Source: Methylocapsa acidiphila B2
Lineage (GTDB): Bacteria; Pseudomonadota; Alphaproteobacteria; Rhizobiales; Beijerinckiaceae
Assembly (NCBI RefSeq): GCF_000427445.1
Contig: NZ_KE386496.1
Location: 1,488,001-1,552,000, forward strand
Direction: 5' to 3'
Length of the DNA stretch: 64,000 nt
In this document: one piece after another, positions 1 to 64,000 of the stretch
Numbering within the stretch: position 1 is the stretch's first letter
Layout: each line of letters opens with the position of its first letter
Translations under genes and position numbers: made by a program
Notes under the pieces: model-generated
Databases searched by the model: none
What the model saw: only the letters and a program-made list of their open reading frames with translations
Told to the model about the DNA's origin: nothing

Positions 1-124
1 TCCGCCAAGATCCATAGAATCTTCAATGCAACTTTCGATTGCGCGCAATCTTTTGCTCAATTCTTGACCACTCAGACAGTCTGTTTCGAGTGAAGCCGCA
101 TCAGGCGCCTCTTTGGGTGAACAT

Positions 125-874
125 CTAATCTTTGCGCAAAACATAAATGAATGTTTCAGCTGCATCGGTGCGCAACCACTGAAACAACAAAAGTTGCCCG
201 AGTCTCCACAGCAAAAATGCCGGTATAAAAACTTGAAAATACGAACTTATCCAGAATAAGCGCCGCACCTCGACCTCGAGCCTGTTTTTCTTGGCGAGCT
301 CTTCAATCTGACTAGGCGTGCAGTGCGAGTAATATGCACGAAACCCCTGCCCTTTTGCCTCGGGGTAAAAGAACCGGAGCAGCGATTTCTTAAGGTTTTC
401 ATCCAGCAGCAAATTCAGGCGTGCGAAAACGGCGTTGCGGGACGGCACGAAAATGAACATGCGACCGCCGTCTTTCAGCAAGCCAGCGAGAGCGCGCATC
501 GCCCGGGATGTATCCGGAACGTGCTCGAGCAGCGCCCGACAAATCACGGCGTCAGCTTCGGCGGCGCCCACAAACTCCCCGATGTCCGCAACGATCGCGC
601 GATCATAGGCGCCCGGCGGCGCTGCAGCCAACTCCTCGGCGCTGATGTCGAGACCGACCACTGTCATTTCCCACTTTTCTTTGGTTTCTCGACTTAGGCA
701 TGGAGTGCGGCCGCTGCCGACGTCGTAGAGCGTAATTCCGCGTCGCAGAGCGAGAGGGACAATGTGATCCGTAAAATGGCGATTGCCGTCTTCGCGGACG
801 CGCTCAGGCAAAATCGAGTCAAAGGCTTGAGAAAGCCGAATGTTCGCTTCAATCAAAGTTCTCACTAATCCCAT
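125..874 (-). CDS. SAM-dependent methyltransferase (class I)
   Basis: Predicted cytosolic class I methyltransferase of about 249 residues. The glycine-rich SAM loop is seen as DVGSGRTPC about 50 residues in, followed by an acidic turn (VVGLDIS) and a LLEHVPD motif IV/post-motif region of the Methyltransf_11/25 type. The C-terminal 45 residues are hydrophobic (FQVFIPAFLLWRLGQLLLF), which suggests membrane association. I chose the ATG at 874 because AAGGAAGGG lies just upstream; the open frame continues upstream to 1042 without homology-like sequence. It is the last gene of the leftward exopolysaccharide-type segment, downstream of the sugar transferase, so a lipid-linked sugar or polysaccharide substrate is likely, but this is inference. 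Family call is solid; substrate unknown. Confidence 0.8.
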   Translation of the reverse strand: MGLVRTLIEANIRLSQAFDSILPERVREDGNRHFTDHIVPLALRRGITLYDVGSGRTPCLSRETKEKWEMTVVGLDISAEELAAAPPGAYDRAIVADIGEFVGAAEADAVICRALLEHVPDTSRAMRALAGLLKDGGRMFIFVPSRNAVFARLNLLLDENLKKSLLRFFYPEAKGQGFRAYYSHCTPSQIEELAKKNRLEVEVRRLFWISSYFQVFIPAFLLWRLGQLLLFQWLRTDAAETFIYVLRKD

Positions 875-1321
875 GAACCCTTCCTTGACGCCTGAATTAA
901 AAGGCTCGGGCCAGAGGCGAGCTCGCACCGCCCATCCAGCCTTTCCTAAGCTGTGGGATCTGGCAAGCGGCGTCTTTCTCGAACCCGGCGTTCGCCCAAA
1001 TTTTTGAGCGTCATCGCCTAGCCTACGGCTTTCCGGCGTCAAGATATTGGCGTCGCGGAATCTCGCGAGTCGGTTTTCCCGCTATGCCATGTTTGAAGAC
1101 CGCACTTCACGACCGCCTGTGCTGAAGCTCCATTGCGCTTGTGCAAGACTATGGAGGGAAGCTTTTCGTGCGCAGTTTGGAAAGCTACCGCACTTCGGTG
1201 AATCGCTTCACCCGATAGGATATTTCGTTTCACGTGTCGCGCAACGCTGAGCGCAGCGAGACTAGGCTAACCTTTTTTTGGGGCGGCTCCTCATTCAACC
1301 CCTCGGGCGACCGGTCGCGAA
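875..1321. other. Intergenic stretch without a convincing gene
   Basis: About 450 bases between the methyltransferase and the sugar transferase. Only short overlapping frames exist, on both strands, with no ribosome binding site and no recognisable domain. It contains the upstream extension of the methyltransferase frame (875-1042). Confidence 0.5.
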
Positions 1322-2878
1322 TTATTCCGCCACCACACTGAAGAATGCAGCCGCGTCGCCTTCCGAAACTACAGGCTCCTTGCGCGCGTCGGCTTCAGCG
1401 CGGTGCAGATACTCCCACGCTTCGCGGATCGCCGCTGCATCGATGGTCTCGCCGAAGATCAAAATAAGCGCCGTCCGGATGAGCGTTTCGATGTCCAAGG
1501 CGAGCGACGCGTTGTGGACATACCAGACGTCGAGCGCGCCTTTATCCACGGCCGAAATGTCGCGCCCGCCCTTGACCTGAGCCCAGCCCGTAAGCCCAGG
1601 CCTAACGAGCAGCCGCGCTGCGAATTCCGGCGGTTGGTCGACCGGCAGCAAAGGCCGCGGTCCCACGAAGGACATGTCGCCCCAGAGAATGCTTAAGAGC
1701 TGGGGGAGCTCGTCCAAGCGCGTGCGCCGCAGGAAGCGTCCGATGCAGGAAGAGCGTTCGTCCTCGCGCAAGCGGCGGCCGGAAGCGTCATGCGCGGGAG
1801 CCATGGTCCGCAGCTTGTAAAGCTTGAACGGCCGGCCGAATAGACCTGGCCGCTGCTGCCAAAATGTTAAGGGCAATCCCAGATCGATCGCAACGAGCGC
1901 CGCGGCGAAAGCCATGAGCGGAGCGACGACGATCAGCAATCCTAGAGCGGCGAAGCAATCGAGCGGGCGCTTGGCGCGCCAATAAGGCCGCCGAGCCAAT
2001 GCGGCCAGGTGTTCAGAACTCAGCGAAAGCGCGGTGAACGAGTTTCTCAAGGCCGCGACTGCCCCCTCGCCGGCTTCGCTGGCGAAACGCGGTCCGAGCC
2101 CCATTTGATCAACCAAGAATTCGACACAGACGCTAGTGCCTTTCTCGATTTCTAACAACGCATCTTGCGCGTCGCGCGAGAGCTTGTCGAAAGCGCTCGT
2201 CACCACAATGCGGTCGACGAATACACCGTGAACCTCGAGAGCGCGAAGCGCGTCCACAACCTCCTCGCACGTTCCCAAAATTTGGTGTCTCAGGACAGCG
2301 CGCCCGACATGGCGACCGTCATCGTTTGTCAAGACGCCCGCGATCAGGACACGTTCGCGCGCGATCGCGGCTACGGCTCGCAAATAAAGAGCCGCCAGCT
2401 CATTGAGGCCAACGACAAGCACAGTTTCGCACCTAATTCTTTCTTGCGGAACCGCTCGGGGGGTCTCTTTGGCTCCCAGCCGGATCAACTCACCCGCGGC
2501 GTTGCGCCAAGTGCGGGCTAGGATGCGCAAGCCGACGAGAAAGAATAGCGTCAGCAAGCCTTGCAGAAGAGGCAACGAGCGCGGCACCCCGTCGAGGCGG
2601 TTGAAATTGAACCCGATCGCTAGGGCGCCGATCACCGTCGCCGCAATCGCGAAAGTAATCCGCAGGTAGTCCGTCATCATCGAGAACCGCCAGACGGGCC
2701 GGCTAGTTTGAAATGCTGGAAAGGTGACTGTAGCGGCTGCAAGCGTGCACAGAAGATATGGCCCGATATCCCGGAGCTGGGCCATCGAGAACTCGAAATT
2801 CTCCCTCAGAAATAGCGCCAAGACCGTGGCGAAAGCAACAACAACGACGTCAATGATCAAAAAGAGTAATTGACGCAT
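1322..2878 (-). CDS. Undecaprenyl-phosphate sugar phosphotransferase (exopolysaccharide initiation)
   Basis: Polyprenyl glycosylphosphotransferase of about 518 residues, which moves a sugar-1-phosphate from a nucleotide sugar to undecaprenyl phosphate at the inner membrane to start polysaccharide assembly. The N-terminal half has several membrane segments followed by a Rossmann-like CoA-binding-type domain (TVLVVGLNELAALYL). The C-terminal half is the bacterial sugar transferase domain: one helix (CFAALGLLIVVAPLM), then YKLRTM, RRTRLDELPQLLSILWGDMS, VGPRPL and RPGLTGWAQV, which carry the catalytic residues. Length matches the WbaP/ExoY-large type. The ATG at 2878 follows a G-rich Shine-Dalgarno-like run. 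The reading frame stays open upstream into a serine recombinase remnant, so an automatic caller would give a false 723-residue fusion. Confidence 0.88.
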   Translation of the reverse strand: MRQLLFLIIDVVVVAFATVLALFLRENFEFSMAQLRDIGPYLLCTLAAATVTFPAFQTSRPVWRFSMMTDYLRITFAIAATVIGALAIGFNFNRLDGVPRSLPLLQGLLTLFFLVGLRILARTWRNAAGELIRLGAKETPRAVPQERIRCETVLVVGLNELAALYLRAVAAIARERVLIAGVLTNDDGRHVGRAVLRHQILGTCEEVVDALRALEVHGVFVDRIVVTSAFDKLSRDAQDALLEIEKGTSVCVEFLVDQMGLGPRFASEAGEGAVAALRNSFTALSLSSEHLAALARRPYWRAKRPLDCFAALGLLIVVAPLMAFAAALVAIDLGLPLTFWQQRPGLFGRPFKLYKLRTMAPAHDASGRRLREDERSSCIGRFLRRTRLDELPQLLSILWGDMSFVGPRPLLPVDQPPEFAARLLVRPGLTGWAQVKGGRDISAVDKGALDVWYVHNASLALDIETLIRTALILIFGETIDAAAIREAWEYLHRAEADARKEPVVSEGDAAAFFSVVAE

Positions 2879-2899
2879 ACTACCCCCCCGGAAGCTAAA

Positions 2900-3525
2900 A
2901 AGGCGCGGCGATCTAACAGTCAGCGCCCCCGGAATACTCTTGAATGTGTCAACCTTATCGAAGACCTCTGCAGTGGACACCTGCACGCGGTGGTCTGGAT
3001 CCTTCTCGTAGCGGTCGCCGACCTTCTCAAAGCCGACAGGAGCGCCGACGACGAGTTCGCCGCGACGCGTCTTCTCGTAACGAGTGGAAAGCAAGCGCTG
3101 GCGCAAGAGATCGAGCTCATATTTGTTGGGGCTGCACTTCAGTCCGAGTAGCAAGCGATCGTTGCCGTGCCGGGGAACGTAGATCGTCTCTTGGTCGATC
3201 AGCACGGTGTCGTCCACGCGGCACATCTCAATTAGCTGCTGCCAGTCCCGGCTGTTGCGAGCGAAGCGCGAGACCTCGCGCGCGCGGATGACGCCGACCT
3301 TGCCGAGGCACACCTCTGCGACGATCCGCTCGAAGCCGGCGCGCAGGACGCCGCCTGCAGTAGAGCGGCCTAGATCATCATCTATTTCCTCGATCTCGGT
3401 CCAGCGGAGCGCCGTCAGCCGACCCTGCATGGCGTATTGCAGTGTGCTGCTTTCCCGGTTGTGCAGACCTTGATGGGCCGAGGCCTGACGCACATAGAGC
3501 AGCGCCTTGCGCTCCAGATAAAGGG
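2900..3525 (-). pseudogene. Serine recombinase (resolvase-type) remnant
   Basis: A truncated large serine recombinase. Visible pieces of the family are ALLYVRQAS near the start (catalytic-loop region of the resolvase domain, its serine position now within RQASAHQ), VSRFARNSRDW, DTVLIDQETIY, DRLLLGLK and YELDLLRQRLLSTRYEKTR. The match stops after VGDRYEKDPDHRVQ, so the C-terminal DNA-binding half is gone. No normal start codon lies in front of the conserved N-terminus (tandem stops, then CTG/ATT). By chance the remaining frame is open into the downstream sugar transferase. It is a relic of a mobile element and should not be fused to the neighbouring gene. Confidence 0.75.
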
Positions 3526-3553
3526 AGCCGGATTTAATCAGAAATCATTATGG

Positions 3554-3617
3554 GCCTCCGCAACTGAGCTGGTCCTGCTTGCCTGGCCTGTTCCAAGATC
3601 AGCTCAGTGGCGGAGGC
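3554..3617. repeat. 18-bp inverted repeat (stem-loop)
   Basis: The 18 bases at 3554-3571 (GCCTCCGCAACTGAGCTG) are the reverse complement of 3600-3617 with a single mismatch, separated by a 28-base loop. There is no T-run after it, so it is not a standard terminator. It sits between the recombinase remnant and the IS3 remnant and may be an end of a lost mobile element or a recombinase site. Confidence 0.6.
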
Positions 3618-3847
3618 TGGCCAGCGCGGCTCGCGTCTCCCTTGGCATCTCCCGCCGCCCGGGTATATTCGTCTGGGTCTCTGGTGGGCCGTCGCCGAAC
3701 CGATCCATCTGCTGCGGATCGCCGCTCCCCACGGGCGGGCAGGCTTCGGCGCTTTCCTTCATCGCTGCGGTCTTGACGTGACATGGGCGAAGTGGTCCAG
3801 CTTTTGAGTTAGTTTTCTGGCGGATTTCCCAGGTTTGGAACGGGAGA

Positions 3848-4179
3848 TTGGCCATGAAGAGGAAGCGGTTTTCGGTTGAGCAGATCGTCGCGGTTTTGAA
3901 GCAGGGGGAATTGGGCCTGCCGGTTGCGGACTTGGCCCGACAGGTCAGCATTTCCGAGCAGACTTTTTATCGATGGAAAAGCCAGTACGCCGGGCTGGAG
4001 TCGGATCAGGTCCGCGAGTTCAAGCAGCTTTCGGAGGAAAACGCCCGGCTGAAGAATCTGGTCGCGGAGTTGAGCCTGAACAAAACCGTCTCGCAGGATG
4101 TCCTGTCAAAACGGTTTCCCGGCCAGCGCTCATGAAGAAAGTTGTCGCCTACGTGACGGCGCGTCACGCCAGCAGCTGA
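3848..4179 (+). pseudogene. IS3-family transposase OrfA, truncated element
   Basis: The N-terminal 88 residues are a typical IS3-family (IS407-like) OrfA: KRKRFSVEQIVAVLKQGE, an HTH (VADLARQVSISEQTFYRW), and the leucine-zipper-like segment EENARLKNLVAELSL. The frame ends at 4135. The expected continuation (SRPALMKKVVAYV) is seen in another frame up to 4179, as in the OrfA-OrfB overlap. Then OrfB is cut off by the IS5-type element on the other strand. Without the DDE domain the element cannot move by itself. Confidence 0.8.
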
Positions 4180-4985
4180 GGCGAATTGAGGCCAGGCGGA
4201 GAAAAGCGAGCGCGTTTCAGGTGAGATTTTCGAAATCCTTGGCCAACCGGCGGCAGCGATTAAGCCACGCGAAAGTGCGTTCGACAGCCCAACGGCGCGG
4301 CAGAAGCTCGAACCGTTTAGCCTGATCGGAGCGGTTGACGATTTCGATTTGCAGCTGCGGCAGGATTTTGGCTGAAGCCTTGTAAAAGACCGGGCCCTGA
4401 TATCCGCCGTCAGCAAAAAGCTATTGCAAAAACGCATACAAGCCGAACAAGGTGGAGAGGACAACCACGCCGCCGTCACGATTTTGAATATCGGCTGGAT
4501 GCACAACAACATGAAGCAGCAAGCCTAGCGTGTCGACGAGGATATGGCGCTTCTTGCCGTCGATCTTTTTGCCCGCATCATAGCCGCTTGGATCGATGTT
4601 GCCCCCCTTTTTCCACGCTTTTCACGCTCTGGCTGTCGATGACGCAAGCCGTCGGGCTTGCTTCACGATCCATGGCTTCGCGACACTTCGCGTAGAGCGC
4701 GTGACGAATGCGATCCAGCGTGCCATCCCAGTTCCAAAGATCGAAATAACTAAACAGCGTGCTCTTTGGCGGCAGGTCTTTGGGAACATAGCGCCACTGG
4801 CATCCCGTGCTCAGCACATACATGATGCCGTTCACAATTTCCCGCGGTTCAACCGAGCGCTTCCGTCCGCCGCGTTTGGCCGGAGGGATCAAGGGCTCGA
4901 CATGCGACCACTCGTCGTCCGTCAGATCGCTCGGATAGCACAGCTTGTCACGATTGTATCTCGGGCGGTTTTCTGGCGTCCACAT
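4165..4985 (-). pseudogene. IS5-family transposase, frameshifted and with stops
   Basis: IS5-family (DUF4096 plus DDE) transposase read leftward from the ATG at 4985. The N-terminal 130 residues include LTDDEWSHVEPLIPP, GCQWRYVPKDLPP and [15 protein letters not shown]. At a run of six G residues near 4602-4607 the frame changes. The second half ([20 protein letters not shown], then FADGGYQGP and [16 protein letters not shown]) continues in a +1 frame. That half also contains two in-frame stops, one before LFADGGY and one after FENLT. The G-run shift alone could be programmed, as in some two-ORF IS5 elements, but the two stops make it inactive. It cuts into the IS3 remnant to its left. Confidence 0.82.
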
Positions 4986-4989
4986 CGGC

Positions 4990-5870
4990 GGCCCCTTCTC
5001 GAATCAGGCCGCCTCAAATGAATCACAAATGATTCATCCCATTCAACTACTTCCCGGACGGACACTTAGGTCTGGGCCTGGCGGAAGCGGGTCTGATCCT
5101 TGAGCCTGAGAAGCCAGATCGTCTCAGGTGGCCTCGGCCGCCGCGTTGGGTTCACATCGGCGCTCGATTCTTAACTGCGTATCGAGCAATGCCTTTTCAT
5201 TGTGAGACAGTAACTGTTGCGACCTCATCGCGGACGCATGCTCCAGGCTCCGCTTCACCTCCGCCAACGGCCCTCACGCCGCGCCGTGAGAATCGTCGCC
5301 GCAAGGCTTTCCTCATCTCCCGCCAGGACAATCAAGGCAATATCCTGTGGAATATTTTGTAATGGCATGCTATGCGGCGGCGGTTGTAGCGCGCGGCGAG
5401 CAACGCGATTTCCTTGCTTGACTGCTCAGCGCGTTTCCAGCGGACGCGGCTCATACCGAGAAAAATTCGTCTCGGCGCCGACGCGATCCCTCACCGATAT
5501 TCGCCTCGATCATCAGATTATCGGAGGGGAATTCGCCACGACATACCGACTGGCAAAAACGCGCAAACTTTCGCCACGGCGAACAAGACGACCTCAGGAC
5601 CGCCCTTCCCCAACGCCGCGTCCGTCGCCTCCCACAGCACAAATCGACGTTTCCGGGGTCAAGACCTCGGGCCACTCGCCTGTCTCGTCGCCGCCCCGTC
5701 AATTATTCCACGACGGCCAGCAAACCCAGACAAGCGTTCCGCGAAGTTTAAAGCACCCGCCCCTCGCCGCAAAACCCGCAGAGACGGACAAATCCATTCG
5801 GCCAAGCTACCGCCGTTTGGGTGACTCGTAGCCCGAGCGCCCGTTATACTTTTTGCATTTAAGGTCGAAC
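4990..5870. other. Long non-coding gap between IS5 remnant and NusG-like gene
   Basis: About 880 bases with no supportable gene. Open frames up to 204 residues exist, but their sequences are arginine/proline-rich, low in hydrophobic residues, and overlap one another on both strands, as expected for shadow frames in GC-rich DNA. This is the place where a polysaccharide operon controlled by the NusG-like protein would be expected to begin, so it is probably deletion scar. Confidence 0.5.
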
Positions 5871-5874
5871 CGCC

Positions 5875-6387
5875 TCAGACGACCGGTTCGACCCACGAAC
5901 GGGCGAGCCTTACGCGAATCCCGCCGCCCATGATTTCAAGCAAGACTTCAACGCGGCCCGCGTCGTCCAGTCGATCAAGAACCCCAAGCGCTTGTGCAAA
6001 GGGTCCGGCCACGAGGCGAACCTTTTGACCGCGCTCGAGAGAATCGGAGAACTGAAGCCCCCCCGACCTATCAGCCGACCGGATCAGTGTTTCGACGATC
6101 CCCGCTGGCGCCGGAACCGGCCGATCATTCACCATAAACAGGGTCGTCACGCCCATCGTGCTATTGACGCTGCGCCAGCGATCGCGTTCGAGATTCAGCG
6201 CGACAAATAGATACCGCGGGAAAATCGGTGCAATCACATTGCGCATCTTGCGCGCATGACGCACCGTTTTCAGGTATTGCGGAAGGAACGAACGAAAGCC
6301 TTGCCGCCTGAGATGGGTCTCTGCCGTGGCCTCTCGGTGCGGCCATGTGCAGGCGAGAAACCACCTTTCGCCCGAGAAGAGGGCCAT
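5875..6387 (-). CDS. NusG-family specialised antiterminator (RfaH-like)
   Basis: A NusG paralogue of about 170 residues. The N-terminal NGN domain is seen as RWFLACTWPHREATAETHLR, GFRSFLPQYLKTVRHARK and IFPRYLFVALNLERDRWRSV. The C-terminal part is a KOW domain (LERGQKVRLVAGPFA...LGVLDRLDDAGRVEVLL). Divergence from housekeeping NusG and the YLKTVRHARK/FPRYLF signature match specialised NusG proteins such as RfaH, UpxY and LoaP, which bind RNA polymerase and help transcription through long polysaccharide operons. GAGG lies 8 bases before the ATG at 6387; an upstream ATG at 6417 would add ten residues. The downstream side is now IS debris, so its target operon may be lost. Confident family call, role inferred. 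Confidence 0.82.
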   Translation of the reverse strand: MALFSGERWFLACTWPHREATAETHLRRQGFRSFLPQYLKTVRHARKMRNVIAPIFPRYLFVALNLERDRWRSVNSTMGVTTLFMVNDRPVPAPAGIVETLIRSADRSGGLQFSDSLERGQKVRLVAGPFAQALGVLDRLDDAGRVEVLLEIMGGGIRVRLARSWVEPVV

Positions 6388-6595
6388 GTTTTCGGCCTCG
6401 CGTATATCGGCCGCCATCAGCTGCGCCCAACATATCCGGAGCGGCTCCTCACGACACTTGTGCGCCGATGATCGCTGGTTGACGCTGCGAGCGTCGTTCT
6501 CAAAGCGCTTCCGAGAAATAAATGGGCGAACATAGCTAATCTCCTCCCGAGTGAGAGATGATATGTGACGCCTATATTTTATGTTTAAATATACA

Positions 6596-6919
6596 TTAAG
6601 GGTTAGCCGAATGCAAGCGTAGCCATTCGGTCAAGACCGCAGCCTGCGTAGCCGCCCGGCGCTGCAACCAATACGTCCATTTGATTTTGAGCCTCTGCGC
6701 TGCTTGAGCCATTTGACGTTTATGCTCCTCGATAAGGCTTTGGAGGTTTTTTACGCCGAACTCAGTAAATGCTGATGTAGACAGATCAGCGGTTCCGTAG
6801 ACAGTGATATGCCCTTCTTCGGGCTCCAACTCCATGGCGATTTTCTGCAGTCAGTCTTCATCCTCAGCGAGGATTTCAGCGACGCGGCCGTTGGTGAACA
6901 CATAGGTCGGCGTCGTCAT
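6596..6919 (-). pseudogene. Hypothetical protein interrupted by an in-frame TGA
   Basis: One continuous frame starts MTTPTYVFTNGRVAEILAED, meets TGA at 6851-6853, then continues LQKIAMELEPEEGHITVYGT and about 75 more residues to a normal stop. The frame, the acidic linker and the absence of any frameshift suggest one original gene of about 107 residues in which TGG (Trp) became TGA. No family recognised. The second part is helical and rich in Gln, Lys and Arg. A downstream restart at the ATG inside AMELEPE (6835) could still give a 79-residue protein. No good ribosome binding site is visible before 6919. Confidence 0.45.
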
Positions 6920-7008
6920 GTTCAGGCTGCTTTCGCGAAGGCCTGGCTTGCCGCCAATTTCAAGGTAGGAGCTCGGCCACCTGGCTTTGCGGCTGGCTAG
7001 CGATGCTT

Positions 7009-7740
7009 GGTAGACACATCCGCCAGCCATGCCTGTAGGTCGACGTCGCAAAGTTTTGCGGTTTCAATCAGGACGTACATGACGGCAGCTCTCTCAGCAC
7101 CACGTTCGGAGCCGGCGAAGAGCCATGACTTTCTTCCAAGTGCGAGACCACGCAGCGTCCGTTCCGCCGCGCTGTTCGACAGGCAGATCCGGCCGTCATG
7201 GACAAAGCCCGTGAAGGCCGGCCATCGTTTGAGTATATAGTCGATCGCCTTTGCGACCGAGGCGTGGCGGGAGAGCCTGGCGCGCTCTGAGCGCGTCCAT
7301 CCTTCAAGCGCGTCAACCAGCGGTGCCCTTCGTTCCTCCCGAACCGCCAGCCCCGCTGCTCGGCGTCACGCCGTTGATCTCACGCTCGGTACCGAACAAC
7401 ACGCCAATGCGTTTGACCGCTTCGAGGAAAATCGGCGAGATCGGCGGCGCATCCTTTCCCGGCCGCGCATTTGCGGCGATATCGGGCAATTTGAAAAACT
7501 TTCGTCGCGCGTGGTTCCAACACAGCGCCTCAGTAATAAGACTGGGCTTGCGATCTGGAAGATAGAGTCTGTTGTAGCCGCCATAGGCGTCGGCCTAGAG
7601 GCGTCCGGCAAACTGCGCCAGATACCCGCTCGGGATTCTCGCCGGTTGGGTCGCGGGAGGCGTAGAAGGAAGCGGCAGGCGGTGCCGCGCCGCCAAGCGG
7701 TTTGTCGTCGCGCACATGAACCCAGATGCGACCTGTCGGG
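7009..7740 (-). pseudogene. IS66-family transposase (TnpC) C-terminal remnant
   Basis: Read leftward in shifting frames, this stretch gives the classic IS66 TnpC C-terminal half: PTGRIWVHVRDDKPLGGAAP, ADAYGGYNRLY, WNHARRKFFKLPDIAA, ISPIFLEAVKRIGVLFGTER, RARLSRHASVAKAIDYILKR, GRICLSNSAAERTLRGLALG and KSWLFAGSERGAERAAVMY, ending with KLCDVDLQAWLADV. A TAG replaces the residue before ADAYGGYN, and at least two frameshifts lie between GVLFGTER and RARLSRH. The N-terminal half (zinc-binding and linker) is missing. It abuts the end of the SNF2 remnant, which it probably truncated. Confidence 0.8.
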
Positions 7741-7759
7741 CTGGCTGCTGCACCCGGCG

Positions 7760-9000
7760 ACATCGCGTTGCGCGATGAGCAGCAGCGCAAGGACCTGGTG
7801 GTCTTGCCGAGATCCATATCATCAGCGAGGCAGGCGCCGAGGCCGAGGCCGCTGACGAGCCGCGGCCAGGCGACTCCGTCCTGTTGATAGGGCCGCAGTG
7901 CACCCTTCAACGCCGCGCCAGGATCTTTTCCCGAAGCGCCGGACCTCGCGACGCTTGCAGCGTCTCGGCCGAGCCAGTGCTCGGCCGCGACTTCCGCCCA
8001 GCCGGCGCAGGCATCTTCCATTTCTTCCTCGGTCACCGCCGCGCCGGCGATCATCTGCATCGCCTCGGCGAAGCTCGCCCCCTCTAGAGCGGCGAGGGAT
8101 TCGGCGGCGAGGAACCGCGTCATCGCCCGTTCGAGCCGGGCGCGATCAACCTCGACCCATTGGCCGCAGGAGCGCGAGCCCGTCCGTACCCGCGAGCAGA
8201 AAGCTGACTTCTCCCTCCGTTAACGGCTCGCCGTCGAGCGTCGTCTCGACCCTGAAATCGAGCAGCCCATCAAGCCCAAGGGCCGAAGGCTCGCGGCGCC
8301 CGATCGTCGCCGTCGCCTTGGGGCGCGGCAGCCGCGCGGCGCGCCAGGCCGGCGGCATCCGCAAAATTACCCCCCGCCTCCTCGAGATCGGGCGCGGACT
8401 GGATGAGCCCGAGAGCCTCTCGCGGTCCCCGCGCACCGGGTGGAAGATGTCGCCAGCCTCGACCAAAGGCTTCAGCCAATCCCATTTGTCGGCGGCGCGC
8501 TGAACCGGCCGGAGCACCGATAGAAGCTCATTTTTGTTCTTCGCCCCGGCATATTGGCGCAGCGCCTCGCCCGAAGGCAGATGCTGGGCCGTGGCGGCGG
8601 CCGAGAGGCCGGTCGTGTAGGTCGCCATGAAGGCGCAGGGGACTTCCGCGTCGCACCATCTTCCGCGAGGTTGAAATGAACCCTGCCGACGAGGGTCCAG
8701 GCCGGATTGCGTTGGGCCAGAAAGCTCTGCAAATCCGTCCCGGCCGCCGCATAATCCCGGACAAAGGCGGCGTCCGACGCCTCCCACAGGGCGCGAAGAC
8801 CCGTCGACGTCAGATATTCGGCGCCGGCCATCATGGGCGCGGTCAGGGCCAGCGACCCGAGTTCCGCCAGCGTCGGCGGTTTAAAACGGCGGCGTGGCGC
8901 ATCCAGGTTGTGCATGTCGAAGCGCTCGCCCGCCGTCCAGGCGTTCTGGGCGATGCATGTCGAAGCGCTGAACTGGAGCGAATCGACCGCCGCGCATCGG
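7760..9000 (-). pseudogene. SNF2-family helicase remnant
   Basis: N-terminal part of a SNF2/DEAD-box ATPase of the type often carried on integrative elements. Pieces seen in different frames going leftward: PPTLAELGSLALTAPMM and GAEYLTSTGLRALWEA (about 8750-8890), LPSGEALRQYAGAKNK, WLKPLVEAGDIFHPVRG, LDFRVETTLDGEPLTEGEVS, AMTRFLAAESLAALEGASF, then the start of the ATPase domain, YQQDGVAWPRLVSGLGLGAC and ADDMDLGKTT (a mutated Walker A: the family has DDMGLGKT). Several frameshifts separate these pieces, and everything after motif I is replaced by IS66 sequence. No function left. Confidence 0.72.
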
Positions 9001-9178
9001 ATCTCGGCCAACAGTCTGCGCCGCTGGCGCGATCTCCTTGAGAACGGCGAGGTGGAGATCGACTGGCGCGCCCGTCTTCATCCGAGCGCCCTCCCGACGA
9101 AAAGCACCGGTGCTAACAGTAGTGCTAACGACTGCGCGGCCGAATCGGCCTTGACAGCCGCATCGGACGATGATTCGC

Positions 9179-9249
9179 AGATGCCGGAGAAGCGCACCCG
9201 CCGCACCTTCAGCGCAGAAGAAAAGCTGGCGATCGTGCTGGAATCCTAG
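9179..9249 (+). pseudogene. Possible transposase N-terminal scrap
   Basis: A short stretch encoding MPEKRTRRTFSAEEKLAIVL followed by a stop. The basic start plus TFSAEEKLAIVLE resembles the HTH opening of IS3/IS66-type OrfA proteins. It lies 13 bases from the 3' end of the tRNA-Leu gene, at the edge of the decayed region. Too short to be certain. Confidence 0.3.
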
Positions 9250-9262
9250 CAAGCTTAGAGGC

Positions 9263-9553
9263 TGGTGCGGGCGGCGGGACTCGAACCCGCACTCTCATAG
9301 AGAAACAGATTTTCGTACCACTTCGACTTTCGCCGCCGCCCAAAGGCGTTCGTGGTCTGGACTATCCCTTCGCCATGGTCGTCAAACCGAAGGCGCCGCC
9401 CGTCTAGTCTCTACACCTTCCCCGAGGGGCTTGGCTCGGGATTGGCTTAGGCGCCCCTTAGCTTTCCCCGACTTTGAGCGGTTCTACTCCGCAAATTTCC
9501 CTGCGGGCACTCCAATTGAAGTCTGCTGCGTCTACCGATTTCGCCACGTCCGC
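9263..9553 (-). tRNA. tRNA-Leu(UAA) split by a group I intron
   Basis: Exon 1 is 9553 to 9519 (GCGGACGTGGCGAAATCGGT then AGACGCAGCAGACTT). Exon 2 is 9313 to 9263, with the anticodon-stem 3' strand TCTG, a long variable arm (TCTC/GAGA), a T arm (GCGGG TTCGAGT CCCGC), acceptor CGCCCGC, discriminator A and encoded CCA. Joined, the anticodon loop is CTTAAAA, giving anticodon UAA and a class II tRNA of 86 nt including CCA. The intron enters between U34 and A35, the same place as in cyanobacterial tRNA-Leu introns. One oddity: acceptor pair 5-68 is A-C. All other acceptor pairs are Watson-Crick. Confidence 0.85.
9314..9518 (-). ncRNA. Group I intron (IC3-like) in tRNA-Leu
   Basis: A 205-nt self-splicing-type intron with no ORF. 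P1 can form between exon end ACUU and the intron guide GAGU, placing a U-G wobble at the 5' splice site. The core has CCAATCCCGAGCCAAGCC (P4/P6 region), GGGGAAGGTGTAGAGACTAG (P7 5' strand region) and AAGGGATAGTCCAGACC (P7 3' strand), matching block by block the sequences I recall from the Anabaena tRNA-Leu intron. The intron ends in G, as needed for omega-G. It should splice through two guanosine-dependent transesterifications. Confidence 0.85.
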
Positions 9554-9751
9554 ATTTGTGATGTCGTGCCACAGTGCGCCCTGTCGCGCCAGGGCGAAGA
9601 TCCAGTGGCCTCGTAGGTTCTGGCTCCTATTTGGCTCCTAGCTCTTTTTCTCCTCCCGCTAAGCTTCCCGAGCGTTGCCTGCCAAGCTATTGATTATACA
9701 TATAAACAAAGTCGAAATACGCGACGAAACGTCGCATGCAGACAAAGGTGT

Positions 9752-9790
9752 TTTTAAGTCCCTTGCGTCTACCAATTTCGCCACGTCCGC
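9752..9790 (-). pseudogene. 5' half of a second tRNA-Leu(UAA)
   Basis: From 9790 leftward the sequence reads GCGGACGTGGCGAAATTGGT AGACGCAAGGGACTTAAAA, an intact 5' half of tRNA-Leu(UAA) through the anticodon loop. It then diverges (ACACC instead of the expected TCCC of the anticodon stem). No variable arm, T arm or 3' acceptor follows. The first 16 bases are identical to the 5' half of the intron-bearing gene 200 bases downstream on the same strand. A tRNA fragment from recombination or element insertion. Confidence 0.75.
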
Positions 9791-9794
9791 AGAA

Positions 9795-10339
9795 CATTGA
9801 GCTTATAATAAATCGAAGCCCTTTAAGATCCGGAATGCGCCAAAGGTCTTTCGGATGGCAAAATATTGGCGCAGGCGCGGATTATCGCGCGGGATAGCAT
9901 GGCCTAGCCGTAGCGCCAAGGCGATACGCTGCCCAGAAATGAAGCGCGCCCACGCTTACGAGCACCCTCACGGCCAACCAAAGCCCCGAAGCAAAGGCCA
10001 AAAGGCTAGATTTGAACCGTCGATCAGCGTCAGATGGCGTCTTTCAGCTCACGGTCGAGGCATGCGCCGGAAACGCGCCGCGACGACCGACCAAAGAGTT
10101 GTCCGAACTCTAAGTGGAAAAGTGGATCGGAACAGGCCAGCGCCTCGCTCGATCTCCGACCCGCGCTAGGCGCAGGCCAACAAAGTCAAGAAGGAATCGA
10201 TCTTCGCGCCCGGACTCCCTGTCGCGTGGGAGATCCACGGGGAATTTCATCGAATCTCTGGCCTCTGGCTCGAAGGGAATTGCCAGCCACCAGGCGCGAC
10301 AAGAACCTGCCTAGCGTCGCCTGTTAGCCGACTCGAACG
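9795..10339. other. Intergenic, nothing recognised
   Basis: About 545 bases between the tRNA fragment and the DUF3008 gene. The open frames overlap in several registers and are arginine/serine-rich, with no ribosome binding site or domain. No gene supported. Confidence 0.45.
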
Positions 10340-10540
10340 TCAACCGTGCGGCCAGGATTTGGAGGCATGTTGCGGCTTTCCTTTCCTCTTGGTCGACGCC
10401 ATATCCTGTAGCTCTTTCTCGCTCATCGAATCGACCATGGATTTCGAGGCGCCTTTAAGCTCGCTCTTCCTCTTTTCGCCCCGCTTTGCGGCGAGCGCCG
10501 CCCCTGCCGCCATCTGTTGGGCCTTTGACTTTGCCGGCAA
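10340..10540 (-). CDS. DUF3008 family protein
   Basis: A 66-residue basic protein that starts PAKSKAQQMAAGAALAAKRG and contains KGASKSMVDSMSEKELQDMA and STKRKGKPQH, the typical full-length DUF3008 pattern in Hyphomicrobiales. Highly charged, no membrane segment; family function unknown, often found among stress-induced small proteins. Stands alone on the minus strand, with neighbours of the same stress class to its right. Confidence 0.85.
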   Translation of the reverse strand: MPAKSKAQQMAAGAALAAKRGEKRKSELKGASKSMVDSMSEKELQDMASTKRKGKPQHASKSWPHG

Positions 10541-10680
10541 ATGCTCCTCCCGATTTTCCGACGGCCCGACTCGACTCGGAGACGGACCGCCGCCTCTTCC
10601 AACGCAAATCTATTTGGCGGCCTCAAGCGCGTGAGCCGCTGGCTCATCGATCGGCGCCGCCGCTTCTACCCACATCAGGC

Positions 10681-10938
10681 TCAGTCCACCTCCTGCCCGG
10701 TGAGCTGCAGGGAGGTCTTCATTCCACCATTGAAGCGCCCGCCATCGCTATCGACGCCGTGTTGAAGCCCTGCAAGGATCATATCCTCTACAGGGCCAAC
10801 AACAAGTTTCGTCCACAGCTCCGGCGAGAAGTTCTCGAGCCTCAGCGGCGTGTTACATTGAACGCAGAGAGCCGTCGCGCAATCACCCGGCGCGGCGACA
10901 CAAATGCTCCCAAGGGAAACCGGGTCGTGACATATTTT
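10681..10938 (-). pseudogene. Possible small protein with damaged start
   Basis: An open frame reads CHDPVSLGSICVAAPGDCAT, ALCVQCNTPLRLENFSPELW and TKLVVGPVEDMILAGLQHGV, ending GGMKTSLQLTGQEVD. The amino-acid mix and the CxxC-like pair (CATALCVQC) look protein-like, unlike the shadow frames around it. There is no start codon between the preceding stop and the conserved-looking part. An ATG (ATGTCACGACCC) sits one base out of frame at the right place, so a single-base frameshift near 10930 could have broken the gene. Family not recognised. Confidence 0.3.
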
Positions 10939-11044
10939 TCAACTCGGCGCGCCAGCTGAGACGCATAGACCCGAGTGGAAAATCGCACATTTTGCACTCC
11001 CCTGTAGAGAAGATTCCGCCGTGGGCCGGGCGGATAGCCCTATG

Positions 11045-11473
11045 TTATAAGGATCGCGACACGCCGGTCCCACTTTGCGACAGATCGCCTGAACCACCGG
11101 CCCTCATCCCGCCCGATTGGCTCCAATAGGGCTCGACTTTGTAATGCTGGTGCATGCGCGACTCCCAATCGCGGCTGGCCCAGCTGTCATCGCTGAATTC
11201 CGGCGCATCCTTTAGTTGGCTTTCCGTGACGTTGGTGGTGTAGCCTTCCAGCCCCTTGTCATAGTTTAGAGAACTCCACGGCAAGGGATAATGGCTATGA
11301 CCCAGGCCAAGGAAACCGCCGAAGCTCATGACGGCGTAGCGGACCTGCCCCGAACTCTTGTCGATCATCAGGTGATCGATTTGACCGATCTGATTGCCGT
11401 TCGGATCAAAGATATTCGTGCCTTCGACCTCTTCGCTTGAGATCAAGATGGATTCTGGATAGGCGGTAGCCAT
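11045..11473 (-). CDS. PRC-barrel domain protein
   Basis: 142 residues with an N-terminal PRC-barrel: TNIFDPNGNQIGQIDHLMID, then SSGQVRYAVMSFGGFLGLGH and YPLPWSSLNYD. The C-terminal 50 residues (KDAPEFSDDSWASRDWE..., Gly/Ser-rich tail) are typical of soil-alphaproteobacterial PRC-barrel stress proteins. ATG at 11473 is preceded by GGAG; upstream open frame to 11560 has no support. An EcfG-type promoter (11587-11611) lies about 110 bases upstream on the same strand, so it probably belongs to the general stress response. Molecular role unknown. Confidence 0.85.
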   Translation of the reverse strand: MATAYPESILISSEEVEGTNIFDPNGNQIGQIDHLMIDKSSGQVRYAVMSFGGFLGLGHSHYPLPWSSLNYDKGLEGYTTNVTESQLKDAPEFSDDSWASRDWESRMHQHYKVEPYWSQSGGMRAGGSGDLSQSGTGVSRSL

Positions 11474-11586
11474 GTCTTGCTCCGTTTGTTTGCTGGGATT
11501 TCGACGTCGCCAGCGCCGGAAGCTTTTCTTTCGCGGAGCAAATTTCTCCCCGCAGCTCAAGCAGATGGCGCATACGTCGAGGCTAC

Positions 11587-11611
11587 AACGCTTGGAAACC
11601 GCAAGGGTTCC
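11587..11611 (-). promoter_or_regulatory. EcfG-type (general stress) promoter
   Basis: On the minus strand GGAAC, 16 bases, CGTT: an exact match to the EcfG sigma factor consensus of Alphaproteobacteria. Reads toward the PRC-barrel gene starting at 11473. Sequence match only, no expression data. Confidence 0.7.
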
Positions 11612-11785
11612 TGAAGCTCACCTCGTCATAGCTAATGGAAATACGACAACAGCAACGATGGCGCTTCACCGGATCTACACAATCCGATCAGCATAATACA
11701 GAAGTGATTGAACCGCGCCGCGCTCGCACAGCGCTTCGATAGCTTGGCCAGATCGCGCTATACTGCCCGGTCAAGCCCGAAGCGC

Positions 11786-11810
11786 GGAACTTGACGTTCA
11801 TCTACGCGTT
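11786..11810 (+). promoter_or_regulatory. EcfG-type (general stress) promoter
   Basis: GGAAC (11786-11790), 16 bases, CGTT (11807-11810), exact EcfG consensus, about 50 bases before the small membrane protein gene at 11860 and the DUF883 gene after it. Confidence 0.7.
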
Positions 11811-11859
11811 GTCGCCAAACATCTCCAGATTTCGCACGCAGGTTTATGTGGAGGAGAAA

Positions 11860-11946
11860 ATGGGTTTCGGTCGCGGCATATTGCTTTGGATCCTGGGCGT
11901 GCCAATTCCGCTCGTTATTTTGATAGTGCTGTTTTGGCATCATTAG
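11860..11946 (+). CDS. 28-residue membrane protein
   Basis: ATG at 11860 with GAGGAG just upstream encodes MGFGRGILLWILGVPIPLVI then LIVLFWHH and a stop: one hydrophobic helix with a double proline kink and a His-His end. I recall near-identical tiny proteins annotated as hypothetical in many Hyphomicrobiales. The exact EcfG promoter 50 bases upstream makes it a credible stress-induced gene. Function unknown. Confidence 0.75.
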   Translation: MGFGRGILLWILGVPIPLVILIVLFWHH

Positions 11947-11951
11947 CGCTT

Positions 11952-11973
11952 AGGCGCCGTTGAGGGCGCCTTT
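11952..11973 (+). terminator. Weak stem-loop after the small membrane protein
   Basis: AGGCGCC GTTGAG GGCGCCT followed by TT only. A 7-bp GC-rich stem between the 28-residue gene and the DUF883 gene; it could reduce but probably not stop transcription from the EcfG promoter. Confidence 0.35.
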
Positions 11974-12017
11974 ACACAACAAGGAAGGTTACGACCTTTC
12001 ACAAAGGGAGCAACACA

Positions 12018-12497
12018 ATGCAACATTACAAGTCACAATCGCTGAAATATCCGACTTTCGAGCTTTATGGCAGCAGCGTTGAAGGCATGGGAGGCGCTGC
12101 GCGTCGTCTCGGCGACACCTTGTCAGACTCCGTATCTCGGACAAAGGACGCAATTTCGGACGCAGCCGGCCAGGCGAAGGACTCCCTATCGTCCGACCTT
12201 GAAGCCTTGAAAGCCGATATGGATTCGCTCCGCGAGACAGTGGTCGAGTTCATGGCAAAGGCAGGGAAGGAAGGCGCCAAATCATTGCGTGAAGGCGCGT
12301 CCGCCGTCGCGGGCCAAGTCGGCAGCACGGCGAGCGATGTGGCGGACGGCGGCGCGCAGGCCCTTTCCGCTGTGGCCGAACGCGCCAAGGCCGCGGCTTT
12401 TGATGTAGAGGACGTAGCCCGACGCAATCCTGTCGCCACAATCGCCGCGTCGGTGTTGTTGGGCGTGATCATCGGGATTATGGGCCGACGGAGCTGA
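12018..12497 (+). CDS. DUF883 (ElaB/YqjD-like) membrane-anchored protein
   Basis: 159 residues: a long amphipathic alanine-rich helical region (LSDSVSRTKDAISDAAGQAK, DLEALKADMDSLRETVVEF, then repeated Ala/Ser/Gly heptads) and a single C-terminal transmembrane helix after the conserved VARRNPVATIAASVLLGVII, ending GIMGRRS. This is the architecture of ElaB/YqjD/YgaM proteins, C-tail-anchored inner-membrane proteins made in stationary phase; YqjD is reported to bind ribosomes. ATG follows GGGAG. The next gene starts two bases after its stop, so both are co-transcribed, probably from the EcfG-type promoter at 11786 or from an unseen nearer one. Confidence 0.82.
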   Translation: MQHYKSQSLKYPTFELYGSSVEGMGGAARRLGDTLSDSVSRTKDAISDAAGQAKDSLSSDLEALKADMDSLRETVVEFMAKAGKEGAKSLREGASAVAGQVGSTASDVADGGAQALSAVAERAKAAAFDVEDVARRNPVATIAASVLLGVIIGIMGRRS

Positions 12498-12499
12498 CA

Positions 12500-13180
12500 T
12501 TGCTAAAGCTTCTCAAACTGTTCGGCTTTGACGCCGCCGCGTCCCTAAGTTCCATCAAGGAGCGGCTCGATCTGCGCCTGGAGGAGGTTGGCGACAGCGC
12601 CAGGCGCATGATCCGTGACGCCGCGGTCATAAGCGCCTTGCTGGCGGCGGCATGGCTAGCAGCCGCAATGGCCGCCGTCGTAGGCTTGATCGCGCTTTAC
12701 CTCTGGAGCTCGGAAGCGATCGGCCCTTATGGCGGCCTCGCCACTGTGGGAGGAGTCCTCGTTTTGGTTTCGATCGCCTTTTTTTCCGGCGCGGAGGTGA
12801 AGATCCAATCTTTGAAACCGAAGAGGCCACAGCAATCAAGCGCGGCGCACGGCGGAAGCGGCGACGCCGCCACAGGGGAGAAAGGCGCCAGTTCAACAGC
12901 GGGTTCCATCGCCCCTCCAGCCATCGCCTACCAAGGCGCAGCGGATAATAAACTGCGGCAGCCATTCGCGTTTCTTTTGTCCGAGGTCATCGGCGAACGA
13001 CAACCTGGAACCTTGACGGACTTGCTGGCGCAGCCAAGCCTAGGCGCCGACGAAACGGTGGCGCGCGCGGCGGACATCGTCGAACATGGCGATCGCGGGC
13101 AGACGGTCTTTGTTCTGGCGGGAGCTGCGCTACTCGGATGGTTGTTGACGCGCTACCCCGCTGTTGAACGCAGCCGCTGA
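12500..13180 (+). CDS. Phage-holin-like membrane protein (Holin_X/DUF1469) with extension
   Basis: 226 residues from a TTG start preceded by GGAG. The N-terminal 110 residues match the Actinobacterial holin-X/DUF1469 pattern: an amphipathic helix, then two transmembrane helices (AAVISALLAAAWLAAAMAAV and GGLATVGGVLVLVSIAFFSG). A Gly/Ser/Pro-rich linker (about 115-150) follows, then a soluble segment and one more C-terminal helix (VFVLAGAALLGWLL). Proteins of this family usually sit next to DUF883/ElaB genes, as here, and are not real holins. Probably an envelope stress protein. A strong terminator follows at 13213. Confidence 0.72.
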   Translation: MLKLLKLFGFDAAASLSSIKERLDLRLEEVGDSARRMIRDAAVISALLAAAWLAAAMAAVVGLIALYLWSSEAIGPYGGLATVGGVLVLVSIAFFSGAEVKIQSLKPKRPQQSSAAHGGSGDAATGEKGASSTAGSIAPPAIAYQGAADNKLRQPFAFLLSEVIGERQPGTLTDLLAQPSLGADETVARAADIVEHGDRGQTVFVLAGAALLGWLLTRYPAVERSR

Positions 13181-13212
13181 TCGGCAGCAACGTTTGAAGT
13201 CACATTAAGCAC

Positions 13213-13249
13213 GAGGCCGGAAGAGCAATCGCTCTTCCGGCCTCTTTTC
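13213..13249 (+). terminator. Rho-independent terminator
   Basis: A 13-bp perfect stem (GAGGCCGGAAGAG / CTCTTCCGGCCTC) with a 6-base loop and a T-run (TTTT) directly after. It closes the DUF883-holin-like operon and separates it from ku1. Confidence 0.88.
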
Positions 13250-13336
13250 TGGCGTCGAATAGCCTCGGCTATAGCGCATCCGTCTTCGATGCGCGAGACA
13301 AGCATATCCTGGGCGATCGCATTCGTTCGTCTGATC

Positions 13337-13362
13337 GGAACGTTCGAGGAGCGTCCGCTGTT
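13337..13362 (+). promoter_or_regulatory. Possible EcfG-type promoter of ku1
   Basis: GGAAC (13337-13341), 17 bases, TGTT (13359-13362). One mismatch from CGTT in the -10 element, 45 bases before the ku1 start. Weaker match than the others. Confidence 0.45.
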
Positions 13363-13406
13363 TTGCTTCTTGATGGCGACGACGCCATTATAGCGAAGGG
13401 TGAAAC

Positions 13407-14204
13407 ATGGAGCAGCGTCCTTTTTGGAAGGGCTATTTGAAGCTCTCGCTCGTCACCTGCCCTATCGCGCTCACTCCCGTCGTCACCGCGGCCGAACGGG
13501 TTCAGTTTCACACGCTGAACCGGGCGACGGGCCATCGCGTCGCAAGTCGATATGTCGACGCGGACACGCGCGAAACGGTCGAAGCCGACGACATCGTCAA
13601 AGGCTACCAGACCGGGCCCGACGAATATCTGGCGCTGGAGGACGAGGAGCTCGATTCGGCGTCGCTCGAGAGCTTGCGGACAATCGACATAGAAAGCTTC
13701 GTCCCGAGGGATTCGATTGATTCGATCTGGTTCGACCGCCCGCATTATGTTGCGCCCGACGATCCAGTCGGCGAAGAAGCATTCGGCGTCATTCGGGACG
13801 CGATGAACGCGACCGGTACGGCCGCGATCGCACGGCTCGTGCTCTACAGGAGGGAACGCGCCGTCATGCTTCATCCACACGACCGCGGGCTCGTGCTCTG
13901 GACACTCAGATATGGCGAAGAAATTCGTGATTCATCGCCCTATTTCGCCGACATCCGACTTGAAGATGGCGAGCACGAGCTTCTAGATCTTTTCACGACG
14001 CTGATCGAAAAGCGATTGACGCCATGGAAGCCTTCGCTTGCAAGCGATCCCGTGCAGGAGCATTTGCTCGAAATCATCGCCGCGCGGAAAAAGGGCAAGC
14101 GCCCGCGAAAATCCAAGGCGACGGCGCCCGAACCTCCGACCAATGTGATCAGCATAGTGGAGGCGTTGCGCAAAAGCATTGCGGCCGCGGGACGCAAGCG
14201 CTGA
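13407..14204 (+). CDS. ku: Ku protein 1 (NHEJ DNA-end binding)
   Basis: 265-residue bacterial Ku homodimer subunit that threads onto double-strand break ends and recruits LigD. The Ku core starts PFWKGYLKLSLVTCPIALTP and includes VQFHTLNRATGHRV, DDIVKGYQ, DEYLALEDEEL, IDIESFVPRDSID and RPHYVAPDD, plus the conserved AFGVIRDAMNATGTAAIAR. The short C-terminal tail is basic (ARKKGKRPRKSKATAPE), suited to DNA contact. Converges with ligD, whose stop is two bases away. A possible EcfG promoter sits upstream. A second, longer Ku is encoded at 16732. Confidence 0.93.
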   Translation: MEQRPFWKGYLKLSLVTCPIALTPVVTAAERVQFHTLNRATGHRVASRYVDADTRETVEADDIVKGYQTGPDEYLALEDEELDSASLESLRTIDIESFVPRDSIDSIWFDRPHYVAPDDPVGEEAFGVIRDAMNATGTAAIARLVLYRRERAVMLHPHDRGLVLWTLRYGEEIRDSSPYFADIRLEDGEHELLDLFTTLIEKRLTPWKPSLASDPVQEHLLEIIAARKKGKRPRKSKATAPEPPTNVISIVEALRKSIAAAGRKR

Positions 14205-14206
14205 AA

Positions 14207-16729
14207 TCAGCCGGCGGCTCGGCGCGCGGGAGCGGGCAAGGGAACGGCGGCCTCGCGAAAGCCGCGCCAAGGATCGGCGCGCAGATTGGCGAGGCGGCCG
14301 GGCGCGTTGGAGACGTTGAAATAGGCGGGCCCCAACACTTCCGACAGCTCGTCCCACGCAAGCGGCATGGAGACGGAGGCGCCTCGCCGAGCCCGGGTGG
14401 AATAAGGCGCGACCGAGGTCGCTCCCCGGCCGTTGCGAAGATAGTCGACGAAGATTTTTCCCCGCCGCTTCGCCTTTGATATAGTTGAAACATAGAGGTC
14501 TCGACTGTCCGAGCTCATGGCCTCCGCGATGCTTTTGGCGAAGGCTTTCACCGCAGTCCAGCCGAACTTGGGAAGCAACGGCGCGACGACATGCAGCCCC
14601 TTACCGCCCGAGCTCTTCACGAAGCTGTCGAGGCCCGCCTCCTTCAGCCGTTGACGGACCTCGACAGAAGCCGAAACAACCGCCAACCATGAGACGTCGG
14701 GGCCCGGGTCAAGGTCCATCACGATCATGTCTGGCCGCTCCAGCGCCGCCACGGTCGCGCCCCAAGGGTGAATCTCGAGGGCGCCGCCTTGCACGAGACC
14801 TATCAAGCCGTCGAGATCGTCGATGACGAGAAGCGGCTCCTCAGCGGCGTTTTTCGGATCGGGGAAGCTACGGACGCTACGCGCAAGGCCGCGCCAGGCG
14901 TGCTTCTGAAAGAAACATTGGCCCTCGACGCCGTCTGGACAGCGCACGACGGCCAGCGGACGCCCTACAACGAAGAAAGCCATGCGCGGCCAGACCTCGC
15001 TGTAGTAATCGGCGAGCCCTTCCTTGGTGACGCCGGCCTCGGGCCAATAGAGCCGCTCTGGATGCGTGAGCGTGATCGAATGGCGAGGCGCGGCCCTCAC
15101 GTTTTTGGATGAATCTTCGCGCATGACTTCCCTCGCGGGCTTGTCTTCGCGCAGGCCGCGAAAAGAGGCATGGCGAAGGTTGTTGTCTGCGGTCCAGCCA
15201 CGGAATTCCACCTCCGCGACGAGCGCCGGCCTCACATATCTCACTCCTCGCGCCGCCTCCGCGACGAGCGGCTGCGCAAAAGGCGCGGCGTCGACGCGCA
15301 TCGGCTCGAGCCGGCCGTGGAGATCTTCCGCGGCCGCCGCCGTGAAGCCCGTGCCCACGCGGCCGACGGGGATTAGCTGATCTTTTTCGTAATAGCCGAG
15401 AACCAGACTGCCGACCGCCTTGCGCGAGGTTGAAGAAGGGACATATCCGCCGATCACGAATTCCTGCCGCTCGAAGCATTTGGATTTTCGCCAGCCTGCG
15501 GTCCGGCCCGAGCGATAGCGCCCGTCCCGCAATTTCGACACCACGCCTTCTAGGCTGAGGCGGCAGGCGTGCTGTAGAATAAGATCGCCGTCATCATCGA
15601 AATGAACGCTGTAGCGAAGCGGCTCCGGTGCGCTTGCGAGCAATTGCTCAAGCGCCGCCTTGCGTTCGATGAGCGGCGACGTGCGGAGATCATAGCCGTC
15701 GAGATAAAGCAGATCGAAAGCGTAAAAGACGAAGCGGCTCGCGCGCCGCTGGCTCAGTTCCGCCTGCAAGGCGGAGAAATCAGACGCGCCATTCGCGTTC
15801 TCGACGACGAGCTCGCCGTCGATCAGGCCCGTCACGAGCGGCAAAGCCTTAAAGGCCCGGGCAAGCATCTCGCCGAATTTCGCCGTCCAGTCGAGCTCGC
15901 CGCGGGTGAGCAGCGCGAGGCGTCCACCATTTATGCGCGCTTGCAAACGACAGCCGTCGTATTTGATCTCGTGAATCCAACGGGCGCCGCCCGGAGGCTT
16001 GGCGCAAAGCACAGCGAGCGCGGGCTCGATGAAGGCGGGCAGCGGTGCCTTGGCGGCCTTTTCGAGCGTCGACGGATCCGGTGCCGCGCTCGCCCGAGGA
16101 ATTTCACGATCCGCGCGCGTTGCTTTTCGCCGCGACGGCTTCGGCTCGACGCCCGCGGCCGCGACCTCCTCGAGTCCGCGCCCGGATTTCACCGAGTCCG
16201 GCTCCTCCTGAAGAATGTCAGAGGCGTTTTCGGATCGAGCGGCGTCGTCGCCTCGCTTGATGAGAAGCCAATTTTCTTTGTTCGGGCGCTTTTCCCCTCG
16301 TCGGTTCGCCATGCGGACGAGCAGCCAGCGGCCGTTGAGCTTCTCGCCGCGCAGCTCGAATTCCAAATGTCCCTTGGCGTAGGCCTCGCGCCAATCCCCG
16401 ACGGGCGCCCATTCGCCTCGGTCCCAAACGATCACGGTCCCGCCGCCATATTCGCCTTTTGGAATGACCCCTTCAAAATCAGCATATTCGAGCGGATGAT
16501 CTTCGACATGGACCGCGAGGCGCTTCTCCCCGGCGACGAGGCTCGGGCCCCGCGCGACCGCCCAGCTCTTCAACACGCCGTCGAACTCGAGTCGCAGGTC
16601 GTAATGAAGCCGGCGCGCCGCATGCTTCTGGATCACGAAAAGATGACCTCCCCGCGCGGAGGCGCTTTTTCCGCGCGGCTCCGACGTCGCCTGGAAGTCC
16701 CGCTTGTTCCGATAGATCTGCAGGGCCAT
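14207..16729 (-). CDS. ligD: ATP-dependent DNA ligase D (PE-ligase-polymerase)
   Basis: 840 residues with all three LigD activities in the order known from Pseudomonas. The 3'-phosphoesterase comes first (about 1-160: QKHAARRLHYDLRLEFDG with the catalytic His/Asp set, EDHPLEYADFEG and IPKGEYGGGTV). Then the ATP-dependent ligase (about 230-540), with the adenylated lysine K256 in EIKYDGCR and LIDGELV, FDLLYLDG and EGVVSKL motifs. Last is the archaeo-eukaryotic primase-type polymerase (about 550-840), with the metal-binding MDLDPGPDVSW (D672/D674) and SSGGKGLHV. It seals double-strand breaks held by Ku. The start ATG lies two bases from the ku2 stop, so ku2-ligD form an operon, converging on ku1. 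Confidence 0.95.
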   Translation of the reverse strand: MALQIYRNKRDFQATSEPRGKSASARGGHLFVIQKHAARRLHYDLRLEFDGVLKSWAVARGPSLVAGEKRLAVHVEDHPLEYADFEGVIPKGEYGGGTVIVWDRGEWAPVGDWREAYAKGHLEFELRGEKLNGRWLLVRMANRRGEKRPNKENWLLIKRGDDAARSENASDILQEEPDSVKSGRGLEEVAAAGVEPKPSRRKATRADREIPRASAAPDPSTLEKAAKAPLPAFIEPALAVLCAKPPGGARWIHEIKYDGCRLQARINGGRLALLTRGELDWTAKFGEMLARAFKALPLVTGLIDGELVVENANGASDFSALQAELSQRRASRFVFYAFDLLYLDGYDLRTSPLIERKAALEQLLASAPEPLRYSVHFDDDGDLILQHACRLSLEGVVSKLRDGRYRSGRTAGWRKSKCFERQEFVIGGYVPSSTSRKAVGSLVLGYYEKDQLIPVGRVGTGFTAAAAEDLHGRLEPMRVDAAPFAQPLVAEAARGVRYVRPALVAEVEFRGWTADNNLRHASFRGLREDKPAREVMREDSSKNVRAAPRHSITLTHPERLYWPEAGVTKEGLADYYSEVWPRMAFFVVGRPLAVVRCPDGVEGQCFFQKHAWRGLARSVRSFPDPKNAAEEPLLVIDDLDGLIGLVQGGALEIHPWGATVAALERPDMIVMDLDPGPDVSWLAVVSASVEVRQRLKEAGLDSFVKSSGGKGLHVVAPLLPKFGWTAVKAFAKSIAEAMSSDSRDLYVSTISKAKRRGKIFVDYLRNGRGATSVAPYSTRARRGASVSMPLAWDELSEVLGPAYFNVSNAPGRLANLRADPWRGFREAAVPLPAPARRAAG

Positions 16730-16731
16730 GA

Positions 16732-17685
16732 TCAGCCGGCCTTGCGCCCAGGCGCCGACGCCTTGGCGATCTTGCTCCGGGGCGTCTTTTGTTTCACCGC
16801 GGCGTCCTCGCGCTGGACTGATCCCGACCGCCTTCTGGCGGGCCTTTCGGCGCCGCCGCCCTTTTCATCCCGAGCCCCCACCTCGCTTTGGCGGGCCTTC
16901 TTTGCTCGACCTCCCTTGGCGGCGCTTCGCCGCAGCGCGTCCATGAGATCGACGCCCTTCCCCAGCCTCGGCCGCGCGCGCCTTCCGAGGGGCTTGCCTT
17001 CCATCTTCTCGCGAATGACTTCCGCGAGCGCCGACTCATAACGGTCATGGACCGCGTGAGGATCAAACGCGCCGCGCTTGGTCTCGACGATATGCTTGGC
17101 GAGATCGAGCATTTCGCCGTTGATCTTCATCTCCGGAATATCGGCGAATACATCCCCGGACGGACGGATCTCGTAATCGAACCGCAGGGTGGTCGCGAGC
17201 AACCCTCGGCCATAGGCTCGGATCAGGATCGAACGCATCCGCCGGAAAAGAACGGTTCGCGCGAGAGCCGCCACGGATTTGGCCCGGAGCCCGTCGCGAA
17301 TGACGGCAAAGGCCGATTCCGCCGCCGGATTGCCCGGAGCGAGATAATAGGGACGGTCGAGATAGACGTGTTCAATCTCGTCGCAACGAAGGAAGACCTC
17401 CGCCGAGAGCGTCTTGTCGGAGCCTGGAATCGCCGCCGCGATCTCTTCCGGCTCTAGCGCGACATATTCCTTGTCGCCGACTACGTAGCCCTTGACCTGA
17501 TCCTCGGACTCGACCGGCTCACCGCTTTCCTCATCGACGAACTCGCGATGAACCCGTCGTCCATTCTCGCGACTGATCAAATGAAAGCTTATTCTCTCGG
17601 AAGCGGAAACCGCGGAGTAAAGGGCGACAGAGCATGAGAGCTCGGCCACCTTCAAAAACCCCTTCCAATTTGCCCGAGGCGCCAT
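16732..17685 (-). CDS. ku: Ku protein 2 (long basic tail)
   Basis: 317 residues. The Ku core starts NWKGFLKVAELSCSVALYSA, then SFHLISRENGRRVHREFVDE, DQVKGYVVGDKEYVALEPEE, IEHVYLDRPYYLAPG and AFAVIRDGLRAKSVAALAR. Compared with Ku1 it has a long Lys/Arg/Ala/Pro-rich C-terminal extension (about 245-317), the sort of tail linked to DNA bridging and LigD stimulation. Start ATG at 17685 is where the Ku homology begins; the frame is open to 18057 but overlaps the DUF1328 gene there. First gene of the ku2-ligD operon. The two Ku proteins may form a heterodimer, as proposed for Sinorhizobium with several ku genes. Confidence 0.92.
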   Translation of the reverse strand: MAPRANWKGFLKVAELSCSVALYSAVSASERISFHLISRENGRRVHREFVDEESGEPVESEDQVKGYVVGDKEYVALEPEEIAAAIPGSDKTLSAEVFLRCDEIEHVYLDRPYYLAPGNPAAESAFAVIRDGLRAKSVAALARTVLFRRMRSILIRAYGRGLLATTLRFDYEIRPSGDVFADIPEMKINGEMLDLAKHIVETKRGAFDPHAVHDRYESALAEVIREKMEGKPLGRRARPRLGKGVDLMDALRRSAAKGGRAKKARQSEVGARDEKGGGAERPARRRSGSVQREDAAVKQKTPRSKIAKASAPGRKAG

Positions 17686-17759
17686 GTGGAAAAGCCTATC
17701 CCCGGAACCAACGCCACCTGCACAGCGGCGTCCCTGCACAGCGCCTCGGCCGCAAGCGG

Positions 17760-17939
17760 CTAGCTTCGGCGGATGAGCCCGAACACGAGTGAAATGATCA
17801 AAAGGACCACGGCGACCCAGAAGAGTATTCGCGCGCCCGACATCGCCGTGCCCGCCACTCCGCCAAATCCGAGCAGCGCCGCAACAAGCGCCACCACCAG
17901 AAAGATCACCGCCCAATGTAGAAGGTTGCCGACATTCAT
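17760..17939 (-). CDS. DUF1328 small membrane protein (YtjA-like)
   Basis: 59 residues with two transmembrane helices (LLHWAVIFLVVALVAALLGF and ILFWVAVVLLIISLVFGLI) joined by GGVAGTAMSGA, the exact DUF1328 layout. AGGAGG lies just before the ATG at 17939. An exact EcfG promoter at 18062-18086 reads toward it, giving a leader of about 115 nt. Family function unknown; usually stress-induced. Ku2 starts 75 bases further on the same strand and could be read from the same promoter. Confidence 0.88.
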   Translation of the reverse strand: MNVGNLLHWAVIFLVVALVAALLGFGGVAGTAMSGARILFWVAVVLLIISLVFGLIRRS

Positions 17940-18061
17940 GAGACTTCCTCCTCGCCGACGCTGCCGCGCCAACCCAACGCCGATTCCACAAGAATCGGCC
18001 GAATCGGCCGTCATGCCGCCACAGTCTTCCCGCGGCGACGACAAACGCGAACGCCAAATCA

Positions 18062-18086
18062 AACGGCTTAACCAGTCCAAAGTTCC
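18062..18086 (-). promoter_or_regulatory. EcfG-type (general stress) promoter
   Basis: Minus strand: GGAAC, 16 bases, CGTT. Exact consensus, facing the DUF1328 gene and possibly the ku2-ligD operon beyond it. Confidence 0.7.
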
Positions 18087-18385
18087 GGATCTAGATCAGC
18101 GCCATAATGATGAAATTTCTAAGAGACATATGCTTCACGTTCATGGCGAAGCACAACCCATAGGCTAGGCCTGTAATCCGACCCAACAAATTGCCCGGGA
18201 TAAACAACGATACAGCCGAAGCCACTAAAGGCGCAGGCAGCAAATTCGCCGCGTTTCCAAACCGCGCCTTTCCTGCACGACTAAACCGCCGACGGATATT
18301 GACCGGCCAGCCCGACCCTTCGCTGGCCGTCGTCTCCTTCTCGGAAAGACAGCCTCACGCGCACCGCCGAATGCTCCGCCGCACC

Positions 18386-18541
18386 TCAGATACGGCCAAG
18401 AAGCGCTAGAATAACCACGACGACCAGCACGGTCCCCAGCAAGCCGCCCGGAGCGTAACCCCATCCGCTGCTATAGGGCCACGCCGGCAAGGCGCCTACT
18501 AGCAAGAGGATTAATATGACAATTAAGAGCGTCGATAGCAT
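18386..18541 (-). CDS. DUF3309 small membrane protein
   Basis: 51 residues: helix MLSTLLIVILILLLVGALPA, the family motif WPYSSGWGYAPGG, then helix LLGTVLVVVVILALLGRI. This is the canonical DUF3309 protein of Proteobacteria. ATG at 18541 is preceded by AAGGAG. Function unknown; commonly in stress regulons. No EcfG match found directly upstream. Confidence 0.88.
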   Translation of the reverse strand: MLSTLLIVILILLLVGALPAWPYSSGWGYAPGGLLGTVLVVVVILALLGRI

Positions 18542-18691
18542 GCTCGATCTCCTTCGACTGTGGTTCCCTAATTGACGGTCGCCCTCGATCGACAATATTC
18601 AAGTTATTCACCCGCCCGAAGGAGGCCCGCACGCCCGATGCGGAAGCGACGGACCTCCGCCGTATGTCGCTGAAACGCTTCGGCTCGCCGT

Positions 18692-19426
18692 CTACATCTT
18701 GTCCATTTCGGAATTCTTATCATAGCCCGGCGCGTTCCGGAGCTGATCCTTAGTGCGATCCAACAACAGCCAGCTCTTGCCGCCACGCGTCGCGATCCTC
18801 AGCTCCTTGAATGGAATCGCAACGTCCTTCTGACCAACGCCGAGGAAGCCGCCGACTCCTATGACCGCCGTCGTGATAGCGCCATCGGTGTTCAAGACGA
18901 GATCGTCGACATCGCCGATCTTATGTTCCGAATTATCATATACGTCGGCCTTGTAGATGTCCGACGCCGTCCAATTCGACGTCGAAAGCGACGACCCTGG
19001 CACGGAAACCGAACGGCCCGTCCGCTGAGCCGGCATGTAATCCGGCGCAGCCTTGAGATCTTCCTTGGTGCGATCGAGAACAAGCCAATCCTTCCCGTCT
19101 CGAAGCGAAATTTTTATGTCCTTGAACGGGACCGCCACGTCCTTTTGGCCGGCTCCAAGGAATCCACCAACGCCAATGACAGCGGTCTTTATGGCCCCGT
19201 CGCTATTCAAAACGAGATCGGTTATGTCTCCGATCTTGCGCTCGGACTTATCATAGACGTTGGCTTTATAAATATCCGACGCCAGCCACCGCGACGTGGA
19301 AAGGGACGAAGCCGGCGCAGCAACCGACCGTCCGCTCAAAGGCTCCTTGGTCATCGTGCTTTGAGCAAAAGCGAGGCTTGCGCCGAGAGCAAGGAACGCA
19401 GCGGGAAGCGCGAGCTTGTTGAACAT
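18692..19426 (-). CDS. Exported protein with two PRC-barrel repeats
   Basis: 244 residues with a Sec signal peptide (LALPAAFLALGASLAFAQS) and two near-identical PRC-barrel units, each SSLSTSxWxASDIYKAxVYD, KIGDxxDLVLNxDGAIxTAV, IGVGGFLGxGQKDVAxPFK, then LDRTKxxLxxAPxY. The repeats span about 40-125 and 135-235 and are about 70 percent identical, so the gene grew by internal duplication. Predicted periplasmic. An EcfG-type promoter with a 17-base spacer (19472-19497) faces the gene. Related PRC-barrel proteins occur in stress regulons; binding partner unknown. Confidence 0.87.
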   Translation of the reverse strand: MFNKLALPAAFLALGASLAFAQSTMTKEPLSGRSVAAPASSLSTSRWLASDIYKANVYDKSERKIGDITDLVLNSDGAIKTAVIGVGGFLGAGQKDVAVPFKDIKISLRDGKDWLVLDRTKEDLKAAPDYMPAQRTGRSVSVPGSSLSTSNWTASDIYKADVYDNSEHKIGDVDDLVLNTDGAITTAVIGVGGFLGVGQKDVAIPFKELRIATRGGKSWLLLDRTKDQLRNAPGYDKNSEMDKM

Positions 19427-19471
19427 GAGGATCTCTCCCTAACTTTGAAACGGCGTTTACGCCGGCCGGAG

Positions 19472-19497
19472 AACGCGCCTTCAAATTCATTAGTTCC
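19472..19497 (-). promoter_or_regulatory. EcfG-type (general stress) promoter
   Basis: Minus strand GGAAC, 17 bases, CGTT, ending 46 bases before the ATG of the double PRC-barrel gene. Confidence 0.68.
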
Positions 19498-19555
19498 GTC
19501 GCACAGAACTCCAGCAATGCGATGATCGCAAACTGTCGCGCTTGTGTTTAGACGC

Positions 19556-19729
19556 CTACCGTGCAAAGAAATAGATCAACGGGAACGCAAGCACAGTCAA
19601 CGCTACACCAAATGTCAGCGCCCGGCGCGCAACATTCGGAGCAACGCCCTGTCGCGCTTCCGTTGGCGTGAACACGATCGGCGGCTTGGCGCCGTCCGCT
19701 ACTGGATCCTCTGCATGTTTCATAGACAT
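19556..19729 (-). CDS. Small single-pass membrane protein (57 residues)
   Basis: ATG at 19729 with GAGGG upstream. The protein starts MSMKHAEDPVADGAKPPIVF, continues TPTEARQGVAPNVARRALTF and ends with a transmembrane helix (GVALTVLAFPLIYFFAR). The ARQG-x-RRAL-TM layout is familiar from hypothetical rhizobial proteins. Function unknown. Confidence 0.6.
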   Translation of the reverse strand: MSMKHAEDPVADGAKPPIVFTPTEARQGVAPNVARRALTFGVALTVLAFPLIYFFAR

Positions 19730-19822
19730 CAATCCCTCAGCGCCGCTATCAAGCGCAACGCGTTGGCCCCGCTACGCTACGTAAAGATGTCTCCTACGCC
19801 ACGCCAGATCCGAGCAGACCTC

Positions 19823-20032
19823 TCACTCGACAAAAAGGAGACCCGCGACAGCGGCCGCTAATGAAGTCATGACGCTCGCAAACCCATAAGCCGTCGTTGG
19901 ACCGATCGCTCTCGCCATCATCGGCGCGTCCGTCCACATATGCGCCAGCCCCGCGCAAAGCATCAAGCTGACGAGAATGAGCGATCCAAATCCGTTGTTG
20001 TCGGTACGGACCAATGCACGGCTTCTACCCAT
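19823..20032 (-). CDS. Small two-helix membrane protein (69 residues)
   Basis: Starts MGRSRALVRTDNNGFGSLIL, with two hydrophobic helices (SLILVSLMLCAGLAHMW and VMTSLAAAVAGLLFVE) and a short loop. GGAGG lies 9 bases before the ATG at 20032; the frame is open to 20071 but this start is best supported. Family not recognised. Confidence 0.55.
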   Translation of the reverse strand: MGRSRALVRTDNNGFGSLILVSLMLCAGLAHMWTDAPMMARAIGPTTAYGFASVMTSLAAAVAGLLFVE

Positions 20033-20258
20033 AACAGAGTCCTCCATGAAGAAGAGGCGAACGCTTGACAATATTTACGTCGCGCTCGTTGCATTACGGC
20101 AACTTCGATCGACCGCTATTGTTCCCGACGCATTACTTAAATTGGGAGCGCACGACGCACCTACGGAAATCTCTCCTTTCCCTATTGCGCGAATTCAAAT
20201 GAAAAGGCCGAGCGCGCGCCTCAACGCAATGAACAAATCCGATCGAGGACTAACCGCC

Positions 20259-20375
20259 CTACCAAGATCTCAAGCGATAGACCAATTTTATTCCGATCAT
20301 CACGAAACCTAAGCCCCAACCGAGCGCCACTCTTGCAACCGACGCACGATGAGGAATACCTTGGCGCCGCGCCAT
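20259..20375 (-). CDS. Possible 38-residue protein
   Basis: Frame MARRQGIPHRASVARVALGW then GLGFVMIGIKLVYRLRSW: basic N-terminus and one hydrophobic helix, similar in style to its neighbours. Only a weak AGAG ribosome binding site. Tentative. Confidence 0.3.
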   Translation of the reverse strand: MARRQGIPHRASVARVALGWGLGFVMIGIKLVYRLRSW

Positions 20376-21160
20376 GGCGATAGATCTCTCTTTATTGCCA
20401 TTGGCTATACGATTGATATTGGAGCTCACCTGCCGCTCTCCTAAATTCTTCCACTTATCTCACGATTCAATCCCGCAATCATCGCGCCGTTCCAAGGACT
20501 TTGAAGCTGCGCACGATGCTGAATTGCGTACGAGGCGGCAAACCACTTCGACTCATCCGCACCTCAATCGACCAAATTTAACGCGCTATTCCGCCTTCAT
20601 CTGGAGCATTTACCTCCCTCAGGGCCACGTAGCGTGTGGACGAAGTAAATCTTGTCGCCGTCGTCGCGAGGCCGCTCAGTCAATTATGGGTCGACATACA
20701 GCTAAGGCCCACTTTCGACTGACCCGAGATCGCTATGGACTATCGCCAGGTTCGCGTCCTTAGCTTCTTCCTACGGGTAATGCTGCCCAACGCCGGACCG
20801 AACTGATATGGCTGCTCATCGGACTAATGCACATTTGTCTAAAACGGTTCCAAATGACACATCTGACTCTGCAAACTCAACCGAGTGTCGGCTATAGCCT
20901 TTGTATATCCCGCACCAACGCGTCGGGGGGACCTTCAAATCTCCCTCTGGACGGCCTCACATGACAGCGTCTTTATAGGCTGAAGAAACCACGGACGCAG
21001 GCAAAAGGCACACGCGCTGTAGGCCGCAATAATGCGCCTCATGCTCAAGACTAGGTCTGTCACAACGGATGGAGCATTCGAGCGTGACCACGTCGTCATC
21101 AAAAATTAGTGAGACTACGTGCAACGCCACGGGGCAGAGCGCTAACTGCGCAACAACGGA
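20376..21160. other. Non-coding gap before the first mannose operon end
   Basis: About 785 bases, somewhat lower in GC than the flanks, with no convincing open frame, tRNA or repeat. It marks the break between the stress/repair block and the first mannose operon. Confidence 0.5.
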
Positions 21161-22456
21161 TCAGCGCATCATCGCCTGAATGAGTTCAACAATATTAACA
21201 GTAGCGAACTTCGAAAAGGTGTCCGACACCGCATATGGCAAGATAATTTGATCCTTATGCCGGAGCCCCCCGCACGTATATACGACGTTGGGCACATATC
21301 CTTCCCGCTCCGACAATTCAGGGCGAAGCAAAGGCTCCCTCATTCGCGCGAGGACTTTAGATGGAACCTCTTTGTCGAGTAGGACCGCTCCGATCGAATA
21401 TTTCCTGACCGCGCCAACCCCATGGATCAGGAGCAGCCATCCTTCATCAAGTTCGATCGGCGACCCGCAATTCCCGATTTGCACAAATTCCCATGGAAAC
21501 TGTGGCGTCAGAATGGCGGAACCTTCGTCCCAACTGTTCAAATTATCCGAATAAACGAGATAAATGTTTTCGTTGTCCTGCCGCGCAATCATTGCGAATC
21601 GGCCGTTGATTCGGCGCGGAAACAGAGCCATGCCCTTATTTCGCGCTCCCAGCCCCAGCAATGGCGAGAGCCTGTAGGACATAAAATCCGACGTCTCAAG
21701 CAGCTCTGATCTAATGGCTCTGCCGTTATATGCAGTGTAGGTCGCATAATAAAGCTTACGTCCCTCGTCATCGAATTGGACGAAGCGAGCATCCTCAATT
21801 CCATTCGATTGGGACTCGGTAACAGGGAAAATGACTTGCTCGCTAATTTGATCGTAAGAATTGAATTCAATTTCGACAACATCGCCGCTGGCGCTTGGCA
21901 TTCGATTACGCACGCGCGGCATTGACGCGAAACGCGCTGCTGACTCAATAACCAAACCATATTTGGGGTCGATTGAACCTACCCGAAAAGTCAAGGACGA
22001 GATGTGTCCTTCGCCGACCGCACGGAGGCTGAGGATAAAGCGTTGTCCGCCCTCCGGCGCATCAGTTTGGTCCGGATGAAGAACAATGCTGGGATTGAAC
22101 AACGCCGCCGCTTCGAAGGAATACTCATGCAGAAAATAGGCCCCTACCAGTTGACGCTGCAATTTAGTGAATGGAGGATGCGGGGCGAAGGCGCTCTCCA
22201 TTTCCGCAGCGCGCGCTTCGAAAATCTGCAGAAGCTCGCGGTGGCGGCCGATAAAACCTTCGACAAGCCCCGCCATTTTTCTAGTCGCCGCTTCCGAATC
22301 CATCGCAAGAATCCGTGCAACGATGTGATTTGCCCGCGTCCTATCGATCGGATTGAGATCCCGTGGTTCGACCGCAGGACGAAAGGGACGCACCACGACC
22401 CGCGCTGGATCCGGACGCAGATGAATAGAGTGCCTTTGCAACATGGGCTGTGACAA
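21161..22456 (-). CDS. GH130 family glycosidase/phosphorylase, copy 1
   Basis: 431 residues. The C-terminal five-bladed propeller of family GH130 spans about 100-430: NPSIVLHPDQ, the hallmark SNGIEDARFVQFDD carrying the general-acid Asp, YATYTAYNGRAIRSEL, KGMALFPRRINGRFAM, QIGNCGSPIELDEGWLLL, and YSIGAVLLD. An N-terminal helical extension of about 100 residues (RPDPARVVVRPFRPAVEPRD) is typical of the alphaproteobacterial subgroup. Known GH130 enzymes are beta-mannoside phosphorylases or beta-1,2-mannosidases releasing mannose-1-phosphate or mannose; the exact linkage is unknown here. Last gene of manA-GT4-GH130 copy 1; a close paralogue is at 36117. Confidence 0.87.
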   Translation of the reverse strand: MSQPMLQRHSIHLRPDPARVVVRPFRPAVEPRDLNPIDRTRANHIVARILAMDSEAATRKMAGLVEGFIGRHRELLQIFEARAAEMESAFAPHPPFTKLQRQLVGAYFLHEYSFEAAALFNPSIVLHPDQTDAPEGGQRFILSLRAVGEGHISSLTFRVGSIDPKYGLVIESAARFASMPRVRNRMPSASGDVVEIEFNSYDQISEQVIFPVTESQSNGIEDARFVQFDDEGRKLYYATYTAYNGRAIRSELLETSDFMSYRLSPLLGLGARNKGMALFPRRINGRFAMIARQDNENIYLVYSDNLNSWDEGSAILTPQFPWEFVQIGNCGSPIELDEGWLLLIHGVGAVRKYSIGAVLLDKEVPSKVLARMREPLLRPELSEREGYVPNVVYTCGGLRHKDQIILPYAVSDTFSKFATVNIVELIQAMMR

Positions 22457-22502
22457 TCATCCCCCTTACGCGCATGTCCAGAATGCTGGCTCATGTGATG
22501 CT

Positions 22503-24791
22503 TCAGCGCGTGCATTTCGCTAATGTGCGAATCTGCGACTCTCTGCCAGACTCTTGTCTGGCGGGAATAATTTGACGAATTTCGACGAGGCCGAAAAGGT
22601 AGGATAAAACCGATTCAGCTCCTTGATTCTCATTCGTTCCGCCGGGCTGCAGACCATCGCGACAGGTTCCATTCTCGATGTCGACCAGCGGCGTCGCCAG
22701 GTCATTGACGCCGAGAAACCAACCGAAAGCCAGCTCGGCCCGGTCCCGCCACCTGACATCGCCATCCACGCGAAACGCAGCGAGGCATGCCGATATCGTG
22801 GCAGCCGCCTCCAGTGGCTGCTGATCGAACCGTCGCGGAGGCATCCCCTTCTCTTTGAAGCTCTCTGTCCCTATCGGCCTGAAAAAACCTTCCGGGCTGA
22901 TTTGCTTCCGCATAAGCCAACCTAAAGACTCTAGCCCAGCGTCAACATAACGGTGGACTCCGGTCGAAAGTCCCGACAGGATCAATGCCTGCGGCAAGCG
23001 GGCATTGTCATATGTAAGCCTATTCTCCCACCAGATCCAATCCGTTTCTCGTGAATTTCGTAAGAGAGACATCATTTGGTCTGCAAGCTTGAGTCGCGCG
23101 CCGACAGCCGCGCGATCATTTGGAATCGCCTCGCAGTAAGCGTCCAGACCTAACAAGGCGAAAGACCAAGGACGCGGAAAGGCGAAGCTCTCAACGATTG
23201 GCAGAGCCTTGGCAAAAAGCGCAGCGGCCCACCGCCGCCGAGAAGCGCTTACGTCGCCTTTAGCGCACTCTCCCAACGCCCAAAGAGCTCGCGCATTGCT
23301 ATCGTCTGAACCTTTTTCTTCGAGCCAGCGTCTGTCATAGCCCATGAAATTGCGAAACCGCCCGAGATCAGGGTTCCAGGCATGCTGCACGAACGCGGCG
23401 AAACGACTCGTCAGCGCATCGGAGATCCGTGGCTCGGCGTCCCTCGTCAACGCACAAGCTAAAATAAGCGCACGGGCATTGTCGTCTAGACAATAACCAT
23501 GCGAGCGGTCCGGCACCGAGTGAACAGCATGTTGTACAAGGCCGACATCGTCGCACATCGCTTGAAAATGACCGAGCTGACTCTCCGTTATATCCAGAGG
23601 CGCAGGCGCCGCGCGCGCGAGCCGCGTGAAGCGCTTAAGCCTACACTGATCGCGGGCGCCTTCGAACACAGTCAGATAGCGCTCGCCGATGCGGTCCCAA
23701 GTCATGCGCCGGCTGCCTCCATAAGCTCGCCCAGACATATCGCGCCGCCTGTCATCATTAGTCAGCAAACTGGCGATCTCGTCGCCAAGACGACGGACGT
23801 CGCCAAACGGGACCAGCACGCCAGCCCCATTTCCAAGAAGTTCACGAGCATGCCAATATGGAGTCGAAACGACAGCTTTCCCTAGGCCGAAGCTGTAAGC
23901 CAAGGTTCCCGACGTCATTTGCGCTTCATTGAGATAGGGCGTGACATAGACGTCGCACATCGAGATAAATTCGAGCAGCGTCGCCTGATCTACGAACTGA
24001 TCAAGAAAGAGGACATGATTCTCGACCCCTAGCTCCCTAGCGCGAGCGAATAAACTTTCACGATACGATTCGCCACAAGTTCCGACGAGATTTGGATGTG
24101 TGGCGCCGAGCACGACGTATACGGCATCCGCGCGCCGTTCGACGATAGACGTCATAGCGTCTATCATGACTTCGATCCCCTTGTTAGGCGAGAGAAGGCC
24201 AAAGGTCAGAATAACCGCCTTTCCCGCGAACCCGAGCGTGGCTTTGGCCTGATCGGCATCGGCGAAAGGAACGTCAGGCACCCCATGCGGAATCACTTCG
24301 ATCTTTTCCGAGGAAACTCGGCTGGACGCGAGCAGCAGCTCCCGCCCTTTGTCAGCCATGACGACCACCTTCGAAGATGCCTCCACGATGTAGTTCAAGA
24401 CGCTGCGCTGCTTCGGCGTGGCCTCCGACAGCACCGTATGAAACGTAGTAACGATAGGCATAGTGAGCCTCGACAGCAAAGCCGTCACATTGACGCCGGC
24501 GTCAGGTCCGAAGATGCCGAATTCGTGCTGAAGCGAGACGACGTCGAAGTGTTGGTCGTTCAGCAGATCAGCCGCTCGAATATAGCTCTCAATCTTGTCA
24601 TCTGCGATCGCGACGCTTACAACTGAAGGATAGTCGTAACGCTTGCCGGCATCGTTCATCGCGACGATTTTCGTCTCGGTCATTGGGCGCAAATTTGCGA
24701 TGGCTTGCTGCAAACTTGTTGTAAATGTTGAGATTCCGCATCGCCTTGGAAGCGAATTTCCAATAAATGCGATGCTCTTTACCATCGACAC
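22503..24791 (-). CDS. GT4 glycosyltransferase with C-terminal helical domain, copy 1
   Basis: 762 residues in two parts. About 1-380 is a GT-B fold of family GT4: FIGNSLPRRCGISTFTTSLQ, VSLQHEFGIFGPDAG, LTFGLLSPNKGIEVMIDAM, VVLGATHPNLVGTCGE, and the donor-site region YLNEAQMTSGTLAYSFGLGK followed by GVLVPFGD. About 400-740 is an all-helical (alpha/alpha barrel-like) domain with HAVHSVPDRSHGYCLDDNAR, ALWALGECAKGD, RLPQALILSGLS and FDQQPLEAAATISACLAAF. The second domain resembles helical-barrel glycosidase-like folds, but I cannot name its family. Its donor is probably a nucleotide sugar. Sits between manA and GH130 on the same strand. Confidence 0.85.
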   Translation of the reverse strand: MSMVKSIAFIGNSLPRRCGISTFTTSLQQAIANLRPMTETKIVAMNDAGKRYDYPSVVSVAIADDKIESYIRAADLLNDQHFDVVSLQHEFGIFGPDAGVNVTALLSRLTMPIVTTFHTVLSEATPKQRSVLNYIVEASSKVVVMADKGRELLLASSRVSSEKIEVIPHGVPDVPFADADQAKATLGFAGKAVILTFGLLSPNKGIEVMIDAMTSIVERRADAVYVVLGATHPNLVGTCGESYRESLFARARELGVENHVLFLDQFVDQATLLEFISMCDVYVTPYLNEAQMTSGTLAYSFGLGKAVVSTPYWHARELLGNGAGVLVPFGDVRRLGDEIASLLTNDDRRRDMSGRAYGGSRRMTWDRIGERYLTVFEGARDQCRLKRFTRLARAAPAPLDITESQLGHFQAMCDDVGLVQHAVHSVPDRSHGYCLDDNARALILACALTRDAEPRISDALTSRFAAFVQHAWNPDLGRFRNFMGYDRRWLEEKGSDDSNARALWALGECAKGDVSASRRRWAAALFAKALPIVESFAFPRPWSFALLGLDAYCEAIPNDRAAVGARLKLADQMMSLLRNSRETDWIWWENRLTYDNARLPQALILSGLSTGVHRYVDAGLESLGWLMRKQISPEGFFRPIGTESFKEKGMPPRRFDQQPLEAAATISACLAAFRVDGDVRWRDRAELAFGWFLGVNDLATPLVDIENGTCRDGLQPGGTNENQGAESVLSYLFGLVEIRQIIPARQESGRESQIRTLAKCTR

Positions 24792-24820
24792 AATTGCGCC
24801 TCCGTCATTTTGGCTCGCGA

Positions 24821-25750
24821 CTAGGACGTCAATCCATGGGACGCGGACGACGCCAGCGCCTTATGGCTCGGGAAATCAGCCGCGTTGCGGCGGCCCTTAC
24901 GCTGCAACAGATTCGCTTCAGCTTCCGAACCGACATAGGCAAAAAGGCCTTTAAGGCCAGCGTTTACGACCTCGACGCGGACCTCATCCTCTTCCATGAA
25001 GACGACATCCCCGCGAACCACGGTCATTTGTCCTATCTTGGCCTCGCCATCGAGGACGAGCGCCCATGTCTCTCGATCAACATTCAACATCCACTCAGAG
25101 TCCGGCTCGAGGTCAACGCGCTCGAGGGTGAAGTAGCGACACGAGACCAATTGCGTTCTGACATCGGTCAGACGCCTCGGCCGGCCTTGAGCGACAAAAG
25201 GCGCAGCATCGGCTGCCGCGACGGCCATATCGATGTGAAGCTCGCGGTCGCTCCCATAATCGAATAGCCGAAATGTGACGTCGCTGCGCTGCTGGATTTC
25301 GGCAATCACGAGTCCTGAACCTATGGCGTGGATTGTTCGCGCAGGAACAAGAATTGCGTCGCCCGCTTTGACGTTCCGCCATTGAATCAAATCGACGATC
25401 GTCCCCTCGCCAATAGCGCGCTGCAAGTCCGATTGCGGCACGCTCCGTGTCAGACCGAGACCGATTTTCGCGTCAGACTCCGCAGAAAGCACATACCAAG
25501 CCTCCGTTTTGCCGCGCTCCAGGCCAATTGAACGCGCGAAGGCATCGTCAGGATGGACCTGAATGGACAAAGGCGCGGACGAGAATAAGAGCTTGAGCAG
25601 GAGGATCGACTCCGAGGCCTTGTCCCCAGAGCGTTGAAACCACAGCTCTCCAACTTTGGCGCCATCGGCGGACCTCTGACTCCATGGCCATGGATCAAGA
25701 CATCCCCAAGGTTTGCGCACAGGCCGGGACGCCGCGCGTTCGATCGTCAC
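24821..25750 (-). CDS. manA: Class I mannose-6-phosphate isomerase, copy 1
   Basis: 309 residues, cupin-type zinc enzyme that interconverts mannose-6-phosphate and fructose-6-phosphate. Zinc ligands and active-site motifs are visible: LSIQVHPDDAFARSIGL (Gln/His), GKTEAWYVLSAE (Glu), ILVPARTIHAIGSGLVIAEI (His) and RLFDYG. C-terminal cupin half (about 190-290) is present. First gene of operon copy 1, 29 bases before the GT4 gene. A paralogue at 39738 has the same layout, so mannose supply is tied to the glycan pathway encoded downstream. Confidence 0.87.
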   Translation of the reverse strand: MTIERAASRPVRKPWGCLDPWPWSQRSADGAKVGELWFQRSGDKASESILLLKLLFSSAPLSIQVHPDDAFARSIGLERGKTEAWYVLSAESDAKIGLGLTRSVPQSDLQRAIGEGTIVDLIQWRNVKAGDAILVPARTIHAIGSGLVIAEIQQRSDVTFRLFDYGSDRELHIDMAVAAADAAPFVAQGRPRRLTDVRTQLVSCRYFTLERVDLEPDSEWMLNVDRETWALVLDGEAKIGQMTVVRGDVVFMEEDEVRVEVVNAGLKGLFAYVGSEAEANLLQRKGRRNAADFPSHKALASSASHGLTS

Positions 25751-26559
25751 AATGAAACGCTCCTGATTAGGCGTGGCATGCGCCGACTTATTCGACCACC
25801 ACGACGACCCCGCGGAATCAACTGCACCGTCTACGGCATCACAGATTCAACGCCCATGCGCTACGTTCGGTTTCATCTTATGTGCAACGCGTCGCTCGCA
25901 AAGAATGATAGCCCGAGGCCTTTCAATGCGATCGACCCACATTTTTTGGAGATCGTTGCGCCAAAATCTCGCGGACTGGCACAGATCAAGCCGCCTGTTC
26001 GCATCTAACCTGACCGCCGCTTAATCGTTGGTGCATTCGTCGACCGTCTGCGGCAAGCCCGCATCGTCTCAAACAATTGTAGCCAACGGCGTCTCATAGG
26101 CGTCAGGTGGACCCTGTCGAACTCAGCTATAGCGCCATATTTGCGGTTGATGTGGGAAGATGCGTCGAACCCGAAGGTCTATGGCTGAGGCTCGCAAAGG
26201 CTGTTTCACTTCGCCTGCGCGATCGAGATGATTTGGAGTTCATGGCGCCAGCGATCCGGCAGGTCGGCGCCGGCTCTCAAAGCGAGGACGGCTTTGCCGC
26301 TGTTTATCGTTATCGAGCGTAAGCGGAACCTCATTACGCCGCTGCGCGAAGGAGTTTGCGGTCGAAAAAGGGAAGGCGCCCTCGTCAGTCGAGCTACCGC
26401 AAGATTGGCCGAAATACGCGGGTTTAGGCCCTTTCACGCCAATCGTCGTCAATTGCAGAAGGCGGCGCTATAGGCTATTCTGAGGCGAGCGCTAGTCAAA
26501 CCACACGCTTGTTAGCTCCATCGCGCTATTTTTATTTAGTAGACAGTTCCAGGATCTAC
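25751..26559. other. Divergent intergenic region
   Basis: About 800 bases between the leftward manA and the rightward sensor kinase. It must hold both promoters, but I see no clear consensus. A GTG-started frame at 26107-26322 (VDPVELSYSAIFAVDVGRC...) with AGG in front is the only mildly protein-like candidate and is left uncalled. Confidence 0.4.
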
Positions 26560-28065
26560 ATGGGGCCGAGCTGGCAATCCGATCGAGCTTTGTCTATGCC
26601 TCTCATCCATTCCATCGCAGGGCGAAAAACGATCCGGTCAATGATCGCCGGGGGAGCCGTCCTTCTGGTGATTGTCGCTGTTGCGTTCGGCCTCGTCGAG
26701 TTGACGCGCCATCAAGCGGTTCAACTGCGCCACGTCTATGATATGCGAGATTCTGCGCTTCGCATATTTAGCCTTCTGCAAGACGCCGAAACCGGGCAGC
26801 GAGGATTTCTGCTTGTCGGAAGGACAGTCTACCTGGATCCTTATGAAAACGCCCTGCGTGATCTCGAGGCGGAATTCGAAAGATTTATTCGACTTAATGA
26901 GGCCGATCGCGAGATTTCCGACGAGGACCTTCGACGTCTGTTGGAATTGAAGCGCGACAAATTAGCGGAACTTGGGGAGACGCTAGAAACGATAAAAGGC
27001 CGAGGCCGTGATGAGGCTCTCGATATTGTCAAGAGCGACCGCGGCATAAAGATCATGAACGAGATACGCGCGCAGATCGATAAGATCGTTCGGGTCGCAG
27101 ACGACAAGAAATCATTTTTGTTGCTGAAGCAAGATGAAATCGCGTCAACATTTCGTTGGATCAACATTGCCGCCGCCGGTCTCATCGTCCTATTCGCCGT
27201 CATCAGCATTCGCATCGTCAATCGACACGTTCGCGACATTCTCGATGCGCGCAATGAGCTCGATGCGTTGAATCACTCTCTCGAACAGCGCATCGCGGAT
27301 CGGACTGCCGAACTCTCGCGCGCCAATGATGAAATCCAGCGCTTCACTTACGTGGTGACCCATGATCTCCGGGCGCCGCTCGTGAACATCATGGGATTCG
27401 CCTCAGAGCTCGGTCGAGATTTAGCATTGGTGAAAATCGCCGCCCATAAAATCGGCGTCGACGCGCTTGGAGAAGAAGCATCGGCCGCTATCGACAGAGA
27501 CATGCCCGAATCGATTGGATTCATCCAGACGTCGACCACCAAGATGGACCGGCTTATCAACGCTATTTTGAAGCTGTCGCGAGACGGACGACGCGAACTA
27601 AACTTCGAACGAATCGACATGCGAGCGCTGTTGGAGAACGCCAAAGCCGCTCTCGTTCGACAGATTGGAGAGGCCAATGCGGAGGTGGAGATTGCGCCTT
27701 CGCTTCCCTCTGTCGTTTCCGACCGCTTCTCGCTCGAACAGGTCTTCACCAATCTCCTCGACAACGCCGTCAAATATCTAAAACCGGGGTTGCCGGGACG
27801 CATATCCGTTCAGGGATTTTATGAAGGCGGCGACGCTATAATTTTCGAAGTGAAGGACAATGGGCGAGGCATAGCTCCTCATGACCAAGAGCGGGTTTTC
27901 GAAATGTTTCGCCGTTCGGGAGCGGCCCAAGATCGTCCCGGCGAAGGAATTGGCCTTGCGCATGTACGACATGCCTTGCGCCGTCTAGGCGGCGAAATCA
28001 GCGTCGTCTCCGAGTTTGGACAGGGCGCCACATTTCGTGTAAGAATTCCGAATAAAGGAACCTGA
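26560..28065 (+). CDS. CHASE3-domain sensor histidine kinase
   Basis: About 501 residues. Transmembrane helix 1 (MIAGGAVLLVIVAVAFGLVE) and helix 2 (INIAAAGLIVLFAVISIRI) enclose a periplasmic CHASE3 domain with the family motif LLQDAETGQRGFLLVG. A coiled coil (LNHSLEQRIADRTAELSRAN) leads to HisKA with the phosphorylated His in VVTHDLRAPLVNIMGFASEL. The HATPase domain has an N box LLDNAVKYLKP, G1 VKDNGRGIAP and G2 GEGIGLAHVR. AGGA precedes the ATG at 26560; other starts at 26509 and 26596 are possible. Followed at once by two response-regulator genes, so the three probably form one relay. The stimulus is unknown. Confidence 0.88.
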   Translation: MGPSWQSDRALSMPLIHSIAGRKTIRSMIAGGAVLLVIVAVAFGLVELTRHQAVQLRHVYDMRDSALRIFSLLQDAETGQRGFLLVGRTVYLDPYENALRDLEAEFERFIRLNEADREISDEDLRRLLELKRDKLAELGETLETIKGRGRDEALDIVKSDRGIKIMNEIRAQIDKIVRVADDKKSFLLLKQDEIASTFRWINIAAAGLIVLFAVISIRIVNRHVRDILDARNELDALNHSLEQRIADRTAELSRANDEIQRFTYVVTHDLRAPLVNIMGFASELGRDLALVKIAAHKIGVDALGEEASAAIDRDMPESIGFIQTSTTKMDRLINAILKLSRDGRRELNFERIDMRALLENAKAALVRQIGEANAEVEIAPSLPSVVSDRFSLEQVFTNLLDNAVKYLKPGLPGRISVQGFYEGGDAIIFEVKDNGRGIAPHDQERVFEMFRRSGAAQDRPGEGIGLAHVRHALRRLGGEISVVSEFGQGATFRVRIPNKGT

Positions 28066-28087
28066 CTTTTGATTGCGGGTCTTCACC

Positions 28088-28534
28088 GTGTCAACGAACG
28101 GCGCGCCGGTCACTATCATAATGATTGAGGACGACGATGGGCATGCCCGACTCATTGAGAGGAATATTCGCCGAGCGGGCGTTTGCAATGAAATTATTCC
28201 TTTTATAAGCGGAGAGAGCGCCCTGGATTATTTACTGGGCGCGGATCGATCGGGCCGCGTCGCTGTCGGACGCCAGCTTTTAGTTCTGCTTGACCTCAAC
28301 CTTCCTGACATGTCGGGCATAGATATTCTCGTCAAGCTGAAGGGAAACGTCCATACGGGCCGCTGCCCGGTCATCATTCTGACGACGACGGACGACCAAA
28401 ACGACATCCAACGTTGTTATGACTTAGGGGCGAATGTCTATGTGACAAAGCCGGTGAATTACGAGTCTTTTTCGAATGCGATCATACAGCTCGGGCTCGC
28501 CCTGGCGATCATGAAGATCCCGGAGATTGGTTAG
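28088..28534 (+). CDS. Single-domain response regulator (Rcp1-like)
   Basis: About 148 residues, one REC domain with no output domain. The acidic pocket is IMIEDDDGHARLIERNI, the phosphorylated Asp is in VLLDLNLPDMSGIDIL, the Thr in ILTTTDDQ and the Lys in VYVTKPVNYESF. The inserted SGESALDYLLGA region is typical of Rcp1-type regulators that work with phytochrome- or CHASE-type kinases. Start is uncertain: GTG at 28088 fits homologues, TTG at 28073 gives five more residues. Located 22 bases after the kinase and 5 bases before the REC-HWE kinase, consistent with a phosphate shuttle between them. Confidence 0.87.
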   Translation: MSTNGAPVTIIMIEDDDGHARLIERNIRRAGVCNEIIPFISGESALDYLLGADRSGRVAVGRQLLVLLDLNLPDMSGIDILVKLKGNVHTGRCPVIILTTTDDQNDIQRCYDLGANVYVTKPVNYESFSNAIIQLGLALAIMKIPEIG

Positions 28535-28539
28535 CCATT

Positions 28540-29592
28540 ATGTCGGCCATCAGGCAGCTGCTTTATATAGAAGACGATCCCGGCATTGTCCGACTGGTGG
28601 AGAAGTTTTTGGATCGTCAGGGTTTCAGCGTAACTCACGCGGGAACGCTTGGAGAGGCGAGAAGGCTAATCTCCAACAAGACGTCGGCGTTCGATGTCGT
28701 CGCGCTGGATCATCAACTTCCCGACGGCGCCGGTCTTGAGCTTCTCGAAGTTTTTGCCGAGAACCCTCCAAAGCTGCCGGTCGTCTACGTCACCGCCTCC
28801 GCCGATACGCAGGTCGCTGTCGCCGCGTTGAGAGCCGGCGCAAGCGACTACGTGCCAAAGGACATTTCCGGAGGATTTCTAGAACTTTTAGTGAGCGCCC
28901 TGAACGGAGCGATCGAGCGGGCGGAACTCGAGCGCGCGAAAGAACTCGCGGAGCGTGAAATTCGGGAAGCCCGCGACAGAGCCGAGTTGTTGCTTCAAGA
29001 AGTCAATCACCGCGTCGCGAATTCATTGGCCTTGGTAGCGGCGCTCGTGCGCATTCAGGGACAATCCGATCCGGTTGTAAAGAGCGCTCTTGAGGAAACG
29101 CAGGTGCGCATCACCGCAATCGCCGATATTCATCGCTGTCTCAGCGCCTCGCAAGACGTGAGACAGATTGAAATGAACGGCTATCTTTCAAAACTCACCA
29201 GCGATCTCGAGAACGCTCATTGCGCCGACGGGCGCAGTCATCGAATCCGACTCGAGGCGGAGCAGGTGATATGCCCCCTGGATAAGGCCGTGTCGATCGG
29301 TATGATCATCACAGAACTCGTCACAAATGCGTACAAATACGCCTATCGAGAGGGCGAGGTCGGGCAGATTCGCGTAAAATTGTTCCGCTCGGGCGACCCC
29401 GACGCAAGTCAAATCCGTCTCGTCGTCGAAGACGACGGGGTCGGCTGGCGGAACCATCAGCTGGCGCAAGGGACTGGCTTTGGCACGCGGATCGTCAACA
29501 TGATGGCGGCGTCATTGAATGCGGTTTTGAGGCTCGAGCCCGTGCCGAATGGGACCTGCGCCGTCGTTGAATTCTCGCATCAACCGAATTGA
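28540..29592 (+). CDS. Response regulator/HisKA_2 (HWE-type) histidine kinase hybrid
   Basis: 350 residues. REC domain at 1-125 (LLYIEDDPGIVRLVEKF, Asp in ALDHQLPDGAG, VYVTASAD, DYVPKDISG), a coiled coil (ELERAKELAEREIREARDR), then HisKA_2 dimerisation with the His in LLQEVNHRVANSLALVAALV and an HATPase with ITELVTNAYKYAY and VEDDGVGW...GFGTRIVNMM. A receiver placed in front of a kinase with no membrane segment means it takes phosphate from, or is regulated by, the upstream proteins and passes it on. In Alphaproteobacteria, HWE/HisKA_2 kinases often feed the PhyR-EcfG general stress pathway; a link to the EcfG promoters in this window is inference. Confidence 0.88.
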   Translation: MSAIRQLLYIEDDPGIVRLVEKFLDRQGFSVTHAGTLGEARRLISNKTSAFDVVALDHQLPDGAGLELLEVFAENPPKLPVVYVTASADTQVAVAALRAGASDYVPKDISGGFLELLVSALNGAIERAELERAKELAEREIREARDRAELLLQEVNHRVANSLALVAALVRIQGQSDPVVKSALEETQVRITAIADIHRCLSASQDVRQIEMNGYLSKLTSDLENAHCADGRSHRIRLEAEQVICPLDKAVSIGMIITELVTNAYKYAYREGEVGQIRVKLFRSGDPDASQIRLVVEDDGVGWRNHQLAQGTGFGTRIVNMMAASLNAVLRLEPVPNGTCAVVEFSHQPN

Positions 29593-29857
29593 TTGGGGGC
29601 TGAGCGCCGCAAGCGCCAATCTTGGCGCTCCATGGGCGAAGCGACCAGCAGCCTCAGCAGTCATGGAAGTCGGCGGCGGCGCCGTTGTGCTTCTGCAGAT
29701 CAACGCCCACGCCCAAAAGCATGGCGACGTCAGCGGCTCATCCTAAAATTCATCGGCGGGTTTTCAGGGCGTCAGGCGCATTCATGGTCGAGGCGAAAAA
29801 GCTCAATAAGATTTATTGACTTAATCGATGGCTTAAACTTAGTTATCGGCCTTCTCT

Positions 29858-30892
29858 ATGGTTTTTGGGGCTTTGATGGTTCTGACACTGTTTTGGCGCG
29901 CACTCAGCGTTTTCAGCATCGTGACGGTTCTGATCAGTCCGGCCGCTGCATCGCAGACAAGCGTAAAGATAGGATATATTCCAGTCCTCGGCTCCGCTCA
30001 GCTTTTCGTCATAGACGGCGAGGGCTGGGCGAAGGAGGAAGGCCTCAACCTCGAGCTAATTCGCTTTCAAGCTGGCACCCAGGCGATCCAGGCTCTTGCG
30101 GCCGGCCAGCTCGACGCCTATCTCGCCGGCGTTCTTCCCCTACTTGTCGCGCGCGCCAAGGGCGTCGACGTAAGGGTTATCGCCGCTGCGGCGATCGAAG
30201 AGCTGCAACTCGTCGGGCGCGGGCCGCTAGCTGGCGCCGTCGCCTCGAGCGTGGACATTAAGAGCGCCATCCTGAAATTCACCCAAGAGCAAGGCCGTAA
30301 GCCAAAGATTGCGGCGCAGCCGCAAGGCTCGGTCCCGGACACTTTGCTGCGCTATTGGCTAGAGATCGAAAATAGCGTCGACACACAGTCCATCGATATT
30401 GTCGGCCTCGACATCGATGCGGCCCAGCAAGCCGTTCTCGCCGGCCAGGTCGACGCCGCCGTTTTGCGCGAGCCTGCTCTGACGGTCATACGCGATCGGC
30501 TGCCCACGTCGAAGGTGCTCGTGACCGGTCGGCAATTTATGCCCGACCAGCCCGGCTCCGTTCTGGCGATCTATGGTCTCGGAACGGCAAACGGCGCAGA
30601 GATTGGCGAAAAGCTTTTGCGTCTGCACCTGCGCGCGACCAATCTGATCAAAACCCATCCGGACGAAGCCGTCCCCTTCATCCTGAAAGCGCTCGGAGCG
30701 GGCATTTTGACCGAAGCACAGATCCGCCGCGCCCTCACGGGCACAACTTCGTCCTTTGTCACGGATCCGGCGCAAATCATCGAAGCCGTCGCCAAATTGC
30801 AGGACTTCGAGATTCGGCTCGGCACGGTGAAGACGGCGACGCCCGTCGCCGATCTATTCGACCTCGATTTCTATCGCCGCCTCGTGAAATGA
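29858..30892 (+). CDS. ABC importer substrate-binding protein (SsuA/TauA/NMT1-like)
   Basis: 344 residues with an N-terminal signal sequence (FSIVTVLISPAAASQ) and an NMT1/SsuA-type binding fold: SVKIGYIPVLGSAQLFVIDG, LNLELIRFQAGTQAIQALAA, GQLDAYLAGVLPLLVARAKG, and VLREPALTVIRD. Periplasmic carrier of aliphatic sulfonate, taurine, nitrate or pyrimidine type; the ligand cannot be read from sequence. The permease gene overlaps its end by an ATGA, so the whole set is translationally coupled. A more internal Met (about residue 7) may be the real start. Confidence 0.85.
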   Translation: MVFGALMVLTLFWRALSVFSIVTVLISPAAASQTSVKIGYIPVLGSAQLFVIDGEGWAKEEGLNLELIRFQAGTQAIQALAAGQLDAYLAGVLPLLVARAKGVDVRVIAAAAIEELQLVGRGPLAGAVASSVDIKSAILKFTQEQGRKPKIAAQPQGSVPDTLLRYWLEIENSVDTQSIDIVGLDIDAAQQAVLAGQVDAAVLREPALTVIRDRLPTSKVLVTGRQFMPDQPGSVLAIYGLGTANGAEIGEKLLRLHLRATNLIKTHPDEAVPFILKALGAGILTEAQIRRALTGTTSSFVTDPAQIIEAVAKLQDFEIRLGTVKTATPVADLFDLDFYRRLVK

Positions 30893-31695
30893 CAATGGTC
30901 AAGGACTTTACTGGCGCCACGTTCTGGCGGCGCTCGACTTTGTTCGACGTTCTTCAGCCCAGGAGTTTGGCCGTCCTTGGCGTCTTTATTTTCATTGGCG
31001 GCTGGGAATGCGCCGCGCGGCTCAATAGTTCGGCGGCGGCGTTAATTCCAACGCCTAGCCAAATCCCCGCGGCATGGGCCGGCGAAATCCGTGGCGGTTT
31101 TTGGATCGCCGCGGTCGAAAGCAGCCTGTCGCATTACATCCTAGGGGTCGCAATCGGCTCTTTCCTTGGCGTCGCGGCGGGCGTAATTGCGGGCGTATCA
31201 GCTTGGTGCGACGCGATCTTGTCCGGCGTCGTCCGCGTCCTTCGGCCGATACCTGGGCTCGCATGGACGCCATTCGCAATCCTCTGGTTCGGGCTCACAT
31301 CGACGGCGGCCGCCTTCATCATCGCCATCGCAGTGTTCTGGATCAATTTTTTCGCCGCCCTGAGCGCTGTCCAAGCGATCGACCGGGACCTCATGGAAGT
31401 CGCCAGAGCCTTCGGCCATGGCGGATTTGTCGGCCGGTTGACCAAGATCGCACTTCCGGCCGCGACGCCCGGCATCCTCGCTGGCTTTCGGACTGGTTTG
31501 GGGCAGGCCTGGATGTCCGTCGTCGCCGCCGAACTCTTTGGCGTTCCAGGGATAGGCGCTCGGATGATGCAGGCCGCGAGCCTGCTCGCAACCGACCTTG
31601 TCGTGGTCTACATGCTGACCATGGCCCTGCTTTACTCCGTCACCGACATTGCATTTCTCGCGGCGCGGCGCAGATTGATCGCATGGCAATTATAG
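30889..31695 (+). CDS. ABC importer permease (SsuC/TauC-like)
   Basis: 268 residues, about six transmembrane helices, BPD_transp_1 domain. The EAA loop is seen as LMEVARAFGHGGFVGRLTKI followed by ALPAATPGILAGFRTGLGQA, and GVPGIGARMMQAASLLATD is typical of SsuC/TauC/nitrate permeases. Starts within the stop of the binding protein (ATGA) and overlaps the ATPase gene by 13 bases, so the operon is tightly packed. Confidence 0.88.
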   Translation: MTMVKDFTGATFWRRSTLFDVLQPRSLAVLGVFIFIGGWECAARLNSSAAALIPTPSQIPAAWAGEIRGGFWIAAVESSLSHYILGVAIGSFLGVAAGVIAGVSAWCDAILSGVVRVLRPIPGLAWTPFAILWFGLTSTAAAFIIAIAVFWINFFAALSAVQAIDRDLMEVARAFGHGGFVGRLTKIALPAATPGILAGFRTGLGQAWMSVVAAELFGVPGIGARMMQAASLLATDLVVVYMLTMALLYSVTDIAFLAARRRLIAWQL

Positions 31696-32450
31696 CTGAA
31701 CTTCTCGGCGTCGGGCTCGCCTTGGCGAGCGGCGCGCAGCGCGTCCAGATCCTCGACAAATGCGATGTGCGACTTGAGCGTGGAGAATTTGTCGCGCTTG
31801 TGGGCCCATCGGGCGCAGGTAAGTCGAGCCTGCTGCGCGTATTGATGGGACTCGTCAAACCGAGCGAAGGTGAAGTTCGCATCGATCTCCCAAGGGAGCG
31901 CGGGCGGAGAAACATTGCGCTCGTTTTCCAAGACGCAAAACTGCTGCCATGGCGGCGAGTCGAGTCCAATGTGGCTCTCGGGCTCGAAGGCCTTGGCCTC
32001 ACGAGCCTGGAGAGGCGTTCCCGCATCGCCGCCGCGCTCGATCTCGTCAATCTCACAGCGCAGATTGATCGCTGGCCGCATCAATTGTCGGGCGGCCAAA
32101 GGCAACGCGTCGGCCTCGCCCGCGCCCTCGCCGTCGAGCCGGAGCTCTTGTTGATGGATGAGCCGTTCGGCGCGCTCGACGCCATCACACGCAGCAGCCT
32201 TCAGGACGAGCTTCTGACGGTCTGGCGCCGCACGAACAAGACAATTCTATTCGTGACGCATGATATCGACGAGGCGATCTATCTCGCCGATCGCATCATC
32301 GTGTTGAGCGGAACGCCGGCTCGAATTCGAGGCGCTTTCCAAACAGCGAAACGGCCACATGTCAGGTCCAATCAAGACACATTTCGCCTCGCTGAAGAAA
32401 TTAGGGCTAAGCTCGGCGAAAGCTCTCAACTGATCGAGTTCGAAATATGA
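31683..32450 (+). CDS. ABC importer ATPase (SsuB/TauB-like)
   Basis: 255 residues. Walker A GPSGAGKSSLLRVLMGL, Q loop LVFQDAKLLPWRRVESNVAL, signature HQLSGGQRQRVGLARALAVE, Walker B LLLMDEPFGALD and H loop LFVTHDIDEAIYLADRI, all intact. PWRR after the Q loop is typical of the nitrate/sulfonate/taurine subfamily. The true start (ATG 31683) lies inside the permease 3' end; the longer open frame to 31074 is a shadow of the permease. The DUF3604 gene starts in its stop codon (ATGA at 32447). Confidence 0.9.
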   Translation: MAIIAELLGVGLALASGAQRVQILDKCDVRLERGEFVALVGPSGAGKSSLLRVLMGLVKPSEGEVRIDLPRERGRRNIALVFQDAKLLPWRRVESNVALGLEGLGLTSLERRSRIAAALDLVNLTAQIDRWPHQLSGGQRQRVGLARALAVEPELLLMDEPFGALDAITRSSLQDELLTVWRRTNKTILFVTHDIDEAIYLADRIIVLSGTPARIRGAFQTAKRPHVRSNQDTFRLAEEIRAKLGESSQLIEFEI

Positions 32451-34825
32451 GCGAGGCTCCTTCACGCCGTCCTCCAACTGCCGATTTTATCGCTCCAGAA
32501 GGATATTACGAAAAGACGAAGGCGATGCCATTCCTCGGACGTGCGAGTTGCTCCGCAACAGCGATCTCCGCAGGGAGCTGGCGTGAAATCATTATCGACT
32601 ATGAGGTTGGGGCGTCCGGCCTTGCCGACGGCGCGTGGATCAAAGTCGCCTTTAAGTTCTACTCTGACTGGGCCTTGTTTCAGACGACGGCTCCCGGCGA
32701 CGCAAATTACGTCTCCGCCGAATATCAAGCGGGTCCTCTGCTCCCCCGACAGGAGCCGGCTACTGTCCAGAGCCTTCTCTGTCGCTTCGATCAGAAAGGG
32801 CATGAGAGACCGTATCAGAAAGCGATCATTGTCGACATTGTCGATGGCTATCTCAATCCTGGAGACCATATCTCCATAAGACTGGGCGATCGGCGTCGCG
32901 GCGGTCCTGGAACCCGGGTGCAGACATTTGTCGAGAAGGACTTCCGGTTCCGCATCTATGTCGATCCTGTCGGCACCTCGCGTTTCGCGGCTGTTCCTGG
33001 CGACGTCGTGCTGCAATTTGTTCCAAACGAACCGCATCGTCTCGTCGTCACCGCGCCGCGCCTCGTGCGGCCGGACGCGAAAATTCCTGTCTACGTCCGC
33101 CTCGAAGACGGTTGGGGCAATACGTGCTGGAACACTGGCGGCCGCGTCGAGCTGACCGCAACGCTCGAACGCGCCCATGTTTATCGATGCGAGGCTGAGC
33201 TTTCCAAAGAGGGTTGGGCGATTTTGCGCATCGACGACATTCCGTGCGGCGGCGTCGGCGAGCTCGCCATCACCGCGAAAATGAAGGATCAGAGCTCGGT
33301 TTTGGAAGACACAGCCTACACGACGATCGATCCGGCGTCCCCTGTCTCGCGCATCTTTTACGGCGACCTTCATGTCCATTCCGACGACACGATCGGAACG
33401 AACGACACGGTCTATAACCTGACCTATGGCCGCGACGTCGCGGGCCTCGACGTATTAGGCTACACAGCCAATGACTTTCAGATCACCGTCGAGCGCTGGC
33501 GCGCCGCCGTTGCCACAATTCGGGCGATTTGCGTGGATGGCGCGTTCGTCTGCTATCCCGGAACCGAGTGGTGCGGCAACTCCTGCGCCGGCGGCGACCA
33601 CAATGTCGTATTTCTCGGCGACGGCGAACCGCTATTTCCATTCGGCTCCAACGGCGAAAATGCGCGCTCCTTCGAATGGAGCGAAGACATGGGCTCGCAT
33701 GAGGTCACCCCCGGCGCATGGCCGCTCGACGAACTCTACGCGACTTACGCCCACGATCCTGAAGGCCATCTTGTGATTCCGCATGTAGGCGGCCGGCGAG
33801 CCAATCTCGCATGGCATCATCCCAAGCTCGAACGCCTCATCGAGGTTGGCTCAGCTTGGGGCCAATTTCCTTGGATGCTACAGGACGCATGCGCGCGTGG
33901 CTATCACCTAGGCGCTTCGGCGGCGAGCGACGAACATCGCGGACGTTGCGGCGGCGGCGTTCCTGGCACCGCCGTGTTTGGCGTCCGTGGCGGATTGACG
34001 GGCATCATTGCGGACAGCCTCGACCGCGCTACGATCGGCCGCGCCTTGCGCGCGCGACGGACTTTCGCGACAACAGGCGAGCGCAACGTCGCGTTGAGCT
34101 GGTGCGGCCCATATTTGCAGGGGGACGCCTTCACCCATCAAGGCCTAGCGCGCATCCATTATCGGTTCCTTGGCCGCGCCGGGTTTGAAGAGATCGCCGC
34201 CTTTGACGGCTCCGGCTGCTTCTGGCGCCGTGACCTCCAGCAGGAATTTGGACTTTCTGAACATCGAATCCGCGTGAAATGGGGCGGAGCACGCATTCGC
34301 GATCGCTATCGCGCGGCCAGCTGGAGCGGGCGCATCACGATCCACAACGCGGTGATTCGCAATTTCAAGGCGTCAGGGTTCGAGCACCAAGAAGAAGCCG
34401 TCTGGAGCATGGGCGTCGGCGAAATTGGATTTCGTTCAGATACGTTCGGAGACGCAGATTCGATTGAGATTGATCTGACCAATCTCGTTGGCTGCGAGAT
34501 TAAAATTGAAGGAGCCATAGGCGGCTACGTCAAAGTGGGCGATCCCACGAAATCGAATCCATTCGCCCACTGCCCCCAGTTTTCCATAAAAGCAACAGGA
34601 GCTGAACTTTTCGACCAGCGCCGCGTGGAAAGCCGACTCGGCGGCGAAGACCTGTTCATAGCAATTGAGCGGATTACGGATTCGCCGCTGCCACGTGAAG
34701 TAAGCGGCGAAATCGACGTCGCGCCGGAAAACTGGCGACATGGCTTTCGGCAAATCTATTTTGTCGGATCGGAAGCAGACGGCGCAAAAGCCTACACATC
34801 ACCTATGCGGATTACCTTTGAATAG
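32447..34825 (+). CDS. DUF3604/PHP-type metallo-enzyme coupled to ABC importer
   Basis: 792 residues, no signal peptide or membrane helix. About 1-300 is beta-rich, with an Ig-like appearance around 190-290 (YVRLEDGWGNTCWNTGGRVE). About 300-580 is a PHP/DUF3604 metal-binding domain: YGDLHVHSDDTIGTND, DVLGYTANDFQITVERWRA, CYPGTEWCGN, GGDHNVVFLGD, HLVIPHVGGRRANLAWHH and SAASDEHRGR provide the His/Asp/Glu metal ligands. The rest is beta-rich. PHP proteins are usually phosphoesterases or other hydrolases; no substrate is known for this branch. It starts within the ATPase stop, so it is made with the importer and probably acts on the imported compound. Confidence 0.82.
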   Translation: MSEAPSRRPPTADFIAPEGYYEKTKAMPFLGRASCSATAISAGSWREIIIDYEVGASGLADGAWIKVAFKFYSDWALFQTTAPGDANYVSAEYQAGPLLPRQEPATVQSLLCRFDQKGHERPYQKAIIVDIVDGYLNPGDHISIRLGDRRRGGPGTRVQTFVEKDFRFRIYVDPVGTSRFAAVPGDVVLQFVPNEPHRLVVTAPRLVRPDAKIPVYVRLEDGWGNTCWNTGGRVELTATLERAHVYRCEAELSKEGWAILRIDDIPCGGVGELAITAKMKDQSSVLEDTAYTTIDPASPVSRIFYGDLHVHSDDTIGTNDTVYNLTYGRDVAGLDVLGYTANDFQITVERWRAAVATIRAICVDGAFVCYPGTEWCGNSCAGGDHNVVFLGDGEPLFPFGSNGENARSFEWSEDMGSHEVTPGAWPLDELYATYAHDPEGHLVIPHVGGRRANLAWHHPKLERLIEVGSAWGQFPWMLQDACARGYHLGASAASDEHRGRCGGGVPGTAVFGVRGGLTGIIADSLDRATIGRALRARRTFATTGERNVALSWCGPYLQGDAFTHQGLARIHYRFLGRAGFEEIAAFDGSGCFWRRDLQQEFGLSEHRIRVKWGGARIRDRYRAASWSGRITIHNAVIRNFKASGFEHQEEAVWSMGVGEIGFRSDTFGDADSIEIDLTNLVGCEIKIEGAIGGYVKVGDPTKSNPFAHCPQFSIKATGAELFDQRRVESRLGGEDLFIAIERITDSPLPREVSGEIDVAPENWRHGFRQIYFVGSEADGAKAYTSPMRITFE

Positions 34826-34951
34826 CGTCTACCCTCACGCCGTCGTGGACCAGAGCCTTGCCGGCCGCGCCCGCCAGGGGCCTTATTCATTTGGGTGAAG
34901 TTCGCCGTCTTGGACGCCCCTCACGCGGCTCGCGTTTGGGCTCTTGAGATT

Positions 34952-35176
34952 TTAAGCATTAGGGCCATCTGGCTTCCAGGCGAACAATACATGATTCACC
35001 TGATCCAAAATGCGCAACCCGTCCGGCTTTTGCGGCATTTCCAGCGTATCGAAAAGCGACTTTGCCTTTATCGTAGCCGAGTCGAGATCATTGGCGATTA
35101 TCGCAATCCGATCCAATGTCGCGTGCGCCTCGTCGCACAGCCGAACGCGAAAGAACTCAATGGTGAAATTTGCCAC
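34952..35176 (-). CDS. Conserved hypothetical protein (74 residues)
   Basis: GTG start at 35176 after AGGGAG. Sequence ANFTIEFFRVRLCDEAHATL, DRIAIIANDLDSATIKAKSL, FDTLEMPQKPDGLRILDQVN. A compact alpha/beta pattern with no signal or membrane segment; similar small proteins are frequent in Hyphomicrobiales. Function unknown. Confidence 0.6.
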   Translation of the reverse strand: MANFTIEFFRVRLCDEAHATLDRIAIIANDLDSATIKAKSLFDTLEMPQKPDGLRILDQVNHVLFAWKPDGPNA

Positions 35177-35347
35177 GGGAGTGCTCCCTAACTAGCGGCA
35201 ACCGCATCGCGCGGACTGGAGCCCCGGGCAACTATTTCGCGCCTTGGGCCACGGGCGAAGCGTATATCCGGCGGGACGTGACATAAAACCCGTCCAGTCG
35301 ATTCCGTCCCCGTGGATATCAGCTAACATAATTGCGAAGCAGCCCCT

Positions 35348-35605
35348 CTATGCATCTGCTCCCGACAAGCGATAGTAGGTTCGCCGTTTACGCGCATAAG
35401 CCGCGCTCGCAGCCGCCTCAATCCGATCGCGATTGACGTCGAAAGCGCGCAACAATGAAGCCTCGTCGCGATCGACGCCGACCCGGTAAAGCGCTTCTTC
35501 GGCAAGATGAAATGAAATCTCGACCGTGGCGTCGTGGCCCCAGAAACAAACGCAGTGGCGGGTAGCGTCGTAATTTCGGCTAGCGTTCGGAAACTGGAGG
35601 GACAT
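35348..35605 (-). CDS. DUF1488 family protein
   Basis: 85 residues starting MSLQFPNASRNYDATRHCVC, then FWGHDATVEISFHLAEEAL, VDRDEASLLRAFDVNRDRI and KRRTYYRLSG. The N-terminal FPNxSRxYD and the FWGHD...EVSF pattern are those of DUF1488. AGGA lies 7 bases before the ATG at 35605. Function unknown; such genes are common among stress-related small proteins in this order. Confidence 0.8.
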   Translation of the reverse strand: MSLQFPNASRNYDATRHCVCFWGHDATVEISFHLAEEALYRVGVDRDEASLLRAFDVNRDRIEAAASAAYARKRRTYYRLSGADA

Positions 35606-35763
35606 CATGAATCCTGCCATCAATGCGGGTAGAAAACACCGCTTCACTAAATAATATAGGTATAAAACTCCAGAATCTTAGTGCCCAATTTAAAAAATGG
35701 CAGGTGATCCAAAGGTGTGCAGCCCGAGGGCGGCGCGCCAGATCGGTCCGGCGCGCCTGAGGA

Positions 35764-36021
35764 TCAAGCGGCTGCCTCGTGCTCTTCGGCAATAATAAAG
35801 CAGCGATTCGCACTGGGTTTGAAAGCCATGTGAATGATTTTTGTCTTTTCCCGTCCGTCATCTAGACGAATGTCATAATTCGCCATTGATTTAGGTCCCG
35901 CCTCGTGGACTGCGACGATCTCGCCGTCGCCGCTCGGATTTGCTGCGTCGCCTGGATATCCGGTAAAATGAATCCGCTGGCCGACTTTGAGGGCGTCATA
36001 TTTGCGGGGTTCCGTCGCCAT
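35764..36021 (-). CDS. Conserved hypothetical protein (85 residues)
   Basis: ATG at 36021 after GGAG. Soluble, small beta-barrel-like pattern: KYDALKVGQRIHFTGYPGDA, GDGEIVAVHEAGPKSMANYD, IRLDDGREKTKIIHMAFKPS. GQRI...G.I..V and a DIRLDDGR strand suggest an SH3-like or KOW-like fold; no named family. The open frame upstream to 36489 overlaps the GH130 gene and is a shadow. Confidence 0.62.
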   Translation of the reverse strand: MATEPRKYDALKVGQRIHFTGYPGDAANPSGDGEIVAVHEAGPKSMANYDIRLDDGREKTKIIHMAFKPSANRCFIIAEEHEAAA

Positions 36022-36116
36022 TTTTGATCTCCGTCGAAGCCAAAGCGCCTCGGTGACGCCGCTCGCAGGCGGCGCTTCCCAAACGCTCGAAGAGCCGAAT
36101 TTATGGCGCGAGCCTT

Positions 36117-37418
36117 TCAGCCATCCATCGCCTGCATCAGCGCGTCGATCTTGATTGTCGCAAAATTGGAGAAGGTGTCCGAAACCGCATATGGCAAGAT
36201 GATCTGATCGTTGTGCCGCATCGCGCCGCAGGTGTAGACGACGTTGGGGACGTAGCCTTCGCGCTCGGACATGTCCGGACGAACCAAAGGCTCGCGCGAT
36301 CGCGCAAGAACCTTCGAGGGATCCGCCTTGTCGAGGAGCGCCGCGCCAATCGAATATTTTCGAACGGCGCCTACGCCATGGGTCAGAAGCAACCAGCCAT
36401 TGTCGAGCTCGATGGGCGATCCGCAATTGCCGATCTGCACAAACTCCCAGGGGAATTGCGGTTTCAAGATCACTTGGCCGGCGTTCCAAGCGTATAAGTC
36501 GTCGGAATAGATCAGATAGAGATTTTCATTGTCGTTCCGGCCGATCATCGCGTATCTTCCATTGATCTTCCGAGGGAACAACGCCATGCCCTTGTTCCGG
36601 GCGGCGGCACCCTCGAGCGGCGACATCCTAAAGGATACGAAGTCGACAGTCTCGATCAATTCGGATCTGATCGCTTTACCGCTGTAGGCGGTGTAGGTCG
36701 CGTAGAAGGTCCTTTGTCCGCCATCGGTGAATTCCACGAAGCGAGCATCCTCGATTCCGTTTGATTGCGATGCGCTGACGGGAAAGATCACCCGCTCGCT
36801 AATGTGCTCCTCCGGCTTGAAGACAACGTCGACAACGTCCCCGTTTGGCCCCGATGTTCGATTGAGCACTCTGGGAATTGAAGCAAGACGCGCTGTTGGA
36901 TCAATGGTCACGCGACCATCGCCTGCGATGGATCCTGATCGAAATGTCAGGGACGAAATATGCCCTTCCCCGACGGCGCGCAGACTGAGGATAAAGCGCC
37001 GCCCGCCTTCCGGGGCGTCTGACTGATCTGGATGGGGGACAATGCTCGGATTGAACAGCGCCGACGCTTCGAAGGAGTATTCGTGCAGAAAATAGGCTCC
37101 TACCAGTTGGCGCTGTATCTTGCTGAAGGTCTTATGAGCTGCAAAGGCGCATTCCATTTCATCGGCGCGCGCCTCGAAACTCTCCAGCAGATTGCGGTGG
37201 CGACCATCGAAATTTTCGAGGACGTCGGCCAATTGGCAGGCCGCCGTCTCGAGATCCAACGCCAGGACCCGGTCGACGATATGGTTTGCGCGGGTCTTGT
37301 CTGTGGGGTTGAGGTCGCGAGGCTCAGTCGCTGGCTTGAAAGGGCGCACGACCACCCTTGCCGGATCAGGTCGCAGAAACAGACCCTGCTGCCGATTCAG
37401 GAAGGTGATTTGTGACAA
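36117..37418 (-). CDS. GH130 family glycosidase/phosphorylase, copy 2
   Basis: 433 residues, paralogue of the enzyme at 21161 with the same extended N-terminus (RPDPARVVVRPFKPATEPRD) and the same propeller motifs: NPSIVPHPDQSDAPEGG, QSNGIEDARFVEFTDGG, YATYTAYSGKAIRSEL, NKGMALFPRKINGRYAM, FVQIGNCGSPIELDNGWLLL and YSIGAALLDK. Identity to copy 1 is roughly 75 percent by eye. Predicted action on beta-linked mannosides, with or without phosphate. Its ATG lies 53 bases inside the 3' end of the GT4 gene, so translation is coupled. Confidence 0.87.
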   Translation of the reverse strand: MSQITFLNRQQGLFLRPDPARVVVRPFKPATEPRDLNPTDKTRANHIVDRVLALDLETAACQLADVLENFDGRHRNLLESFEARADEMECAFAAHKTFSKIQRQLVGAYFLHEYSFEASALFNPSIVPHPDQSDAPEGGRRFILSLRAVGEGHISSLTFRSGSIAGDGRVTIDPTARLASIPRVLNRTSGPNGDVVDVVFKPEEHISERVIFPVSASQSNGIEDARFVEFTDGGQRTFYATYTAYSGKAIRSELIETVDFVSFRMSPLEGAAARNKGMALFPRKINGRYAMIGRNDNENLYLIYSDDLYAWNAGQVILKPQFPWEFVQIGNCGSPIELDNGWLLLTHGVGAVRKYSIGAALLDKADPSKVLARSREPLVRPDMSEREGYVPNVVYTCGAMRHNDQIILPYAVSDTFSNFATIKIDALMQAMDG

Positions 37419-39741
37419 AGGGCCCTCGACTTGTTAGGGGTTGCATCTCAGCGACTTCAAGCCGTAAAGCCCGATGCGGCGCAAATTTAGCTTGACCCTT
37501 GCTCAAGAGAGCAAGCTGGCGGATCTCCGCGAGCCCAAGAAGGTAGGACACGACGGATTCGCCGCCTCTATTCTCATTCGCGCGGTCGCTGTGCAAACCG
37601 TCGCGACAGCTTCCGGACTCAACATCGACCAACGGCAAAGACAGATCATTGGCGCCGAAAAACCAGGCGAAAGCTCGCGCCGCGTCCGCGCGCCACTTGC
37701 CATCGTCCTCCGCTCGCGCCGCGGTGAGGCAGGCCGAGATCGTCGCCGCGGCTTCCAAGGGCTGCTGATCAAATGGCTGCGGGAGCTTTCGCTTATCGCC
37801 AAAGCTCTCCGTGCCGACTGGTCTGAAAACGCCAGCCGACGTCGTTTGCAGCGTCATGAGCCACCGCAAGGATCTCAACCCTGCCTGGACGTAGGCGGGT
37901 CTCTTGGTGGAGAGTCCCGTGAGGATCAGGGCTTGGGGCAAACGCGCGTTGTCATAGGCGAGCACTTCCTCGAACCAGGTCCAATCCTTCGTCTCGAACT
38001 CCGACAGCAAGGAAATCAGCCTGTCGGCAAGAAGATATCGGATGCGCTTGGCAAAGGAGTCCGTCGCCGCCACGGCGCAATAGGCGTCGAGCCCGAGCAG
38101 CGTGAACGCCCATGCGCGCGGCGAGAGAAAGCTCTCGACAGTCGGCAGCGCTTCAGCGAAAAGGCACATCGCCCACCTTCGGCGAGACGGGCTGACGTCC
38201 TTCCGCGCGCATTCGCCCAAGGCCCAGAGGGTGCGCCCATGGCTATCTTCGGAGCCCTTGTCTTCGAGCCATCTTCGATCGAAGCTCATGAAATTGCGAA
38301 ACCGCTTGGCGTCGGGATTCCACGCATGCTGGATAAAGCCGGCCAGCCGGGCCGTCAATGTTTCCGGCAGGCGCTGCTCGCCCGGATTGTTGAGCGCGCA
38401 AGCCAAAAGCAGCGCACGCGCATTATCGTCGACGCAATAACCATGCAAACGATCCGGCACCGAATGGACCGCGTGTTGGAAAAGCCCCGTGTCGTCGCAC
38501 ATGGACAGAAAATAACCGATCTGCATCTCCGGGGGAGCCTTGACTGGGCTTAATGGCGCGATCAGCGCGAGCCTGGCGATCACTCGGAGCTGATGTCCCT
38601 GCTGAGCGCTTTCGAAAGCGCTCAGGTAACGCTCGGCGGTTCGCTCCCAGGTCATCGATCGGCTACTTGCATAGGCGCGTTCGCGCATGGCTTGCCGCCG
38701 CGCATCGTCTGTTAGCAAATCCGCGATCTCGCGGCCAATAGCTGTGGCGTCGCCAAATGGAACCAAAATACCGCGCCCGTCCGTCAGCAACTCCCGCGCA
38801 TGCCAATAGGGCGTCGAGACAACCGCTTTTCCCAGCCCGAAACTATAGGCCAAAGTGCCTGACGTCATCTGCGATTCGTTGAGATAGGGCGTGACATAGA
38901 CATCGCACATTGAAATGAAGTCGAGCAGGGTCGCTTGGTCGACAAATTGATCGAGGAAAACGACATGCTCTTCGACTCCGAGGCCCTTCGCGCGCTCCAC
39001 TAGGCTTTCCCGATAGGCTTCGCCCTGAGTCCGAACGAGGTTTGGATGTGTGGCGCCGAGCACGACATAAACAACGTCGGCGCGTCTTTTCAGGATGGAG
39101 GGCATCGCGTCGATCATGACTTCAACGCCCTTGTTGGGAGAGAGAAGACCGAACGTCAAGATGACAGCTCGTCCGCTAAAGCCAAACTTGGCTTTTGCTT
39201 TGTCTGGCTCGACAAACGGGAAATCGGGAATCCCATGTGCGATGACCTCGATCTTGTCCGCCGGCGTCCGGTAGACGGTTCGCAGCAACTGCCGCCCTTT
39301 CTCCGCCATGACGACGACCTTCGACGACGCGTCGATGATCCGATCCAAGACGCTGCGTTGCGTCGGCGTAGGTTCCGAAAGAACCGTATGAAGCGTCGTG
39401 ACGATCGGCATATTCAGTCGCGAGAGCAACGCCATGATATGGGCGCCTGCTTCGCCGCCGAAAATGCCGAATTCGTGTTGGAGGGAAACGATGTCGAACT
39501 GGCCTGCGTTCAGAACGTCGGCGGCATGCGCGTAATCCATTAATCTGTCGTCATTGACCTGAAGGCGAACGGCGGACGGATAGTCATAGGCGTGGCCATG
39601 GTCGGTCATCGCCACGATTGCGGTTTCCACGTCCGCGCCAGACGTCGAGATCGCCTGCTGCAAATTGGTCGTGAAGGTGGCGATTCCGCAACGGCGCGGA
39701 AGCGAATTCCCAATGAATGCTAGACGGTTGAGCTGAGTCAA
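37366..39741 (-). CDS. GT4 glycosyltransferase with C-terminal helical domain, copy 2
   Basis: 791 residues, paralogue of the protein at 22503: GT4 half (FIGNSLPRRCGIATFTTNLQ, VSLQHEFGIFGGEAG, LTFGLLSPNKGVEVMIDAM, YLNESQMTSGTLAYSFGLGK, GILVPFGD) plus helical half (HAVHSVPDRLHGYCVDDNAR, LWALGECARKD, RLPQALILTGLS, FDQQPLEAAATISACL). About 30 extra C-terminal residues, relative to copy 1, run over the start of the GH130 gene. Starts in the stop of manA copy 2 (ATGA at 39738). Confidence 0.85.
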   Translation of the reverse strand: MTQLNRLAFIGNSLPRRCGIATFTTNLQQAISTSGADVETAIVAMTDHGHAYDYPSAVRLQVNDDRLMDYAHAADVLNAGQFDIVSLQHEFGIFGGEAGAHIMALLSRLNMPIVTTLHTVLSEPTPTQRSVLDRIIDASSKVVVMAEKGRQLLRTVYRTPADKIEVIAHGIPDFPFVEPDKAKAKFGFSGRAVILTFGLLSPNKGVEVMIDAMPSILKRRADVVYVVLGATHPNLVRTQGEAYRESLVERAKGLGVEEHVVFLDQFVDQATLLDFISMCDVYVTPYLNESQMTSGTLAYSFGLGKAVVSTPYWHARELLTDGRGILVPFGDATAIGREIADLLTDDARRQAMRERAYASSRSMTWERTAERYLSAFESAQQGHQLRVIARLALIAPLSPVKAPPEMQIGYFLSMCDDTGLFQHAVHSVPDRLHGYCVDDNARALLLACALNNPGEQRLPETLTARLAGFIQHAWNPDAKRFRNFMSFDRRWLEDKGSEDSHGRTLWALGECARKDVSPSRRRWAMCLFAEALPTVESFLSPRAWAFTLLGLDAYCAVAATDSFAKRIRYLLADRLISLLSEFETKDWTWFEEVLAYDNARLPQALILTGLSTKRPAYVQAGLRSLRWLMTLQTTSAGVFRPVGTESFGDKRKLPQPFDQQPLEAAATISACLTAARAEDDGKWRADAARAFAWFFGANDLSLPLVDVESGSCRDGLHSDRANENRGGESVVSYLLGLAEIRQLALLSKGQAKFAPHRALRLEVAEMQPLTSRGPFVTNHLPESAAGSVSAT

Positions 39742-40697
39742 TGTCGGGCCTCCGTAGAATGGGCGCGCGAACCTGTTGTCGCCGGATGAAATGAAGAGAG
39801 CGCCGAATGGTTGCGGCTCGCAACGCCGGCGCTTAACCTGTCGACGTTAAGCAGCAGGCTTGGACTAGGTTCCGTGGCTAAATAGGCGAGCAGACATGTC
39901 ACGCCTTCGGCTCCGACCTCAATGATGGCGCGGTCCTCCTCGAGAAAGAAGGCTTCGCCGACGGACGCAGTGGTCAGCCCAATCTTGGCGCAGCCCTTGA
40001 GGACAAGGACCCAGGTCTCGCGCTCGGCGTCGAGCTCCCAGTTAGATCTCGGCGCGAGGTCGATGCGCTCCAAAACGAAATACGGGCTGGCGACGAGCAG
40101 GGTTCTGACATCGGTCAGGCGTCTCTGATCCGGTTGGGAATCGGCCGGCCCCGCATTTGCCGCAGCTACGGCCTCGTCGACATGAAGCTCCCGCTGTCGC
40201 CCATGATCGAAGAGGCGGAACGTCGCCTCGCTTCTCTGCTGAATTTCCGCAATCACGAGCCCGGGGCCAATGGCGTGGATCAGGCCGGCTGGGATGAAAA
40301 TGACCTCGTCCTTGTGGACACTGCGCCACTGAACCAAGTTTGAAATCGATCCGTTCTCAATCGAAGTCCGCAACTCCGCAGTCGTCATCCGCCGCTTCAG
40401 CCCAATGGCGATTTTGGCGTCGGGCGTTGCGGCAAGGACATACCAGGCCTCGGTCTTGCCATGTTCCAAGCCGATCGATTGCGCGAAAGCGTCATCTGGA
40501 TGGACTTGGATGGACAGCGGCTCCGTCGTGAACAGCAATTTGAGGAGCAAGGCAGGAGCTGGAGCCTTGGCGTCGGGACGCTGAAACCAAAGTTCGCCGA
40601 TCGAGTCTCCGCTGTCGCGCATTTTGCTCCAGGGCCGAAGGTCGACGCCGCCCCAGGGTTTGCTCACGGCCCGCGTGCAGGCATGTTCGATCGCCAA
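39738..40697 (-). CDS. manA: Class I mannose-6-phosphate isomerase, copy 2
   Basis: 319 residues. Same motifs as copy 1: LSIQVHPDDAFAQSIGL, GKTEAWYVLAAT, IFIPAGLIHAIGPGLVIAEI and RLFDHG with the zinc-binding Gln/His/Glu/His set. The C-terminal half is more divergent, and the last 25 residues (HSALSSFHPATTGSRAH) look unstructured. First gene of operon copy 2. With two copies beside glycan genes and no other pathway gene in view, it likely draws mannose-6-phosphate from fructose-6-phosphate for mannosylation, or the reverse during glycan breakdown. Confidence 0.87.
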   Translation of the reverse strand: MAIEHACTRAVSKPWGGVDLRPWSKMRDSGDSIGELWFQRPDAKAPAPALLLKLLFTTEPLSIQVHPDDAFAQSIGLEHGKTEAWYVLAATPDAKIAIGLKRRMTTAELRTSIENGSISNLVQWRSVHKDEVIFIPAGLIHAIGPGLVIAEIQQRSEATFRLFDHGRQRELHVDEAVAAANAGPADSQPDQRRLTDVRTLLVASPYFVLERIDLAPRSNWELDAERETWVLVLKGCAKIGLTTASVGEAFFLEEDRAIIEVGAEGVTCLLAYLATEPSPSLLLNVDRLSAGVASRNHSALSSFHPATTGSRAHSTEARH

Positions 40698-40777
40698 AAC
40701 TTTCTCCTTGTTCGCGCCGCTCGCACGGGATCGCCCCTAACCCGGAGGCGCGCCGGAGGGCGTCAATCGCCCCGCTG

Positions 40778-41071
40778 TCATTGAGCGGTGGGCAAATCTC
40801 CTATGACGTCGACATGGGCGACGTTGCTCGAAGGAGGCAGCGTCTTTTCGGAAAAGCGGAGGTCGAGGAGACGGCCGTCGTCAGTGAGAAGTTGAATGTT
40901 TTTGCGCCCGAACACGTCCTTGAGGGCCGCTGCGGACGCCTGGAGCTCGCCGCAGCTTGTTACGCCTGCCGACTTTTTGAAGAAGCTGTCAAAGTCATAG
41001 GAGACGCGCGCAATTTCGTCACCGTTGTGCTTCAGCACGCCGCGCCCTGTGAGTCCTCCGAGATAACGCAT
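40778..41071 (-). CDS. Conserved hypothetical protein (97 residues)
   Basis: Starts RYLGGLTGRGVLKHNGDEIA, then RVSYDFDSFFKKSAGVTSCG, ELQASAAALKDVFGRKNIQL and TDDGRLLDLRFSEKTLPPSS. Predominantly beta, soluble; the GxGxLxxxGxxIxxVxYD opening is recognisable from rhizobial hypotheticals. First of two or three tiny genes on the same strand. Function unknown. Confidence 0.65.
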   Translation of the reverse strand: MRYLGGLTGRGVLKHNGDEIARVSYDFDSFFKKSAGVTSCGELQASAAALKDVFGRKNIQLLTDDGRLLDLRFSEKTLPPSSNVAHVDVIGDLPTAQ

Positions 41072-41104
41072 GGTTGATTTCCTTTGAGCTCAGACAAGGT
41101 CGAG

Positions 41105-41365
41105 CTAAGCCTGCGCATCCGCCTCAAGGGCGGTTGCGAGTTCGGTAGACGTAAGCGCGAAGACCTGGTCGGGACCGCCGGAGACCGAGATGGCTGGGGT
41201 ATGCAGCATCGTCGCCATACGGCGGAACGCGAGGAAAGAAATGCCGAGGATCTCCTCTTCGTCCAAGACGAGCCGATAGGTTCCTGCTGGTTGCGGACCA
41301 TCGACGGAAGGCAATGTGAATGGACGCTTGAAGGTGACCGTCGTTTCGGTGGTTCGGACAGACAT
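41105..41365 (-). CDS. Conserved hypothetical protein (86 residues)
   Basis: Starts SVRTTETTVTFKRPFTLPSV and continues DGPQPAGTYRLVLDEEEILG, SFLAFRRMATMLHTPAIS. The phrase TVTFxxPFxLxxxDxxQPAGxYxVxTDEE is widespread in Hyphomicrobiales hypotheticals. Soluble, beta-rich. 33 bases upstream of the 97-residue gene and probably in one transcript with it. Function unknown. Confidence 0.68.
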   Translation of the reverse strand: MSVRTTETTVTFKRPFTLPSVDGPQPAGTYRLVLDEEEILGISFLAFRRMATMLHTPAISVSGGPDQVFALTSTELATALEADAQA

Positions 41366-41375
41366 GATCAGCGCC

Positions 41376-41513
41376 TCAGCTCTTCTTTTTCGCGATGCTG
41401 ACTGGGGCCAGCGCGCCTTTGGTCAACAGCGACGATGTTGCCGCAGCGGCAGTCGGCTTGATCGCTTTTGGTTTTCGGACTTCTTTATTGCCGCGTCTTT
41501 GTGCTTTAGCCAT
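41376..41513 (-). CDS. Small basic protein (45 residues)
   Basis: ATG at 41513 with GGAGA upstream. Encodes AKAQRRGNKEVRKPKAIKPT, AAAATSSLLTKGALAPVSIA and ends KKKS. Highly basic, no membrane segment. The opening AKxQxRxNKExxKPK is common to tiny rhizobial proteins often adjacent to the 86-residue family next door. Function unknown. Confidence 0.7.
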   Translation of the reverse strand: MAKAQRRGNKEVRKPKAIKPTAAAATSSLLTKGALAPVSIAKKKS

Positions 41514-41555
41514 GGCCGGTCTCCTGCACGATTGATCCGTCAGTACGGTCGACAA

Positions 41556-41596
41556 AAAATAAAGGCCCCGCGAATCTTCATGAGATGCGGGGCCAT
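41556..41596 (-). terminator. Rho-independent terminator
   Basis: On the minus strand GGCCCCGC, a 15-base loop, GCGGGGCC and then a T-rich run (TTTATTTTTT). It lies about 140 bases after the cold-shock gene stop and ends its transcript ahead of the small-gene cluster. Confidence 0.75.
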
Positions 41597-41732
41597 GAGG
41601 CGCGACGCGCCTCGCCGGGCTTCATGCGGCCGCGTCGACAGACTCTAAGTCGCCAGTACATCCGTGGTCGACTTGAATCAGGCGACGCAGAGCGTCGACA
41701 GGCTCAGGAGATCCCGAGCCGCGCAACCGCAC

Positions 41733-41945
41733 TCAACCCAGATTCTTGAGGTTTTCAGCGGACATCTTGCCGCTTTTCCGATCAGCGACGAGCTCGAAGT
41801 CCAACTTCTGCCCCTCACGCAAGTCGCCTAGCCCCGAGCGCTCCACGGCGCTGATATGAACGAAAGCATCGTTGCCGCCGTTGTCCGGCGCAATGAAGCC
41901 AAAGCCCTTTTGGGCGTTAAACCATTTTACGGTTCCGGTAGTCAT
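41733..41945 (-). CDS. Cold-shock protein (CspA family)
   Basis: 70-residue single OB-fold: TGTVKWFNAQKGFGFIAPDN with RNP1 (KGFGFI), NDAFVHISAV as RNP2, and EGQKLDFELVADRKSGKMSA. Full length for the family. Binds single-stranded RNA/DNA and melts RNA hairpins. AGGGG precedes the ATG at 41945; the frame upstream to 42008 is a shadow. The 190-base AT-rich stretch upstream may be its promoter and leader. Often one of several csp paralogues. Confidence 0.93.
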   Translation of the reverse strand: MTTGTVKWFNAQKGFGFIAPDNGGNDAFVHISAVERSGLGDLREGQKLDFELVADRKSGKMSAENLKNLG

Positions 41946-42352
41946 GGAACCCCTTTCATAGACATAGATTTTGCTTGCCAGCGAAGCCGCCAGCCGTCGA
42001 AATCGCATTTTCAGGCAAGGATATGGTCAGGTTTGCGCCAGATATTTCAGCGCAACGCCAAGTCATTTGACCGTCTATCGACCTTTTTAATATCGTCCTG
42101 CGCCGATAAAATTACAAGGACAATTTATAAATTTACTTGAAACGGAGAATTTCAGCGGCGGAAATATACGAAGAAATAGGATGTATTGTCGACGTTTTTT
42201 CTAATTTCGTTGTCCTGCGCCTCCTGATAAAACTTGGCCTGGACATATCTCAGCATGAATTGTCGTCGGCGATGCGGTATGTGCGGGTCGCGCGGCACGG
42301 AGGCCTGATCGCCGACCTCCGGCGCAGGCCGCCGCTAACGATAGAGGTTCTG

Positions 42353-43216
42353 TTGATCACGCTCAGGATCCATCACAGGACAAGCTATCGCTACCATAAG
42401 CCGGTGAGCCTCGGGCCCCACCGTTTGATGCTTCGCCCGCGCGAGAGCCGCGATCTTCGGCTGATTTCGAGCGATGTGACAATAACGCCAGCCGCGGCGG
42501 TGACCTGGGCGCATGACGTTTTCGGCAATTCCGTCGCGACCGCCAGATTTCAGACCACGGCCAGCTCTCTCGTGATCAATAGCGTCGCGGAACTCCAGCT
42601 CAACGCTAGCGCCTGGCCTATTTTCGACGTCGCCGCCACCGCCATTTTCTACCCGTTTCAATATTCAGACGATGAATGGACCGATCTCGGCGCCCTGACG
42701 GTCCAACAATACCCAGACCCGGCACGGCGGCTGCAGGGCTGGGCGCAGGCTTTCGTCGGCGGCAATCCGACGGATACGCTTGCTTTGCTCAAGGACCTGA
42801 GCGCCGGCGTTTCAGCTTGGATCCGCTATCAGAGCCGGGAGGACGAAGGCGTCCAGTCGCCAATCCAGACGCTCGATCGCGGCTGGGGATCCTGCCGGGA
42901 TTTCGCGGTCGTCTTCGTTGAGGCGGCGCGCAGTCTCGGTTTCGGGGCGAGGATCGTCTCAGGCTATCTTTACAATCCGGATCGGAAAGCTGTGGGGTCC
43001 GGGGACGCAGGGTCGACCCATGCCTGGGCCGAAGTCTATGTGCCGGGCGCGGGCTGGATCACTTTCGATCCGACAAACCGCAGCGTCGGCGGCTTCAATC
43101 TGATCCCTGTCGCAGTCGCGCGCGACATCCGGCTCGCGATGCCGGTAGCCGGCAGTTTCGTAGGGATGACCGACGCCTTTCTGGATATGTCGGTGGAAGT
43201 TCTCGTCACATCATAG
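42353..43216 (+). CDS. Transglutaminase-like cysteine protease
   Basis: About 287 residues from TTG at 42353 (GAGG upstream), where homology begins: LRIHHRTSYRYHKPVSLGPH and RLMLRPRESRDLRL form the N-terminal bacterial transglutaminase-like domain (about 1-90). The core has the Cys in LDRGWGSCRDFAVVFVEAAR, the His in GSTHAWAEVYVPGAGW and the Asp in ITFDPTNRSVGG. Likely a peptidase or amidase; many such genes accompany peptide-synthesis or ATP-grasp genes, but none are visible here. The frame is open up to 42137 with unlikely sequence. No signal peptide. Confidence 0.82.
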   Translation: MITLRIHHRTSYRYHKPVSLGPHRLMLRPRESRDLRLISSDVTITPAAAVTWAHDVFGNSVATARFQTTASSLVINSVAELQLNASAWPIFDVAATAIFYPFQYSDDEWTDLGALTVQQYPDPARRLQGWAQAFVGGNPTDTLALLKDLSAGVSAWIRYQSREDEGVQSPIQTLDRGWGSCRDFAVVFVEAARSLGFGARIVSGYLYNPDRKAVGSGDAGSTHAWAEVYVPGAGWITFDPTNRSVGGFNLIPVAVARDIRLAMPVAGSFVGMTDAFLDMSVEVLVTS

Positions 43217-43847
43217 ACCGGCGCACAGCATCTGAACGCGTGCTCGGGAAGGAATTGGTGATCTGGAGCAATCAATGCGACGGCCAATCGACGGCAAGGG
43301 CGGGTTGCATGATCGATTCGACCCAGGTCATCATTTGCCGCGGAGACATCCGGACGAGACGCAGTGCGAAGAGCCGCCACCATTTACGTCATCCCGTTGG
43401 AAGGACGCGCTCAGGTCGAATTGCAGATCCGCAGCGCGCTCGCTAAACTCCTCAATTTCCCGAGCCGTCAACCGGGCGAGCCGCCAAGAGCTGCAATGGT
43501 GGTAGCGGAGGTCCGCTACCGCCAATCCCCCCGACTGGATTTGCCATCGTTTTCGCTAGACATGACGTTGTCTTAGAGCCGATCCAAGAAGAATGAATTC
43601 ATGAGCAAGGGCTTCGCTTGGTCAGGCGTTTGAGCATGAGGTGTCAATTCGCTTCCAACTGCGACCCCGTTTTTGCGTCCAATTTCGCCCTCTCTTGGGT
43701 AAAGGAATTTGCTTCTCCACGTAGTGCATAGGAGGGACCCGCGCCCGTAGCGCAGCGCCCTCGGCGTTGCGCGGAGCGGAGGGCGTGGGAGGTCCCTGCG
43801 CACCCACGAGGAGAAGGTCCCGGGCGACGGCGCGGATGAGGGCTTGG
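43217..43847. other. Intergenic region and left flank of the IS21 element
   Basis: About 630 bases. 43217-43580 holds only weak overlapping frames. From about 43690 there is a palindromic GC-rich stretch (GGGACC...GCGCCCTC...GAGGGCGT...GGTCCC) that may be the outer part of the IS21 element, but no clear terminal TGACCCC repeat is seen on this side. Confidence 0.4.
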
Positions 43848-44567
43848 TCAGGTTCGGTTTTTGAAGCGCCAGCTGGTGGCGCCGGTCTCGATGATGTCGC
43901 AGTGGTGCGTCAGGCGATCGAGCATGGCGGTGGTCATTTTGACGTCGCCGAACACCTGGGGCCAATCGGCGAAGGCGAGGTTGCTGGTGATTAGCAGCGA
44001 GGTGTTCTCGTAGAGTTTGCTGATGAGATGGAACAGCAACTGCCCGCCGGATTGGCTGAACGGGAGATAGCCGAGTTCATCGATGACGATGAGATCGTGG
44101 CGGAGCAGTTTCTCGGCCGGGCCGCCGCTCTTGCCCGCAGCCTTCTCTTGTTCGAGCTGGTTGACGAGATCGACGAGGTTGAAGAACCGCCCCCGAGCAC
44201 GGCTACGGATGACGGCGGCGGCGATGGCGATGCACAGATGGGTTTTGCCGGTTCCAGTTCCGCCGATGAAGATGCCGTTGCGCTTGGCGTCCAGGAAGGC
44301 GCCAGTGGCGAGTTCGCGAACCCGGCCCTCATCGACCGGCGTATCGCCGAAGACGAAGCTGTCGAGATCCTTCAACACCGGGAACTTGGCGCCGCTGATG
44401 CGATAGCTGATCGATCGCGCCTGACGGTGAGTGCGCTCGGCCCGGATCAGGGCGGCGATGAGGGGATAGATCTCGTCACGCCTGGCGAGCCCCTTGCCGG
44501 CGATCTCGTCGAAGCTGGCGCGCATGCCGTAGAGCTTGAGCTCGCCCATCGCCTCGAGGATCTTCAT
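43848..44567 (-). CDS. istB: IS21-family helper ATPase IstB
   Basis: 239 residues, DnaA/DnaC-like AAA+ ATPase that assists the IstA transposase in target choice. Walker [20 protein letters not shown], Walker [21 protein letters not shown], sensor region [19 protein letters not shown], and [19 protein letters not shown] at the end are all intact. Full length for the family. Lies just downstream of istA (same strand), separated by 10 bases. IstB is intact while its partner IstA is broken. Confidence 0.9.
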
Positions 44568-44576
44568 GGCGTTCCA

Positions 44577-46083
44577 TCAGGCCACCTTCCTTATGCTGTC
44601 GTAGCGGCTGCAATCGGCCGTGGGTTCGATCTTCAGGCGGAGCGCATCGGGCGTGGTGATGCTGGGCGGCGCCGCTGGCTGTCGCTGGCGCGCCAGCACG
44701 GTCAGAATCACGTCGCCGCTGGCGATGCCGGCCCCCAGCGCTTCGGCGCAGGCCGCCTCGACCGCAGCCAAGCCATGGTCAACCACCGCGCCCAGCACCT
44801 TGACGAACTGACGATCGCCATCGGCGTGGCTCTTCAGCTTGGCGCGAACCTGGGCCAAGGCCAGCGGCAGGTCCCAGTCCTTGAAGGGAGCGCCGTTGCG
44901 CAACGCGCCGGGCTTCTTCACCAGAACCGGCAGATAATGCCAGGGATCGTAGATGATCTGATCGCGCCGGAACTGGCGCGGATGGTCGGCGACGATCTCG
45001 TCGTTGAAGAGGACTACGATGCGCTCGGCATGGGAGCGCACCAGCACCATCCGGCCGGCGGCGCGCGGGTCCACGCTATAGCGGTTGTGATCGGCCATGA
45101 TCAGGCAGGTGGTGCTGGCCCGGACCGCCTGCTCGACGAAGCCGTCGAATGGGGCCGCGCAGCTCCATCAGGCTCGCCCGTTCGTCCTGGAACACTTCCC
45201 AGATGGTCCGATCCTTGAACTCGGGGTGTTTGGTGCGCTTGGCGTAGCCGATGCTCTGATCTTCCAGCCACGCATTCAATTCGGCGAGGCTCTTCACGCG
45301 CGGCTTGGGACGGAACAGCTGGTCACGCAGATTGCCGACCTGATTCTCGACCTGCCCCTTCTCCCAGCCGGACGCCGGCGTGCACGCCACCGGTTCGACC
45401 AAGTGGTGCGAGCACATCTGCTGAAAGCGGCGATTGTACTGGCGCGCCTCGCCGACGAAGATCGCCTCCACCGCCGTCTTCATATTATCGTAAATGCCGC
45501 GCCGGCAGACTCCACCATAGAACAGGAACGCCTTGTCATGGGCGTCAAAGACCAACTCCTGGGTCTCTCGGAAGTAGGCGCGTACGAACGGCATGCGGCT
45601 GTGCGACAGCTTCATATGCGCCGCCTTGATCGTCAGCGGCAGCCCTTGGAGCGTGATCGTCTCGTGGCTCCAGTCGAACTGGTAAGCTTCCCCGGGAGCA
45701 AAGCTCATCGGCACAAACGCCTGGGCCGGAACCCGCGCCCGTTCATCCCGCCAGGCCCTCACGAACCGATGCACGCTGTCGTGCGCGCCGTCATAGCCGC
45801 ACCCACGCAGCTCCTCGAACAGACGCTGGGTCGAACGGCGTTCCCGCCGCGGCAGCTTGGCGTCCTTCTCCAGGATCTTGGTCAGGACCTCGACCCACTC
45901 GCCGAGCTTGGGCGCCGGCTGAACGCCACGCTCGTACTTGAACTCCCTCGCCTGGCCCGGATCACCTTGCGCACCGTCGCGCGCGACACCGACAGCGTCC
46001 GTACGATCTCCTCGATCGGCCGGTGCTGCTCGAAATAGGCCCGCCGGATCTAACCGATAATGTCCACGCCAATCATCCCCCAA
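44577..46083 (-). pseudogene. istA: IS21-family transposase IstA, broken
   Basis: Leftward IstA. The start reads MIGVDIIG then TAG, IRRAYFEQHRPIEEIVRTLS, VSRATVRKVIRA, where a Lys codon has become a stop. After a frameshift it continues EFKYERGVQPAPKLGEWVEV through the DDE core (YQFDWSHETITLQG, SHSRMPFVRAYFRETQELVF, FLFYGGVCRRGIYDNMKTAV, GWEKGQVENQVGNLRDQLF). A second frameshift near 45150 leads to the C-terminal MADHNRYSVDPRAAGRMVLV and LALAQVRAKLKSHADGDRQF. One stop and two frameshifts make it inactive. Multiple TAGTGACCCC-type terminal repeats lie beyond its start at about 46130-46187. Confidence 0.85.
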
Positions 46084-46187
46084 ACACCCTTCCCAGCCGA
46101 CACCAGCGCAAAGGAAGGGAGGCTGACATGCAGCCTTCGAGGGGTCACTATTGGACCCGAAAACCGCCCCTCAGGGGGTCACTATTG

Positions 46188-47836
46188 GGGTCTGACGCAA
46201 ATTTGATGATGGCTGTTTCAATCTGCGCCGATCAGGCGCGCCTGGAGAAGATCGATCTTTGCGCGTCCATACATCTGTCGCTTAACGAGCTTGAGTTTAG
46301 TGACCTGGCCTTCGGTCTGGCCGTTTGACCAGGTTGACGAGATGGCGGCGCGGACAGCTAGCTCGTCGCGCGCGATGCCGTTGGCGAATGAAGCGACAAG
46401 GCTGTCTCGCGCTCGTTCGATCCAGGGTGTGAGAACTGCAGTCCCGTTTTGTCGAAGCATCCTGTGAAAGGCGTCAATAATCTCGCGTGCCTGGACGAGC
46501 GCGGGCACACCGCTTTCGATTGCGGCAATGACGACTGTTTCCGCCTTCGACAACGCATCGCGGCCAGAAGTCATCAGTCGCGCGATCGTTCGCGCTGACG
46601 GCAAGCGCTGCAGACTTTCGATGTTGGCTTTCTCCGACCTGCGCCGGCGTGTCGCCCATTCGCAGACGATGCGCGCCGAGCCGCGATATCCTTCTGATCG
46701 AAGTCGCCGCCACAGATCCGAGGCGTTGTGTTTGCCGGTCGTCCACTGAGCGTCCAGCCACGGCAAGTACGGATCGAGCGAGCTCTGGCGTGGCCTGAAT
46801 ACGTCCGACCGTTCGCCGCGGACGACGCGGCGGATCGTCTGCCGATGATAGCCCGTCTGACGGGCGATCTTCTTGAGCGGCATGCCGCTTGCCGAGAGCG
46901 CCAGAATGGCTGCGTTGGTCTCCTCGCGACGTAGATAACCTTCGTACTGGATCCGCTCGGCGCAGGTCAGGAGCTCGGGATTGATCGTGGTCGCGCCAAT
47001 GACGCTGCGGATCTCGCGCATAGATTTGCGAACGGCTGCGAGGAAGCCCTGACTGGCGTTGGACATCAGATGCCAACGGTCGGCGACCTGAATGGCGTTG
47101 GGCAACGCCTTGGCGACAGCTTCGCCATACCCGCCGCCGCGATCACGCGCCACGATGGCGATCCCGGAGTGGTCGGCAAGCCAGGCTTCGGCCGTCGCCT
47201 GCTCGCGATCCGGCAGGAGGATAACCGGACGGCGCCTCTCAAGATCGCACACGATGGTTCCGTAGCGATGATTCCGCCGCCACGCCCAATCGTCGATGCC
47301 GATGACGCTCAACGGCTCCACGGGAACACGCGCGCGGCGCCGGACTACCCGCAGCAGCGTGTCGTTGCTGACCGGCATGACGAGACGCTTGGCGAAACTG
47401 GCCGCTGGTCGGCCGCCGAGCGCCAGTCCCAGATGATGGACAAGGCAATCGAGCCGTCCAGTGCGCCGCGCTCCTGGAGCCAGCACATCGTCCGGAAACC
47501 GCTCTGCAAATATCTGCCGTCCACAGAGCGCCGTGGCGCACCGGAACCGCCGCGCTATGATTGTCAGCCGCATGCGGCGACCGCAGAGCGGCAGATCCAT
47601 CGCCGACCGCCGATAGCGGCTGTGAACGCGCCGGGACGGCTTATTGCAAGACGGACAGATGCTGCCGACGCTCTCGTGCTTCACGACAACGGTGGTCTGG
47701 CCCGGTTCGCAGAGAATGTCCTGCACGACAAAGCCATTGGGAAGGAAGGAACCGGCGCGAAAAGTTAGCATGTGGTGATTCCCCAGCGGAATCACCGCAA
47801 TCGGCGCCTCAACTGCATCAAATGTGAGTCAGACCC
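46188..47836 (-). mobile_element. ISL3-family insertion sequence, apparently complete
   Basis: 1649 bp. Left end GGGTCTGACGCAAATTTGAT and right end (reverse complement) GGGTCTGACTCACATTTGAT form imperfect terminal inverted repeats. ACTATTG occurs directly outside both ends, a 7-bp (perhaps 8-bp) target duplication. The element landed in the terminal repeats of IS21 DNA (GGGGTCACTATTG), so it came later than the IS21 element. Confidence 0.85.
46218..47771 (-). CDS. ISL3-family transposase
   Basis: About 517 residues, apparently intact. N-terminal zinc-finger region (SICPSCNKPSRRVHSRYRR, CATALCGRQIFAERFPD), the DDE catalytic core with VIGIDDWAWRRNHRYGTIVC, DRGGGYGEAVAKALPNAIQV, ADRWHLMSNASQGFL, an inserted helical segment with an HTH-like GMPLKKIARQTGYHRQTIRR, and the family C-terminus WSNGQTEGQVTKLKLVKRQM then YGRAKIDLLQARL. 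ATG at 47771 follows GGGGA; a GTG at 47795 is possible. Being the only intact transposase in the window, it may still be active. Confidence 0.9.
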   Translation of the reverse strand: MLTFRAGSFLPNGFVVQDILCEPGQTTVVVKHESVGSICPSCNKPSRRVHSRYRRSAMDLPLCGRRMRLTIIARRFRCATALCGRQIFAERFPDDVLAPGARRTGRLDCLVHHLGLALGGRPAASFAKRLVMPVSNDTLLRVVRRRARVPVEPLSVIGIDDWAWRRNHRYGTIVCDLERRRPVILLPDREQATAEAWLADHSGIAIVARDRGGGYGEAVAKALPNAIQVADRWHLMSNASQGFLAAVRKSMREIRSVIGATTINPELLTCAERIQYEGYLRREETNAAILALSASGMPLKKIARQTGYHRQTIRRVVRGERSDVFRPRQSSLDPYLPWLDAQWTTGKHNASDLWRRLRSEGYRGSARIVCEWATRRRRSEKANIESLQRLPSARTIARLMTSGRDALSKAETVVIAAIESGVPALVQAREIIDAFHRMLRQNGTAVLTPWIERARDSLVASFANGIARDELAVRAAISSTWSNGQTEGQVTKLKLVKRQMYGRAKIDLLQARLIGAD

Positions 47837-48127
47837 ACTATTGCGCGCGAATTTGCAGACCGCGAGATGGTCGAAATTCTGGCCTTGGTTCTCTAGCACG
47901 ACGAGCAAGCCGTGCTCACGGCTGTCGAACTAGCGCTGGAGGCTGGCGCGCCAACCAAGACGCATATTCTGAACCTGCTCCATAGGCTGGTCGACGGAAA
48001 GCCCATGGACACGCCTCCTATAAAGGCGCCGCAGGCTTTGACCTTGACCACCGAGCCGCAGGCGAACGTTGAACGCTACGACGCTCTGCGCAAGACCCGG
48101 GAGGCGCGGCGTCACTTAATCTTCTGA
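47837..48127 (+). pseudogene. IS21 IstA C-terminal fragment
   Basis: Reads rightward EFADREMVEILALVL, a TAG in place of Gln, HDEQAVLTAVELALEAGAPT, KTHILNLLHRLVDGKPMD and EPQANVERYDALRKTREARR, which is the C-terminal tail of an IS21-type IstA. The match is distinct from the istA at 44577 and on the opposite strand. It overlaps the last 12 bases of atpG, showing that an element once inserted or recombined right at the 3' end of the N-ATPase operon. Confidence 0.75.
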
Positions 48128-48967
48128 ATGGCTCGCCGTCTCGCCAGCGGCAAGTTCGATGATTTCCTCCGTGATTTCTTCTTGCCGCAGAATCCGCTGC
48201 GTTCCTAGCAATGAGGATAGTTGGCGCTCGATTTGATTGCGCGCCGCGGTCATCGCTTCCATGCGCGCTTCATTCTCCGCCGCGAAAGCGTGGAGCGCGG
48301 CATTGCAAAGCTGCGCGTGCATATATTCCCCGGTAAGCTGGCTCAGCAGCGTCATGGGGGCCAGGTTCAGGAGGGGCGCATCGGCATTCGTCGGGTGTGG
48401 AAAGGCTTGCATGTCGAAGGGAAATAAACGGCGGCGTTCCACATGGCTGCCGCGCCCCGGCAGCCATTGGCTGAAGACGGCGTCAAGTTGGTCGATCTCT
48501 CCTGCCGCGATGCGGGCGTAAAGCGCTTCGCCGATCCTGTCCGCAAGCTTCGGAACGCCTTGCGAATGCGACGGCATAGCATTCTTCCAACACACCGCGA
48601 CATTGCGCTCGGCGGCGACAGCGCCGCCTCTCGTGCCGATCAAAAACACTTCGGACGTGGCGAGATCAGCACCGGCGGCATTGAGCACGCGTTCGCTAAA
48701 GGCGCCGGCAAATCCTTGCTCGGCGCAAAATAGAACGAGCGCCGGCCGACTTGTTTTGGCGACGCCGTCAAGGCGCGCGGCAGGCGCCGAGACGAGGGCT
48801 CGCCCGATGGCGACCGCGACGGTCGCCGCATAGCTATCGACGGCGGCGAGCTGGCCGCGCGCCTGCCGCGCGCGCGCCGCGGCGATGCCGCGCATCGCAT
48901 TGACCACTTCGCCAAGCTGGCGGATGCCATCGATGCGCGCATTGACATCGGTGAGACGTTCGGTCAT
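48116..48967 (-). CDS. atpG: N-ATPase gamma subunit
   Basis: 283 residues, central rotor shaft of the F1 part. N-terminal coiled coil: [20 protein letters not shown] then [20 protein letters not shown]. Rossmann-like middle part ([20 protein letters not shown]) and C-terminal helix ([20 protein letters not shown]). The N-terminal stretch is more diverged than in housekeeping gamma, as usual for N-type ATPases. Last gene of atpDCQRBEFAG. Its ATG overlaps the atpA stop by 4 bases. Its own 3' end is met by the IS21 relic. Confidence 0.87.
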
Positions 48968-50526
48968 GGCCGGCCAATCGTTTCGGGACGTGTCCGGGGC
49001 GGCAGGCCTGGCGTGAGGGTCTCGACATGATGCTTGAGCGTCTCGCGCAGCATCTGCTTCCGCGCGTCGTCGAGCGCGCCGGTTTCCTGGATCAGGCGAA
49101 CCGCATCCGCCGCGCCCCGGTCGAGCGCATCATGCAGGCCCGCCCGGAATCCGACGATCGCGGCTAACGGAAGATTGTCGAGCAGACCTGATTGGACCGC
49201 AAGAACAAGCGCGACTTCATCGGCGAGGCGCAGAGGGGCGTGCTGCGGTTGATTGAGGATCGCGCGGATCCGCGCGCCCCGTGTCAGCTCCTGGCGGACC
49301 CGCATGTCCGGCAAACCGCCGAACCTTGTGAACATCTCCAGTTCGAGGAATTGCGCATAATCGAGGCGCAAGGTCTCCGCCGCCTCCCGAAGCGCATGAG
49401 CCTGAGTCTTGCCGCCGACCCGGCTCACGCTGGTTCCAACGTCCACGCAAGGCTTCTGCCCCTCATGAAAAAGCTTGGCGTCGAGCACGATCTGGCCATC
49501 GGTGATGGAGATCAGGTTGGTCGGGATATAGGCGCTGAGATTGCCGGCGTCGGTCTCGGCGATCGGCAGCGCGGTCAGGGAGCCGCCGCCCTTTTCTTTG
49601 GAAAGTTTCGCGGCTCGTTCCAAAAGCCTTGCATGCACATAGAACACGTCGCCGGGATAGGCCTCGCGACCGGGCGACTGTCGCGTGAGAAGGGCGATCT
49701 CGCGATGGGTGGCCGCGTGTTTGGTCATGTCGTCGACGACGACGAGAGAATGCTGGCCGCCGTCACGGAAATATTCGGCCATGGTGAATCCGGCAAATGG
49801 CGCGATCCATTGCAGGCCGGGCGAGCTCGCGGCCGCCGCCACGACGACGATGCAGCGCTCCGATGCGGCGCCAGCCTGAATCGCTTCGATCGCGCGCCGG
49901 ACGCTCGAACTCTTCTGGCCGACCGCGACATAGACGCAGATGATGTCGCTCGCCTTCTGATTGATGATCGTATCCACGGCGATCGTCGTCTTGCCGATAG
50001 CGCGGTCGCCGATAATGAGTTCGCGCTGGCCGCGGCCGAGCGCGAAGAGCGTATCGATCGCGAGAAGCCCGGTTTGAACAGGCTGGGTGACGAGGTCTCG
50101 GTCGATGATGGCCGGCGCCGGGCGCTCGATCGGTTCCCATGTATCCGCGTCGATCGGCCCCTTGTCGTCGAGCGGGCGGCCGAGCGGATCGACGACGCGG
50201 CCAAGCAGCGCCCGCCCCACAGGAACGCGCACCACGTCGCCGGTGCCGCGCACAGAGCCGCCGGCCTCGATTGCGTCCACATCGTCAAGCAGCACGCAGC
50301 CGATCCGGTCACGTTCAAGCGCCTGAGCGAAGCCGAACTGACCCTTATCAAAAATCAGGAGTTCATCGAGCCGCGCATCGGGGAGCCCGGAAACCAGCGC
50401 TATCCCGTCGCCTACTTCCTCGACCCTGCCGATCTGTTCGACCTGTGGACCGAGCGCGGCGGCGCCGAGCTTTGCCTTTGCATGCTCAAGCCACGCGTCC
50501 GCCGTCGCGCCAGGACCGCTTGTCAT
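48964..50526 (-). CDS. atpA: N-ATPase alpha subunit
   Basis: 520 residues. Beta-barrel N-domain with [20 protein letters not shown], nucleotide domain with P-loop [19 protein letters not shown], the catalytic-arginine region SNLI-type motif seen as [16 protein letters not shown], and [13 protein letters not shown]. Non-catalytic subunit of the F1 hexamer. Shorter N-terminus than housekeeping AtpA, which normally binds the delta subunit there; this fits the absence of atpH. Overlaps atpF by 41 bases and atpG by 4. Confidence 0.92.
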
Positions 50527-51253
50527 GCGTCAGCTCCGCCAGGATTTTACTGAGATCCGCGCGCCAGCTATTGCTGACGACAAGGTGAGGGCCGTGCAGC
50601 TCCAACCCGGCGATGAGCGTCGGATCGACCTTGAAGGTAATCTCGGGACGAGCGCCAAACGCCTTGCCGATCAGCTCCCGATAGCGCGCCTGATTGGCCG
50701 GCTCGATCGGCGTCGCGCAGATCGCCTCGAGTTCGACGCCATTCGCCGCCACGGTCAGCCGCACTGGATCAGGCAAGGCCTGAATCTCCTCGAGAAGCCA
50801 CTCCAGGAAAGCGGCCTGAACGGCCGACCCGTCCAGGCGGGCGGCGAGGCGCTTCGCGATTTCGACAGCCAGACGGCTCGCCCGCTCGGCCCAGGCCTTT
50901 TCGGCCGCGTCTTTCTGTTTCTCGATGGCGACCTTCGCGGCGGCTTCAAGGGAGGCGGCCTCCCTCGCGGCCTCGTCAAGGCGCTCGGTCCGCGTCTCCT
51001 CCGCGGCCTGACGCGCAGCGGCCAGGATCGCCTCGCGCTCCCGCGCGAAGCCGGCGCGCGTTTGCTCGATCCCGGCGAGCGCCGCCGCGGCTTGACCGCG
51101 CTTGGCCTCGGCCTCGGTCAAAATCTGCTGCGTCTCGGCGCGACGCTGCTCGATCATGGCGGCGACCGGACGCCAGAAGAAATGCCCGAGCAGCCAAATC
51201 AGGATGACGACGTTGACGGTCTGGATGCCGAGCGTCCACCAATCGATCATCAT
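50486..51253 (-). CDS. atpF: N-ATPase b subunit with delta-like C-terminal domain
   Basis: 255 residues, much longer than a usual b subunit (about 160). One N-terminal helix ([25 protein letters not shown]), a long charged coiled coil (about 35-135: [20 protein letters not shown]...), then a C-terminal domain. It ends [20 protein letters not shown] then [20 protein letters not shown], which resembles the end of the F1 delta subunit (V-DP-LIGG-..-G...DGS-...L-L). No separate atpH occurs in the operon, so this protein probably does both jobs of the peripheral stalk, as noted for N-ATPases. Confidence 0.87.
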
Positions 51254-51257
51254 GGCG

Positions 51258-51503
51258 TCATTTCAACAGCGGGTTGGCGAACAACAGGAGCAGCGCGATC
51301 ACAAGGCAATAGATCGCCATGGTTTCTATCATGGCGAGACCGACGAACAATGTGCGCGAGATCGTGTTGGCCGCCTCCGGTTGGCGCGCGATGGCGTCCA
51401 TGGCGGCGGCCACCGCGCGCCCTTCGGCGAGCGCCGGGCCGATCGCCCCGAAGGAGACCGCCACTGCGGCCGAGAAGATGCTGACGATGGCGAGCCAGTT
51501 CAT
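51258..51503 (-). CDS. atpE: N-ATPase c subunit
   Basis: 81 residues, hairpin of two membrane helices forming the rotor ring. Helix 1: IVSIFSAAVAVSFGAIGPAL then AEGRAVAAAMDAIARQPEAA; helix 2: TLFVGLAMIETMAIYCLVIA. The ion-binding glutamate is in AMIETMAIY, with Thr and Tyr in the positions used in sodium-binding c subunits. Helix 1 carries Glu (ALAEGRA) where the sodium-type Ilyobacter subunit has Gln32. So each site has two carboxylates. The ARQPE loop for gamma/epsilon contact is intact. Which ion it uses cannot be decided from sequence. Confidence 0.9.
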   Translation of the reverse strand: MNWLAIVSIFSAAVAVSFGAIGPALAEGRAVAAAMDAIARQPEAANTISRTLFVGLAMIETMAIYCLVIALLLLFANPLLK

Positions 51504-52198
51504 AAAGGAGTCCCTCGGCTGGATGGGTCTGGTCCGGATTGGGTTTCCCTGATCGCCCCGGCAATAAAGACCATCGCCAGGACAGCGAAAATATAGGCCT
51601 GCACCGCACCGGTCAGGAGATCGAGCGCCATCAGCGGGATCGGCACGAGAAGACCCGCGAGCGACAAGACAATGCCGATCACGAAGACGCCGCTCATCAC
51701 ATTCCCGAACAAGCGCACAAACAATGAGAACGTGCGCGTGAGGCTCTCGACGAAGTTGAGCGGGATCATGATCAGATTTGGCGAAGCGAAAGTCGCGAGA
51801 TAGCCGGCGATTCCGCCGGCCCGTATACCGAACCAGATCACGGCGAGGAAGACGAGGAACGCGAGCGCGGCGTCGGTCTCGAGACGCGCCGTCGGCGGTT
51901 CAACGCCCGGTATGAGCGCCGACCAGTTGGCGACAAAGATAAAGACGAACAATGTCCCGATGAAGGCGCGATATGGCGCGGGCTCCATCTGCATCGTCGC
52001 GCGGATCTGACTGTCCAGCGTGTCGACGATCAGCTCGAAACCCGCTTGCGCCCTTGACGGGACGAGCGACAGCCGACGGGTGATGAGGATGCCGCCGATG
52101 ACCAGCGCCGCCATGATCGCCCATGTCGTCACGACGCCGGCGGAGATCGGAACGGGACCCAGATGAAAGAGCGCGACGCCGCCGAGTGGCGACTTCAT
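51500..52198 (-). CDS. atpB: N-ATPase a subunit
   Basis: 232 residues, five to six membrane helices, ion half-channel stator. Starts KSPLGGVALFHLGPVPISAG; conserved QAGFELIVDTLDSQIRATM, FVFIFVANWSALIPGVEPPT, and the essential Arg in VESLTRTFSLFVRLFGNVMS (SLT-R-SL-RLFGN) near the C-terminus, followed by LLTGAVQAYIFAVLAMVFIA. ATG at 52198 overlaps the atpR stop; the longer open frame to 52468 is a shadow. Confidence 0.92.
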   Translation of the reverse strand: MKSPLGGVALFHLGPVPISAGVVTTWAIMAALVIGGILITRRLSLVPSRAQAGFELIVDTLDSQIRATMQMEPAPYRAFIGTLFVFIFVANWSALIPGVEPPTARLETDAALAFLVFLAVIWFGIRAGGIAGYLATFASPNLIMIPLNFVESLTRTFSLFVRLFGNVMSGVFVIGIVLSLAGLLVPIPLMALDLLTGAVQAYIFAVLAMVFIAGAIRETQSGPDPSSRGTPL

Positions 52199-52500
52199 GA
52201 CGCCGCATCCATCGCGCCGCGCATGACGAGCCAACGGCCGAGGAGCACGCCGAGCGCGGTCATGAGCAGCGGCGGGGCGCCTTCCAGACTCGCAGCTATA
52301 AGCAGCGCGCCCAGAAGCGCCATGCGGCCAATCATCAGGCCGATCGCCGTCATCGCGCGACCGCCCGAAGCAAACAACCGGGCGTTCCACATCAAAGCGT
52401 GAAAATAAACGAAGCCCAGTCCAGCCCCGGCGCCGAGATGCGCCAAGAGGCCGAGGGCCCACGCCCACGCAGGAAGGCTATTGAAAGCAAGAAAGCTCAT
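52195..52500 (-). CDS. atpR: N-ATPase subunit AtpR
   Basis: About 101 residues, three hydrophobic helices (SLPAWAWALGLLAHLGAGAG, FVYFHALMWNARLFASGGRA, MTAIGLMIGRMALLGALLIA). AtpR is a membrane protein found only in N-type ATPase operons, between atpQ and atpB, as here. It is thought to help assemble the c-ring, perhaps with AtpQ. ATG at 52500 overlaps the atpQ stop (ATGA). The open frame up to 52605 is not supported. Confidence 0.82.
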   Translation of the reverse strand: MSFLAFNSLPAWAWALGLLAHLGAGAGLGFVYFHALMWNARLFASGGRAMTAIGLMIGRMALLGALLIAASLEGAPPLLMTALGVLLGRWLVMRGAMDAAS

Positions 52501-52786
52501 GCGCCCTGTATCCATTTCCAGGCGGACCAGCATCCGAGCGCAACCCCGAGCATCAAGAGCGGCGCCGTATAGAAGAGTCCGGAGTTGAACATTTGGTCGA
52601 GCCAACGACCGACGAAGACGCCGATCAATATTGGCGCGACGATGATCCAGCCGAGCACGCCGATCTGGGCCAGACGCCGGGCGACCGAATCATCGCCTTC
52701 ACGCAGCCAACGTTTGTGGCGTTCATTGCGCAGTTGAACGCTTTTCACCAGGGGGTCCTTCTCATTTGGCTCTGGCTCCGGCATGG

Positions 52787-52790
<4 letters not shown>
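52497..52790 (-). CDS. atpQ: N-ATPase subunit AtpQ (AtpI-like)
   Basis: 97 residues. Charged N-terminus (EPEPNEKDPLVKSVQLRNER), then two helices (IGVLGWIIVAPILIGVFVGR and APLLMLGVALGCWSAWKWI) with the WLDQMFNSG loop typical of AtpQ/AtpI-type membrane proteins linked to c-ring assembly and divalent cation transport. Position after atpC and before atpR is diagnostic of N-ATPase operons. Overlaps atpC by 4 bases. Confidence 0.85.
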
Positions 52791-54966
<2,176 letters not shown>

Positions 54967-56050
54967 CTACCCCGCGGCGATCAGTCGGGCTTGAAGCAGA
55001 TCGATCTTGGCGCGCCCGTACGTCTGGCATTTGATGAGTTTCAGACGAGTGATCTTTCCCTCCGTCTGTCCATTGGACCAGGGCGAGATGATCGCATCTC
55101 GGATAGCGGCGCGATCTTTCTCAACACCATTGGCGAAAGATCCAACAAGGGTTCCCTTTCCAGCTTCGAGCCACGCATCCAGCTTGGCAGCCGCCTTTGA
55201 TCGGATCATGGACTGGAACTCCATGATGTTCTCGTGAGCGACAACCAGATCCTGGACATTTCCTTCAATGGCCGCTGCCAGAATGGCTTCAGACTTTGTC
55301 AGGTCGTCACGGGCTGACGTCATTAGACGGGCGATGATCCGAGCTGACGGCGTTCGCGCCAGCGCGTTTTGACCCGCCTTTTCTGCAAGCCGTCGGCGCT
55401 GCGCCCATTGCGACACCACGCCGCTCCGCCCGGGAAAGCCCGCCGCACGCATGTCGCGCCAAAGCGCCAGCGCATTGCGCTCCCCTTGCTCCCAGCGATC
55501 TTTCAGCCAGGGCGACCAGCTATCCAGCGAACTGGGCCTTGTCCGGAAGACATCCGTCCGCTGGCCGCGCAGGACGTCCCGAACAAGCTTGCGGCTGTGT
55601 CCCGTCTCCCTCACGATTTGCCTGATGGCGGCGCCTTGCTTCGACATTTTCAGAATGGCCTCATTGTCTCCTGCCGACGCAGATATCCCTCGTACTGGAG
55701 GCGCTCAGCACAGGTGAGAAGCTTGGGGTCGATGACGCTGCTGCCAATGACCCTCCTGATCTGCCGCATAGATTTGCCGACCGCATCGAGAAAGGCTCGG
55801 CTCGAGTTCTCCAAGAGATGCCAACGATCCGCGACTTGCTCAGCATGCGGCAAGGCTTTGGCGATGGCCTCGCCGTAGCCGCCGCCCCGGTCTCGGGCGA
55901 CCGTAACTATTGAAGGCCGCTCAGCCAGCCACGCCCGAGAGGTGTCCAGCGCGCGATCTGGCAATAACGTCACGGGGCGACGGCGCTCAAGATCGCAGAC
56001 GATCGTTCCATAGGTCTGACCTCGACGAAACGCGAAGTCGTCAATGCCGA
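54967..56050 (-). pseudogene. ISL3-family transposase, truncated and frameshifted
   Basis: Second ISL3 transposase, different from the intact copy. From about 56048 leftward: GIDDFAFRRGQTYGTIVCDL, DRGGGYGEAIAKALPHAEQV, ADRWHLLENSSRAFL, EGYLRRQETM, then one base is missing near 55660 and the frame resumes at MSKQGAAIRQIVRETGHSRK, with WSNGQTEGKITRLKLIKCQT and YGRAKIDLLQARLIAAG at the end. The N-terminal zinc-finger region is cut off and replaced by the toprim fragment. Confidence 0.85.
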
Positions 56051-56065
56051 GGCCCGGCCCAAGGA

Positions 56066-56469
56066 TCGTCCAACGCAAGCACCAGCCGGTTCGCCGGAAT
56101 CGGCGCGGCGGCTTTTCGCCATGGCACAGGCGATCGCCGGCACAATCGTGGAAACCTATTTGCGCAAACGGGGCATCATGGCTTTACACGGAACCAAAAG
56201 CCTCCGCTTTCATCCCCGCTGCTACTATCGCCCGGACGCCTATTCATCGACCGAGACTTGGCCGGCAATGATCGCGGCGGTCACCGACCTTGATGGCAAT
56301 ACCACAGGGGCGCATCGCACCTGGCTCGACCCGTCGGGGCGGGATAAAGCTCCAATCGACACGCCGCGGCGCGCGATGGGCAATCTCCTGGGCAACGCGG
56401 GTGCAGATCGCTCCCGAAGACGTCGCCAGCTTCATGGAGCTGCCAGCAAAGGCCGGAACGGAGAGATGA
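56066..56469 (+). pseudogene. Toprim/DUF7146 primase-like protein fragment
   Basis: Rightward fragment RRLFAMAQAIAGTIVETYLR, KRGIMALHGTKSLRFHPRCY, YRPDAYSSTETWPAMIAAVT, DLDGNTTGAHRTWLDPSGRD and KAPIDTPRRAMGNLLGNA, then a one-base shift to VQIAPEDVASFMELPAKAGT and a stop. The pattern is the N-terminal half of DUF7146/toprim proteins carried by integrative and conjugative elements of Hyphomicrobiales. The toprim catalytic part is missing. Confidence 0.7.
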
Positions 56470-56788
56470 GGCAAGCTGCGGCGCAGATCTCATGTCGCTT
56501 CGGATCGTGACGCAGCCTCCCTGTTTTGTCGGAGAGGACCGCGCCCACGGCCATCCCAGATGGCGATCGGGCGGCAAACGGCCCGGCCTGGCAATGGCTG
56601 CACCCGATTCTTTTCCGCCGCGCGGCGAGCCGCGCTTTGCATCGCAAAGCAAAACAATCGGGCTTCGCCATCCTACGCTGACGCTTCGGCCCTCCGCTTC
56701 GCTGCGGGTGCAGGTCTGGTCCGCCCACCGCCTTTCGTCGCCATGAAGGCCGCGATGGGCGAGGCCGATCCGACGAAGGAACGCACCC
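56470..56788. other. Gap between two island remnants
   Basis: About 320 bases. No gene seen; probable deletion scar between the toprim and DUF2493 genes, which are usually close neighbours on such elements. Confidence 0.4.
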
Positions 56789-57719
56789 ATGACCACAAAC
56801 CACGACGATGCCGGCTTTGAGCCGCCGAATCCCCGACCGAACACGTCCTCTCTGAACTCCAGCTCTACGGCTATCGCCCTTTCCAGGACGAGCCCGACCC
56901 GAGGCCGCTGCCCGACGCGCAGGTGATCGCCGGCAGCATCGCCGATATTTTCGACGCCCTCGTTGTCGCCTTGGGCAACACGCGCCTCGAGCCTGACCTG
57001 GAAGATCTGCTCTGGTCGACCGTCAATCTCTTCCACCGCGCCGTGGGCCGGATCGAGCGCGAACTCGACGACAACGAGCAGGCGCAGCGGCGCAGCCAGA
57101 AAGAGCAGGACGGCTCGGAAATCCGCTCGATCGAGCTCGAGCGCCTTGCCGCCCAGGGCATGACGCTGATCGAACGCCGCGACGCCATGGAATTTTTCCG
57201 CGACCAGGCCGCCGACCAGTTCGAGCGGCACATCGGCTCATCCTGGCGGCCACGCTCGGGATCGATGGTCAATCGCCGCGCGCTCACTTCGGCGATGATC
57301 GACAGCCGGGATTTCCTCGTCGCTAGGCGCCGGGCCGAAAACGAGGTGCTATTGCCCGCAGGACCCAAGATCGCCTTCACCGGCGGGCTCGACTTCAACG
57401 ATCATCGCGCGATCTGGGACAGACTCGACAAGGTCCTTGCCAAGCATCCCGACATGGCGCTGCTGCACGGCGGCAGCCCGAAAGGCGCCGAGCGCATCGC
57501 CGCCTGCTGGGCCGACAATCGCAAAGTCCCACAGATCGCCTTCAAGCCCGACTGGACCAAGCACTCCAAGGCCGCCCATTCAAATGAAACGACGCGATGC
57601 TCGAAGTCCTGCCGATCGGGGTCATGGTCTTCCCTGGCACGGGCATTCAGGAAAATCTCGCCGACAAGGCGAGGAAGCTAGGAATTCCAGTTTGGAAGTT
57701 CGCCGACGGCGGCGCGTGA
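56789..57719 (+). pseudogene. DUF2493 family protein, frameshifted
   Basis: Starts TTNHDDAGFEPP. After a frameshift near 56837 it continues EHVLSELQLYGYRPFQDEPD, then LPDAQVIAGSIADIFDALVV, LFHRAVGRIERELDDNEQAQ and AMEFFRDQAADQFERHIGSS. The DUF2493 core follows: IAFTGGLDFNDHRAIWDRLD, KVLAKHPDMALLHGGSPKGA and RIAACWADNRKVPQIAFKPD. A second shift near 57580, plus a TGA in place of Arg (PFK, stop, NDAMLEV), precedes LPIGVMVFPGTGIQENLADK and GIPVWKFADGGA. The core resembles SLOG/Rossmann (nucleotide-binding) proteins. Broken cargo gene of a mobile element. Confidence 0.78.
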
Positions 57720-58132
57720 GGGCCGCCAGCTCGCAAGTCAAACGGACTGATAGGCTCAAAGCCCGTCCCCCTTTTGGCGCTAGGGCAGGAGTTGAAACGA
57801 AGGGAAGCTTGGCTAAACACGCGATTGATGACTGCTCGGCGCCCATGTACGTCGTTCACGAGCCTAACTACCCCTTCTCAATACCGGTCGTTCGTTCAAC
57901 GGGTTCCTGGCCTAATGGGACCCGCCTCAGAAGCCTCGCGATCGCCACGGTCGAAGGGCTCGGTTTGACCCGAAACGTACCGTGTGATTGCTAGATCGTG
58001 CTCTCCCCCGACGATTTTGCGCCTGAGGTCTTGAAATCGCCCATCGCCGAGAAATTTCGTTCGGGGACCGGCGGCGCGAGCCGATACGCCCACGTCCGTT
58101 GGCCGCGCTACATCATCAGCCAGGCAGCATTC
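57720..58132. other. Intergenic, nothing recognised
   Basis: About 410 bases between the DUF2493 relic and the PstS-OmpA gene. Small overlapping frames only. It is the right border of the decayed island. Confidence 0.45.
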
Positions 58133-59761
58133 CTACTCGATCCAGACCTCGACCCGACGGTTCTTGGCCTTGCCGGCGTCATCGTCGTTGCAAGCGACCG
58201 GCGCGAGATAGGACAGCGACTTGATATTTGCGCGGGGCACCGACACATTTTGCTGGACCAGAAGCCGCGCCACAGATTCGGCGCGCCGCGCCGCCAAATC
58301 GTCATTTGTAGCCCAGCCGCCATCTGAATCGGCGAAGCCGACCAGGAGGAATTTGCGCCGACTATTTTCCGGGGCGGTCAAATAACGCGCCAATCGTTCG
58401 ATATCCTGGAGCGCGCGATTGTCGAGATCCGCGCTGGCGTGGCGGAAGCGGAACTCCATGGTCGTGCGGCGCATGTGCGTCATGGCTTGGGCGAAACCGC
58501 GCAACGGCGTCGATGGAATCGTCTTGTCTGTGCCAAGGCCGAGGGTCGGTTTGTCTTGAACGCTCTTGGCCCAGTCCTGTTGCGCCTGGGGAGGCTGAAA
58601 TTCAATCGCCAGACTGACGAATTCATTGTCAGCGATGATCGGCTGCGCGTCGTCGGACAGGGCAAAACGCAGGATATTGGAGGCTTCCGCCACGCTTGGA
58701 GTTCCCGCCGTATAGAGGAACAGGCGGCGCGCCAGCGGATATTCTTCGCTCTTCACCGCGAATCGCGTGGCCGAACTGGTCAGGCCGCAGGCTGAGTCAA
58801 TATCGAGCGCGCGATTGCCCTTGCCGACATAAGGCAAGGCGATGAAGCCGATGCCGCCAGGATCCTTGCCCGCGCCCTCCACAAGCAATTCGCTGGATTC
58901 GAATTTTTTCGCCTCGGGCGAAATTTTGAGATTGAGCGGATCGAGGACCAGGGATTTGAAAGTGTCGAACGTCCCGGATTTGTCGTCGCGCCGGTAGAGG
59001 ACAATCGGCAGATCGGCGCCGCCGACATCGCGCCAATTGGTGATCTGGCCAGCGAAAACTCGCCCGATCTGCTCCAGCGTCAGTTTCCGCACCGGATTTT
59101 GCGGATTGACGATCACCGCCAGGCCGTCCAGCGCCAGAACATGCTCGTTTTCCTGAGCATAAGCGTCGATATTCAAGGTTTGCTTCAGCAAATCGGCTTC
59201 TTGTTGTTTGAGCTGGCGCGAAGCCATGCCGATCTGAGCCTTGCCCTCGGCCAAGCCTTTCGCCGCGGTGCCTGAGCCGTGCGATTGGAAATCGATCACC
59301 GCCTTGGCGGCGGAGCCGTTGACGAGAGTAATCTCCATTTCTTCCGGCTTGCCCAATTTGGTCACCGGCGCCGCGCCATAGGCCTTGCGCGCATAGGCTT
59401 CGATCAGGGAGGGCATGAGCCGCTCACCAATCGTGTTTGACCCGTGAATGCCGAATTGCGCCGCCGCGGAGATTGGCGCCGGCCCTGAATTGGGCGGAAG
59501 TTGCGGCGCCGGCACGCAATTGCAGGGATCGACATTGACGCTGCAGACCTTTGTCGCCGGATATTCGAGCGGCGACGCGGCCCCAGGCACATAGAGCAGG
59601 AATTTGCCGTCCTTGGTCTCGAAGCGTTCGGCGCCGACCTTCGTGCCGTCGGTGAAACAAAAAATTGTCTTGGCCGTCTGCGCCGCGCCCGGTGACAGCG
59701 CCATGGCGTAAACCGCGAAAGCCAGAACTGAGGCGCGGACGAAAAAGTAATTGGGCGTCAT
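58133..59761 (-). CDS. PstS-like binding protein fused to OmpA domain
   Basis: About 542 residues. Signal peptide (FFVRASVLAFAVYAMALSPG...A), a 70-residue N-terminal part with Cys pairs (KTIFCFTDGTKVG, KVCSVNVDPCNCVP), then a PBP-like domain of the PstS phosphate-binding type (about 105-390: IHGSNTIGERLMPSLIEAYA, SHGSGTAAKGLAEGKAQIGM, RDDKSGTFDTFKSLV, DPGGIGFIALPYVG). The C-terminus is an OmpA/MotB peptidoglycan-binding domain (about 420-542: LDNRALQDIERLARYL, LLVGFADSDGG, NRRVEVWIE). GGAGG precedes the ATG at 59761. A periplasmic protein holding a ligand-binding domain on the cell wall. Not linked to pst transport genes here. Confidence 0.85.
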   Translation of the reverse strand: MTPNYFFVRASVLAFAVYAMALSPGAAQTAKTIFCFTDGTKVGAERFETKDGKFLLYVPGAASPLEYPATKVCSVNVDPCNCVPAPQLPPNSGPAPISAAAQFGIHGSNTIGERLMPSLIEAYARKAYGAAPVTKLGKPEEMEITLVNGSAAKAVIDFQSHGSGTAAKGLAEGKAQIGMASRQLKQQEADLLKQTLNIDAYAQENEHVLALDGLAVIVNPQNPVRKLTLEQIGRVFAGQITNWRDVGGADLPIVLYRRDDKSGTFDTFKSLVLDPLNLKISPEAKKFESSELLVEGAGKDPGGIGFIALPYVGKGNRALDIDSACGLTSSATRFAVKSEEYPLARRLFLYTAGTPSVAEASNILRFALSDDAQPIIADNEFVSLAIEFQPPQAQQDWAKSVQDKPTLGLGTDKTIPSTPLRGFAQAMTHMRRTTMEFRFRHASADLDNRALQDIERLARYLTAPENSRRKFLLVGFADSDGGWATNDDLAARRAESVARLLVQQNVSVPRANIKSLSYLAPVACNDDDAGKAKNRRVEVWIE

Positions 59762-60052
59762 TTGCGCCTCCAAATACCGGGCGCTTCGCCCGACCATTCT
59801 GGGGATATTGCGAGTGGTTTCGTGAATGGCCAACGAAAAATTCTTCAGCGACGGTATTGGCCAATTACTACGTTTCGATGACGTCGATCATATCTTTAGC
59901 GCCACTACTCAAGGGGTCCGCAATAGCGTATCTATAGGGGAGAGCCGGGGCGGCGGCCGAGCGTGGCGCGGTGGCTTGATTTGTCCCCCGGCCAAGCCGT
60001 TTGCGACCGCCGCAGAGCCGAGGACGTCGATCGCGAGAGGGGGAGCCAGGCC

Positions 60053-60757
60053 GTGCCATCCGTCGCCTCCAGACGGTTCATTTGGGCGCTTGCCGCCGTT
60101 CTACTCTTAGCCGTCGGCTTCGTATTGTTGCGAGCCTGCGATCTCGAGATTTTCCCTCTTTACGGGCATAGATATTGCGCTGCTCCGCGCTCCGAGGCCC
60201 TTGCGGCGGAACGTTCACGCAATGCGGCCATGCAGGCGGAATTGCGCCAGGCGGAATTGACCTTAGCGCAAAAACCGAAATGCGCGCAGCCTCAGCCCCT
60301 GCCCCTGCCCCTGCCCCAACCCCAACCGCACCCGCTGGACCCGGAGAAACTGAAAGTGCCGAAGAAACTCTCCGAATTGCGCGGCTGTTGGGAATCCGTG
60401 CGCGGCGACATCTCGATCGTCTCCGATGACGCCGAACAACGGCCGATCGGCAAAGTCCGCGAGTGCTATTGTTTTGGCGGCAATGGCCGCGGCATCATCA
60501 AATTGCTCTACACCAACGGCGTGAAATGCCGGGCGCCGATCATGGCGCGGCTGGACAGCGACAAATTGCGCATGGCCTATCCGAAATTTAGCTGCCTGTT
60601 CGTTGGCAAGGACTGGGGCTTGGTGCCGGCCGACATCACCTGTGAAAACGGCGACGATCCGAACGGCGCCACATGCACCACCTATGGCCATGGCCAGACC
60701 CGGTCGGTGACGACGGAGCAATATCGGCGCGTCGAGCAAGATCATTGCGGAAATTGA
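60053..60757 (+). CDS. Single-pass envelope protein of unknown function
   Basis: About 234 residues from a GTG at 60053 with GGGGAG in front. One membrane helix close to the start (FIWALAAVLLLAVGFVLLRA), a short coiled coil (AERSRNAAMQAELRQAELTL), a proline repeat (PQPLPLPLPQPQPHPLDP), and a periplasmic domain beginning KKLSELRGCWESVRGDISIV with at least six further Cys (ECYCFGGNG, KCRAP, SCLFVGKDW, ITCENGDD, CTTYGHG), so probably disulfide-bonded. The proline-rich spacer may cross the peptidoglycan layer. Family unnamed. Faces the protein at 60819 (convergent). Confidence 0.7.
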   Translation: MPSVASRRFIWALAAVLLLAVGFVLLRACDLEIFPLYGHRYCAAPRSEALAAERSRNAAMQAELRQAELTLAQKPKCAQPQPLPLPLPQPQPHPLDPEKLKVPKKLSELRGCWESVRGDISIVSDDAEQRPIGKVRECYCFGGNGRGIIKLLYTNGVKCRAPIMARLDSDKLRMAYPKFSCLFVGKDWGLVPADITCENGDDPNGATCTTYGHGQTRSVTTEQYRRVEQDHCGN

Positions 60758-60818
60758 CGTCATGCCTTCGGTGTTTTGGATTGGCGTTTGATGGAGCGGG
60801 TTCAGTCTAATCGGGCCG

Positions 60819-62249
60819 CTAGCGGCCGGCGCATCCCGACGACAACTCGCGGGTGATAGTCAGCGAAATAGCTTCGCCGCAGCCCGGATATTGCATCTGA
60901 ATCGCGCGCTCGGTCTCGGTGACGCGGCCATTGGCGACCAATTGCGCATTGCCGCCGACCGAAGCCACTACCGTGCCGGCGCCGTCCATGGCGCCTTCCC
61001 ATTGCATCGTGACCGGGGGCATGCCGGCCGATAGCCGGCCCTCATGCACCCAGCGGATGCGTCCGGAGCAGACAGAGACATGGATCGCCCTCTGCCGCGT
61101 CATGCCGCAAGCCGCCGATTCCGACGCTATTGCGAGATATTCGCCATCCTTCAGGGGCGGCGGCCCGGAGCGGCGCAGATGGTCGGAATCCGGTGAGGGC
61201 GTGAGATTTTCGCACCGAATCCTGGCCTGGTTGAGATCGTCGCGCGCCTGTTGCGCATGGACCCCATTTGCGAATTTCTGAGTGTAGTCGACATAGCAGG
61301 TCGGGGCGACGCACGCCGCCGCCGCGGCGGCGCATTGCCGCGCGCGAAGAAAGGCTTGGCTCTCGGCGGCGCAGGCGGCGGCTGCCTTGTTTGCCAGCCC
61401 CTCGAGCTCCGCCCGCGCCGGCCCCTGGGGGAAACGGCGCCGGTAGGGCTCGAAACAGGCCATGTCCTCATCGCAGACCAGACCGGCGGCGGTCTCACTG
61501 GAATCGCATTCCTGCGCCTGGCGCGCCGCCTCCTTGTCCTCCGGCTCGACCGGCTGGTGGGCGGGATCGAGCTTCGGAATTGCCGGCGGCGGACAGTCGC
61601 GCACCAGAATGGAGCAGCGCAAATCGCGCGACAGCGTTAATCCGCCGGCCGCCGCCGCCAGGATCAGCGCCAAGCCTCCGGCCGCATACCAGCGCCAACG
61701 CTCGCGCGGCGCGGCTTCCCTTCCGTCCTTTTGCTCCGCCTTCGCCTCAGCCTCTCTCTCGAGGGTCTGATCGTCGATTTTGATCTCGTCCGCCTTCTGA
61801 GGCGCGGCCTGACCGGTCGGCGGCTTTGGCTCTGGCTTCGGCGTCTCGTCCGCCCCGCGCGCGGCCGGTTGCGAGACCAGGGGCGGCGACCGCGCGCCGG
61901 CCAATAGGGTCAAAGTCGCAGCCCGCCCGCTGGTCATCAGCGGCGTGGCGTTGGCCCAATAGCCGGTTTCGACCAGCCCGACGTCCTCCGCGCTGACCTC
62001 GATCTGATCGTCCTCCATGAGATGATTGACGACGTCCGGTCCGACCTGATAGCCGAAACCGCCTTTGGGCGCGGCGACCCGCACGGCATTGAAATAATGC
62101 GGCTCGCGCTCGAACGCGCCGCTCGGCCCGAGATAGGCGCCCTGCGCCACCTGCATCGAACGCACGGCCAGACTTAGGGACGGGCTTTCCATCTCCCGGT
62201 CGAACACAAGAATCGCATAGCCGGGTTGACCGCCCTCGAAAACACGCAA
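60819..62249 (-). CDS. Membrane protein with cytosolic N-domain and Cys-rich C-domain
   Basis: 476 residues from TTG at 62249 (GGGAG upstream). The N-terminal 110 residues form a soluble domain (GYAILVFDREMESPSLSLAV, RSMQVAQGAYLGPSGAFERE) resembling a sensor or scaffold region. An acidic linker follows (PKPEPKPPTGQAAPQKADEI), a helix at about 190 (WYAAGGLALILAAAAGGLTL), then a periplasmic part with many Cys (CSILVRDCPPP, ECDSSETAAGLVCDEDMACF, CAAAAAACVAPTCYVDYTQK) and a C-terminal beta domain (GEYLAIASESAACGMTRQR). No known family. Divergent from the protease gene at 62478. Confidence 0.72.
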   Translation of the reverse strand: MRVFEGGQPGYAILVFDREMESPSLSLAVRSMQVAQGAYLGPSGAFEREPHYFNAVRVAAPKGGFGYQVGPDVVNHLMEDDQIEVSAEDVGLVETGYWANATPLMTSGRAATLTLLAGARSPPLVSQPAARGADETPKPEPKPPTGQAAPQKADEIKIDDQTLEREAEAKAEQKDGREAAPRERWRWYAAGGLALILAAAAGGLTLSRDLRCSILVRDCPPPAIPKLDPAHQPVEPEDKEAARQAQECDSSETAAGLVCDEDMACFEPYRRRFPQGPARAELEGLANKAAAACAAESQAFLRARQCAAAAAACVAPTCYVDYTQKFANGVHAQQARDDLNQARIRCENLTPSPDSDHLRRSGPPPLKDGEYLAIASESAACGMTRQRAIHVSVCSGRIRWVHEGRLSAGMPPVTMQWEGAMDGAGTVVASVGGNAQLVANGRVTETERAIQMQYPGCGEAISLTITRELSSGCAGR

Positions 62250-62477
62250 GACTTAAACTCCCTGCGACAGGCCGCCACGGTGCGCCGCCGAGGCGACCAT
62301 CACGATTTCGCCATGTTTTATTCTGTTCATGCCGCTTGTGCGAAGCATTTTATTTGTCACGATACTTTCATAACCCAAAGGTCTGTATAATCCTGGGACG
62401 GAGACCGGAGCGCCGCGATTTGCTGCGCCATGGTCCCGGACCTCTATCAGGGCGGCGTCCCGTAGCGCCGGCGGCTC
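62250..62477. promoter_or_regulatory. Divergent promoter region (no clear consensus)
   Basis: About 230 bases between the leftward TTG at 62249 and the rightward ATG at 62478. An AT-rich stretch (TTTTATTTGTCACGATACTT, about 62350) is the likely place for promoters. The 104-residue frame on the minus strand here is considered a shadow. Confidence 0.4.
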
Positions 62478-64000
62478 ATGGCGCGCGAAAATCGGTTCTT
62501 CCTTCTCAGTTCGGATTTGACGGGCTGCGTCGCCGTGACTCATGGCGGCCGCGCGGCCGCCGCCCAATATGGCGATTTCATTGCGCGGCTCGAGGCGGTT
62601 TGCGGGCGCGACGCGGCCGAGCTTTTCGCTGAACCCATGCTGCCGCGCGGCTCCCCCGGCTCCGCCGCCATTTCCTGGTACGGGCCGTTAGAGGGCCGCC
62701 CGGTGGAAATTGACAGCATCGACGCTGTGGCGCGCAAGCCTGTCGCCGATATGCTGAGCCGCCGACTTGAGGCGCTGGCCTCGGCTTTCGCCGACGCTCA
62801 ATTGGAGCCGTTGATCCTCGCCTGTCTCAATGTCGCATCGAGCCGCGACGTCGTTGCCGTCGGCGGCGAACCTATTCTGGTGAACTGGGGATATTTGCCG
62901 CAGGACATCGCCGACGATCCCGCCCGCCGGCTGGAGCATTTCAGCCGCACCTTGGGGCGTTTTGCGCCCAAGCTGATCCCGCTGGCGGCGGCCGGCCTTG
63001 GAGTTTCCTCGTCTGAAGCCGCGCCTGAGGCCGCGCCGCAGCCGCCGGCTACGGCCTCGACGGCGCCTCAGGCTGAGACGCCAGCCGCGCCGCTTCTCGC
63101 GCGCAAGGCGACGACGCCGGCGCCGATCGAATTTAACCAGCTCGAAACCGCGCCAGCCGGGCGCGCGCCTCTGGTCGCGGCCGCCATAGCGGCGGTCTTG
63201 TTACTGGTTTTGCTGCTGCCGGGCGTGCTGGCTTATCCGCATTTCGGCGACCAGGCCGCGCGCGACGAATTCGAGGCCCAGCGATTGCGCGCCTCCAACG
63301 AATCGCTGGAGGCGCAGCTCAAGGCGCTGCGGAAGGCCGATGAGACGGGGGTCTGTCGCGCCGACAACAGCGCGCCGGTGCCGGAAATGGGCGATCCCTC
63401 GAAGCCGGCTCCCAACATGGAGCTTTTGCCGAAGCCACCGGACAAGGCGGCGCTCCCCGCCAAGCCGGGAGAGCCGGCCCAGGCCGCGACCATCGCGCAA
63501 TTGCTAGAAAAATCCGTCGTCTATGTGTTCGTGCTCGAGAAGGGCGATAAGGCCAGCACCGGCACCGGCTTTTTCATCTCGCCGACGCAGCTGATCACCA
63601 ATCGCCATGTCGTGGAGGATGCGCTCGACGACCAATTCATTTTCATCGGCAGCAAGGCGCTGAACGGCGCCAGGCTCGCTCGCGTCGTCGCCAAGACGCC
63701 GCCGCGCCAGGAGGACGTCGGACCACAGTCTGATTTCGCCGTCTTGGAGCTGGCCAAACCGGCCGATGTCGAGGCGCTGAAACTCGGGCCGGCGCCGCCA
63801 AAGCTCTCCACCGCCTACATCGCCGGCTATCCAGGTTTCCTGGTGCACGCCGATTCCGACCGCATCAAATTCATCGAAGGTCTGAAGGAGGCCTTGCAAC
63901 GCGGCGAAACCGACGAGCAATTGGCGGCGCGCCGCTTCAATGTGCCGAGCGTCGATCTGCGCTATGGCCGCATCAACAATGTCATGAGCAGCGGTCTGCA
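62478..64000 (+). CDS. Membrane-anchored trypsin-like serine protease (partial)
   Basis: Open from ATG 62478 to the window end, at least 507 residues. About 1-170 is a cytosolic domain (ENRFFLLSSDLTGCVAVTHG, SPGSAAISWYGPLEGRPVEI, VGGEPILVNWGYLPQDI), an Ala/Pro-rich linker (EAAPQPPATASTAPQAETPA), one membrane helix (LVAAAIAAVLLLVLLLPGVL, about 238-258), a coiled coil (ARDEFEAQRLRASNESLEAQ), a Pro-rich spacer, and a protease domain: STGTGFFISPTQLITNRHVV (catalytic His) and SDFAVLELAKP (catalytic Asp). The Ser (GxSGGP) should lie past the end. Likely a periplasmic protease working with the other cluster members. Confidence 0.8.
   Translation, partial: MARENRFFLLSSDLTGCVAVTHGGRAAAAQYGDFIARLEAVCGRDAAELFAEPMLPRGSPGSAAISWYGPLEGRPVEIDSIDAVARKPVADMLSRRLEALASAFADAQLEPLILACLNVASSRDVVAVGGEPILVNWGYLPQDIADDPARRLEHFSRTLGRFAPKLIPLAAAGLGVSSSEAAPEAAPQPPATASTAPQAETPAAPLLARKATTPAPIEFNQLETAPAGRAPLVAAAIAAVLLLVLLLPGVLAYPHFGDQAARDEFEAQRLRASNESLEAQLKALRKADETGVCRADNSAPVPEMGDPSKPAPNMELLPKPPDKAALPAKPGEPAQAATIAQLLEKSVVYVFVLEKGDKASTGTGFFISPTQLITNRHVVEDALDDQFIFIGSKALNGARLARVVAKTPPRQEDVGPQSDFAVLELAKPADVEALKLGPAPPKLSTAYIAGYPGFLVHADSDRIKFIEGLKEALQRGETDEQLAARRFNVPSVDLRYGRINNVMSSGL

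Follow-up and report, generated by a model that had tools for sequence, protein, structure and literature searches.

The locus described here raises the question of why a tRNA gene beside an integrated element should carry an intron in its anticodon loop. The stretch analysed, referred to as the window, comprised 64,000 nucleotides of Methylocapsa acidiphila B2 (contig NZ_KE386496.1, positions 1,488,001 to 1,552,000), and the gene in question, an intron-bearing tRNA-Leu(UAA), was located on its minus strand at 9263-9553. The 5' exon (9519-9553, minus) ended with U34, the 3' exon (9263-9313, minus) extended from A35 to the encoded CCA, and an ORF-less intron of 205 nt (9314-9518, minus) lay between U34 and A35. 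The junction was placed by the U/G rule: a U precedes the 5' splice site and pairs with a G of the guide, and the final base of the intron is G. The internal guide GAGU of P1 (9509-9512, minus), read from the sequence, pairs with the exon end ACUU with U.G at the splice site, and the guide (GAGT in the DNA) showed no variation in 11 intron loci. The joined exons folded as a tRNA with the anticodon UAA, a long variable arm, and the encoded CCA. A single pair of its acceptor stem was broken (A5-C68), while the other tRNA arms and the intron core were intact. Among the 28 type-A rows listed, C68 was found in just two, both of them rows of the window gene itself. The A5-C68 mismatch could make for a weaker tRNA.

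The intron was assigned to group I by an Rfam match and by covariation over 11 loci. The Rfam Intron_gpI model (RF00028) matched 9339-9528 (minus) along its full length, with a score of 45.1 bits and an E-value of 3.7e-10, which was significant though below the gathering score of 50; a default Rfam scan was silent on this intron because of that cut-off. When 11 related introns were aligned, 96.8% of cells in the named helices, the P3/P7 pseudoknot among them, were paired. The 3' strand of P3 (9396-9401, minus; 5' strand 9476-9481) was paired in 98.5% of cells with both-side changes in one pair, and the 5' strand of P7 (9405-9409, minus; 3' strand 9360-9364) in 100% with both-side changes in two pairs, so that compensatory changes backed a conserved group I core with its pseudoknot. 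The covariation score of this alignment was 0.215 versus 0.109 (S.D. 0.011) when shuffled, none of 500 shuffles scored as high, and sliding the partner strand gave at most 0.057. The folding energy of the single intron sequence was not distinctive (z -0.75). These results bore out the first-pass annotation, which had proposed a 205-nt, ORF-less group I intron at the U34/A35 site of a tRNA-Leu(UAA); two of the checks it had named, the Intron_gpI search and the folding of the spliced product as a leucine tRNA, came out in its favour, the latter with one acceptor mismatch. We infer that the intron would splice itself from the RNA.

The gene appeared to have no substitute in its host. The 42 tRNAs detected in the genome included leucine anticodons CAA, CAG, GAG, and UAG; the list was without tRNA-Ile(GAU) or tRNA-Ala(UGC) and was therefore incomplete. 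A pattern search for tRNA-Leu 5' halves (up to 2 mismatches) returned six, namely the CAA, CAG, GAG, and UAG genes, the intron-bearing gene, and one fragment. Neither this search nor the incomplete tRNA listing yielded a second complete tRNA-Leu(UAA) gene elsewhere in the genome. UUA made up 22 of 9994 codons and was present in 12 of 20 long ORFs. Based on the sole copy found and the presence of UUA codons, the host would probably need the UAA tRNA made from this spare gene. The default run of ARAGORN did not report the intron-bearing gene, and its intron mode placed the junction off by one base and called the gene tRNA-Phe(GAA). Default tools (ARAGORN and Rfam gathering scores) thus overlook a tRNA gene on which the host probably depends.

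A fragment at 9752-9790 (minus) proved to be the truncated 5' half of a native, intronless tRNA-Leu(UAA) gene and to form the left end of the element. It was identical at 39 of 39 positions to the native 5' half in three congeners (G002, G014, and G005) and ended in the anticodon loop, with the core CTTAAAA at 9752-9758. The native 3' half was found left of the window (G000:C2:1456933-1456986), 40.8 kb from the 5' half and beside a tyrosine integrase. CTTAAAA was common to both native halves and constitutes the entire anticodon loop; when the halves were joined at CTTAAAA, the sequence folded as an intact tRNA-Leu(UAA). The host tRNA was therefore split at a short core, and it was rebuilt at neither element end. 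The intron-bearing gene was located about 200 bp inside the near element end, in the same orientation as the native gene, and its anticodon stem differed from the native one. The first-pass annotation had placed this gene at the border of a decayed integrated element. The gene does adjoin an element, but its position is not incidental, in that the element ends are the native tRNA halves and the gene lies inside as a replacement.

Positions 1-9751 of the window belonged to the element, and the remainder (G000:C2:1456933-1488000) carried the integrase together with the native 3' half. The integrase, of 385 aa and starting at C2:1457165, lay about 180 bp inside the far element end. Arm-binding, SAM-like, and catalytic domains were recognised by Pfam; the protein was without the longer C-terminal tail of its relatives, and its presumed catalytic residues were conserved across the aligned relatives. 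The paired repeat AGGAGCCAAATAGGAGC (9623-9639, minus), which resembled repeats at both ends of three complete elements, is a probable arm-type integrase site, and the end-repeat pattern had one match in the whole window. Cargo ORFs scanned with Pfam encoded glycosyltransferases, methyltransferases, chain-length and Wzy_C proteins, a MurJ-like flippase, asparagine synthase, a NusG-like protein, and transposases, and judging from these matches the cargo is probably a polysaccharide locus. In the window they included a NusG-like protein (5875-6417, minus; PF02357, E 1.4e-15), a methyltransferase (128-1042, minus; PF13489, E 9.5e-12), and a sugar transferase ORF (1322-3493, minus; PF02397, E 1.5e-51) that begins with a resolvase N-terminal domain (PF00239, E 1.4e-10). 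The ORF at 1322-3493 may be a resolvase-sugar transferase fusion, or its reading frame may run by chance through what is left of a recombinase. No virion structural genes were seen among the subset of cargo ORFs given to Pfam.

Of 15 genomes of the genus, 11 had an uninterrupted tRNA-Leu(UAA) with the other anticodon stem (with an altered 5' end in G012), three had the intron (G000, which is the genome of the window, G003, and G007), and in G009 the pattern search showed no tRNA-Leu(UAA). The flanks of the native site in the window shared nothing with congeners beyond the tRNA at the DNA level, and nothing was shared between the flanking ORFs. Because gene order around the native site was not shared with congeners, the empty-site reconstruction rests on the tRNA halves. 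Sequence comparison gave good support to an element architecture of a split native gene, an integrase, and a spare tRNA inside.

The same layout was found in two genomes of other genera, G113 (58.3 kb) and G236 (about 9.0 kb), in which a native 5' half, an intron-bearing tRNA-Leu(UAA), cargo, an integrase, and a native 3' half were all present. The empty sites of both restored the tRNA, the integrases of G000, G113, and G236 were 64-77% identical, and paired repeats such as AGGTGCAGCATAGGTGC were located near both ends of all three elements. A decayed native 5' half lay beside the intron gene in G299, G235, and G118, with the integrase and the matching 3' half on a separate contig in G118. The intron gene was at a similar distance from the element end in G000, G113, G236, G299, and G118. 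No native remnant was seen in 20-kb stretches of G003, G017, G032, G081, G082, G243, and G062, nor in 13 kb of G015; the intron of G003 was the nearest to the window intron in the tree, yet its 20 kb held none. In G236 (L436 14016-14219; L159), a second type-A tRNA 5' half was found past the native 3' half, followed by a decayed tRNA 3' half and intron, which probably represents tandem elements at one site.

Integrase relatives were also searched for without regard to introns. This search identified 11 places with identities of at least 63%, distributed over 10 of the 397 family genomes. Four of these lay beside a tRNA 3' half with the core CTTAAAA, six beside one with CTCAAAA (tRNA-Leu(CAA)), and one was left unassigned. 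All four genomes of the CTTAAAA group had a Leu(UAA) intron gene, compared with about 44 complete such loci in the 397 genomes. In the tRNA-Leu(CAA) elements, the spare was intronless and its loop read TTCAAAA in 6 of 6 (C32 to U), while the native CTCAAAA was seen in 5 of 6 halves and in the four intact native genes shown; the native half of the decayed G113 Leu(CAA) element read CTAAAAA. In G093, G100, G029, and the decayed G113 element, about 195 bp separated the spare from the truncated native half; the spare was farther off in G195 and G388, the half of G195 being on another contig. The same C-to-U change was found beside a truncated tRNA-Leu(CAA) half on a viral contig (L531) with a more distant integrase relative. 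Since Leu(UAA) spares had an intron and Leu(CAA) spares a base change, the spares seen with this first family of integrases did not keep the core. Type-A tRNA-Leu(UAA) genes without an intron were present in G029 and G100.

We scanned 247 intron loci for truncated halves, which became 236 after identical introns were collapsed. Near these 236 loci, truncated and intronless 5' halves of the corresponding tRNA occurred in sense orientation upstream 21 times, antisense once, and downstream never. The 21 comprised 19 Leu(UAA), one Lys(CUU), and one Thr(UGU); L101, L279, and L299 stood outside them, as the T-arm pattern labelled them intact, though the post-loop sequence does not pair. Five loci with a spurious host (L111, L230, L270, L325, and L333) and three repeats (L001, L044, and L046) were left out of the truncated-half and integrase counts. 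For loci with at least 1.6 kb upstream, a truncated half was present in 9/53 non-cyanobacterial Leu(UAA) and 1/2 Thr(UGU), and in 0/15 cyanobacterial, 0/12 Arg(CCU), 0/2 Thr(GGU), and 0/1 Lys(UUU). Most of the Leu(UAA) intron genes examined, many of them in loci with short flanks, had no element remnant nearby. In L113 (Lys(CUU)), L261 (Thr(UGU)), and L111 (Lys(UUU), assigned by eye), a truncated 5' half of the matching tRNA was observed 100-165 bp upstream of the intron gene; the distance to the tRNA-Lys(UUU) half was about 100 bp in L111, which entered no count.

Ten loci had an ORF of 356-449 aa between the truncated half and the intron gene. Two of these ORFs were 50-70% identical to the other nine and 22-27% to the first integrase family, and Pfam gave every such ORF one or more integrase-type matches, several of which fell short of the curated cut-off. 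Of 96 non-cyanobacterial Leu(UAA) intron genes, 16 had this second-family integrase immediately upstream, two of the 16 matches being partial (L097 and L264, with 147 and 76 aa). The integrase was upstream of 0/17 cyanobacterial, 0/19 Arg(CCU), 0/5 Thr(GGU), 0/3 Thr(UGU), 0/2 Lys(CUU), and 0/1 Lys(UUU) intron genes. Carriers included Phenylobacterium, Bradyrhizobium, Sphingobium, Devosia, Pelagibacterium, and Acidobacteria. The combination of truncated tRNA, integrase, and intron-bearing tRNA was repeated by a second, unrelated integrase family in other Alphaproteobacteria and an Acidobacterium. On a viral contig (L530), the second-family integrase was accompanied by a truncated Leu(UAA) half, but a rescue tRNA was not detected there.

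The distribution of the intron was determined with a covariance model of its core, which matched 96 of 397 family, 49 of 385 class, and 34 of 349 phylum genomes under stricter filters that lost some weak matches. The family sample gave 100 loci (covering 101 of 102 matches) with the hosts Arg(CCU) 48, Leu(UAA) 44, Thr(UGU) 3, Thr(GGU) 1, and Lys(CUU) 1, and three that were partial, decayed, or not tRNA. The class sample gave 57 loci from 58 matches: Leu(UAA) 18, Arg(CCU) 9, Lys(UUU) 7, Thr(GGU) 5, Lys(CUU) 4, Leu(CAA) 4, Thr(CGU) 2, and eight that were partial, decayed, or without host call. Some hosts were assigned by hand. With complete Leu(UAA) loci this frequent relative to Arg(CCU) in both samples, a Leu(UAA) intron is no rarity in Alphaproteobacteria, for which the first-pass annotation had named Arg(CCU) as the well-known case. 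A gammaproteobacterial tRNA-Leu(UAA) intron was reportedly described in 2002. The base before each assigned intron site was a U, located anywhere from position 33 to 36. In a tree built from 100 cores (139 columns, with many forks open), the host tRNA changed at least 15 times, five hostless rows not being counted. Eight cyanobacterial rows and one Legionella-group MAG formed one clade (100/100), and the window intron grouped with those of G003 and G486 (100/87) among alphaproteobacterial introns. A cyanobacterial source of the intron, for which the first-pass annotation had called for such a tree, was thus not favoured at this resolution.

Several loci stood apart from the common hosts. In L080, L127, L135, L261, and L310, the intron was located between U34 and G35 of tRNA-Thr(UGU), and in L080 the intron guide and the P10 side looked adapted to the new exons. 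In L185 (G656:C76:2081-2840), the 3' part of a Leu(UAA)-type intron was preceded by an antisense ORF that we take, by motif, to have the look of an HNH homing endonuclease, possibly a homing version of the intron family. Two weak model matches, L158 (G365) and L186 (G631), resembled group I introns whose hosts are phage-type protein genes and not tRNAs. Among viral contigs with the intron core motif, 9 of 34 had it in a recognisable tRNA gene, on contigs of up to 543 kb; the hosts were Leu(UAA) in L555, L569, L570, L575, and L583 and Lys(UUU) in L561, L576, L578, and L582. According to the available text of a 2014 review (PMC3984707), every phage intron known at that time lay in a protein gene.

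Based on these results, it is likely that the window gene is the rescue tRNA of the element, and that its intron splits the integrase core in the DNA and leaves by splicing in the RNA. The tyrosine integrase would insert the element at the anticodon loop CTTAAAA and thereby split the host tRNA-Leu(UAA) into halves that are now 40.8 kb apart, and the element would persist since it supplies a complete spare tRNA-Leu(UAA) near one end. A spare with the whole CTTAAAA would itself be a target for the element's own integrase and for related elements. With the intron exactly within the core, between CTT and AAAA, the spare would be no attachment site in the DNA, and splicing would restore the loop in the RNA, giving the sole tRNA found that reads UUA. 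The intron thus probably keeps the element's own integrase off the spare tRNA, a shielding role suggested by the arrangement of the sequences. With slightly more doubt than confidence, we extend this reading to many non-cyanobacterial bacterial group I introns in tRNA anticodon loops, which may be parts of mobile elements that shield a rescue tRNA from integrase; on this reading, one intron family would have served as a shield in Leu(UAA), Lys(CUU), Lys(UUU), as well as Thr(UGU), and what remains after element decay would look like an ordinary tRNA gene.

The rescue function could be accepted and the intron still be a neutral self-splicing passenger acquired with the gene, which we regard as possible though unlikely. 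Leu(UAA) introns were widespread outside recognisable elements, and the intronless type-A tRNA-Leu(UAA) genes of G029 and G100 also agree with such a passenger. However, in the elements examined the intron always split the integrase core, intron-bearing spares accompanied two unrelated integrase families, and the Leu(CAA) elements changed the core by base substitution instead. Alternatively, altered spare tRNAs might evade the anticodon nucleases of defence systems rather than an integrase. Anticodon-loop changes in phage tRNAs are discussed in this way in the available text of PMC10865867, and the C32U change of the Leu(CAA) spares would fit, but an intron that is spliced out leaves the mature loop unchanged and so cannot hide the tRNA, which makes this explanation improbable.

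It is less probable again that the gene is a decaying relic from which no working tRNA is made. The A5-C68 mismatch, the rarity of UUA (22 of 9994 codons), and transposase remnants nearby point in that direction, whereas the remaining tRNA arms and the intron core were intact and no other UAA anticodon was found in the genome. The least probable reading, which we give very little credence, takes the gene as a chromosomal resident that gained its intron by homing or reverse splicing and to which the element is unrelated. Group I introns are mobile, this family is found in many tRNAs, and most copies had no element nearby; but the window gene is enclosed by the native halves within the element, five genomes show a similar spacing between gene and element end, the anticodon stem of the gene is unlike that of the native one, and the three complete elements speak against such a resident gene. 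The rescue tRNA with a shielding intron remains our preferred reading. Against it stand the many Leu(UAA) intron loci with no truncated half, G003 and the seven other genomes without a native remnant in the stretches covered, L530 with its integrase and half but no spare, the missing C-terminal tail of the window integrase, the acceptor mismatch, and the unshared gene order around the native site. If the extension to many other bacterial tRNA introns is also true, such introns would owe their spread to a role as integrase shields and not solely to being neutral selfish RNA. The preferred reading itself would offer a testable reason for their anticodon-loop position and their persistence without a homing gene, in that the intron would remove the integrase target and splicing would keep the tRNA.

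Rescue tRNAs after integration are known from the tRNA-dependent lysogeny of actinobacteriophages (PMC10865867). As far as the available text of that paper goes, the present case differs in that the spare has a group I intron in its core, the host is alphaproteobacterial, and the scan of cargo proteins revealed no phage structural gene; the word "intron" occurs in that text once, in a reference. For Archaea, Randau and Soll (cited in PMC3293823 and PMC4090602) proposed that tRNA introns protect against integration, and intron gain from the mobile element itself has also been proposed (PMC3293823). As described in the portions of these papers available, the two proposals are alike in that an intron in a tRNA attachment site blocks integration; however, archaeal introns are cut by proteins and the tRNA is rebuilt from element and host, whereas here the intron belongs to group I and the spare is wholly element-borne.

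For bacterial group I introns, the tRNA hosts named in the available text of three papers are Leu(UAA), fMet, Ile, and Arg, or are given in general terms (PMC8450103, PMC4033280, and PMC3984707). tRNA-Thr, tRNA-Lys, and tRNA-Leu(CAA) were absent as hosts from the open-licence PMC literature searched, and no bacterial integrative element with a group I intron in its rescue tRNA was encountered in the literature searched. The Bartonella tRNA-Arg(CCU) intron BbgpI, which self-splices according to the available text of PMC7717549, is likewise a related group I intron in the anticodon loop. Unlike the window intron, Arg(CCU) introns occupy another tRNA and the U36/A37 site, and here they accompanied neither truncated halves (0/12) nor a second-family integrase (0/19). 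The cyanobacterial and plastid tRNA-Leu(UAA) intron resembles the window intron in its tRNA, its U34/A35 site, and its fold, but the cyanobacterial introns formed a separate clade, again with neither truncated halves (0/15) nor a second-family integrase (0/17). Together, the proposed reading would join two ideas that have so far stood separately, the rescue of lysogens by carried tRNAs and the protection of tRNA genes from integration by introns.
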